In this document: positions 1-45,960 of the stretch, one piece after another | Numbering within the stretch: the stretch's first letter is position 1 | Layout of the letters: each line of letters starts with the position of its first letter | DNA from: Bacteroidota bacterium | GTDB lineage: Bacteria > Bacteroidota > Bacteroidia > Bacteroidales > VadinHA17 | DNA: 45,960 bases | Direction: 5' to 3' | Assembly: GCA_011042635.1 (NCBI GenBank) | Contig: DQWH01000044.1 | Coordinates: forward strand, 1 to 45,960 | Position numbers and translations under genes: made by a program | Notes under the pieces: generated by a model | Told to the model about the DNA's origin: nothing | What the model saw: the letters and a program-made list of their open reading frames with translations, nothing else | Database searches by the model: none

Positions 1-41
1 TCATTATTACTCAGTAATCCTAACCATTCCGGTTATAGCTT

Positions 42-785
42 TTATTCCTCATGCTGTGGCTCCCCTCTCAGGCGGTAACCGGCAAGAAGAACCGCTTCCC
101 GGGCCAGAGACCGCATGGGTAAAACCACCGGGAAGGGGAAAGCCTGTTTATCCAGCACCAGCGAGAGCTCCGTGCATCCGCTGATAATCAGGCCGGCCCC
201 CGCTTTTATCAACCCCTCCCCTACACGCGTAATTTCCTTCGCATGCGGCTGGATTGTTCCCGCCTTGATCCCCTGCGGACCATAAATCACCTCCATCAGT
301 TTTTCCCTGTCGTTTTTCCCGGGCACCAGCACTTCCAGTCCCCGCTCCTGCAATACCCGCTGGTAAATTTCCGTGGCGTATGTACCCAGGGTGGACAGCA
401 ACCCCACCTGCCTGATACCGGGCCAGGAGGTTTGTATTTCATCGGCACAGATACGGATCATGTCGAGTATTCTCACTTTCAGAAAAGGCCGGATCCGGTC
501 GAGGAAATAATGCGCCGTGTTGCAGGGGATCAGCAGCAGGTCGGCCCCCATCTGTTCCAGGCCCCTGGCGCTTTCCAGCATGGCCGGCACGGGATCGGGC
601 CCTTCCCCCAGGACAAAAGCCGAGCGGTCGGGAATATCGGGACGGTTGTCGATCAGGATGCGGATATGGTCCTGGTCCCTGCGGGCCAGGGTATGGGAAA
701 TGATCAACCCGAAGAGAGCATGGGTGGCCCCGGGCCCCATCCCCCCGAGTATGCCGATTTTCTTTCTGTCAGCCGGAGCATTCAT
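42..785 (-). CDS. Aspartate/glutamate racemase family protein
   Basis: GILGGMGPGAT N-terminus; two catalytic-Cys motifs PCNTAHY and SGCTELSL. Confidence 0.9.
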   Translation of the reverse strand: MNAPADRKKIGILGGMGPGATHALFGLIISHTLARRDQDHIRILIDNRPDIPDRSAFVLGEGPDPVPAMLESARGLEQMGADLLLIPCNTAHYFLDRIRPFLKVRILDMIRICADEIQTSWPGIRQVGLLSTLGTYATEIYQRVLQERGLEVLVPGKNDREKLMEVIYGPQGIKAGTIQPHAKEITRVGEGLIKAGAGLIISGCTELSLVLDKQAFPFPVVLPMRSLAREAVLLAGYRLRGEPQHEE

Positions 786-790
786 TTTTT

Positions 791-3121
791 TCAGGTAAGC
801 ATGCTGTTGATCCGGTCGAGAAGCCGGCCGATGTTCTCGCGGGTTTCATCGTCAAAATGGGTGAATTTGACACCTTTTTCCTGCACCCTTTGCTTGAACC
901 CGGCGGCCAGGATCGATTTGGAAAGCCCGTTGTTTTCGATGTATTCCGAATTTCTTTCCGGGATCCCTTCCCTTTTGTTCAGCACATATTTCTTGAAATC
1001 GATGGTGGAAAAGAGGTCTTCCATGCTCTGAAACGAATCCAGCTTGCAGATCTTCCGGCGGGCTTTTTCGTCGCTGTTGCCGAAAAGGTTTTTTTTCATT
1101 TCCCGGTACATCCGGTTCCCCTCTTCATCGTCATCGAGGATCACTATAAAGTCCATGCCCCAGCCCATCAGCAGGTTGACCAGCATGCCCACATTGGTCA
1201 CATGGGTGGAGGGCAGAATAAACACATCCTGCTTTTTCCCGGCCAGCTGGAAAAAGGTGGTGAGGTAATAATAGCTGCTCACATCCTCCAGGATGATATT
1301 GTTTTTGGGCTGGATAAATTTCTGTTCGGTGATCCTCGATCCCATCAGGGTGTAAATGGGCGAAAGGGTATCCGACGAAGCCTCCTGAAGCGACCGGGCA
1401 TTGAACACCACCGTTTCGCTTCGTTCGTCCTCCACATCGCGGCGCTGCACGGCCAGCAGCCGGTACAGCTTGTTGATATCGATCAGGTGGGGCGAATGGG
1501 TGGTATAGATGATCTGTATCCGGTCTTTCACGGCTTCGAAAACTTTCAGCACATCTTCCTGTGCCCGGGCATGGAGGCTCAGTCCCGGCTCATCGATCAG
1601 CAGCACCCGGTGCCCGGTGTCCTGCCGGATGGCCGTGGCACGCAGCTCCAGGTAAAAGGAAAGGAACCAGCGTACTCCCCGGCTGCGTTGTTTGGGATAC
1701 AATCGCTCGTAATCGTCCCTGATCCAGAATTCCAGGTAGGGTTTCCCTACCTTTTCCGGGTGGGAAGCATCGTAATGTTCCAGTTCGAAATGGATCCTGA
1801 TCTTGTTCTTTTTCCCCAGGCTCTGTCTCCAGTAATCCTGAAAATCTATGGTTGTTTCGCGGTTCAGGTTTTCGATTTTCTGCTTCAGGATCCGGGAGTT
1901 GGCCTGCCGGAAAAAATCAGGAGTAAGGCCCGAAACAATCAGGAAATTCCGTGCGGCCTTGAATCCTTCGGCTTCGCTTTTTTGTTTGATGATCTCCGAC
2001 AGGTCGATCCGGTTAGGCAGCAGGCTGCTGAAATCCTCGAAAAGCTCGAACGAAGGGATCAGCTGGAACAATTCGTGCCCCAGTTCCGCACGGGAATACA
2101 ACCGGTGGTATTCCGAGAACCATTCTTCCGTCTCCTTCACCGCCTGGCGCATTCCTTTTCCCCCGATCACCAGGGAAGCGATCATCTTCTTTCGTTCATA
2201 CTCCTCCTGCCGGTCCTGAACCTGCTTGTTTGCCTGCAGGTACAGTTCCTGTGTCACATCCAGCTTGAGCTGGGCCGCCCGTTGTTCCCTTTCACTGGGG
2301 GCATATTCCATGCGCTGCTGGATTTCGATCAGTTCACGGAATATTTTTTCCCGGTTTTCTTCGGCATGACCCACCCGGCGGCGTGTATCGTACACGGCTA
2401 CCGATACTTCGGTAAGGGGGATCAGGACATCGAGTTTTTCCGAAACATCCTTTGCCGCAGCCGCTTTTTCATCCGCCTTTTTCTCCAGTTCTGCAATCTG
2501 CTCTTTCATTTTTTCCAGTTCGGCTCCCAGTTTTTCCTTTTCTGCTCCCGATGCGCGTTTTCTCCACCGTTTCTTCCGGTCGGAATAATCGGTTATCAGC
2601 AGGTCGAGCTTTCTGATCAGTTTCTCCCGGTCCTGGTTCAGTTTTTTCAGCTGGTCGCGGATTTTTTCCGTTTCATTCAGGATTTTCCTGATCCGGGCTT
2701 CGAGCTTTTCTTCCTTCAGCTGATGTGATGCCACCAGCTTATCGTATATTTTTTCCACTTCTTTTCCTCCAGCCAGCACCTGCGACGATTTGTCCTCATT
2801 CCACACCCGCGTCAGCACCAGCTCCTTCTCCCGGGCAAACGCCTGCAACAATCCTTCAGGGACCCTTTTTCTATTCAGCACCGCCCGGATCATGTCTACG
2901 GGAATATCGAACGAGCAGCTCACTTCGGGCAGTGAAAGGTCGCTCCGGAGGATATCGTCATCGATCTCTCCTTCGTAAAAGCTTTTCAGGGCCTCCAGCA
3001 GGGAGGTTTTTCCCGATTCGTTCTGTCCGATGATACCCGTAATGTGGTCGGGCGACAGTTCACACCAGCCGGAATCGACCACCGACCGGTAATTCCTTAC
3101 ACAAAAAGCTTTCAGTTTCAT
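791..3121 (-). CDS. OLD-family-like AAA (ABC-type) ATPase with long coiled coil and C-terminal TOPRIM-like domain
   Basis: Walker A GQNESGKTSLLEAL, Walker B VLLIDEPGLSLH, central Lys/Glu-rich coiled coil, C-terminal IILED...DFIVILDDDEEG TOPRIM-like motifs. Confidence 0.8.
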   Translation of the reverse strand: MKLKAFCVRNYRSVVDSGWCELSPDHITGIIGQNESGKTSLLEALKSFYEGEIDDDILRSDLSLPEVSCSFDIPVDMIRAVLNRKRVPEGLLQAFAREKELVLTRVWNEDKSSQVLAGGKEVEKIYDKLVASHQLKEEKLEARIRKILNETEKIRDQLKKLNQDREKLIRKLDLLITDYSDRKKRWRKRASGAEKEKLGAELEKMKEQIAELEKKADEKAAAAKDVSEKLDVLIPLTEVSVAVYDTRRRVGHAEENREKIFRELIEIQQRMEYAPSEREQRAAQLKLDVTQELYLQANKQVQDRQEEYERKKMIASLVIGGKGMRQAVKETEEWFSEYHRLYSRAELGHELFQLIPSFELFEDFSSLLPNRIDLSEIIKQKSEAEGFKAARNFLIVSGLTPDFFRQANSRILKQKIENLNRETTIDFQDYWRQSLGKKNKIRIHFELEHYDASHPEKVGKPYLEFWIRDDYERLYPKQRSRGVRWFLSFYLELRATAIRQDTGHRVLLIDEPGLSLHARAQEDVLKVFEAVKDRIQIIYTTHSPHLIDINKLYRLLAVQRRDVEDERSETVVFNARSLQEASSDTLSPIYTLMGSRITEQKFIQPKNNIILEDVSSYYYLTTFFQLAGKKQDVFILPSTHVTNVGMLVNLLMGWGMDFIVILDDDEEGNRMYREMKKNLFGNSDEKARRKICKLDSFQSMEDLFSTIDFKKYVLNKREGIPERNSEYIENNGLSKSILAAGFKQRVQEKGVKFTHFDDETRENIGRLLDRINSMLT

Positions 3122-3150
3122 ACCTTCAGTAAGGTTAATGGTTTACCCTT

Positions 3151-3942
3151 TCATTCAATCCTGATCCCTATGACCAGAATATCGTCTATCTGTTCATTAT
3201 CCCCTTTCCATTCCAGCATTTCGTTAATAAGCAGCCATTTCTGCTGCTCCATATCTTCTTTATGAATGGAAAGCAGGAACTTTTGGAAAGGGCCGTATTT
3301 GTACTTCTTATCCTCCGGTCCTCCGAACTGGTCGGGAAAACCATCGGTAAAAATATACAGGCAGTCGCCTTCCTGTACCTGAATAACATGGGTTTGAAAT
3401 GACCGTTCCTCCACGGCATTCACTCCGATGGGCATTCTGTCGCCCCTGATCACCTGCAGCTTATCATCCCTTATGAGGTAGAGTGCGTTAAAGGCCCCCG
3501 AAAATTCTATCAAGCTGTTTTCCGGATCCAGCATAATCAGTGCGATATCCATTCCATCCTTCGGTTCTTTCGAATCGCCTTTCTGATGCAGGGCCTTCAT
3601 TACTTTTTCCCTGAGCTGGTTCAGTATTCTTCCGGTTTTAAGAGGTATCTTCTGGTTTACGATCTCATTCAGAAAAGAAATGCCCATAATACTCATAAAA
3701 GCTCCGGGTACCCCATGACCCGTGCAGTCGGCCGCCGCTACATAGGTCTTTTTCCCCAGCCGGGTGGCCCAGTAGAAATCGCCACTGACAATATCTTTGG
3801 GCTGAAAAAAGATAAAATGCGGCGGAAGAATATTGGTCAGGTAATCACGGGTAGGCAGAACAGCCGTCTGGATCAGGCCGGCGTACCTGATGCTGTCAGT
3901 CAGTTCTTTATCCTGTTGTCGAATTTTGTCTTCCCGGTCCAA
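3151..3942 (-). CDS. SpoIIE/PP2C-type serine phosphatase (RsbU-like), no N-terminal sensor domain; TTG start
   Basis: SGDFYWA, AADCTGHGVPGAFMS, FTDGFPDQFGG motifs; in-frame TAG a few codons upstream of the TTG start. Confidence 0.85.
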   Translation of the reverse strand: MDREDKIRQQDKELTDSIRYAGLIQTAVLPTRDYLTNILPPHFIFFQPKDIVSGDFYWATRLGKKTYVAAADCTGHGVPGAFMSIMGISFLNEIVNQKIPLKTGRILNQLREKVMKALHQKGDSKEPKDGMDIALIMLDPENSLIEFSGAFNALYLIRDDKLQVIRGDRMPIGVNAVEERSFQTHVIQVQEGDCLYIFTDGFPDQFGGPEDKKYKYGPFQKFLLSIHKEDMEQQKWLLINEMLEWKGDNEQIDDILVIGIRIE

Positions 3943-4088
3943 AACAGTTTCGTGCTAAGTGCCTGAAAAAATACTAATTATTCGTTTAAAATGAAACAGA
4001 TTGCCGGAATAAGCCTTCCTGCCTGATTTTTTCTGCTAAAATTTTTCAAAAAAAAAAGACAAACGATTGTTCATCTTTAAAAAATAGA

Positions 4089-4096
4089 TATACTTG
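4089..4096 (+). promoter_or_regulatory. Bacteroidetes-type -7 box (TATACTTG) with upstream TTG
   Basis: TTG-19nt-TATACTTG resembles the TTTG/TAnnTTTG consensus; places the TSS near 4103, upstream of ATG 4121. Confidence 0.4.
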
Positions 4097-4120
4097 CAGC
4101 AATTAAGCAGTGGTTTCATC

Positions 4121-4489
4121 ATGGAAAAAAGGCGGCTCGTTGTAAGTTATAAAAACCTGACAGAAGAGCTCAAAGAACAGCTGAACAATCAATATCCCCA
4201 CGGATACGGGGGACATTTGATCAAGGTGAACAAAAGCGACCATAAATATTTTTATGCCGTACCTTTTGAAACGGAAGACACCAAATACCTGGTGAAGATC
4301 GATGTAAAAATCGATTTAAATCATGATGAAGACGAAGAGGAGGATACCTTCACCCACGACACGATCCTCCCGGAGGTTCCGGAAGACCTGGACGGGGAAG
4401 ACGATTACGATGATCATTACGAAGACGATATGCCTGACCCGGAACCAGACGACGAAGACGGTGATGATGAAGATGAGGGAAAAGATTGA
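4121..4489 (+). CDS. Conserved small protein with Asp/Glu-rich C-terminal tail
   Basis: MEKRRLVVSYKNLTEELKEQL...; ATG 4121 preferred over the 4094 ORF start because of the promoter at 4089; C-terminus almost entirely D/E. Confidence 0.7.
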   Translation: MEKRRLVVSYKNLTEELKEQLNNQYPHGYGGHLIKVNKSDHKYFYAVPFETEDTKYLVKIDVKIDLNHDEDEEEDTFTHDTILPEVPEDLDGEDDYDDHYEDDMPDPEPDDEDGDDEDEGKD

Positions 4490-4521
4490 ACCGGCGTTTC
4501 ATCCGGTTTTTCCTGCCTGCT

Positions 4522-6075
4522 TCAGGCCATATCATGATGTGGGTTGAGCCATCCCCTGCTTTTCAGGAAATTTTCCCATTCTGTGTGCTGGTCATAACTC
4601 AGAACCCGTGGAAATTTATGCTGACCGCCTTCCTTGCCCTTCATTTTCATCCATTCGTAAAATGCCTTATGCGGTAGCTGGTGAACAAACACTTCACTGA
4701 GTGCATGCCCGCGCTCCACGGCATAGTCATCATTCAGTCTTTTCAGATTTCCGTCAAGCCATTCCTTCACCTGTTCTGCCGGGCGGGGTTCATCCATGGC
4801 AATGTACCATTTGTGGCAGAACCGGTTCCGGTAAGGCATTCCCACCACCGTAAATTCATTGATATGGCAGCCGGCCTGCCGGGAAAGCTCCTCCACCGCA
4901 TCGCTCATGTTATCAACCGAGATGTGTTCGCCGCAAAGGCTCAGAAAATGTTTGATACGGCCGGTAATGGTAATGGAAAAATCCCGGGCGGAGATGATCC
5001 TGACTGTATCGCCGATGATATACCGCCACGCTCCCGCACAGGTGGAGATCAGTATGGCATATTCTTTCCCGTCTTCCACTTCCCCGAGGGTCAACACTTC
5101 GGGATTGGGCTTCAGATTCCCGTCGGGGTAAAAATTCCTGTCGTTGAACGGGATAAACTCGAAGAATATTCCGTTATCCACCACCAGTTTCATGGGAGCA
5201 TGCAGTTCCGACTGGGTAGCCAGAAATCCCTCCGAAGCAAGGTAGGTTTCCAGATACACAACTTCCTTTCCGAACAGCTTTTCCAGTCTTGAGCGATACG
5301 GTTTCAGCGACACTCCCCCGTGAAGAAAAATACGCAGGTTGGGCCAGATATCATGGATGGTATTCACCCCATAATATTCGATGATCTTTTCCATGAGGAT
5401 CTGCAGCCATGCCGGCACACCGGAAATAATCCCGATATCCCATCCGGCCGCCTCGCGGGTGATCCGGTCAAGTTTCCTGCTCCAGTCGGTTTCCCTTCCG
5501 ATGGACCTTCCCGGCTTGTAATACCCGTGAAACCAGATGGGCAGCGTACGGGTGAGTATTCCGCTGAGATCGCCCGTCAGATGTTTTTTTTCCCGGTTCA
5601 GTGTCATGCTTCCTCCCAGCATCAGCACCCGTTTTTCAAAAAAACCGGCTGGAAGGTCCATCTGGGTAAGAGCAAAGGAATGCCTCAATCCCACACGGCG
5701 TACTGCCCTGATCATATGACCCGTTACCGGGATCTTCTTGCTGGAAGCCTGGGATGTTCCGGATGTCAGTGCGAAGTATTTCACCCTGCCGGGCCAGGTC
5801 ACATTCTCTTCATCGTTCAGGGTGCGGTACCACCATTCCCGGTACAGGGAATCATAATCGTATACCGGCACATTTTCACTGAATGATCTGATCATGTCGG
5901 AGGATTCGAGAATCTTTCCGAAATGATATTTTTTTCCAAATGAGGTATATCTGGCCCGCTCCAGCAATTTTTTCAATACCCTTTCCTGGTCATGAAAGCT
6001 GAACCTCTTCCTCCGGGCAAACATGGTCATTCTTCTCTCGACCACTTCTTTGATGATAGGACCCAGTAACGGCAT
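4522..6075 (-). CDS. GH3 auxin-responsive promoter-like family protein (acyl-adenylate ligase fold)
   Basis: LTSGTSQASSKKIPVT, YLASEGFLA, YIIGDTVRI motifs typical of bacterial GH3 proteins. Confidence 0.85.
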   Translation of the reverse strand: MPLLGPIIKEVVERRMTMFARRKRFSFHDQERVLKKLLERARYTSFGKKYHFGKILESSDMIRSFSENVPVYDYDSLYREWWYRTLNDEENVTWPGRVKYFALTSGTSQASSKKIPVTGHMIRAVRRVGLRHSFALTQMDLPAGFFEKRVLMLGGSMTLNREKKHLTGDLSGILTRTLPIWFHGYYKPGRSIGRETDWSRKLDRITREAAGWDIGIISGVPAWLQILMEKIIEYYGVNTIHDIWPNLRIFLHGGVSLKPYRSRLEKLFGKEVVYLETYLASEGFLATQSELHAPMKLVVDNGIFFEFIPFNDRNFYPDGNLKPNPEVLTLGEVEDGKEYAILISTCAGAWRYIIGDTVRIISARDFSITITGRIKHFLSLCGEHISVDNMSDAVEELSRQAGCHINEFTVVGMPYRNRFCHKWYIAMDEPRPAEQVKEWLDGNLKRLNDDYAVERGHALSEVFVHQLPHKAFYEWMKMKGKEGGQHKFPRVLSYDQHTEWENFLKSRGWLNPHHDMA

Positions 6076-6148
6076 GTTTTGGTAATTTATGGACTTCAGG
6101 CATGCTGCCCGTTCAGGTAACGAAGATATAAAAAAATTGCCCGGCGTG

Positions 6149-7129
6149 TCAGCCTTTGTTAAAAACTTCTGGATTGACAGTATTCTCCGGTTTCCCGCCT
6201 CTGAAAAAAACCAGCAGGTTTTCGGCGGCTACCCGCGACATTTCTTCCCTGGATTCCACTGTGGCCGTGCCGATATGCGGAACCACCACCACCTGTTCCA
6301 TTTTCAGAAGAGCATCAGGAATATGCGGCTCATTTTCTAATACATCCAGAGCAGCACCCGCCACTTTCCCTCCTTCCAGGTTTTTTATCAGTTCCTTTTC
6401 GTCCACCACCGGCCCGCGGCTTGTATTGATCAGGAAAACGCCGGATTTCATCTTTTCAAACGCTTCCCCGTTGATCAGGTGATACGTTTCCCGGGTCAGG
6501 GGGGTGTGCAGGCTGATCACATCGGCGGTTTGCAGAAGGTCGGGCAACGGCAGCCAGGAAGCTTCGAGTTCCCGTTCCGCCTTTTCATCCAGCCGGTGGC
6601 GGTTGTGATATACAATATCCATACCCAGCGCCCGCGCCCTCACAGCCGTTGCTCTTCCTATCCTCCCCATTCCAATAATCCCCAGCGCCTTGCCGTTCAA
6701 TCCACGTCCCAGGTTTTCCATCACTCCCCATTCCAGCCCTTTTCCCGAATGCAGTTTGCAGTGACATTCAGCCACCCTTCTCATCAGGGCGATCATCAGT
6801 CCGATAGTCAGTTCGGCCGTGGGTGCGGTAACCGCTCCCGGCGTATTGGTTACCACAATGCCTTTTTCAGTGGCCAGTTCCACATTGATATTGTCGACAC
6901 CGGCCCCGTAATTGCTGATGATCCGCAAGGAACCGGATTTTCGTATCAGCTCATCGGGAAACGGAATACCGAACACGGTAATCACGGCTTCCACTCCGTC
7001 CACCTTAGCACTCAGTTCTTCCGGAGTGAACCGTTCGTTCTCAGGGCAGATCACCTCAGCCTGCTCATCCAGCATCCGCAAACCTTCCCCGGGAATACGG
7101 TATGTCACCAGAACTTTTGGTTTATTCAT
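6149..7129 (-). CDS. NAD-dependent 2-hydroxyacid (glycerate-type) dehydrogenase
   Basis: NYGAGVDNINVELATEKGIVVTNTPG; GIIGMGRIG; NTSRGPVVDEKEL; VVPHIGTAT. Confidence 0.92.
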   Translation of the reverse strand: MNKPKVLVTYRIPGEGLRMLDEQAEVICPENERFTPEELSAKVDGVEAVITVFGIPFPDELIRKSGSLRIISNYGAGVDNINVELATEKGIVVTNTPGAVTAPTAELTIGLMIALMRRVAECHCKLHSGKGLEWGVMENLGRGLNGKALGIIGMGRIGRATAVRARALGMDIVYHNRHRLDEKAERELEASWLPLPDLLQTADVISLHTPLTRETYHLINGEAFEKMKSGVFLINTSRGPVVDEKELIKNLEGGKVAGAALDVLENEPHIPDALLKMEQVVVVPHIGTATVESREEMSRVAAENLLVFFRGGKPENTVNPEVFNKG

Positions 7130-7179
7130 AACATGGCATTTTACGCGTCTTTACAGAATGCATACTGTTCTATTCTATT

Positions 7180-8133
7180 TTATAGAAGCTGTATAAGATA
7201 ATACAAAAACGGTAAAATCATTAGGCTCATCAGTGTAGTAAGCATCACATTGTCCATTGCAAGGTATTCATCGGCGCCGTAACGCTTCACCACCACCACA
7301 AAGGTGGCCATACAGGGCATGGCCGATTGCATTACCAGTACCGAGAGCGCGGTGGGATCGAGCCAGGGGGCGGCTCCGCTGGTAAAGGGTTTAAAAAGAA
7401 TCAGCAGGATGAGGGGAATCACCAGCATTTTGGTTACGGTGAGCAACCAGGTGGACCGTCGGGAAAAGATCCTGGGCCGGGAATAGGAAGCCAGCAATGC
7501 TCCGATAAAGATCATCGACAGGAACAGGGTGGTACGACCGAGCCCGCCCAGAGAGGCATCCAGCAGGGACGGCAGCGGTACATTCAGCGACATCAGGAGA
7601 AAACCTGCCACCAGAGCCACGGAATTGGGATTCAGAAGCCTCACCAGACGTGAAGGGAGACGGTTTGCCGAATGACGGCTGAGGAACCATACCCCGAAGG
7701 TCCACAGTACCGAGTTGGTGGCCAGATGGTATATGCTGGCATACAACAATCCTTCTCCCCCGGGAAACAGTTCATTCATCAGCGGATACCCTATAAAAAC
7801 CACATTCCCCAGCATGGTCTGCAGGGCATGCACCCTGGCCTGTGATCCCGGCATATGCAGCAGGCGGGCCATTCCAACCCCGGCAGAAAAAAGGATAAAA
7901 AGCGAAACGTAGGAACTAACGAGCATCAGAAAACTTCCCCGCAGGATTTCCGCACTCATTTCGAGCTTCATAATACCGGTGAGTATCAGCAGAGGCAGGG
8001 TTACATCCATTACCAGCCTGGCCAACCCGTCCCTGATACCCTCGTTGATGATCTTCAGGCGGAATACGGCATAGCCTGTTGCCATCAGAATCAACAGGAT
8101 CACTATGGGCTGCAGTAATTCGGTGAAAACCAT
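7180..8133 (-). CDS. AEC-family (auxin efflux carrier-type) transporter
   Basis: Multi-TM protein; MVFTELLQPIVILLILMATGYAVFRLKIIN; internal ATG preferred over the 8223 start. Confidence 0.75.
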   Translation of the reverse strand: MVFTELLQPIVILLILMATGYAVFRLKIINEGIRDGLARLVMDVTLPLLILTGIMKLEMSAEILRGSFLMLVSSYVSLFILFSAGVGMARLLHMPGSQARVHALQTMLGNVVFIGYPLMNELFPGGEGLLYASIYHLATNSVLWTFGVWFLSRHSANRLPSRLVRLLNPNSVALVAGFLLMSLNVPLPSLLDASLGGLGRTTLFLSMIFIGALLASYSRPRIFSRRSTWLLTVTKMLVIPLILLILFKPFTSGAAPWLDPTALSVLVMQSAMPCMATFVVVVKRYGADEYLAMDNVMLTTLMSLMILPFLYYLIQLL

Positions 8134-8278
8134 GGGGCCAAAATTAATGATCTTTCCTTTCCGGAAACAATACCTGGTGAAAAAGATAACTGTTTCACAA
8201 TAGCTGCCGGGAAAAACCTGCAAGATTTCACTCCCCGGTTATTAAAATCAGCACGACAAACCCTATCTTTGCCATGAA

Positions 8279-9052
8279 ATGAAACTGAAAATCCGGATCC
8301 GCAGATTTTTTAACCACCGGCTGTACGGAATCATGGGCACCGTGGTGTTCCACCTGTTTATGATCTTTCTTTTCATGATCATACAGGTATCGGCCACCTA
8401 CCGGGAAAAACAGGACATGATCATTATTGATTTCACGACCGAGGTCCCGGAGGAAGAAGAACCCATTCCCGAACACGAGGAGAGAACCACCCAAACCCTG
8501 AGTGAAGAGGAAAGGTTCTGGCATAATATTGCAGTGAATCAGGCCAGGGCAGCCAAGGAAGAATTCGACCTGGACGAATTCATCAGAGAGGTACGCCGGG
8601 AACTCAGGGAAGAAGGTGTGACCAGGGAAGAGAACTGGGACAACGGAGAACTGGTTAACCAGGAAGAAAGGGTGTGGCAGGAAGCCATGCTGCAACAGGA
8701 AGAAACCCTGGATGAAGAAAGCGAACGGAACAGGCTGGCCAAGCTGGCCGACCGGTACACCGGACCCACTAACATATCGTATTACCTGCCCGGAAGGGAC
8801 GGTATCCATCTTCCTCTTCCTATCTACAAATGCATTCGCGGCGGAACGGTCGTGGTAAGTATTGAAGTGGATCCGGAAGGACGGGTAGTGGCAACCAGTA
8901 TTGACCGCGACCTGACTCCGGTGGCCGATGCCTGCCTGGAGGATGCCGCCCTGGAAGCCGCCCGTAAGTCACGTTTCAGTATCAGCGCCCCGGCCCCTAC
9001 CCGCCAGCAGGGCAGCATTACCTACCGGTTCCAGGAACAGGAAATGCGGTGA
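8279..9052 (+). CDS. TonB-like energy transducer / hypothetical membrane-anchored protein
   Basis: One N-terminal TM helix, Glu-rich linker, C-terminal GGTVVVSIEVDPEGRVVATSIDR...ALEAARKSRF TonB-C-like domain. Confidence 0.7.
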   Translation: MKLKIRIRRFFNHRLYGIMGTVVFHLFMIFLFMIIQVSATYREKQDMIIIDFTTEVPEEEEPIPEHEERTTQTLSEEERFWHNIAVNQARAAKEEFDLDEFIREVRRELREEGVTREENWDNGELVNQEERVWQEAMLQQEETLDEESERNRLAKLADRYTGPTNISYYLPGRDGIHLPLPIYKCIRGGTVVVSIEVDPEGRVVATSIDRDLTPVADACLEDAALEAARKSRFSISAPAPTRQQGSITYRFQEQEMR

Positions 9053-9076
9053 GCGCAACCGCCGGCACCGCTCATC

Positions 9077-9805
9077 TCAGTCGAATAATCCCCTGTCTTC
9101 CTCCCATGAATAGGGCTTGATAATGTCAGGAACGTTCCTGTCAGCATCCCTGCGGTTGATCAGCCCCGATATGGTGTGGGCCTGCATCCCGGCCTCGGGA
9201 AAGGGCTGCAGCAATTCATTCAGTTCCTTCATGGACAGCGAAGTATCCAGCCAGGCATTCTCGGCATCTTCGGGCAGGATAGCGGGCATCCGGTGTTTCG
9301 GGTGATGGATCCTTTCCATCATGGGATTGGCCCGCGTGGTGATGATGGAAAAAGTGCGGTTTTCTTCTCCCGTCACAGGATGAATCCAGGTGTCGAATAA
9401 ACCCGCCAGGGCGAAGGGCCTGTGATCCCTCAGGTAGATATACCACGGTATCTTCCTCCCGTTTCGGTCCTGCCATTCATAAAAACCCCGCACGGGTACC
9501 AGGCAGCGTTTGTTTTTCACGGGTTCTCTGAAAGCAGGCTTTTCGGCAATAGTTTCCGCCCTGGCATTGAATGTAGCGGTACGTAAACGGGCGGCGGCTT
9601 CCTCATCCCACGTCCAGGAAGGGATCAGCCCCCACCGGTACAGGTGAATATGTTCCCGGTCGTGCATGGGGATCACCGGCAGTTCGGGCAGGTTGAAGGC
9701 ATTCTGGTAATAAGCCGGTTCATACCGCCGGGGTTCGGCAAAGGTAGCTCCGAACCTCCTTTCCATTTCCTCGCGGACTATGTTTATGTTAATGGTAAAG
9801 CACAT
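9077..9805 (-). CDS. SOS response-associated peptidase (SRAP/YedK/HMCES family)
   Basis: Catalytic Cys2 (MCF), NARAET, CLVPVRGFYEW, HHPKHRMPAIL motifs. Confidence 0.95.
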   Translation of the reverse strand: MCFTININIVREEMERRFGATFAEPRRYEPAYYQNAFNLPELPVIPMHDREHIHLYRWGLIPSWTWDEEAAARLRTATFNARAETIAEKPAFREPVKNKRCLVPVRGFYEWQDRNGRKIPWYIYLRDHRPFALAGLFDTWIHPVTGEENRTFSIITTRANPMMERIHHPKHRMPAILPEDAENAWLDTSLSMKELNELLQPFPEAGMQAHTISGLINRRDADRNVPDIIKPYSWEEDRGLFD

Positions 9806-11167
9806 TCAGGGAAAAGAATGAAGAGGTTCTGCCAGGGCCGGGTCGACCTTCAGAAACAGATCCACCTCGGGCCAGTTTTTTATGGAATGCAGTATCCGCT
9901 GCATTTCCTGCCGCACCATCAGGGGGAAATCGGCTCCTTTCCAGGCACTGCCGTTCATCAGCACCACCCAGGTAATACTATCGGCCCGCCGTTCGGCAAT
10001 GGCCGAGCTGCCGGCAAACGAGCCGGTACGGTACCAGTTCCCGTGGTAATCCATCCCCCGCCATCCCAGGGGGCCCCATATTCCCGAACCTTCGGTCATT
10101 TTCCATACCGATTCCCGGCTAAGGATATCGGGCCGGCTATCCATGCCGTCAATGCTCAGAATAAATTTCACCAGATCGACGGAGGTGGCAATCCACCCTC
10201 CTGCCCCTCCCAGCGTCCGGACATCGTTGCCACCGTTGGAACGGGGCACCAGCTCACCCGAGCCGTCCAGGGAGGGGATCTTCTCCGCATTCCCGGTTTC
10301 ATAATAGCTCACTTCCCTGACACTGGCCTCTTCCCTTGTGTTTCCGGCAATATAGAAATCCCGGATCCCCAGGGGTTCCATTAGCTCCTGCCGCACATAC
10401 CTTTCATATTCCATGCCCGACACCTGCTCCACCACTTCACCCAGGATAGCATATCCCAGGTTGGAATAACTCGACCAGGAACCCGGTGTAAAATGAAGGG
10501 GTTTTCCCAGGGCAAAGGCAATAATGGTTTCGATAGAAGGAGGCGGGGGCACTCCCATCTCCTCAGCAATCACATCGGGAATGAACATGTGGTCGCCCCA
10601 GCGGGTGGTCCAGCCACCCGAATGGTCGAGCAGGTGGCCCACGGTGATCTGCAGGGCTCTGGGATCGGCAATATCCGGGTACAGGGTGGTATCGAGAATA
10701 CCTTCCGGACCGAAAACGCGGCTATCGAGGCTGAGCTTTCCTTCATCGACCAGGTGAAATACGGCGGCGGCTGTGATGAGTTTGGATACGCTGGCTATCC
10801 TGAACAGGTGTAAAGGTTCGGCCGGCGTTTCGGTATCCATATCGGCATATCCCATTCCCCCGGCATATACTAGTTTTCCGTTCCGGGCGATAGCAACCGA
10901 CGCACCCGGGATCTCCCACCGGCGGATAAAGCGTTCCAAGCGTCTCTCCAGCCCCCCGAAGTACCCCGGTACGTTATCTGCCCTGGTCAGGAGGTTCCGG
11001 GCAGGGTACTCCCTCAGGTCACGCGTCCACTCCGGACGGTCAGACAGTCCGGTAAATATATTCTTCAGGATCAGCAGGAGGATAACCCCAACCTGCACAA
11101 CCCTTTTCAAGCGGTTTTTATGACGCCGGGAAAGCTTCATCATCCATTTGCCTGTGCAAAAATACAC
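9806..11167 (-). CDS. Serine hydrolase, class C beta-lactamase-like
   Basis: SVSKL (SxxK), YSNLGYAILG, DHSGGW motifs; N-terminal hydrophobic segment. Confidence 0.9.
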   Translation of the reverse strand: MYFCTGKWMMKLSRRHKNRLKRVVQVGVILLLILKNIFTGLSDRPEWTRDLREYPARNLLTRADNVPGYFGGLERRLERFIRRWEIPGASVAIARNGKLVYAGGMGYADMDTETPAEPLHLFRIASVSKLITAAAVFHLVDEGKLSLDSRVFGPEGILDTTLYPDIADPRALQITVGHLLDHSGGWTTRWGDHMFIPDVIAEEMGVPPPPSIETIIAFALGKPLHFTPGSWSSYSNLGYAILGEVVEQVSGMEYERYVRQELMEPLGIRDFYIAGNTREEASVREVSYYETGNAEKIPSLDGSGELVPRSNGGNDVRTLGGAGGWIATSVDLVKFILSIDGMDSRPDILSRESVWKMTEGSGIWGPLGWRGMDYHGNWYRTGSFAGSSAIAERRADSITWVVLMNGSAWKGADFPLMVRQEMQRILHSIKNWPEVDLFLKVDPALAEPLHSFP

Positions 11168-11246
11168 AATTTTCCAGGGGAGAAATAAACCGGGAAGCAG
11201 GAGATATTCACCTGCTTGCAGTATTTATCCACATACCCGTTTTATT

Positions 11247-12020
11247 TCATTCTTTCCACAGGCGGTGAACCAGTCTTTCTCCGAAAGGCTTCAGATTTTC
11301 CGGAAGCAGGTGAAGGAAGGTATAGAAATCGGGCTGAGTTTTTGCTTCCGAAGTAAGGTCTTCCGGATCGGACGGAGGCGGCGGCAGGGTAGCCTCACCC
11401 ACATAGGAAATGATCTGCCAAGCTTCGGGATTTTCCTGAAACATCGGCAGCAACTCCAGGGCGATCAGGTCATACAGGATTTTGTTCCCCCGGATCTTCC
11501 ACGAGGCAATGCGCCGGATCTCTTCCCTGATCCAGTTTCCGGAAACCTGATTCTGGTAAAGGTCGACTTTCTGGTAAGCTTCTCTGACCATATCGTTTTT
11601 CCTTTCGATAAATAATTCGTATTTACCTTCCAGGTCGGGATGGGGAGGATCGGTTTCCCACTTCGCAGCAAGCCAGTCCATGAAATAAAATGAAGCAGTA
11701 TGCGACAGTATCTCGGTCAGCCAGTTAATGATCCGGGGGTCGACGTAGATGTGCATCAATTCATGAGCGAAATCGTAAGCTGCTTTCCCAAAAGTGTCCT
11801 TTCCCGAAGTGATCCCCAGTCTGTACTGGTCAGGTTCCAGGGGTTTATAGATACGGTGCATATAATATGGGTCGTGGATCACGGCAATCGGCTTGAATCC
11901 AAGAGGGGGGGCGGCCGGGATCAGTTTTTCCATTTCACCGGCAATCGCATCCAGCACATACTTGACCCTCCGGTTCGAGTCTTCGTTTTCATACATCCTG
12001 CAATGAATTTCCCATGCCAT
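11247..12020 (-). CDS. Hypothetical protein with HExxH-like motif (HELMH), putative metallopeptidase fold
   Basis: YDFAHELMHIYVD; internal ATG 12020 (MAWEIHCRMYENED) looks like the real start, upstream residues low-complexity. Confidence 0.6.
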   Translation of the reverse strand: MAWEIHCRMYENEDSNRRVKYVLDAIAGEMEKLIPAAPPLGFKPIAVIHDPYYMHRIYKPLEPDQYRLGITSGKDTFGKAAYDFAHELMHIYVDPRIINWLTEILSHTASFYFMDWLAAKWETDPPHPDLEGKYELFIERKNDMVREAYQKVDLYQNQVSGNWIREEIRRIASWKIRGNKILYDLIALELLPMFQENPEAWQIISYVGEATLPPPPSDPEDLTSEAKTQPDFYTFLHLLPENLKPFGERLVHRLWKE

Positions 12021-12159
12021 GCTGTTCGTGTTTTTGTTTGGGTTTTGATCCTCTAAAATACAAAATTTTTCCGCACCATGCCTGGTCGGGGAAAGAGAAT
12101 TACCAAAAAACGGCCGATGCCTTGTAAAAGAAAATTGAAGGTCCTGAGAATAAGGGAGG

Positions 12160-12201
12160 TTATAAAACAAGGAAGGGAGCCATTTGACTGCCTCCCATCC
12201 T
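12160..12201 (-). terminator. Rho-independent-type terminator of the candidate ncRNA
   Basis: Minus strand AGGATGGGAG...CTCCCTTCCT stem (plus 12192-12201 / 12170-12179, one T-T mismatch) followed by TTGTTTTAT. Confidence 0.6.
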
Positions 12202-12588
12202 CACCTTTTACAGCCCATAGGCCGTAGAAGGCGCCAAGTTACAGTTATTACGGCTTTGGCTTTCCGTCGCAAGCCTTTCAGCTTGTCCCTTCCGGCCTCT
12301 GAGCTTTGGACTTTCGGTGTTGCCGAAGCACTACCTTATATCCTCCGCCCTGGCTCTTTAAAGGCCCTGTCAACACCTGTTTCTTGCGAAACCGATACTG
12401 ACAGGTTTGGATCGGCGGTTTTCTCCGGTTAAAGAGAAAACCCCGGTATCCCGCCTTTTGGCGTTCCGTCCGGTTCGGAATGTCTGGCGACATCCTTTCT
12501 CCGGCCGGGAGCTTTCACGGATTATTCCGAAGAACGTTCCGATCCGCACTCTCAAACCCCTCGAGCCTGCCCTTTATCTCTCACTTGG
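12160..12588 (-). ncRNA. Candidate large structured non-coding RNA (~430 nt), family unknown
   Basis: Promoter, closing helix CCAAGT/ACTTGG (12583-12588 with 12234-12239), at least 7 internal hairpins including GCAA, GAAA and UUCG tetraloops on the minus strand, terminator; no credible CDS. Confidence 0.6.
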
Positions 12589-12593
12589 TAGAT

Positions 12594-12625
12594 CAAATAT
12601 ATCCTAAAGTTCACTCCACACCAAA
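12594..12625 (-). promoter_or_regulatory. Bacteroidetes-type promoter for the candidate ncRNA
   Basis: Minus strand TTTG (12625-12622), 20-nt spacer, TATATTTG (12601-12594), an exact match to TAnnTTTG; predicted +1 about 12587-12589. Confidence 0.65.
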
Positions 12626-12663
12626 TTTTTCAGCCTGGTTCTGTACACAACATGTAAACACAG

Positions 12664-12685
12664 GTTATGAACAATTGTTAATAAC
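12664..12685. promoter_or_regulatory. Near-perfect 22-bp palindrome GTTATGAACAATTGTTAATAAC (operator or facing DnaA-box-like sites)
   Basis: Directly visible; one mismatched base pair only. Confidence 0.5.
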
Positions 12686-12929
12686 TATCGATAAGCTTAT
12701 ACGCCTGTATATCAGCATTTAATAACAACTTTCCCCTTTCTGTCAGCGGTTTTTACCCTCCTGCCCGCACTGTAAAGTTGCATTTCTCTGCAATATTGTT
12801 TTATATTAGCACCGTTTTCGTCTGGTCGTTATGTTTTACCAGGTAATGCACTCATGAATCACTCCCGGCAACCTGTTAATCATTAACTAATAGCAGATCA
12901 CCCGAAATAAACCACCCTATTTCCACCCT

Positions 12930-14450
12930 ATGATAAAAAAAATACTAATTGCCAACCGGGGCGAGATTGCCGTGCGTATTATCCGTTCATGCCGGGAAAT
13001 GAATCTGCAGACGGTGGCCGTTTTTTCCGAAGCCGACCGCAGTGCCATGCATGTACGATACGCCGATGAAGCTTACCCCATTGGCCCCTCCCCTTCCCAT
13101 GACAGTTATCTTAACATGAGGAAGATCATCGAGGTGGCCAGGGCTGCCGGAGCCGATGCCGTACATCCCGGATACGGGTTTCTATCCGAAAACGCAGAAT
13201 TCGCAAGAAAGGTCAACCGCGCCGGATTGCGATTTATCGGCCCTTCCGCCCGTGCCATTCATACCATGGGCGACAAGATCACCGCCCGCAGAACCATGCA
13301 GGAAGCCGGTGTGCCGGTAGTCCCGGGTATAAACGAAAACCTGCCCAACAGGGAAATGGCCGGACGAATCATGAAGGAAATAGGCCTTCCCGTCATGATC
13401 AAGGCCTCGGCCGGCGGAGGAGGCAAGGGAATGCGACTGGTCACCCGGGAAAAAGACCTGCTGCCCGCCCTGAAAGGAGCCCGCTCGGAAGCCATTACCG
13501 CTTTTGGTGATGACTCGGTATATGTGGAAAAATACATCGAATCGCCCCACCACATCGAATTTCAGATCCTTGCCGATGCCTACGGGAATACGGTCTACCT
13601 GATGGAAAGAGAATGCTCCATCCAGCGGAGGCACCAGAAAGTGGTGGAAGAAACCCCTTCCCCCCTGATGACGCCCGAACTGAGAAAAACCATGGGGAAC
13701 ACCGCCGTTAAGGCCGCCCGGGCAGTAGGCTATGAAGGAACCGGCACGGTCGAGTTCCTGGTGGATGACAACCTGAACTATTATTTCCTGGAAATGAACA
13801 CCCGGCTTCAGGTGGAACATCCCATCACAGAAAGGGTCACGGGAATCGATCTGGTAAAGGAACAGATCCGGATCGCCGCCGGGGAAAAACTGGGATATAC
13901 CCAGCGCCAGATCCGGCAGGACGGACATGCCATCGAGTGCAGGATTTATGCAGAAGACCCCGACAACCATTTTATGCCCAGTCCCGGCAAAGTTAAAAAG
14001 GTCACCGAACCCAACGGATTGGGAGTCCGGTCGGACGGATACGTTTACGAAGGTTATGAAATCCCCATTTATTACGACCCACTGATCTCCAAACTGATCA
14101 CCTGGGGCAATACGCGTGAGGAAGCCATCAAAAGAATGAAACGCTCGTTGCAGGAATACTACATCCTTGGAGTGAAAACCACCATCAGTTTCCTGGAAAA
14201 AATCATGGAAACACCCGATTTCGTCAACGGAACCTACAATACCCATTTCATCGAGAAAAACATGAATTTCCTCAGGATCCCCAACATGAATACTTCGAAT
14301 TACGACCGGTTTGAACACATGGCGGTAATTACGGCCGTACTGGAATACCTGAAAGACCTGGAACAACCGGTGAACGGATCCGATACGGGGAATAATGAAA
14401 CAAGCCGCTGGAAACAGTTCGGACGCCAGCGGGGTATCCTGCGTTTCTAA
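12930..14450 (+). CDS. accC: Acetyl/propionyl-CoA carboxylase, biotin carboxylase subunit
   Basis: KKILIANRGEIAVRIIRSCREM; ASAGGGGKGMR; EMNTRLQVEHPITE. Confidence 0.95.
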   Translation: MIKKILIANRGEIAVRIIRSCREMNLQTVAVFSEADRSAMHVRYADEAYPIGPSPSHDSYLNMRKIIEVARAAGADAVHPGYGFLSENAEFARKVNRAGLRFIGPSARAIHTMGDKITARRTMQEAGVPVVPGINENLPNREMAGRIMKEIGLPVMIKASAGGGGKGMRLVTREKDLLPALKGARSEAITAFGDDSVYVEKYIESPHHIEFQILADAYGNTVYLMERECSIQRRHQKVVEETPSPLMTPELRKTMGNTAVKAARAVGYEGTGTVEFLVDDNLNYYFLEMNTRLQVEHPITERVTGIDLVKEQIRIAAGEKLGYTQRQIRQDGHAIECRIYAEDPDNHFMPSPGKVKKVTEPNGLGVRSDGYVYEGYEIPIYYDPLISKLITWGNTREEAIKRMKRSLQEYYILGVKTTISFLEKIMETPDFVNGTYNTHFIEKNMNFLRIPNMNTSNYDRFEHMAVITAVLEYLKDLEQPVNGSDTGNNETSRWKQFGRQRGILRF

Positions 14451-14462
14451 ACACTCTTCATT

Positions 14463-14975
14463 ATGAACATCGATCTCAAAATGGACGGCAGGAATTTCCG
14501 GGTGGAAATTCTGAAAAAAAACGGTAATCTGCTCCGCCTGCTGATCAATGACCAGCCCGTGGAAGTGGATGTGGTACAGGTGGAAAGAGGAATTTACTCC
14601 TTCTTATACGGAGGAAAATCTTATATCATGGAAGTGGCCTCCGGTCCCCGCAGGAAACATTATACCGTAAGCCACCGCTGCCTGAATATGGAACTGGAAA
14701 TCAGGGATGCGGAAACCAAATACCTGGAAAGCCGGATGAAAAAAACCGGCGGACCAACCGACAATACCATTTCATCCCCCATGCCCGGGAAGGTGGTGCG
14801 TATTCCCGTAAAACCAGGAGATGAAGTAAAAGAAGGCGATACGCTCATTGTCATTTCAGCCATGAAAATGGAAAGTGAATACAAAGCCGGAAAAGACGCT
14901 GTAATCAGACAGATTTTTGTGAAGGAAGGCGACACCATTGAAGGCAGGCAAAAACTGATCGAACTGGATTCATGA
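14463..14975 (+). CDS. Biotin/lipoyl attachment domain protein (BCCP subunit)
   Basis: C-terminal SAMKMES biotinylation motif; between carboxylase subunits. Confidence 0.92.
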
Positions 14976-15006
14976 TCCCTGCCTGCACAGGAAGTTGAAC
15001 AAAACA

Positions 15007-16560
15007 ATGAAAGCCATGAAAAAGAATACCACGGAAGAAAAATACCGGTTGCTGGAAGAAAAAAACAGGCTGGCCGAAGAGGGAGGCGGAAAAGAAAGGG
15101 TGGATAAGCAACATGAAACCGGGAAAAAAACAGCCAGGGAGCGGATCACGACCCTGCTCGACCCGGGCACCTTTGTGGAAGTGGACAAACTGGTAACCCA
15201 CCGGTGCAGCGATTTCAGCATGGACCGGAAAAAGATACCCGGCGACGGGGTAGTGGCCGGATATGGAAAGATAGAAGGAAGGCTTGTGTTCCTGTATGCC
15301 CAGGATTTTACCGTTTTCGGGGGTACTCTGAGCCGGGCCAACGCCGATAAGATCGTAAAGATACAGGACATGGCCCTGAAAATGGGGGCCCCCGTGATCG
15401 GACTGAACGATTCGGGCGGAGCCAGGATCCAGGAGGGAGTGCAAAGCCTCGGCGGATACGCCGATATTTTCTACCGCAATGTTATGTGTTCGGGCGTGGT
15501 GCCCCAGATATCGGCCATTCTCGGCCCCTGCGCCGGCGGAGCGGTGTATTCCCCGGCTCTCACCGATTTTATTATCATGACTGAGAAAACAAGCTATATG
15601 TTTGTAACCGGGCCGGAAGTGATCAAAGCCGTAACGCATGAAACGGTCACCAAGGAAGAACTCGGAGGAGCCGCCACACACCATGGTAAAAGCGGCGTTG
15701 CCCATTTCACCAGCGAGAGCGACGAACATGCCATGATGCTGATCAGGGAACTGATCAGCTTCCTGCCATCCAATAACATGGACGATCCCCCGGAAAAACC
15801 CGTAACCGACAACATACACAGGAAGGAAGAAAAACTGGATACCCTGATCCCCGACGATCCCAACAAACCCTATGATATCAAAGAGCTGATCCATGCCGTA
15901 GTTGACAACCAGTATTTTCTGGAAGTACAGCCACAGTATGCTCCGAATATCGTGATCGGTTTCGGCCGCCTGAACGGAAAAACGGTGGGAATCACGGCCA
16001 ACCAGCCGGAACACCTGGCCGGAGTACTCGATATCGACGCATCGATCAAAGCGGCCCGGTTCGTGCGCTTTTGCGATTCCTTCCATATTCCCCTGGTTAC
16101 TTTTGTGGATGTACCCGGTTTCCTTCCGGGAACCATCCAGGAGTTCGGGGGTGTGATCAAACACGGAGCCAAATTACTATATGCTTTTTCGGAGGCCACC
16201 GTTCCCAAAATCACCCTGATCACCCGAAAGGCATACGGCGGAGCTTATTGCGTTATGGCCAGCAAACACATTGGAGGAGATGTGAACCTGGCCTATCCCA
16301 ACGCCGAAATTGCGGTGATGGGCTCGGAAGGCGCTGTCAGGATCCTTTTCAAAAACATTAGCCGCGAATCGGAACTGGAAAAATCGAAAAAGGAATACGA
16401 AACGAATTTTTACAATCCATACAAGGCAGCGGAACTGGGATATATCGACGAAATCATCCGCCCGCGGGAAACCCGTTTCAGGCTGATCCAGGCACTGGAA
16501 ATGACCACCAGCAAAAACAAAACCAATCCGCCCAGAAAGCACGGGAATATCCCCCTCTGA
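15007..16560 (+). CDS. Acyl-CoA carboxylase carboxyltransferase (beta) subunit
   Basis: [65 protein letters not shown]. Confidence 0.95.
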
Positions 16561-16584
16561 GCCGCAGCCGCCGGAAGAAACTTA

Positions 16585-17694
16585 TTATTTCAGACAGGAG
16601 CCGACCAGAACACGCCTGACCTGCCGGTGGTTGTTCAGCAAAGCGAAAAATTCATCCAGGCGTTCGGTCATCCGAACCGCATCCTCCCGTTTTAGATGCC
16701 CGCATTGCTCCACCAGCCGGTACAGTTCCTCTTTCCTGCCAAGGTAATGGTCAATCACCTGCCACAGGACTTCCTTTTCGCCGCACAGGCCCTTATACTT
16801 CAGGTCACCCTCTTCCATTTCGTGATTGGAAACCTCCCGGTAAGGAGCATCGATCAGCCCCGACCAGTCAAAATCATACCCCACAGGAATCAACGGATAA
16901 CCCGAACCCCGGGATACCAGCTTCACATTGTGCAATACCTCCACAGCCCAGTCGTTGTTCATGATGAGGTATTCAAACAGAGCCAGCAGGGTGTAATGCT
17001 GATGGGAAAGTCTCATGGGATGGATCCCCGCAAAATCCACCGGTTCTCCGCCCAGCCTGGCGGCCATATCCCGTGTCCGCTCCAGAATAAAACCATTGCT
17101 CTCGGCGTACAGCTCTCCGCTCTGCCGGTCGAAATACCGGATCCTGGCCAGACGTACCCGGTAGCTGCAGGGAGTCAGGGCATTGTACCAGCGGTAAATA
17201 AGGTATTCCTTCAGAACCAGCGACTTAAAAACTTCCCGGTTCGTCCGGCAGTGGGTAGCCAGTTTCAACCGGTCCTGTCCCCTGAACAGCGTACCCTCCA
17301 CCTCATCCTCTTCCATCCGGAGCATCAGGGGGGGGAAGTCACAATTCTCAGGCCTCTTCCGGAAATTTCCCCGGGTTTCCAGCATCACCGGAAAACTGTC
17401 GCAGTCACCCGAATGCGTGGTATACTTCAGCATGCCGGCATGGCGTTTCCCCTCTTCGTCCCGGTCGTTCAGCAATTCGTGCAGATCGGCCCGGATATCC
17501 ATTTCAATCATTTCATCGGAAGCAAACAGAGGCTTTTCTTCTCCCTCAAACCACTCTCCAAAAATTTCCTGCGCGTGTACGGGAAAAACCATCATGATGA
17601 ACAGAAAAAACGCCGATAGCCCCCTTTGCATAACAACCATATGATTACTGATTACAATGCCTTTTTCTATTACGTATTCAGCAAAATAAATCAA
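16585..17694 (-). CDS. Conserved hypothetical secreted protein (possibly CotH-kinase-like)
   Basis: N-terminal signal-like segment, RGNFRKRPENCDFPPL, YPLIPVGYDFDWSGLI. Confidence 0.55.
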   Translation of the reverse strand: MIYFAEYVIEKGIVISNHMVVMQRGLSAFFLFIMMVFPVHAQEIFGEWFEGEEKPLFASDEMIEMDIRADLHELLNDRDEEGKRHAGMLKYTTHSGDCDSFPVMLETRGNFRKRPENCDFPPLMLRMEEDEVEGTLFRGQDRLKLATHCRTNREVFKSLVLKEYLIYRWYNALTPCSYRVRLARIRYFDRQSGELYAESNGFILERTRDMAARLGGEPVDFAGIHPMRLSHQHYTLLALFEYLIMNNDWAVEVLHNVKLVSRGSGYPLIPVGYDFDWSGLIDAPYREVSNHEMEEGDLKYKGLCGEKEVLWQVIDHYLGRKEELYRLVEQCGHLKREDAVRMTERLDEFFALLNNHRQVRRVLVGSCLK

Positions 17695-17771
17695 ATTTCA
17701 CATCATCCGGAAACAATTCGCCGGATTCCCTGTTAATTCAATGTGGGAATTGTAACATAAAATTTTCGAAT

Positions 17772-18278
17772 TTGAAGACTTACCTTATATTCACCCTGTG
17801 CATTCTGGCCTTTACGACGGAAACCTATGCCCAGACAAAGGAAGGGAAAAACGATATGAAACATAAACCGGAACAGGCCCGGGCAAAAACGGAGGAAGAA
17901 TGGAAAAAACTGCTTACTCCCCTGCAATATCATGTTACCCGGGAAAAAGGAACCGAGCCTCTTTATACGGGGATTTACGACAGGCACTTTACAAAAGGCA
18001 GTTACGTATGCGTGGCCTGCGGTAACCTGCTGTTCACTTCCGCAACAAAATACCAGTCGGGTTGCGGCTGGCCGGCATTCAACGACGTGGCGGATAAAAA
18101 CCGCTTCCGCCTGCGCGAAGACCTCAGCCATGGCATGATCCGCACCGAAGTGGTCTGTGCGACATGTGGTGCCCATCTGGGACATGTTTTCCATGACGAT
18201 CCCCCGCCCACCGGGTTGAGATACTGCATCAATTCGGCAGCGCTGGATTTTATCCCTGAGGACAGCGGGGAAAAGTGA
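17772..18278 (+). CDS. msrB: Peptide-methionine (R)-S-oxide reductase, secreted; TTG start
   Basis: CVACG / CGWPAF / CATCGAHLGHVF / LRYCINSAALDF; signal peptide supports the TTG start. Confidence 0.93.
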   Translation: MKTYLIFTLCILAFTTETYAQTKEGKNDMKHKPEQARAKTEEEWKKLLTPLQYHVTREKGTEPLYTGIYDRHFTKGSYVCVACGNLLFTSATKYQSGCGWPAFNDVADKNRFRLREDLSHGMIRTEVVCATCGAHLGHVFHDDPPPTGLRYCINSAALDFIPEDSGEK

Positions 18279-18305
18279 CCTCATAAAATTCCGCAGAAAG
18301 CAGGG

Positions 18306-18413
18306 TTAATTCTTCACCCTGATGGTACAGCCAATGGTACGGGTTTCGTTTTTTTCAACCTCTTTGCCGGCCAGCAGCGCATCAATGACCTGGGCCGGAT
18401 AGGCTCCTGTTAT
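18306..18413 (-). pseudogene. C-terminal remnant resembling a thioredoxin-family/AhpC-TSA-like protein
   Basis: Minus-strand translation ITGAYPAQVIDALLAGKEVEKNETRTIGCTIRVKN*; immediate upstream stop, no start codon. Confidence 0.5.
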
Positions 18414-18823
18414 TCAATATAAACCTTAACAGAGACCCGCTTCCCAATGACAGAACAAGTTGGGGTGCTGTTCTTTCATGAGAAGAAGTTTTTAAACTCA
18501 ACCGGACCTGTCTTGCTTACGTGAACATTCATCTTAATCATCCCTCCTGCAGGGTGTTAATAATAAACTTCACTGAATAACCAGGGCCCTTCGCTTTTCC
18601 TGACTTTCATCAGGCTTCTTCACTACTATGACCCTGTCCGACTATATCCGGACCTGATTTTGCATGCCATGACAGTTTCACGCAAACCTGTCCGCCGCAG
18701 TAAAGCGAAGGTGGAGGGTACAGAGACATTCCGAATGAAAAATGATAATCCGTCAGGATGAACCTGTCAGGAATGGCTATTTGTGGGTTTTACTTGAAAA
18801 ACAAGGCAGGGAACCGGAGCGGA

Positions 18824-19945
18824 TCAGGAATGGAACACCAGCATGGGGATGTTGGTATGGAAAAACAGTTTCTTTGTCAGGCTGGGATACAATATCTGGG
18901 TGATAATATTTCGCTTGTGCGTGGTAACGGCAATCACATCGATAGAATACGAAAGGATAACTTCGTCAAGTCCGGCAATCACCTCCTCGTTCTCCACAAT
19001 AAGGCATTCCACCTCCAGTTCGGGATAGGCATCGCTAAAATACTGCTGCAGCTCTTTCATATCATTCTTTTCCTTTTCGTTCACCGGCTGCTTTCCAATA
19101 TGCACACAGTATACTTTCAGGCCGAACGGAGCAATCAGGCCTGAAAGCTTCCGGATGGCCCCGAAATCCGATTCATCAAAATCGGTGGCAAAAGCAATCC
19201 GCCGCATTTCTTCCAGCTTTTCCATGCCCGAACTCTCAGGCACTACCAGCACAGGCACACCAGCCCCGCGGATAATCTTCAGCACCGAGCTGTCCTCCTC
19301 CCGCCTTTTCTCAAGCGACCTGGTTCCCACCACGATCACATCGGGCTGATAGGATTCTTCCATGTAACTGATCGCATCGGCAGGCAATCCCCTCAGCAGG
19401 GAATAATTGATGCTTACTCCGGAATACTTTTTCTCCGCCACAAATTGTCTGAGCTGTTTAGCCAGTTTCTTCAGTCTTTCCTTTGCATTATCCATGGCCT
19501 CTTCCATGTATTCCGACATGGTCCCGTGAAAGGAATAGGTGTCGTCGAATGGCAAGGAAGTCAGCTCAGGAAAGATATAGGCATGCAGCAGCTCGATTTC
19601 GGCATTCAGGCGTTTCGCCAGCCCAATGGCTACATAACAGGCATTTTCAGAATAGGGAGTAAAATCCACGGGAACCAGGATTTTCCGGTACTTCTTCAGG
19701 TTTCCCTCTATCTGGATGCCATTCGCTCCCATATCTTCCATCAGCATGTGAATGATGGCAAGGGCTTTTTCCAGCTGTTCTTCCGAAACATTCACAAAAA
19801 TACGGTTGTTTTCCGTTTCCACCATCTGGAATGACACGTCCTGCTCTTCCAGGGCTTCCTTGATATCCCGGGCCCTTTTGTATTCGGCCCTTAATAAACG
19901 GATCATTTCCTTTTCTTTCATGGGAGTGTTCCGGTTTCGCTTCAA
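18824..19945 (-). CDS. Universal stress protein, tandem UspA domains
   Basis: KILVPVDFTPYSENACYVAIGLAKRLNAEIELLHAY; DVIVVGTRS; RIAFATDFDESDFGA; VIAVTTHKRN. Confidence 0.92.
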   Translation of the reverse strand: MKRNRNTPMKEKEMIRLLRAEYKRARDIKEALEEQDVSFQMVETENNRIFVNVSEEQLEKALAIIHMLMEDMGANGIQIEGNLKKYRKILVPVDFTPYSENACYVAIGLAKRLNAEIELLHAYIFPELTSLPFDDTYSFHGTMSEYMEEAMDNAKERLKKLAKQLRQFVAEKKYSGVSINYSLLRGLPADAISYMEESYQPDVIVVGTRSLEKRREEDSSVLKIIRGAGVPVLVVPESSGMEKLEEMRRIAFATDFDESDFGAIRKLSGLIAPFGLKVYCVHIGKQPVNEKEKNDMKELQQYFSDAYPELEVECLIVENEEVIAGLDEVILSYSIDVIAVTTHKRNIITQILYPSLTKKLFFHTNIPMLVFHS

Positions 19946-20103
19946 AAATTACAAATTTTTTCAGAATAAAAATAATACATTATCCGGTTGATGCTGACAG
20001 GAAAAATAAGAAAAAGAACTGTCATATTGACGGATTTCCGCTATTTGTGCCTCCGGAACAAAATGGCAGCATGTTTGCATTATATTGAACCGGAGGTTAT
20101 TGT

Positions 20104-20709
20104 ATGATGAAAAAATCCACACATAACCAGATTTCTTTGCCTTTTTTCCCCATGGGAATCCTGCTGCTTCCGGGAGAAAAAGCGCCCCTGCGCATTTTCG
20201 AACCGCGGTACAAGCAGCTTATTGCCGAGTGTCAGGAACAGTCCGTCACTTTCGGTGTTCCCTACATCAGGCACCGGCAGATCACCGATATGGGATCAGA
20301 AGTGAAGCTGAATAAAGTGCTGCGGATATTTGAAAACGGGGAAATGATCGTGGTGATCGAAGGGATATCCCTCTTCCGGATACTTGACTACCAAAAGGAA
20401 ATACCGGGGAAGCTCTACGGCGGCGGAGAGGTGGAGATCCTATCTCCCGACAGGGTGGTGCGTGACCCGGGAATCCTAACCCTGGCAGAAGAACTCGGTT
20501 TACTGCAGGACACCCGGGCAGAGGAAAAGCAGAAGATCGGCCTGCTGGAGCTGGCCGGTAAGCTTAACATGAATGCCTCCGACAAGCTTCACCTGATCAT
20601 GCTTGAAGAACCTGCCCGTAAAGAAAAGTTCATAACGGGATTGCTGCTGCTGGAGAAAACCATCAGGAAGCAAAAGAAAACCATCGGCGAAAACGTACAG
20701 TTGAATTAA
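20104..20709 (+). CDS. LON peptidase substrate-binding (N-terminal) domain protein
   Basis: LPFFPMGILLLPGEKAPLRIFEPRYKQLIAEC. Confidence 0.88.
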   Translation: MMKKSTHNQISLPFFPMGILLLPGEKAPLRIFEPRYKQLIAECQEQSVTFGVPYIRHRQITDMGSEVKLNKVLRIFENGEMIVVIEGISLFRILDYQKEIPGKLYGGGEVEILSPDRVVRDPGILTLAEELGLLQDTRAEEKQKIGLLELAGKLNMNASDKLHLIMLEEPARKEKFITGLLLLEKTIRKQKKTIGENVQLN

Positions 20710-22184
20710 TACAGGGGGCCGAGCATCCGGGCAAGGGATTCCATGATTTTTTTTCTTCTCGGCCGTTTTTTCCAGCTTCTGAAATTCACTTCCACACTGT
20801 TCCGCATGTCTTCCCCGAAAGTGCTTTCAAGCCGGGCGGTTATTTTGCGGCTGTAGATCAGGGCATTAACTTCGAAATCAATATCAAAGCTACGCATATC
20901 CATGTTGGCCGAACCCACTGTGCTGAAGGTTCCGTCAACCATCAGCAGCTTGGCATGAATAAAGCCCTTTTTGTACAGGAACACCCTGATCCCAGCTTCC
21001 AGCAATTCGGTAACATAAGAAACCGAATTCCAGTAGCTCACAGTTGAATCGGAATAATAGGGCAGAATGATCCTCACATCCACGCCCCTGAGAGCGGCTG
21101 TCACCAGAGCGGTTTGAATGCTTTCGTTCGGGGAAAAATACGGCGTGGTAATGTAAATGCTTTTCTTTGCATTGGTAATGGCCACGAAAAAAGCCTGCAT
21201 GATATTGGCCCAGTCGGAATCAGGTCCGCTGGCTGTTATCTGAACAGGATTGATTTCCTCCACCCGGTAATCGGGAAAATATTTTTTTCGGTGGGTAATG
21301 ACTTCCCCGCTGACAAAATACCAGTCGGTTATGAATACGGTTTGCAGGGATCGCACCGCCTCGCCTTCCAGCCTCAGGTGCGTGTCTCTCCAGAACGGAA
21401 AGCGTTTAGTCCCTTTCAGGTATTTATCGGCAATATTGAGCCCCCCCACAAATCCCACCTTTCCGTCAATAACCAGAATTTTCCTGTGATTCCGGAAATT
21501 GACCTTTGAAGTAAAATAAGGAAACCTCACGGGCATGAAGGGCAGAATTTCAGCCCCCGCCTCCCGTAACGAACGGATATATCTCCGGGTCAAATGCCAG
21601 CTTCCCACATCGTCGTAAATGATCCGAACCTTCACGCCTTCCCTGGCTTTTCTGACCAGTATCCGCCGCACCTGGTTTCCTATCTCATCATCTGCAATCT
21701 TGAAAATATCCAGGTGAATATGATGCTCCGCTTTCTCCAGGGCACTCAGCATGGCTTCGAATGTAGCCAGTCCGTCATTCAGAATGTCTACCCGGTTATA
21801 CTCTGTGAGCAGGGCTTTTGAATTTTTCAGCAGCAGCTTGATCATATTCAGACTCCCGGACATGGTGCTGTTTTTGTGAAAGGTGCGATTACTCAGGTCA
21901 AGCAACTGATCCTCGCTCAGGGCCCTGATCCTAACCAGATCGATCAATCCCTTGCGGGAAAACATTTTCCGTTTTCTGTAATTCTGTCCGAATACCAGAT
22001 ACCAGATAATACCGAGGATGGGAACCAGCAGAATAAGCAAAACCCAAGCCAGTGTTTTGTGCGGGTCCCTTTTTTCCATAACAATGGCAAAGATGGTGGA
22101 AAACATGGTGATGGCATATACCAGCAGAAAAAGGTACTGAAGGATGTCGTTCCACCCTATGGACGAAAATATCCCGGAATTCAT
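20706..22184 (-). CDS. cls: Cardiolipin synthase (PLD superfamily, two HKD motifs)
   Basis: HRKILVIDGKVGFVGG and HAKLLMVDGTFSTVGSANMD; N-terminal TM helices. Confidence 0.95.
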   Translation of the reverse strand: MNSGIFSSIGWNDILQYLFLLVYAITMFSTIFAIVMEKRDPHKTLAWVLLILLVPILGIIWYLVFGQNYRKRKMFSRKGLIDLVRIRALSEDQLLDLSNRTFHKNSTMSGSLNMIKLLLKNSKALLTEYNRVDILNDGLATFEAMLSALEKAEHHIHLDIFKIADDEIGNQVRRILVRKAREGVKVRIIYDDVGSWHLTRRYIRSLREAGAEILPFMPVRFPYFTSKVNFRNHRKILVIDGKVGFVGGLNIADKYLKGTKRFPFWRDTHLRLEGEAVRSLQTVFITDWYFVSGEVITHRKKYFPDYRVEEINPVQITASGPDSDWANIMQAFFVAITNAKKSIYITTPYFSPNESIQTALVTAALRGVDVRIILPYYSDSTVSYWNSVSYVTELLEAGIRVFLYKKGFIHAKLLMVDGTFSTVGSANMDMRSFDIDFEVNALIYSRKITARLESTFGEDMRNSVEVNFRSWKKRPRRKKIMESLARMLGPLY

Positions 22185-22253
22185 TCTCTGATCTTTCAGA
22201 TGCCTTTCGAAAATAAGAAATAATTAAGAATCTGGCACGATCAGCCGGAAAGT

Positions 22254-22284
22254 AAAAAAGCTGCCCTGTCCGGACAGCTTTTCC
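22254..22284 (-). terminator. Intrinsic terminator downstream of the outer-membrane protein gene
   Basis: Minus strand AAAAGCTG...CAGCTTTTTT stem-loop with T run. Confidence 0.6.
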
Positions 22285-22309
22285 TATGGCACTTTCTGTT
22301 CGGATCGTC

Positions 22310-22945
22310 CTAGAACATAATCCCCAGACTCAGAATGATCTGCGGATTCCGGGTGTCGAAACTGGCCGTGTAGTTCCCCAGGGTAATGCCTTCACCCAGC
22401 TTGCTCAGGTTGCCTTCGTATTTCAGGTCGATAGCCAGGAAATTCAGCACATCCAACCCGATACCGGCCTGGTAGCCAAAAGTGGCTGTTTTGAAATCTT
22501 CCTCCACCTGATCCACCAGATCTTCCAGGGCAGGTTTGCTGCTGAGGGTAAAGCTGGCAGCCGGTCCGGCCTGCAAACGCGCAGGACCCAGCTTGAATCC
22601 GACCATAACCGGAATACTGATTTTGTTATAAGTCTGGTTCCTGAAATATTCCGTGTTTTCAGTCAGGTCCTTGATCTTAACTTCCCCTCCCGAAGAAGAA
22701 AACAGTACTTCGGGCTGAATGAAGGCCCCGAACAGGGTCACCCGCATCATGGCCCCAAAATGATAACCGATCATGGCATCGCCCGATTCAAGCTCATAGT
22801 AATAATCTTCAGCAGCTCCGCCAATCACTTCATCCACATTAATGGATGAGGAGCTGATTCCACCCCTCAGCCCGAATTTGATCTGTGCCAGGGATACGGA
22901 ACTGATGGCAAAAAGTGCAGTAAAAAGAAGAATAGTACGTTTCAT
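22310..22945 (-). CDS. Outer-membrane beta-barrel (porin-family/PorT-like) protein
   Basis: Signal peptide, KFGLRGGISSS, terminal aromatic ...LGIMF. Confidence 0.82.
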   Translation of the reverse strand: MKRTILLFTALFAISSVSLAQIKFGLRGGISSSSINVDEVIGGAAEDYYYELESGDAMIGYHFGAMMRVTLFGAFIQPEVLFSSSGGEVKIKDLTENTEYFRNQTYNKISIPVMVGFKLGPARLQAGPAASFTLSSKPALEDLVDQVEEDFKTATFGYQAGIGLDVLNFLAIDLKYEGNLSKLGEGITLGNYTASFDTRNPQIILSLGIMF

Positions 22946-23091
22946 TTTTTCAGGTTTTTGGTTAACAATTTTTTCCTGTTACTGTTCACTTAAACGGAAC
23001 CACGCAAAAATCGTTCTCCATTTTACCGCAAAAATGCATAAAAGATTGCATTTTTGCATATTAAAACGCTGCCGGCAAGGATGTAATATAT

Positions 23092-24366
23092 ATGAAAAAA
23101 ATTTTCGCTGTGATGATCGCCATACTGATTATTCTTCTGCTCATTGACCTGTATGCCTATAAAGCCATGATGCACCTGCTGCATCATTCAACGCCTTTCA
23201 CACGAAACCTGTCCAGATGGATGTACTGGGGAATCAGCCTGTTCTTCCTGGCCCTGATCGTTTCCGTTTTCCTTTCCTCTACCGGGCAGCGTGACCCGAA
23301 AACCACCTCCCGGATTTTTCTCCTGGCAGGCATCATGCTGGCCCTGTACATTCCCAAATTGTTCTTTGCGATTTTTCACCTGACAGAAGATATAGGAAAG
23401 CTGGCTGCAATGGGTATTCATAAGCTTTCTGCCCTGGTTCGCGGAACAGAAACCCATCCCGACCCCTCGACCGAAAAGATCAGCCGCTTCAAATTTCTTA
23501 CCCAGGCCGGACTGATCCTGGCAGCCATCCCTTTCCTGTCAATCATCTGGGGAATGGTACGGGGCCGTTTCCGCTTCCGGATCAGTCATCAGAAACTCGC
23601 ATTCCCTCATCTTCCCGAACCATTCCACGGATTGAAGATCGTGCAGATTTCCGATATCCATATCGGATCTTTCTACGGGTATAAAAAGAAAGTAAAGGAA
23701 GCCGTGGAGATGATCAATGCCCTGGAAGCCGACCTCATTGTTTTTACCGGGGACATGGTAAACGATCTGGCTGAAGAGCTGAACGGGTGGGAAGAAATAT
23801 TCTCATCCCTGCATGCCCCGCTGGGAAAGGTTTCCATTCTGGGAAACCATGATTACGGCGACTATTTCCGGTGGGATTCGGAGGAAGCCAAACGCAGAAA
23901 CCTGCAGGATTTGATCCGGCGTCAGGAAGCCATGGGATTTCGCATGCTCCTGAACGAATCGGTGAAAATCGAAAAAAACGGATCATACCTGGCTTTGATC
24001 GGCGTGGAAAACTGGGGGAAACCTCCTTTTGCTCAGTACGGTGATTTCCGGAAGGCCCATGAAAACGTCAAAGATGCTCCCTTAAAAATTCTGCTCTCGC
24101 ACGATCCCACTCACTGGGATGCCGAGATCATGGGGAAAACCAATGTGGATCTTACCCTTTCCGGCCACACCCACGGCATGCAGTTCGGAATAGAGATAGG
24201 AAACGTAAAATGGAGCCCGGCACAGTGGAAATACCCCCACTGGGCAGGCCTTTACAGGGAAAACGGACAGTACCTGTATGTCAACCGGGGGTTCGGGTAT
24301 ATCGGTTATCCCGGCAGGGTAGGCATACCTCCCGAAATCACAATCATTGAGCTTATAAGAGGCTGA
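23092..24366 (+). CDS. Membrane-anchored metallophosphoesterase (YkuE/YaeI-like)
   Basis: ISDIHIGS, FTGDMVND, GNHDYGDY, LSGHTHGMQFG; N-terminal TMs. Confidence 0.93.
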   Translation: MKKIFAVMIAILIILLLIDLYAYKAMMHLLHHSTPFTRNLSRWMYWGISLFFLALIVSVFLSSTGQRDPKTTSRIFLLAGIMLALYIPKLFFAIFHLTEDIGKLAAMGIHKLSALVRGTETHPDPSTEKISRFKFLTQAGLILAAIPFLSIIWGMVRGRFRFRISHQKLAFPHLPEPFHGLKIVQISDIHIGSFYGYKKKVKEAVEMINALEADLIVFTGDMVNDLAEELNGWEEIFSSLHAPLGKVSILGNHDYGDYFRWDSEEAKRRNLQDLIRRQEAMGFRMLLNESVKIEKNGSYLALIGVENWGKPPFAQYGDFRKAHENVKDAPLKILLSHDPTHWDAEIMGKTNVDLTLSGHTHGMQFGIEIGNVKWSPAQWKYPHWAGLYRENGQYLYVNRGFGYIGYPGRVGIPPEITIIELIRG

Positions 24367-24482
24367 CAGTAAAATACCCAACACCTGAAGCATACATTAC
24401 ATGCTTCCCGGAACCACCAGGTAATATCGCGTAATAAACCGAGGACTTGACTGCGCCCGGCGGGTTAACAGGTTTCAACCGA

Positions 24483-24908
24483 TCAAAGCAGGGGATCGAT
24501 GCGTTCCCGGATGGTTTGCTTCAGTTTGTCGGGATCACTCAGGGCAGTTAAAAAAGCCTCACTGGTAAGATTGATCTTCGTGTTACCCTTTACGATCAAC
24601 AGGGTTTGCCCGGATACTCCCAGTTCCTGTGCTTTTTCCTTCCCATCGCTTTCATCGATGTTCCATGAGGTAAAACCTACCTTTCCTTCGTAAAAGGTTG
24701 TTACAGCTTCCCGGGTCACTTCCTCCACGGCCTTGCAGGTGGCACACCGGCGGGTCATATGAAAATAATGAACCTCCACATCGCCGGCCTCAGCCAACTG
24801 CTGCCCTTTTTCGTCGTCCCCCGTAGCCCGGGATACACAGGAAGAAGCCATACCCGTGATGAACATTCCCAGAATGAAAAATCTCAAAACCTTCATGTTC
24901 TTTTGCAT
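24483..24908 (-). CDS. Thioredoxin-like lipoprotein, ArsF-like (nitrophenyl compound nitroreductase subunit ArsF family)
   Basis: Lipobox-like ASSC, HYFHMTRRCATCKAVE, GKVGFTSWNIDE. Confidence 0.7.
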   Translation of the reverse strand: MQKNMKVLRFFILGMFITGMASSCVSRATGDDEKGQQLAEAGDVEVHYFHMTRRCATCKAVEEVTREAVTTFYEGKVGFTSWNIDESDGKEKAQELGVSGQTLLIVKGNTKINLTSEAFLTALSDPDKLKQTIRERIDPLL

Positions 24909-24909
24909 T

Positions 24910-25149
24910 TTATTGGTTCTGTTTGATCAGTTCTTCTATTTCCTTCACGGAAGGAACCCGGCCCGAAACCACCACCCGGCTGTTAATCACCAGGCCGGGG
25001 GTGCGCATGATACCGTATTCCATGATCTTCATAATGTCGTCTTCCTTGCTAACACCGGCAAGAATTCCAAGCGAAGCCACTGCTTCGTTCACCCGGCTCT
25101 CCAGGGTTTTACATTTGGGACACCCTGTGCCCAGTACTTTGATTTCCAT
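24910..25149 (-). CDS. Thioredoxin family protein (redox-active disulfide protein 2 type)
   Basis: MEIKVLGTGCPKCKTLE; TPGLVINSRVVVSGRVPS. Confidence 0.92.
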   Translation of the reverse strand: MEIKVLGTGCPKCKTLESRVNEAVASLGILAGVSKEDDIMKIMEYGIMRTPGLVINSRVVVSGRVPSVKEIEELIKQNQ

Positions 25150-25175
25150 ATTATTAAATTTTTCGAATGCATTTC

Positions 25176-25203
25176 ATTTCGTATTTCGCAATACTACGAA
25201 ATA
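25176..25203. promoter_or_regulatory. ArsR-type operator-like inverted repeat
   Basis: ATTTCGTA (25176-25183) / TACGAAAT (25195-25202), nested TATTTCG / CGAAATA; 27-54 bp upstream of the thioredoxin-family start. Confidence 0.5.
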
Positions 25204-25221
25204 TTTTATATAAATAAAAAA

Positions 25222-25255
25222 GAAAAAGGAGACTTTCCGGAAAGCCTCCTTTTTC
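25222..25255 (-). terminator. Intrinsic terminator downstream of the 25282-26379 gene
   Basis: GAAAAAGGAG-a-CTTTCCGGAAAG-c-CTCCTTTTTC stem followed on the minus strand by TTTTTTATTTA. Confidence 0.75.
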
Positions 25256-25281
25256 TAAATTATAGTATCACTGAAGGGTAA

Positions 25282-26379
25282 TTATCTGGGCCGGGGAAAT
25301 TCCTGTTGTATTTCCTGCATTTTCTGCTCTATGACTTCCCTGATGGAATCAAGGTATTCCGAAGCTGGCACGGTGCTTCCGTCGGTAAATACCAGCCGGA
25401 TATCGATCCTCTCGTTGGTTTCATCATAGCAGAACTCCACATCGGCCATCTTGTACATATCGGGATAGGTGTACAGGGTCAAATTCACGTACTCATTCAG
25501 CTGATCAACGGTAGGTTCACCCTCCAGCGCCTCCAGGGAGGCAATATCCAGGTCGCCTTCCAGTTTCACTTTCCTGTATTGCAGGTAACCCGCCAGGTCT
25601 TGTACATCATCCAGTTCGGCACTGTCGAAACCAATATCGATCCCTGCAGAAATCACACGGGTTTTCCCGAGTTTCAGGATCGCTTCCAGAGACACATCGG
25701 AACCCTCGCGGTCAAAGCTGCCCGTAAAGGTATACGGTTTCAGGAAGAGTTCCAGGAACAGGCTGTTTGGCTCGCCGTTAGTCGTATTCCAGGATGCTTC
25801 GAACAGCAGGTCGATGCAGAGCTCATCCTGGTAATACAGATCAGCCTCCACCCGTGTGGGGTTGTACCACGAATCCCATTCGCCGCTGATCAGCACTTCC
25901 TGATAATCATAGATGGTCAGGGTGACATTGTTTACTGTACCCTCCGGGCCGTCGTTCGGAAACAGAAAAACAATCTTATCGTTCGGATCATTCTGGGTAA
26001 TGACCCAGCCCTGATTGCCGGCATTCCATTCGTAGGTACCCACATTCGACTGGAAGTCAAATCCTCCGTCAGTCGACGGCATCATGGCCATCCGGTAGAA
26101 ATCCTTCAGGGTCAGGGTATTTGACTCCGTACTGAGGCTCTTTTTCTTTATTGGGGAACCCACGGGATCATGAATGTTCATACATGCCTCGAAGGCAACC
26201 AGTGCGTTGAATCCTTCCTCATCAACCACCACACTCATATCCTCGTCCATCTGAGTGGCCAGGTTTTCCAGGGTTTGCTTGTTTTCGGCGACGGTTGGGG
26301 CTTCATCCTTATTACAGGAAACCATCCATCCGGTCGCCACTATCATCAATAATGCCAGGATCTTTTTCATAGCGTTCAT
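25282..26379 (-). CDS. Hypothetical lipoprotein
   Basis: Lipobox-like TGWMVSC then NKDEAPTV; no recognised domain. Confidence 0.65.
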   Translation of the reverse strand: MNAMKKILALLMIVATGWMVSCNKDEAPTVAENKQTLENLATQMDEDMSVVVDEEGFNALVAFEACMNIHDPVGSPIKKKSLSTESNTLTLKDFYRMAMMPSTDGGFDFQSNVGTYEWNAGNQGWVITQNDPNDKIVFLFPNDGPEGTVNNVTLTIYDYQEVLISGEWDSWYNPTRVEADLYYQDELCIDLLFEASWNTTNGEPNSLFLELFLKPYTFTGSFDREGSDVSLEAILKLGKTRVISAGIDIGFDSAELDDVQDLAGYLQYRKVKLEGDLDIASLEALEGEPTVDQLNEYVNLTLYTYPDMYKMADVEFCYDETNERIDIRLVFTDGSTVPASEYLDSIREVIEQKMQEIQQEFPRPR

Positions 26380-26493
26380 ATTTTATAATGTTCAAAGTTA
26401 ACTCCTTTAACTAACGGAAAACGAACAGAAAGGTTACAAAAAGACCGGCGGGACAGGCACCGCCGGTTGTGAAACGATAAAAAACGGGTGGGA

Positions 26494-26991
26494 TTATTTC
26501 ATGTTTTTGAAATCGTTTATCTGTACCTGCTTTACCAGGGCCGAAAGATGTTCCTGGCTGATATTTCCCGCCATACTGATTCCCAGGAAGGTATCGTCGG
26601 AAGAAGTCAGAAGCATTACCTCGCGGATAACTTCTTCCGGCTGAAAAATTTTCAGTTGAACCCGGTTATTCCCGTCATTAACTGACACCAGATCTTCAAA
26701 ACCCAGCCCGGTAAGTTTTTCCATGAATTCTCCTTCCGGATCTTTTCCCGCCCCGCGGTCGATAAGGATGATCCTGACCTTTTCTACTTCACGCATCAGG
26801 TCACGTATTTCGGGATCTCCCTCGCCCACAGCCAAAGCGAAAAGACCGGGAGGCAGGCTGAAGATGATCACTCCTTTCTGCCCTTCATAGGCACGAAATA
26901 TTTCCTCTTCCACCCCGCTTTTCTCTTCCGGCCTGCAGCCTGCGATGAGAAATAAAAATATCGTCAGGCAAAAAATAATTTTCCTTTTCAT
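26494..26991 (-). CDS. DUF4252 domain protein (lipoprotein)
   Basis: FLIAGC lipobox; pattern shared with the adjacent DUF4252 protein; in a sigma/anti-sigma operon. Confidence 0.75.
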   Translation of the reverse strand: MKRKIIFCLTIFLFLIAGCRPEEKSGVEEEIFRAYEGQKGVIIFSLPPGLFALAVGEGDPEIRDLMREVEKVRIILIDRGAGKDPEGEFMEKLTGLGFEDLVSVNDGNNRVQLKIFQPEEVIREVMLLTSSDDTFLGISMAGNISQEHLSALVKQVQINDFKNMK

Positions 26992-27000
26992 GTCTTGCGG

Positions 27001-27519
27001 CTATTTTTCTTCCAGATTATCCAGTTTTTCCAGGCCTTCTATCTGCAGGTTTTTCGACAGCTTCGAAATACTCTTCATATCAATGTCGCCGGTAATGCTT
27101 ATCAGAGCATTATCGGAAGCGCCTCCCACCACCATCAGCAATTCCACCATCCGGCCGTTTTTTTCCCTGACGAGAAACCGCACGTTCTGATCTTTCTCCT
27201 TCACCACCATCAGCTCCTCATACCGTTCCAGGGGAAGCTCCTGCATAAGTTCGGTAAAAAAATTCACCGGTTTTCCGTCTACCGTTCCGCCTTCGCACGC
27301 CAGGATCCTGATCCCCTTCAATCCTTTCACCGCCTGTTCGAATTCAGGATCGCCCTTTTCCATTTCCGTAAACATTTCAAACATTTTGCTTGAAATATAT
27401 ACCGAGGTGATGCCCTCCCGGCCGTTGTATTTTACAAACAGCTTATCCACAGCCGAATCCTGCGCATGCATTACGACCGGTATTATAAACCAACCGAATA
27501 AAAACCAGATTCTTTTCAT
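27001..27519 (-). CDS. DUF4252 domain protein
   Basis: VDKLFVKYNGREGITSVYISSKMFEMF; GIRILACEGG. Confidence 0.85.
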   Translation of the reverse strand: MKRIWFLFGWFIIPVVMHAQDSAVDKLFVKYNGREGITSVYISSKMFEMFTEMEKGDPEFEQAVKGLKGIRILACEGGTVDGKPVNFFTELMQELPLERYEELMVVKEKDQNVRFLVREKNGRMVELLMVVGGASDNALISITGDIDMKSISKLSKNLQIEGLEKLDNLEEK

Positions 27520-27525
27520 GACATC

Positions 27526-28137
27526 CTATTGATGCAATATCTTTCTTATCATTTCAAATTTCCCGATGGGTTTGAGGGCTTCCTGCACCTCGTTGACGGT
27601 ATTCACCGTACTGAGCGGCTCCATCGCGGTGCTCAGGGTCCCGACATACCTGAGTTCCCGGGTCTGCTCGTGCCATTCCGTCAGGCTCTCCAGCGGGGCG
27701 GTCCCCTTGTTCATCATTTCCGAAACCAGCATCAGGGTGCTTTTTGTTTCCTCCCAGGCCAGTTGCGGATCATCGAAGGTATCGGCCGGTGCGGGACCGA
27801 ATATGCCCGAGGTATGGAGAAGGAAATAGCCGGAAACCAGTACCACAATAATAGCAGCAGCGGAAGCGGCCGCATAGATCATTCTCCTGCCCGGCAGGCG
27901 GAACACAGGCCGTGCCCCGGCAGCTTTACGAACGGTTTTCTCAAGCCGGGCTTCGAAACCTTCCGACGGTTCCACCAGTTTCTGGGCTTCCAGTCCCAGT
28001 ATCACCTCCCTGTCGGGAAGGAATGCCCCGGGCAGGTCGTCCTGTCTGAGAGCCTCCTTCAAAATATTTTCTTCTTCCGTGCTGGTGCTGCCCTCGTAGT
28101 ATTTCTCCAGCAGGTTTTTAATTATTTTCCGTTCCAT
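27526..28137 (-). CDS. Anti-sigma-factor-like membrane protein
   Basis: Single central TM (MIYAAASAAAIIVVLVSGYFLL), directly follows the ECF sigma gene and overlaps it. Confidence 0.75.
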   Translation of the reverse strand: MERKIIKNLLEKYYEGSTSTEEENILKEALRQDDLPGAFLPDREVILGLEAQKLVEPSEGFEARLEKTVRKAAGARPVFRLPGRRMIYAAASAAAIIVVLVSGYFLLHTSGIFGPAPADTFDDPQLAWEETKSTLMLVSEMMNKGTAPLESLTEWHEQTRELRYVGTLSTAMEPLSTVNTVNEVQEALKPIGKFEMIRKILHQ

Positions 28138-28639
28138 ATCGATTCCAATTAATGAGGGTTTCTCTGATTTTCTTTCTGGCCCTGGACAGATTCACGCGGA
28201 TAAGGTTTACATTCATACCGGTGATGTCGGCAATTTCTTCGAATGCATACCCTTCCACATCACGAAGTTGCACTATTTCCCGTTGCTGTCCGGGCAGTTC
28301 CTGCATGATCATCCGAATCTTGTTCACGTTGTCATTTAGTTCCATCCTTTCATGAGGATTTCCTGCCCGGTGAAATTCTTTTTCCAGCACCGGAACTTCT
28401 TCGAACGACAGGGTTCTTTTCTTTCTCAGCCTGTCAAGGCAGTGATTGCGGGTCACCGTCATGGCAAAAGCCTCCACACTTCGATAGTTTTTCAGGGTTT
28501 CCCGGCGGTCCCACAGCTTGATCATCACTTCCTGAACCGCATCTTCCGCTTCCGCCTGGTCTTTAAGGTAAGAAAGGGCGAAACGGTACAGTTTTTTTCC
28601 CAGTGGCACCACTTCCGATGTAAACCTGTCTGGTTCCAT
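28118..28639 (-). CDS. RNA polymerase sigma-70 factor, ECF subfamily
   Basis: DQAEAEDAVQEVMIKLWDRRE; LPGQQREIVQLRDVEGYAFEEIADITGMNVNLIRVNLSRARKKIRE. Confidence 0.95.
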   Translation of the reverse strand: MEPDRFTSEVVPLGKKLYRFALSYLKDQAEAEDAVQEVMIKLWDRRETLKNYRSVEAFAMTVTRNHCLDRLRKKRTLSFEEVPVLEKEFHRAGNPHERMELNDNVNKIRMIMQELPGQQREIVQLRDVEGYAFEEIADITGMNVNLIRVNLSRARKKIRETLINWNRYGTENN

Positions 28640-28714
28640 TACATTGTGAAGACGAAGACAAAATGAAATTATTACATAAAGGTAACAACAAAATATCCGG
28701 AGAAAAATATTCTT

Positions 28715-29185
28715 TCAGGCACCTCTGAATACTGAATAAATTCCATTCAATAAGTACACATCAGCGTCCGTAATAGCCCCTACATACATTTTTTTATCAA
28801 CCACACTGCTTTTCACATGCATAGCATATCCGGAACCGGAAGAAAACAGATCACCCAGGTCAGTTACGGAATAATCTACTGTGGGATTTCCTCCTCCCCC
28901 ATCACCAACAGATGTTCCTTCCGGGGCATAAAATCATAACTATTTCTCTTATTCCCATTGGAATTCGTAAGGTGGTAATCATAGGTAATTATAACGGGTT
29001 GTTATTTTGTTCATACAGGTTTCCCCCGGATCAAGATGTTCATCCTCGCAGGTAAAGTTATCCGGTATATTTCCGTGATCATTGCAGATCCATTCTTCCG
29101 TATGTATCCGGGAATAATTATTTTCATTTCCTTCTTCTGCCCGCTTTTTAGTTAACTTTCTTGCTGCAAACAGGTCGCCGCTATG
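28715..29185 (-). pseudogene. Frameshifted remnant of an unidentified protein gene
   Basis: Consecutive coding-like segments in different minus frames: HSGDLFAARKLTKKRAEEGNENNYSRIHTEEWICNDHGNIPDNFTCEDEHLDPGETCMNKITTRYNY / ITYDYHLTNSNGNKRNSYDFM / APEGTSVGDGGGGNPTVDYSVTDLGDLFSSGSGYAMHVKSSVVDKKMYVGAITDADVYLLNGIYSVFRGA*. Confidence 0.55.
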
Positions 29186-29291
29186 CGGCCCGATGGTTTA
29201 TAGGTCTGGCATGCAACCCTTTGTTCTTTGTGATTCCCTTCATGTCCTATGTGGTTAAATTATTCCGGGCTTATAGATCAGCCTCTCTTTT

Positions 29292-30653
29292 TTACCTGCA
29301 ATAACTGATTTGATATACAATATCTTCTGCCGCGCGTATGATGGGGTTATTCACCGGTGAAGCCGTTAGCAGCGGGTGTGTGCCCACCTGGAAGGAGATC
29401 ATCTCAAACACCGTGATGGATTTCTGGATAGCCATGCTGATGATGTTGATGATCTCACCCACAGATTTACCCCCCCAGGCTTCGCCGCCAATGATGCTTC
29501 CGTCTACAGGAGATGCATACAGTTTCACTGTTGATAAGGAAGAATCGGGCAGGGTACCCGGGTGCCGGTCGGGTGAGGAAAATTTTGCCGAAACAATGTC
29601 AATGCCCGCTTCCGCGGCATTCTTTTCATTGGCACCGGCAGCGGCCATGGCCATACCGTTGATTTCCGTGGAAAACACCCCCAGAGTTCCTGAAGTGCAC
29701 TTCTTAATCCTCATACCGAAAAGATTATGTCCCAGTGTACGGGCCTGGGCGGTGGCAGTGGAGGCCAGCTTCACCACATCGCTTCGGCCCGTAAGAAATC
29801 CGAAATCCTGGGCACAGTCGCCACAGGCGGATATATCCTTCACCGTGGTCCTGCCGTAATTGTCTACATGGATGTCTCCGTACCTGTTCAGTTCCAGGCC
29901 CGTTTCCTTTGCCAGCTGGGTATTGGCCCGGTATCCTATGGAAAAGATCACGGCATCGGTCTCAATTTTCTTCCCGCCGGAAACCAAAACCTGCTTTACC
30001 CGGTTGTTTTCCCCGAGAATTTCCTTCACCAGGGTAGAGGTCATGACATGCACACCTGCTTTTTTCAGTTCTTCGGTAGCAATGGCACTCAGTTCCGGAG
30101 AAAAGGCTTTCGAAAAGCACAGGGATTCGCTTTCGATCAGGGTAACATCGATCTTTGAAGCCGCCAGCTGTTCGGCCACTTCAGCCCCGATAAAACCGCC
30201 TCCAACGATCACGATCTTTTTGAAATCAGCCACTTCAGAGGCCAGATCCTTAATATAAGAATAACTCTTTTTAATATAAAACACGTTCTTCAGGTCATAT
30301 CCCGGGATAAAATCCGGAATAACGGGCAGGGAGCCCGTGGCAAAAACCAGCTTATCGTAACCGAATGTTTCCCCTGATTTGATAGTAACCGTTTTTTTGT
30401 CTTTGTCAACCTTCACCACGGTTTGGACCAGCACTTCACCACCCAGGTCAACAAAGGGCTTCGGCCCCATCCTGTTCTGATCTACATCTCTTCCCAGCAT
30501 GTGGAATATATAAGGAATGCCACAGGGTACCAGGCCATCGGCCTCTTGTTTGATCATCAGGGCCGATTTGTCCCTGAAGAACTTCTTTACGGTTATTCCT
30601 GTAACTATGGCGGCCGGGCCACCTCCGATAATTATGGCGTCGTATGTTTTCAT
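29292..30653 (-). CDS. FAD-dependent pyridine nucleotide-disulfide oxidoreductase (CoA-disulfide reductase/NADH oxidase-like)
   Basis: IIIGGGPAAIVTGI; VPCGIPYIF; IVGGGFIGAEVAEQL; ISACGDCAQ. Confidence 0.9.
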   Translation of the reverse strand: MKTYDAIIIGGGPAAIVTGITVKKFFRDKSALMIKQEADGLVPCGIPYIFHMLGRDVDQNRMGPKPFVDLGGEVLVQTVVKVDKDKKTVTIKSGETFGYDKLVFATGSLPVIPDFIPGYDLKNVFYIKKSYSYIKDLASEVADFKKIVIVGGGFIGAEVAEQLAASKIDVTLIESESLCFSKAFSPELSAIATEELKKAGVHVMTSTLVKEILGENNRVKQVLVSGGKKIETDAVIFSIGYRANTQLAKETGLELNRYGDIHVDNYGRTTVKDISACGDCAQDFGFLTGRSDVVKLASTATAQARTLGHNLFGMRIKKCTSGTLGVFSTEINGMAMAAAGANEKNAAEAGIDIVSAKFSSPDRHPGTLPDSSLSTVKLYASPVDGSIIGGEAWGGKSVGEIINIISMAIQKSITVFEMISFQVGTHPLLTASPVNNPIIRAAEDIVYQISYCR

Positions 30654-30853
30654 GGATGATAGAGTTTTATTTCATAAAGGTACTTCAATTAAACCACATC
30701 ACACCAGCAATGCCTGGTAAAAATCATTTGTCCCCTTCGGCCGCACGGAATGATGGTCCGCAAATCACGGCGAATACCAGCCCTTCTATGCTGAACGACA
30801 TTCCCAGGCTTGGCAAAAATTTCGTAATTTCATCTTCATAAAAACCATTCGTC

Positions 30854-32458
30854 ATGAGCACGTTCCATTATCAAAATCCCTACCCGCTGAAAAAAGACAG
30901 CACGGTCTACCGACTTCTGAGCCGCGAACATATTTCCGTACAGGAGATCAACGGCCGGAAAATTCTCAAAGTGGAGCCGGAAGCCCTGGAAATGCTGGCC
31001 AGGGAAGCCTTCACAGAAATATCGTTCTTTCTCCGGTCTTCCCACATGCAACAACTGAAGAACATCCTGGAGGATCCGGAAGCATCCGACAACGACAAAT
31101 TCGTGGCCCACACCATGATCATGAACCAGGTGGTGTCGGCCGAAGGGGAACTACCCACCTGCCAGGATACAGGTACCGCCATCGTGATGGCCAAAAAGGG
31201 AGAAGACATATACACCGGGGCCGACGATGCCATGCACCTGTCAAAAGGGATATATGAAACCTACCAGGAAAAGAATCTGCGGTACTCGCAGATAGCCCCG
31301 CTCAGCATGTTCGACGAAAAAAACACGGGGACCAACCTGCCGGCGCAGATCGATATACATGCGGTTCCCGGCAGGGAATATGAATTCCTGTTTGTAGCCA
31401 AGGGAGGAGGATCGGCTAACAAATCCTTCCTGTACCAGATGACCAAGTCGTTGCTCACCGAAGAGAACCTCACCCGGTTCATCACCGAAAAGCTGAAAGA
31501 CCTGGGAGCCGCCGCATGCCCGCCCTATCACCTGGCTGTGGTAATAGGAGGCACATCGGCCGAAGCCACGCTGACGGCCGTAAAAAAAGCTTCGGCCGGC
31601 TACTTCGACGGCCTGCCCACAGAAGGCAATGAATACGGACAGGCTTTCCGTGACCTGGAATGGGAAGAAAAAATCATGAAACTGGCACAGAAAAACGGGA
31701 TGGGAGCCCAGTTCGGAGGAAAATACATGGTACATGATGTACGTGTGATCAGGCTTCCGCGGCATGCTGCTTCCTGTCCCGTGGGAATCGGGGTAAGCTG
31801 CAGCGCCGACCGGAACATCAAGGCCCGCATCAATGAGCAGGGGATTTTTCTGGAAGAGCTGGAATATAACCCTGCCGGATACCTTCCCAAAGAGGCACCG
31901 GCTCTGAAACCCGCCGTGCAAATTGACCTCGACCGGCCCATGAAGGAAGTGCTTCAGGAACTGAGCAAACATCCGGTGAAAACCCGGCTGAGCCTGAACG
32001 GCACTCTCATTGTGGCACGCGACATGGCTCATGCCCGCATTAAGCAGATGCTGGATGAAGGCAAGCCCATGCCCGAATATTTCAAAAACCACCCCGTATA
32101 TTATGCAGGTCCTGCCAAGAAACCATCCGGCCTTCCTTCGGGAAGCTTCGGCCCCACCACAGCCGGCCGGATGGACCCCTACGTTGACCTGTTTCAGAGC
32201 CACGGAGGGTCGATGATCATGCTGGCCAAGGGAAACCGCTCGAAACAGGTAACCGACGCCTGCAAAAAACACGGGGGATTCTACCTGGGATCCATCGGTG
32301 GTCCTGCAGCCATCCTGGCCAAAGCCAATATCAAATCGGTGGAGGTGGTCGACTTTGAAGAGCTGGGTATGGAAGCCGTGCGAAAGATCGTGGTGGAAAA
32401 CTTTCCGGCTTTCATTGTTGTGGACGACAAAGGCAACGATTTCTACGCCAGCCTCTGA
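30854..32458 (+). CDS. Class I fumarate hydratase
   Basis: [59 protein letters not shown]. Confidence 0.95.
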
Positions 32459-32480
32459 GAAAAAATCATAGCTACCCGGC

Positions 32481-32512
32481 CCGGGATATTTCTCAATATC
32501 CCGGTTTTTTTT
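32481..32512 (+). terminator. Intrinsic terminator of the fumarase gene
   Basis: Perfect 10-bp stem CCGGGATATT-TCTC-AATATCCCGG followed by T8. Confidence 0.9.
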
Positions 32513-32590
32513 ATCTTGGATAGTTTTAAACTGGAAGTACTTTACCCGGAGCAAGTGGGAAAGGACCGGACAGAACAAACAGGTTGATCT

Positions 32591-34111
32591 ATGGAAAACA
32601 CAAAAAAGGGCTTTTTATCGAAGGTACTGTTCTGGATTGAAAAAGGAGGGAATGCCCTGCCCCACCCCGCCAGCCTTTTCGGTATTCTGGCTGCTACGGT
32701 CCTCATCCTTTCATTGATAGGTCACTGGCTCGACTGGAAAGCCATTCACCCTGCAACGGAAGAAACCATCCATACAGTAAACCTGCTGTCGAAAGACGGG
32801 CTGCACCGCATTCTGCTGGAAATGGTTGACAACTACACCGGTTTTGCTCCCCTGGGTATTGTTATGGTGGCCCTGCTGGGGATAGGCATTGCCGAGAGCA
32901 GCGGGCTGATCAGCGCTTCCATCCGGCTGCTGGTGATCAAATCACCCACCCGTATGCTCACTTTTGTGATCGTTCTTTCAGGCATCATATCGAATATTGC
33001 CTCCGACCTTGGTTATGTGCTGATCATTCCCCTGGGAGGAATCATTTTCCATTCGGCAGGCAGGCATCCCATTGCCGGACTGGCTGCCGCTTTTGCCGGT
33101 GTTTCTGGAGGTTTTAGTGCCAACCTGCTGATCGGCACCATCGATCCCCTGCTGGCGGGCATTTCCACCGAAGCAGCCAATATCATTGATGCCGACTATT
33201 ATGTACTCCCCACCGCCAATTACTATTTTATGGTAGTTTCCACGGTATTTATAGCCCTGGCGGGAACCTGGGTAACCGAAAGGCTGGTGGAACCACGCCT
33301 GGGGCGGTATACAGGAAACGTGCCACACGAGCCCCTTGAAAATCCGGGACCGAAGGAAAGAAAAGGACTGAAGTGGGTACTGATCGTTTCACTGGTACTG
33401 GTGGCGATGATCCTGGCCGGACTGCTCCCCGAAAATGGGTTGCTCAGAGGAGAAGATGGATCGCTGCTGCATTCTCCCCTGCTGAAAGGGTTCATTGCTT
33501 TCCTCTTCATCGCCGCAGCCATTCTGGGAATCGTATACGGAGCCATAACAGGCAGCTTTAAAAATGATGCAGATGTGGTAAAAGGCATGGTCGACAGTTT
33601 TAAAACCCTGGCCGCCTTTCTGGTCCTTGTGTTTTTTGCAGCCCAGTTTGTGGCTTTTTTCAAATGGAGTAATCTGGCCCTGATCATTGCGGTGAAAGGA
33701 GCCCATGCCCTCCATGAAATGCATGTGGGCCTCACTCCCCTGCTGATCCTTTTCGTTCTTCTTTCAGGGTTTATCAATATGTTCATGGGTAGTGCCTCGG
33801 CTAAATGGGCCATCATGGGCCCGGTATTCATTCCCATGTTCATGCTCCTGGGATACAGCCCGGAACTGTCGCAGGCCGTATTCCGGGTAGGCGACAGCGT
33901 GACCAATATTATCTCCCCCATGATGAGCTTTTTCGCCCTCATTATTGTATATTATGAAAAATACGACAAAAAAGCCGGGATCGGCACTCTCATCAGCACC
34001 ATGCTTCCCTATACCGTGGTGTTTTTCGTTCTGTGGACCCTGCTGCTGATCGGGTGGACGTCACTGAACATCCCGCTGGGACCGGGATCACCTATTTATT
34101 ACCAGGGATAA
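32591..34111 (+). CDS. AbgT-family transporter (p-aminobenzoyl-glutamate type)
   Basis: Multi-TM; GNALPHPASLFG; MGSASAKWAIMGPVFIPMFM; RVGDSVTNIISPMM. Confidence 0.93.
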   Translation: MENTKKGFLSKVLFWIEKGGNALPHPASLFGILAATVLILSLIGHWLDWKAIHPATEETIHTVNLLSKDGLHRILLEMVDNYTGFAPLGIVMVALLGIGIAESSGLISASIRLLVIKSPTRMLTFVIVLSGIISNIASDLGYVLIIPLGGIIFHSAGRHPIAGLAAAFAGVSGGFSANLLIGTIDPLLAGISTEAANIIDADYYVLPTANYYFMVVSTVFIALAGTWVTERLVEPRLGRYTGNVPHEPLENPGPKERKGLKWVLIVSLVLVAMILAGLLPENGLLRGEDGSLLHSPLLKGFIAFLFIAAAILGIVYGAITGSFKNDADVVKGMVDSFKTLAAFLVLVFFAAQFVAFFKWSNLALIIAVKGAHALHEMHVGLTPLLILFVLLSGFINMFMGSASAKWAIMGPVFIPMFMLLGYSPELSQAVFRVGDSVTNIISPMMSFFALIIVYYEKYDKKAGIGTLISTMLPYTVVFFVLWTLLLIGWTSLNIPLGPGSPIYYQG

Positions 34112-34560
34112 CAAAACCTGTTTAAGTTTCTACAAACAGATCGCTCTTACGGAGCTCTGTTTCGTTCTTTTCTATAATAGTCTGAGCTGCGTAGCTGTTG
34201 TCTGTTTGCGGCTCTCCATTACTCAATTACTCAATCACTCCATCTCCCGATCAACCGATTACGTGCATCATGCTTCCCCGACTCACCGAATTACCGCCTC
34301 TCCACCACCCACACATGCGACCCCTCCGGGGTCGGGGTTAAAAGGGTATCCTTTTCTATAAACATGCGACCCCTCCTGGATCAATCAGTTGCTAAGGATA
34401 TAGGGAAGGTACGTGTTACGCCTGCCGGCAGGCAGGCAGGCAGGCAGGTGTTACGGGTTACGTGATACGGGTTATACCTGCCGGCTCTGTTTCACGCCGA
34501 GACCGCGAAGAACACGCGGAGTGCGCAGAGACTTTACATGGATTCCGGAGGAATGAACCG
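34112..34560. repeat. Non-coding interspersed-repeat cluster between convergent genes
   Basis: TTTCTACAAACA / TTTTCTATAATA / TTTTCTATAAACA arms with palindromic cores; repeated ACATGCGACCCCTCC (34313-34327, 34362-34376). Confidence 0.6.
34427..34448. repeat. Tetranucleotide (GGCA)5 microsatellite
   Basis: Directly visible GGCAGGCAGGCAGGCAGGCAGG. Confidence 0.95.
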
Positions 34561-34681
34561 AAAAATTACATTTCCATGAAAAGAGTCCCGAACAAACATA
34601 CCCGGCACTTCCTCCAAATGGAAGAAAGCAACCGGGTATGCTATGCATTGGTATGTTCCGGCCGTTCACACCGCCCTTTGA

Positions 34682-35179
<498 letters not shown>

Positions 35180-37192
35180 TTATTGTTTAGTATATTTCGT
35201 TAAGGTAAAGGGTTGGTAAGGTTTTCCACCACCACGGAACCCGGCATTTTTATAGAATTCGACAAAGGTCAGACGCATGGGATGGATAAATCCTCCCAGG
35301 GCAGCCATAAACAGGTTAATGGCGTGCCCGAACAGCAGCAGCAGAACAAACGGCAACCATCCGAAATACGGAATGGAAAGGAACTGCGAAGCCATGTCGT
35401 TGAACACAAACCCCAGGATGGCTGACGAAATTCCCAGGGCAAACAGCCTGATGTACGAAAGCAGGTCGCCAAACACCCCGGTCAGGATGTTGTAGGTTTC
35501 CCATATACCGCTCCCGATCCGTATAAACGGGTTTTTCTTCGGGTCATTCAGCAGAAAGATCAGTACCCCTGCAACACCCAGTAACGCGTAATACACATAC
35601 TTCAGTCCGTTCATGCTAAACCACCCGGCCATTTCCCCTCCCTTGAACACAAGGAGGGTGAGAGCCAGAACGACCCATCCCACAGTGGACAAACTGTAAG
35701 CAAACCCTTTCTGCTTGGTAATATTGAATATTTTCACCACCATACCGAACAGTATCTGGGCAGCGCCCAGAATCATAGACAGGTAGAACATGTTGATCGG
35801 TTCCTGCATCAGATGCCGGAATGAACTCAGCAGGGAAACATCGGCAGCGGTATGTTTCAGAAGCAGCATGCGATGGCTCTGCACAGCACCGGCACCGGCT
35901 GCCTGAATGGCGGCATCCAGAAAATTCCTGCGGGTTTCGAAATGCTCGCCCATGAGGCTGCCGAGATTTTCTATCAGGTCGGCAGGCATTCCTTCAACCC
36001 GCAGCATTTCGAGGGTATTTGCCGTAATGGTATATCCCGTATCAATAAGGTTGATCCCGAAGAAGGTTCCCGAAAGGGCCCCGAAGATCACGGTTCCCAG
36101 ACCAAGGAACTGACCCAGCGTAAGAATGGGCCGTAGATTGGGCTGTACTTTCTTCTTTAGCAGGAATCCGGCCAGGATAAAAAGCAACCCGTACCCGGCG
36201 TCGCCCAGGCAGAAACCGAAAAACATCACAAAGAAGGGTGCAAAGAAAGGGGTAAGGTCCAGTTCCCGGTATTTGGGCAGGTCGAACAATTTGGAGATGG
36301 GTTCGAAGAGGCGGCTGAACCAGCTGTTCTCGAGTTCTACGGGCACTTCTTCGTCTTCGCCGGGCGGAGAAGCAATGTAATAAACACCCGTTTCCTCCAG
36401 CATGTTCTTCAGGCCTTCCTCCTTTCTGGCGGGAACCCAGCCCTCCAGTATTCTCAGTTTCCCGTCGGCCTGTTCGCCCGCACTGTTTTTTGCCCTGAAC
36501 ATACTGATCTCATTTTCCAGCTCTTTCAGGTACCGGTTCAACACCCCTTTCCATTCGCCGGTATTTTTTTCCAGTTCGGCATGCAGACGGGCATTTTTCT
36601 CTTTCAGCAAGTCTCTCTCCCCCATCAACGATGAAAGGGATTCTTTGGGCAGTTTGACATGATCGGCTTCCACTTCCACCGTTTCTTCGGGATGATGGAT
36701 CACCACAAAGTACAGGTGTCCTCTTTCCCGGTGAATAACCTGAACAGACCATTTTTCAGTCCATTCGTCCTGAAAGCGTTTTACCGGGCAGGAATAAAAG
36801 GATAATTCATAACCGGCAACACGGATCTTTTCAAGGTCTTCTCTCGAAAAATCGCCCCAGGGCTCGAGGGCACGGATGTTTTTTCCCAGTTCCTGCAGGT
36901 GTTGTTCATTTTCTTCCAGCTCCTTCCGGATGGTTTCAATGCGTTCCACCACTTCTCCCTGACCGGTTTTCTCCGCTGCTTCTTTCTCTTCGATATCCTT
37001 CGGAAGGTATTTCAGGGCCTGTATGCAGGCTTCCCGTCGGCTGAACAGGTTGCGGATGGTCTCATCGTCCTCTTCGCTTCCGCGTTCCCGCCCGATAATA
37101 TGCACCACTCCCGCGCCCCTCAGATCCTGCAGGAAAGGTTCATATTCCCGGTGGTACACCAGAAACGTGTATTTTATCATCGGTGCAATCAT
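35180..37192 (-). CDS. ntpI: V-type ATP synthase subunit I
   Basis: N-terminal MIAPMIKYTFLVYHREYEPFL; PFFVMFFGFCLGDAGYGL; SYIRLFALGISSAILG. Confidence 0.95.
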   Translation of the reverse strand: MIAPMIKYTFLVYHREYEPFLQDLRGAGVVHIIGRERGSEEDDETIRNLFSRREACIQALKYLPKDIEEKEAAEKTGQGEVVERIETIRKELEENEQHLQELGKNIRALEPWGDFSREDLEKIRVAGYELSFYSCPVKRFQDEWTEKWSVQVIHRERGHLYFVVIHHPEETVEVEADHVKLPKESLSSLMGERDLLKEKNARLHAELEKNTGEWKGVLNRYLKELENEISMFRAKNSAGEQADGKLRILEGWVPARKEEGLKNMLEETGVYYIASPPGEDEEVPVELENSWFSRLFEPISKLFDLPKYRELDLTPFFAPFFVMFFGFCLGDAGYGLLFILAGFLLKKKVQPNLRPILTLGQFLGLGTVIFGALSGTFFGINLIDTGYTITANTLEMLRVEGMPADLIENLGSLMGEHFETRRNFLDAAIQAAGAGAVQSHRMLLLKHTAADVSLLSSFRHLMQEPINMFYLSMILGAAQILFGMVVKIFNITKQKGFAYSLSTVGWVVLALTLLVFKGGEMAGWFSMNGLKYVYYALLGVAGVLIFLLNDPKKNPFIRIGSGIWETYNILTGVFGDLLSYIRLFALGISSAILGFVFNDMASQFLSIPYFGWLPFVLLLLFGHAINLFMAALGGFIHPMRLTFVEFYKNAGFRGGGKPYQPFTLTKYTKQ

Positions 37193-37791
37193 GCGGCCTC
37201 CTTCTGTTTTTGCTGCCTGCTCTTGACGATTTTCTGTGCCGATTTGGAAAGATTCTCTTCATCTTCCAGGAAGCGCTTGATCTTTCTGATGGCTTCTTCA
37301 TAACCCGGAATCTGCACCTTCTCGTACAGATTGACCTTCTGGGTGGTTTTTCGTCTGGCGTAATCGAGCAGTTCCATTTTTTCAAGAAAAACCTCCCTTT
37401 CGATCAGCAGCGATGCCAGTTCTTTTAAAATACTGATCCCTTCGGAAAACCATTTCGGCTGATTGAACACCAGAAAAGGACTCACTTCAAATTCCACCCG
37501 GTCCAGTTCAGGAGTGCTCACCCCCGCAATTTTCCGGTAGGTCATGGTCACGTTGCTAACCTTCACCATATCATCGGGAAACTCTGTCCACAAATGCATA
37601 CCCTCCCGGTACTTTTCCAGGGCTTCTTCATATTTTTTATTCAGGCGGGCGGCCTCATCCTTTGCCTTTTTCACCTCAGCCCGCAGGGCCGACTCCTTGT
37701 TCTTCAGGGTGGGCAAAGCCCGCTGTCTGATCTGCAGTTGCTTATTCAACTGCTGCAACGATGTTTTGTTATATTGAAATTTAATGGCCAT
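37189..37791 (-). CDS. ntpD: V-type ATP synthase subunit D
   Basis: MAIKFQYNKTSLQQLNKQLQIRQRALPTLKNKESALR; internal ATG 37791 preferred over 37896. Confidence 0.92.
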   Translation of the reverse strand: MAIKFQYNKTSLQQLNKQLQIRQRALPTLKNKESALRAEVKKAKDEAARLNKKYEEALEKYREGMHLWTEFPDDMVKVSNVTMTYRKIAGVSTPELDRVEFEVSPFLVFNQPKWFSEGISILKELASLLIEREVFLEKMELLDYARRKTTQKVNLYEKVQIPGYEEAIRKIKRFLEDEENLSKSAQKIVKSRQQKQKEAA

Positions 37792-37802
37792 AGCGCATGC
37801 TG

Positions 37803-39137
37803 TTATTCGCTTTCTGCCTCTTTCCAGTATTTTTCCACCAGCTCGTTCTTGATCCGCACTTCTGGTTTTGTGAAATGCCGGGAGAAAAGTTCCCATGCCG
37901 TATCCAGCATATCGTCCACTTCCAGGTTCACATCAATGGCCAGAAGTTTTTCGGAATATTCTTCGGCAAATTTCAGGGTCCGTTTATCGTATTCGGTAAG
38001 GTCAAAACCGTTCTCCTGCTTGGTGCGGGCGTTGGCAGCATCGGCATACAGGCGCACAGCGGCATTCATTACCTGGGGATGATCTTCCCGTGTTTGCTTT
38101 CCGATCACCAGCTGCTTCAGCCTGGAGAGAGAACGGAAGGGATCGACAATCACTTTCCCGATATCGGTATCACGCCGCAGGTAAAGCTGCCCTTCGGTAA
38201 TGTATCCGGTATTGTCGGGAATGGCATGGGTAATGTCCCCGCCGGAAAGGGTGGTTACGGCGATAATGGTGATCGATCCCCCGTCGGGGAACTGCACGGC
38301 TTTTTCATAGATCCTGGCCAGGTCGCTGTACAGCGATCCGGGCATGCTGTCCTTGCTGGGGATCTGGTCCATCCGGTTCGAAACAATAGCCAGGGCATCG
38401 GCGTACAGGGTCATGTCGGTCAGAAGCACCAGCACATTTTCGTTTTTCTCGCCTGCAAAGTATTCGGCTGCCGCCAGCACCATTTCGGGTACAAGCAGCC
38501 TTTCCACGGGAGGATCCTCGGTGGTGTTGATGAAAGCAACGATCCTTTCCAGGGCTCCGGCGTTTTCAAATACCTGCCGGTAGTACAGGTAATCGTCGTT
38601 GCTCAGCCCCATTCCCCCCAGAATGATCTTATCGGCCTTGGCCCGCAGGGCCACAGTGGCCATAACCTGGTTAAAGGGCTGGTCGGGGTCGGCAAAAAAC
38701 GGGATTTTCTGGCCCGTTACCAGGGTATTGTTCAGGTCGATCCCGGCAATCCCGGTGGCAATAAGCCGTGACGGCTGTTCCCTCCTGACGGGATTCACCG
38801 AGGGTCCGCCGATTTCCTTTTCTTCCCCGGTAAGTTCGGGGCCGCGGTCGATCGGATCTCCGTAGGCATTCAGGAACCGGCCGGCCAGGTCGTCGCCGAT
38901 CCTCAGCACCGGAGGTCTGCCCAGAAATACTACTTCGGCATTGGTGGGAATTCCTTCAGTACCTGTAAACACCTGCTAGTTGGTGTCATCTCCGAAACTC
39001 TAATCCACCTGGGCCGGTTTACCGTCCACCAGGGCCAGTTCGTCATATCCCACTCCTTCCGCGTGCAACATACAGGTTGCCTTGGTAATGGACGAAATCC
39101 TGGTATATATCTTCTGAAAAGCCCTTGTCTCTGTCAT
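37803..39137 (-). CDS. ntpB: V-type ATP synthase subunit B, N-terminal part interrupted by two in-frame TAG codons
   Basis: ATG 39137 (overlaps subunit A stop) reads MTETRAFQKIYTRISSITKATCMLHAEGVGYDELALVDGKPAQVD*SFGDDTN*QVFTGTEGIPTNAEVVFLG...; intact ORF only from GTG 38972. Confidence 0.85.
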
Positions 39138-40921
39138 GTTAAAACACTTTCGGTTAATACTTCATCCAGTTCTTTTTCATACTTTTTGAACTCTTCCGAC
39201 TCAAACTCGGAATAGTTCATCTGTTTCAGCAGATTAATGACTTTCTTGAAATATACTGCCACCTCTTCGAAAGAAGGAAATTCGAATTCGGCCTTGCAGA
39301 TATCCAGCACCTTGTTCAGCATATATCTCTGCCTGGGGATAGGCGTTAACTGGTCTATCCTGTCGAAGGCATCCTGCTGCAGGATCACAAAATCGATCAC
39401 TTCCGATTTCCAGAAGCTCACATGGTAATTCACCGGTACGCCGTCGTCGCCGAGGATATTGATCTGTTCCATGGCCTCGCGTCCGCTGATCAGGTAATCG
39501 CGGGCTTTGATCACCTTGTCGTACCAGTCTTCGGAAATATGTTCGGCCATGTATTCATGTACCTCGTCATATTCCAGGTATTTTGAATAGCTGTCGATGG
39601 GATCGATGGCCGGGTACCGTTTGCTGTCGGCCCTGCTCTGCGAAAGGGCATAGAAGCACCTGGCCGCTTTTTTGGTAGCTTCGGTCACCGGCTCCTTCAG
39701 GTTACCGCCGGCCGGAGAAACCGTTCCGATAAAAGTAATGGATCCCGTTTCCCCGTTATTCAGCTGAACATATCCCGCCCGGGCATAAAATGCCGAAATA
39801 ATGGCAGACAGGTCCATGGGATAGGCATCGGGGCCGGGCAGTTCTTCCATGCGGTTCGACATTTCGCGAAGGGCCTGTGCCCAGCGGGATGTAGAGTCGG
39901 CCAGCAGCAGAACCTTTAGTCCCATGGCCCGGTAATACTCTGCCAGGGTCATGGCGGTATATACAGAAGCTTCACGTGCCGCCACCGGCATGTTCGAGGT
40001 ATTGGCCACGATGATGGTACGTTCGTAAAGCTTGCGTCCGGTACGCGAATCTTCCAGTTCGGGGAATTCCTTGAATATTTCCACCACCTCGTTGGCCCGC
40101 TCCCCGCAGGCAGCCATAATCACCAGGTCGGCTTCGGCCTGTTTGGAAAGGGCGTGCTGCAGCACGGTTTTCCCGCATCCGAAGGGTCCGGGAATAAAAC
40201 CCGTGCCTCCTTCGGTAATGGGGTTCAGGATATCGATGGCCCTGACTCCCGTTTCCAGTATCCTGAACGGGCGGGGTTTGTGGTAATAGGCTTTGATGGG
40301 TACTTTCACGGGCCAGCGCTGGACCATGGTCACATCGTGGTCATTTTTCCCGTCGTTCCCGATGGTAGCGATCACATCCCGGGATTTGTAGGTTCCCTTG
40401 CCTGCGATATTTTTCACCCGGAAGGTTTCTCCTCCCAGCACAAAAGGCACCATGATGCGGTGCTTGAGCCAGTTTTCCTTCACTTCTCCCAACCAGTCAC
40501 CAGCCTGCACGGTATCTCCTTCCTTTACCAGGGGGGTAAATTCCCATTCCCGCTCCTCATCGATAGCAGGGGTATATTCCCCCTTTTTCAGAAATACGCC
40601 GGTCATTTTGTCCAGGTCGTTCTGCAACCCGTCGAAATTTTTGGACAAGAGACCGGGCCCCAGCGTTACTTCCAGCATATGTCCCATGAATTCCACCCCG
40701 GCACCCGGCCGTAACCCCCGGGTGCTTTCAAACACCTGCACATAGGCCTGTTTCCCGCTTACCTTGATCACTTCGGCCATCAGAAGGGTATCGCCCAGCC
40801 TGATCAGGCATATCTCATTCTGAGATACGGGTCCATCGGTATGGACGATCACCAGGTTCGCCACAATGCCGAATACTTTTCCGGTGGTATGGACGTTCGC
40901 TTCTTTACTCTTTTCTTTCAT
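39134..40921 (-). CDS. ntpA: V-type ATP synthase subunit A
   Basis: P-loop GPFGCGKTVLQ; ADSTSRWAQALREMSNRMEELPG. Confidence 0.96.
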   Translation of the reverse strand: MKEKSKEANVHTTGKVFGIVANLVIVHTDGPVSQNEICLIRLGDTLLMAEVIKVSGKQAYVQVFESTRGLRPGAGVEFMGHMLEVTLGPGLLSKNFDGLQNDLDKMTGVFLKKGEYTPAIDEEREWEFTPLVKEGDTVQAGDWLGEVKENWLKHRIMVPFVLGGETFRVKNIAGKGTYKSRDVIATIGNDGKNDHDVTMVQRWPVKVPIKAYYHKPRPFRILETGVRAIDILNPITEGGTGFIPGPFGCGKTVLQHALSKQAEADLVIMAACGERANEVVEIFKEFPELEDSRTGRKLYERTIIVANTSNMPVAAREASVYTAMTLAEYYRAMGLKVLLLADSTSRWAQALREMSNRMEELPGPDAYPMDLSAIISAFYARAGYVQLNNGETGSITFIGTVSPAGGNLKEPVTEATKKAARCFYALSQSRADSKRYPAIDPIDSYSKYLEYDEVHEYMAEHISEDWYDKVIKARDYLISGREAMEQINILGDDGVPVNYHVSFWKSEVIDFVILQQDAFDRIDQLTPIPRQRYMLNKVLDICKAEFEFPSFEEVAVYFKKVINLLKQMNYSEFESEEFKKYEKELDEVLTESVLT

Positions 40922-40969
40922 ATTCTTATTTCAGATTTTCATATTCCTGCCAGCCTGTTTTGTGCGGGA

Positions 40970-41839
40970 TTACCGGTTCATTTTCTCCCCGGCTTCCCTA
41001 CGCAGGCCTTCAATCAGTTTACCAACCCATTCCTTACCCCTGGCAGCATCCAGCTGCTGCCAGCGGGCTACCATCTTCAGCATGATCACATATCCCAGGA
41101 TCCTTTCGATGGTGAAATAATAAAAGAACATCATGTCTTCCAGTGTTTTCCACTTCCGCAAATCCATTTCCCATTCCCGTTCATCGTATGACAGGGATGA
41201 AGCACGTTCCAGAATTTCCGTGGCATACTCGGGATCGGGAGGAAGGGGAATTTCCTTGCCCTGTTCGATCCGTTTTTCAAGCACTTCCTTCACCTCACCT
41301 TCGCCCACCAGCTGCAACCCGTCTTCCGGATATGGGAACCGGGCATTCAGGGTGGTCAGCAGATTGTTCATATCTCTTTCATACACTGCCCATTTGGCAA
41401 GAAATTCATTGCCTGCTTGGATCAGGGTATGGTAATATCCCTCGGTCAGTTGTTTTTCCATCCACAGGCGGCCGGGTTTTTCTTCCTGTTCCAGGAAATA
41501 TACCATGGCTTCCGCCATGTACCCAGGCAACACGTCTTCCTCTTCGAGAATGGACTGCCACCTGGCTTTCTGTTCGGCAAAGTCCTCTTCGGAAAAATTT
41601 CCCAGCGGATGGAAGGGTTCTTCTTCATCACCGTAAAGGAACCGGAGAAGATTCAAATGGTCATACGGATAAAAGAGAAGGGAAACCAGGTAATAATCAT
41701 CGGGATGCAGGATAGCACGAAGCTCTTTCCTGAACTTTTTCAGTCCGGGAACTGCTTTGCCTGCATTCAGCTCAAGATCAGGCAATCCCGCAATCAAACA
41801 GTGATAATATCTACCCATCCTGACCGTTTTCTCCTTCAA
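40970..41839 (-). CDS. DUF2764 family protein (V-ATPase operon-associated)
   Basis: Position between subunits E and A; YYHCLIAGLPDLEL... Confidence 0.8.
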   Translation of the reverse strand: MKEKTVRMGRYYHCLIAGLPDLELNAGKAVPGLKKFRKELRAILHPDDYYLVSLLFYPYDHLNLLRFLYGDEEEPFHPLGNFSEEDFAEQKARWQSILEEEDVLPGYMAEAMVYFLEQEEKPGRLWMEKQLTEGYYHTLIQAGNEFLAKWAVYERDMNNLLTTLNARFPYPEDGLQLVGEGEVKEVLEKRIEQGKEIPLPPDPEYATEILERASSLSYDEREWEMDLRKWKTLEDMMFFYYFTIERILGYVIMLKMVARWQQLDAARGKEWVGKLIEGLRREAGEKMNR

Positions 41840-42440
41840 ACAGCATTTTTCTAAGCCGGGGACGGAAGTAATGCTTCAGATAGGCTTCCAGGTCTTTATC
41901 CGTAATGCTGATTTTGAATCCCGCCTTTTCGGGTTTGATTTCAAATCCATTCATCAGGGAAGAAGAGGGTTGTATTTTCAGCCCTTTTTTGAGTAACTGG
42001 GGCACTTTTTCCTTCAGGTACTTTTCGGTTTCCTTCTGTTTTTCTTCTGGAACCAGCACAACCAGGCCGTTTTCCGATTGCTCCGGATCCCATTTTTCTG
42101 CCATGGTAATGATCAGCCGGTTCACAAATTCCCCGCTCTGAAAAGCCTCCTCCACGGGTTCGTCCACTGTCCGGGTGAGGATCATTTTTTCGATTTCCTG
42201 TTTCAGTGCACTCATGGCCTGGCGGAAGGCGATGCGAAGTTCCGATTCGGTATTTTTCCTGAGCTCTTCTGCTTTCTGTCTGGCTTCCTTCTGTATTTTC
42301 TCGGCTTCCTTATGTGCCGATTTCGCGATCTCTTCCGATTTCTTTTTTGCCTCGGCTATGATCTTCTCCGCTTCCTCGTTTGCTTTGGTCACCCCTTACT
42401 GGTAAATCTTTTCAGTAAGTTCCTTCAGTTTCTCATGCAT
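41811..42440 (-). CDS. ntpE: V-type ATP synthase subunit E, interrupted by an in-frame TAA at codon 15
   Basis: ATG 42440 reads MHEKLKELTEKIYQ*GVTKANEEAEKIIAEAKKKSEEI...; ORF call starts only at GTG 42392. Confidence 0.8.
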
Positions 42441-42656
42441 GATGTTGTAATATTATTCCGCATTTTTAGCATTAATAATTAAGCCGATATCTGTTTTTTT
42501 TGAGCCCGAAAAGTAGGAATTTTTTTTGATTTTTCGGGTATTCCGGGCATGCAAAATCGATGGTTCTCCCATTATTAAATGTACACTTCACATGGAAAAA
42601 CAAAGAAAATACGGCATATCCGGATCATTTATGATTTTTGTCATATAATTAAAACA

Positions 42657-42703
42657 AACACCTCCAGCCGGAACAGTATTTTCCTGTCCCGGCAGGAGGT
42701 GTT
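42657..42703 (-). terminator. Stem-loop terminator between DUF5320 and the V-ATPase operon
   Basis: ACACCTCC...GGAGGTGT with inner GCCGG/CCGGC pairing; T-rich flank on the minus strand. Confidence 0.6.
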
Positions 42704-42778
42704 TTTCAGCCGGTTACTCTGTTATCTGACCGACCGGAATAAAGACGGTTGCGTTTTTCCCGGTTCAGTGGAAAGGAA

Positions 42779-42961
42779 TTATTTCTCGCCGCTTCTCAGA
42801 CGTTTGCCCCTGCCGGCGCCTCCGCCTGATTTTCTGCGCTGCCCCATTCCTTTCCCCAGTTTTTTCAGGGCTTCCTCGTCAGATGTTTCACTGCAGTTGC
42901 CCAGTCCTCTGCCCGTTCGGCGTCCTTTGCCTTCCGGGCCTGTTCCGTTCAGATTTGGCAT
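42779..42961 (-). CDS. DUF5320-like small protein
   Basis: MPNLNGTGPEGKGRRTGRGLGNC. Confidence 0.75.
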   Translation of the reverse strand: MPNLNGTGPEGKGRRTGRGLGNCSETSDEEALKKLGKGMGQRRKSGGGAGRGKRLRSGEK

Positions 42962-43016
42962 GATGCAAAATAGTTATAAAATAGCATAATATCAGGTTCC
43001 ATACACAAAAACCCCA

Positions 43017-44378
43017 TCATCCGTTCTTCCTGATCTTTCTGACGATCATCTCGGCAGCCTTGATCAACGGATAACCGGCCGGTGATGCGGTAAGACAGGG
43101 ATGGGTACCTATCTGTGACATCAGAAGATTATAAGCCGTCATCTTGTTCTCGATGGCCAGCCCGATGAGGTTGGTCAGCTCACCGGCACTCAGTCCGCCG
43201 ATCACACCACCGCCGATAATGATCCCCGATTCCCTGGCTGCCACCAGCTTCACTATCTGTTTGCGGGCGTCGGGGAGTTTTCCGGGATGACGGTCTACCC
43301 CCTCGAAAAGGCCGGTTTCCACCACAAAGCCTTCTTCTCTGGCCCTGGCTTCGGTAATGCCTGCCGTTCCGAATCCGTAAGGCCCGATGGCCGTGGAATA
43401 AATGGCAATGGTTCCCGAAAAGGTTTTCACCACATGCAGGTTATAGAGGTTCAGTCCTGCAATACGGGCCTCGGCACAGGCTGTGGAAGCCAGCATTACG
43501 GGCGCTTTCTTGCGGGTAACGAAATCACGCTTTTCGGCACAGTCGCCCACGGCAAAAATTCCGGGCACGGGAGTACGCATATACTCGTCTACGGTAATAA
43601 AACCGTTCTGGTCGACCGGTATCCCGGCTTCACGGGCCAGCCTGCTGTTAGGTTCATATCCCATGCTCAGCACCACGGCATCGGCCGGCAGGACTTCCCC
43701 GTTCCCGAGCAACACCTCATGCACCGCACCGTCCTTCCCTTTAATCTCTTTCACGCCGACACCGGTCATGATTTTCACACCCCGCTCATCCAGAAAATGC
43801 TCAATCCGGTCGGCCAGATCTTTGTCAAACGCCATCGGCAGAATATCGGGCATTTTTTCCACCAGGGTGACTTCCCGGCCGTTCTTCTTCAGTTCATCCG
43901 ACAGCTCCACACCGATAAAACCCGCACCGACCACCACAATTTTCCGGCAGTCGCGGATCTCTTCATTCATCTCTTCCAGGTACGATTTGTCTTTCGGGAT
44001 TACGAAAACCTTTTTCAGGTTGGTTCCATTCAGCCAGGAAGGTTTGACAGGAAGCGACCCGGTAGCCATCACCAGCCTGTCATACCGGACTTTTTCACCC
44101 GATTCAAGCGTAGCTGTTTTCGTTTCGGTATCCAGTGAAGCCACCCGGCCTGTAATGGATTCCACCCCGGCCTGTTCCATCATGCTGTCTACCGGCATGA
44201 TATTCTCATCCACATTACCGAGTGTGCCGAAAATATAGGGAATACCACAGGGGACCATGGCATCCTTCTGCATTTTCACCAGGGTGAATTTTTTCGCGGG
44301 CCAGCTCGATTTACCCGTCAGGGCGGCCACCATTCCTGCCGCACTTCCTCCAATAATTAATACATCTGTCTCCTTCAT
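43017..44378 (-). CDS. FAD-dependent oxidoreductase (CoA-disulfide reductase-like), paralog of 29292-30653
   Basis: LIIGGSAAGMVAAL; VPCGIPYIF; VVVGAGFIGVELSDEL; IFAVGDCAE. Confidence 0.9.
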   Translation of the reverse strand: MKETDVLIIGGSAAGMVAALTGKSSWPAKKFTLVKMQKDAMVPCGIPYIFGTLGNVDENIMPVDSMMEQAGVESITGRVASLDTETKTATLESGEKVRYDRLVMATGSLPVKPSWLNGTNLKKVFVIPKDKSYLEEMNEEIRDCRKIVVVGAGFIGVELSDELKKNGREVTLVEKMPDILPMAFDKDLADRIEHFLDERGVKIMTGVGVKEIKGKDGAVHEVLLGNGEVLPADAVVLSMGYEPNSRLAREAGIPVDQNGFITVDEYMRTPVPGIFAVGDCAEKRDFVTRKKAPVMLASTACAEARIAGLNLYNLHVVKTFSGTIAIYSTAIGPYGFGTAGITEARAREEGFVVETGLFEGVDRHPGKLPDARKQIVKLVAARESGIIIGGGVIGGLSAGELTNLIGLAIENKMTAYNLLMSQIGTHPCLTASPAGYPLIKAAEMIVRKIRKNG

Positions 44379-44480
44379 AAAATCACTATTTTTTTTCGGT
44401 TAATAAACATGTTATATATTCCAGGCAATGCCTGTTTTGTTTTTCTCACGATACCAATCAATGACCGGGTAGGTAAATAC

Positions 44481-45371
44481 TTACCTATGCCCGGCCATTT
44501 GTTCAATTTTTCCCCATATTTCCCGGAAAACTGCGACCAGAGGATGACCGGGCAATGCTTCCGGCAGCGACTTCCCCTCTACCAGGGCATGCACCACTTT
44601 TTCTTCATAGGATATTTTTGCCAGTACCGGCAGCTTCCTTTGTTCCAGCTCTTTTTCTATTTGCTCCGACATTTCCTTCCGCAGGTCGTATTTGTTGATC
44701 ACCACCCCCACGGGGGTTTTGAATTTACCGGTCATTTCCAGCAGGCGATCCAGATCGTGCCACCCGGAACGGCTGGGTTCTGTGACGGCAATCACCAGAT
44801 CGGCTCCTGTTACAGATGAAATGGCCGGACAACCGATACCGGGCGGACCGTCAACCAGGATCCAGTCGGCGCCTGTTTTCACCGCCTTTTCCCGGGCATT
44901 TTTTCTAACCTCGGAAACCAGCTTTCCCGAATTTTCCTCACCAATTCCCAGCCTGCCATATACCAGAGGGCCGAACCGGCTGTCAGCAAACACCAGGGCA
45001 TTCAGGTAGTTCTCTTCTATACGGATGGCTTCTGCCGGACAGGCCACCTCACACAGGCCACAGCCTTCACAGGCAAAAGGATCGATGGTATATTTCCCGT
45101 TGCTGAACCGGATGGCATGAAAGCGGCACAAATCCATACAAACACCGCAGGAGGTGCATTCCTGCTGATCGATCTCTGCCTTCGACCCACTGTGGAATGA
45201 TTCCTCTTTCAGAATGTCGGGTTGAAAGATCAAATGCAGGTCTGCAGCATCCACATCGCAATCGGCGAACACGCATTTCCCCGTAAATCCGGCCATTGCC
45301 GCAACCAGACTGGTCTTTCCCGTACCTCCTTTTCCGCTCAGGATCACTATTTCAAAGGGTTTCCGGTTCAT
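44481..45371 (-). CDS. MinD/ParA-like P-loop ATPase with 2[4Fe-4S] ferredoxin insert
   Basis: LSGKGGTGKTSLVAAMA; CTSCGVCMDLCRF and CEGCGLCEVACP. Confidence 0.93.
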   Translation of the reverse strand: MNRKPFEIVILSGKGGTGKTSLVAAMAGFTGKCVFADCDVDAADLHLIFQPDILKEESFHSGSKAEIDQQECTSCGVCMDLCRFHAIRFSNGKYTIDPFACEGCGLCEVACPAEAIRIEENYLNALVFADSRFGPLVYGRLGIGEENSGKLVSEVRKNAREKAVKTGADWILVDGPPGIGCPAISSVTGADLVIAVTEPSRSGWHDLDRLLEMTGKFKTPVGVVINKYDLRKEMSEQIEKELEQRKLPVLAKISYEEKVVHALVEGKSLPEALPGHPLVAVFREIWGKIEQMAGHR

Positions 45372-45960
45372 GATCCTATGGCTTTTAAAATGGTACGCAT
45401 CAGTTCCCTGATCTCGGGAAAAGCTTCCGACAGGATAATCCCGTCGGCATAGGCCCCGGCATATTTCCTGTGAAAGGGGATGCCGGCCAGAACGGGAATG
45501 TTTTCCTCCTGGAGCCAGGTATACAGAGGAGCATAATCAAGCCCTGTGCGGTTAACTACCACTCCCGCTTTTTTCCCGATCTGACGTACCGTTTCCACCA
45601 TGATCTTCAGGTCGTTCAATCCGTAAGGAGTAGGTTCGGTAACCATCAGCACATAATCGGCTTGGCTGATCACGGCCACAACGGGACAGGATGCTCCGGG
45701 AGGGGCATCCAGCAATACGGTGCCCTTGCCGTTCACATGTTCCAGCAATTCCCTGATAACCTGTGTTTGCAGGGCACTACCCACCTTCAACCTCCCTTCC
45801 AGAAAATCATTCATTTCATGATACCGGAAAAAGGTAATTTTTCCGATCTCCTGATTATTTTCCGTAATGGCGTGTTCAGGACAAACATACGAACAGGCTC
45901 CGCAGCCGTGGCATTGCTCTTCCACCACCTCAATGAAGGAAGCCGGAGGAAGCATGATAA
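45368..45960 (-). CDS. MinD/ParA-like ferredoxin ATPase, 5' end cut by the window edge
   Basis: CHGCGACSYVCPEHAI; DAPPGASCPV; frame remains open to the end of the window. Confidence 0.88.
   Translation of the reverse strand, partial: IMLPPASFIEVVEEQCHGCGACSYVCPEHAITENNQEIGKITFFRYHEMNDFLEGRLKVGSALQTQVIRELLEHVNGKGTVLLDAPPGASCPVVAVISQADYVLMVTEPTPYGLNDLKIMVETVRQIGKKAGVVVNRTGLDYAPLYTWLQEENIPVLAGIPFHRKYAGAYADGIILSEAFPEIRELMRTILKAIGS

Follow-up and report, generated by a model that had tools for sequence, protein, structure and literature searches.

A large structured RNA gene of Bacteroidia, outside the Rfam 15 families and preceded by a DnaA-box-like array

The window analysed here is a stretch of 45,960 nucleotides from a Bacteroidota bacterium of the GTDB lineage VadinHA17 (contig DQWH01000044.1). 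Between the gene for a protein that we call HELMH and a divergent biotin carboxylase gene, positions 12160-12588 of its minus strand hold a free-standing gene for a structured RNA, complete with Bacteroidota promoter, closing helix and terminator and preceded by an array of DnaA-box-like 9-mers (Table 1). An initial annotation, made from the letters alone, had proposed a large non-coding RNA in this spacer, and the spacer, strand, promoter, closing helix and terminator were all found where it had placed them. The transcription start given in Table 1 is a prediction, made because the TAnnTTTG element spans -12 to -5 in published promoters (PMC9723704); a TAnnTTT(G/A) box was found in 62 of 81 homologs. 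The predicted fold of the minus strand reaches -176.6 kcal/mol, compared with -138.6 kcal/mol for dinucleotide shuffles (z = -6.6; 0/100 shuffles).

Table 1 Features of the RNA locus and its neighbours in the window. Paired changes are given as pairs with double (two-sided) changes over pairs judged, from 24 f1 homologs unless another set is named
Feature	Position	Strand	Basis or remark
HELMH protein, no Pfam family, downstream neighbour	11247..12080	-	
RNA gene, about 430 nt	12160..12589	-	homologs, fold stability, covariation
Intrinsic terminator	12160..12201	-	7/8 (A5), 11/16 (24 f1 copies)
Exterior hairpin, UNCG-like UAUG/UACG loop	12202..12233 (12233-12220/12215-12202)	-	13/13 (A5), 11/11 (24 f1 copies)
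Conserved 3' block CCGUAAUAACUGUAACUUGG	12234..12253	-	alignments A3, A5; core of models R1, R2
Closing helix, 3' strand ACUUGG	12234..12239	-	covaries across families
Hairpin CAAGCU-GAAA-GGCUUG	12269..12286	-	4/6 (12-sequence set)
Helices 12350-12347/12304-12301 and 12343-12340/12311-12308, carrying the UUCG hairpin	12301..12350	-	7/8
UUCG hairpin, inner stem	12328-12326/12321-12319	-	3/3
Helix GGCUC 12567-12563 / GAGCC 12356-12352, enclosing the upper domain	12352..12567	-	3/5
Long hairpin CCUGUCA/UGACAGG with GUUUC-GCAA-GAAAC, GNRA loop	12366..12405 (12405-12388/12383-12366)	-	15/17
Hairpin GGUUUUCUC/GAGAAAACC	12420..12441 (12441-12433/12428-12420)	-	6/8
Conserved 5' block ACCAAGUGAGAGAUAAAGGGC	12569..12589	-	degenerate pattern scan, 16 contigs
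Closing helix, 5' strand CCAAGU	12583..12588	-	covaries across families
Bacteroidota sigma-A promoter, TTTG 12625-12622, N20, TATATTTG 12601-12594	12594..12625	-	predicted +1 at 12589
DnaA-box-like 9-mer array, palindrome TTATTAACA-AT-TGTTCATAA 12684-12665 and two weaker boxes	12642..12684	-	conserved upstream; no binding data
Biotin carboxylase (accC-like), first gene of a carboxylase operon, divergent neighbour	12930..14450	+	

At the Rfam 15 gathering threshold cmscan returned no match for the window, and at E <= 10 the only one was a chance match to c-di-GMP-I-UAU (22.3 bits against a threshold of 65.9); the homolog loci gave chance matches only. The absence of RNase P, tmRNA and SRP signatures, remarked on in the annotation, was borne out. 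RNase P RNA and tmRNA are both rejected, as RF00010 and RF00023 are absent at the locus and the genome's own copies lie on other contigs (G000:C159, 256 bits, and G000:C35, 148 bits, respectively), and for SRP, as for every other Rfam family, no gathering score was reached. Bacteroidales-1 RNA (RF01693) resembles the window RNA in being a non-coding RNA of Bacteroidota, but its model finds no match at the window RNA, and this identity is likewise rejected. Its sole match, at G000:C40:14698-14871 (L025; 38.9 bits, below the 60-bit cut-off), is probably the genome's own Bacteroidales-1 copy. No open frame is conserved, the number and spacing of stops differing among homologs in all six frames, which rejects a protein-coding gene and agrees with the earlier failure to see a believable CDS. 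The annotation had called for the cmscan search, which matched no known Rfam family, and had named an Rfam match, uncompensated stems or a conserved frame as outcomes that would refute it; none of these came about, and with homologs that covary the large non-coding RNA is supported. The open-licence literature held analogues of this RNA and no account of it, and in the same literature a search on Cyclobacteriaceae, noncoding RNA and Rfam found nothing; an account in a subscription journal may be missed. That the RNA is real and lies outside Rfam 15 we regard as virtually certain, and the family is previously undescribed, while its mechanism may still be of a known kind.

Homologs were collected in several ways. 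A blastn search of 60 relatives gave 17 genomes, every one in the GTDB family of the window (f1). When a degenerate pattern of the 5' block alone was matched exactly against 85,488 species genomes, 16 contigs came up, among them a further Bacteroidales line and records with Cyclobacteriaceae or Flavobacteriales in their titles. All of these contigs that extend far enough also carry the 3' block and, since the pattern had excluded it, this co-occurrence is an independent test. Using covariance models of the 3' block (R1, then R2, built from 41 sequences), the RNA was found in 72 of 79 f1 genomes, with all 15 genera represented, normally as one copy per genome (one genome has two contig-end matches), and in 58 of 149 genomes of a second family, f34 (38 of its 73 genera), which we infer to be Cyclobacteriaceae or a close relative. 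Here one to three copies occur per genome, with several tandem pairs, and complete, probably cultured, genomes are among the carriers. At the f34 loci L146-L152, diverged copies occur in pairs spaced 0.8-8 kb, and the genes around them differ.

Among sampled Bacteroidia the RNA was present in 43 of 396 genomes from about 14 families, some by weak matches, and a phylum sample of 399 genomes gave no match outside Bacteroidia. Nor was any found in phages, viral contigs or plasmids, so that a phage or plasmid origin is rejected. Many Bacteroidia genomes have no RNA detectable with the covariance models, and thus it is either not required across the class or has diverged past the reach of the models. 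Family f27 gave weak matches (E about 1e-4 to 1e-6), which are taken as probable members of the RNA family; the loci inspected show upstream boxes, a promoter and a candidate for the closing helix. In three very divergent f27 relatives (L191, L194 and L195) AUCAAGAACGAAGUACUUUG replaces the 5' block, while box-like arrays and the hairpin-terminator end are retained. One further match, L070, was rejected on inspection by eye as a chance match within a coding gene.

From several families 82 full-length copies of 233-716 nt were extracted. All share one order of parts: the 5' block, which reads ACCAAGUGAGRGAUAAAAGG, then the closing helix, the 3' block (AUAAUAACUGUAGCUUGG, or GYCAUAAUAACUGUAGCUUGG), the exterior hairpin and a terminator whose end is TTTTGTTTT. 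Within this constant frame, sequence comparison reveals a fast-changing, modular middle. Specifically, the usual 300-nt form in f34 holds a single three-way-junction module, GAAGGRGCU-hairpin-AGUCUGAGACGG-NNAA-CCGCAGAAGUA, which bears a conserved CGG-NNAA-CCG hairpin. Three loci from one genus (L058-L060) pack four related modules into about 610 nt, three by the strict pattern.

The helices of the window were judged on an alignment of 24 homologs from f1 (Table 1), and most of the stems that the initial annotation had drawn keep their pairing through two-sided changes: the UACGGCC-UAUG-GGCUGUA stem, both stems of the long GCAA-capped hairpin, the 9-bp hairpin, the inner stem of the UUCG hairpin and the terminator stem. 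The closing helix covaries between families, reading CCAAGU/ACUUGG in the window, CCAGAU/AUCUGG in the homolog L016 and GCAGUU/AACUGC in f82, and the loop of the exterior hairpin is of the GNRA type in f99. CAAGCU-GAAA-GGCUUG is maintained in a 12-sequence subset, with one compensated pair in a congener. Two of the proposed stems fared poorly, CGGAU/AUCCG being weak and absent from the consensus helices, and CGCC-AAAA-GGCG being weak and losing two pairs in a 93%-identical congener. Two supported elements had been overlooked, namely the helix enclosing the upper domain and the paired helices that carry the UUCG hairpin.

In alignment A5 (41 sequences) 91% of cells pair, with 185 two-sided-change cells against 59 after shuffling (0/500) and 17-47 when partners were slid; for 17 compact forms (alignment A4, 44 pairs) 95.5% pair, with 80 such cells against 23 after shuffling (0/500). 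The shuffle counts disregard relatedness, which the slid-partner control retains. RNAalifold run on plain MAFFT alignments fails to recover the middle helices. The covariation support is overwhelming.

Throughout f1 the RNA is divergent from the accC-like operon wherever that side is covered, and in seven f1 loci a homolog of the HELMH protein lies directly downstream. The RNA adjoins a PhoH-like gene in f99 and f80 (by reading, with no Pfam run), and the neighbours differ in f88, in f34 and between paralogs within one genome. The RNA gene is thus independent of its neighbours.

Upstream of the RNA, 40-170 bp from its start, at least two DnaA-box-like 9-mers are present in 76 of 81 copies, compared with 4-20% of Markov-simulated upstream regions; the array typically occupies the stretch 60-110 bp before the start. 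Such arrays are conserved in at least five families whatever the neighbouring gene and, because they accompany the RNA when its gene neighbourhood changes, they belong to the RNA. The box type varies, being TTATTAACA-AT-TGTTMATAA in f1, canonical TGTGGATAA in f34 and TGTTCATAA in f88. Strict boxes number 50 in f34 against 2.3 expected, relaxed boxes 45 in f1 against 2.1 expected, and exact TTATCCACA occurs 22 times in 82 x 200 nt over a background of 0.0055 per 200 nt. By sequence, the array satisfies one criterion for a DnaA-controlled promoter, upstream sites that fit TTWTNCACA / TTATNNACA. Moreover, 19 of the 20 box clusters in the 1.107 Mb examined lie within 120 bp of an RNA start; this sequence was chosen partly around the RNA, but the RNA with its upstream regions accounts for no more than a few per cent. 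The sole cluster away from the RNA in this 1.1 Mb is L094:2781 (G004).

DnaA binding to the array is inferred, and no binding data exist. Against it count the f1 boxes, which are mostly of the TTATTAACA type rather than canonical TTATCCACA, five f34 copies without two boxes, and the G795 copy, in which none was seen. The palindrome recurs upstream of the RNA in 12 of 12 f1 genomes tested, with few second sites. Such second palindromes were seen beside a LOG-family (TIGR00730-like) gene at G000:C25:5179-5198 (L232), G001:C24:4941 (L229) and G004:C1:2146799 (L228), the last 64 kb from dnaA, and this LOG-adjacent site may be a replication origin. A copy close to the replication terminus of G795 (L269) has no box array upstream.

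We propose that the gene product is a free-standing, structured, trans-acting RNA whose transcription is coupled to DnaA, a reading to which we give a probability of about 0.5. DnaA would bind the upstream array and tune transcription, and the level of the RNA would then track DnaA and the state of replication. The strands flanking the closing helix (GUGAGRGAUAAAAGG and AUAAUAACUGUAG) may form a single protein- or RNA-binding site, to which the middle modules could add further sites. Most likely the RNA would act as a ribonucleoprotein component or a protein-sequestering regulator, linking a cell function to chromosome replication. What comparative evidence alone establishes is the gene, together with its conservation, structure and array; transcription, DnaA control and partner binding are inferred, there being no transcript or binding data and no known partner protein. 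By the family test the RNA has no known relatives, and the nearest systems by way of working are CcnA, OLE/ROOL/GOLLD, CsrB-type sponges and datA.

It is also possible, though we consider it unlikely, that the RNA is a protein-binding scaffold or sponge, CsrB-like or OLE-like in its working, and that the array is a growth-rate or housekeeping promoter signal without DnaA. The related modules, repeated in L058-L060 and single in each compact copy, and the one to three paralogs per genome would suit such a role, but the array fits the strict DnaA consensus in f34 and such box clusters are nearly absent elsewhere. The protein-sequestering RNAs CsrB and RsmZ have repeated modules (GGA hairpins) and paralogs in one genome. 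Repeated modules and same-genome paralogs are found in the window RNA family too; its modules, however, are three-way junctions rather than GGA hairpins, and it has no Rfam match. OLE, ROOL and GOLLD (PMC12286853) are likewise large, stand-alone, elaborate RNAs known from covariation, with functions mostly open, but their Rfam models do not match the window RNA, whose family lacks any Rfam match, spans 233-716 nt and has the DnaA-box-like array upstream.

Less probable still is that the DNA itself is the functional element, a locus that binds DnaA in the manner of datA or DARS and is modulated by transcription. The E. coli datA locus and related DnaA-box clusters (PMC4585315, PMC10950094) share with this one an off-origin cluster and transcription at the locus, in datA by tRNA read-through (PMC10950094), and box arrays are conserved at the loci of every family. 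In the window, by contrast, the cluster lies upstream of a conserved RNA gene; the boxes are upstream of the promoter and outside the transcript, and covarying helices, conserved loops and a dedicated terminator would be superfluous for a DNA site.

The possibility that the locus is a replication origin and the RNA an origin transcript appears very slight, and for f34 it is contradicted. The model here is CcnA of Caulobacter, a non-coding RNA gene that lies within the origin, is presumably activated by CtrA and has DnaA boxes nearby and a tie to the replication cycle (PMC8959179); the window RNA resembles it in its DnaA-box-like sites and in the tie to replication inferred for it. Box arrays are present, and in several f34 and f88 genomes the RNA is 20-200 kb from dnaA. 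However, two or three copies occur at distant sites in one genome, and in G004 the RNA is 1.1 Mb from dnaA. Strand-corrected third-position GC skew, applied to the single-contig genomes G778 and G795 (the skew of the f1 genome G004 is too weak), revealed no switch from minus to plus at the RNA locus in either. The skew origin of G778 is at 1.0-1.2 Mb and its RNA at 1.68 Mb, 0.5-0.7 Mb apart; in G795 they are at 1.2-1.4 Mb and, near the terminus, 3.40 Mb, about 2 Mb apart. With the skew origin elsewhere in both, origin identity is rejected for f34. The window RNA differs from CcnA in being off-origin where tested, as well as larger, modular and from another phylum.

A ribozyme built, like RNase P or group I introns, of conserved core strands and a variable periphery seems equally remote: the conserved core and the variable peripheral domains with GNRA/UNCG loops are as expected of one, but no ribozyme family in Rfam matched the window or the homolog loci, there is no target or splice-site pattern, and the gene has its own promoter and terminator. 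Scarcely credible is that the RNA serves the next gene as a 5' leader of the riboswitch or attenuator type. In favour of this speaks only that the next gene is often co-directional in f1; against it, all copies keep a conserved terminator, and in other families the genes downstream are different ones or point the opposite way. The change of neighbours between loci rejects a cis-leader of accC, HELMH or any other neighbour.

The class-wide spread, the modular middle and the upstream DnaA-box-like arrays are additions to what the initial annotation had described. Structured RNAs this large that are nearly universal in one bacterial family are few, and several have proved central. Returning to a trans-acting RNA under DnaA, its fullest form can be put forward only tentatively, at somewhat less than even odds: a large, structured regulatory RNA, widespread in Bacteroidia, for which DnaA sets transcription by way of a dedicated off-origin box array and which reads out the state of replication initiation. 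The upstream array suggests DnaA control, and would in that case offer a way into the coupling of an RNA to chromosome replication in Bacteroidia.
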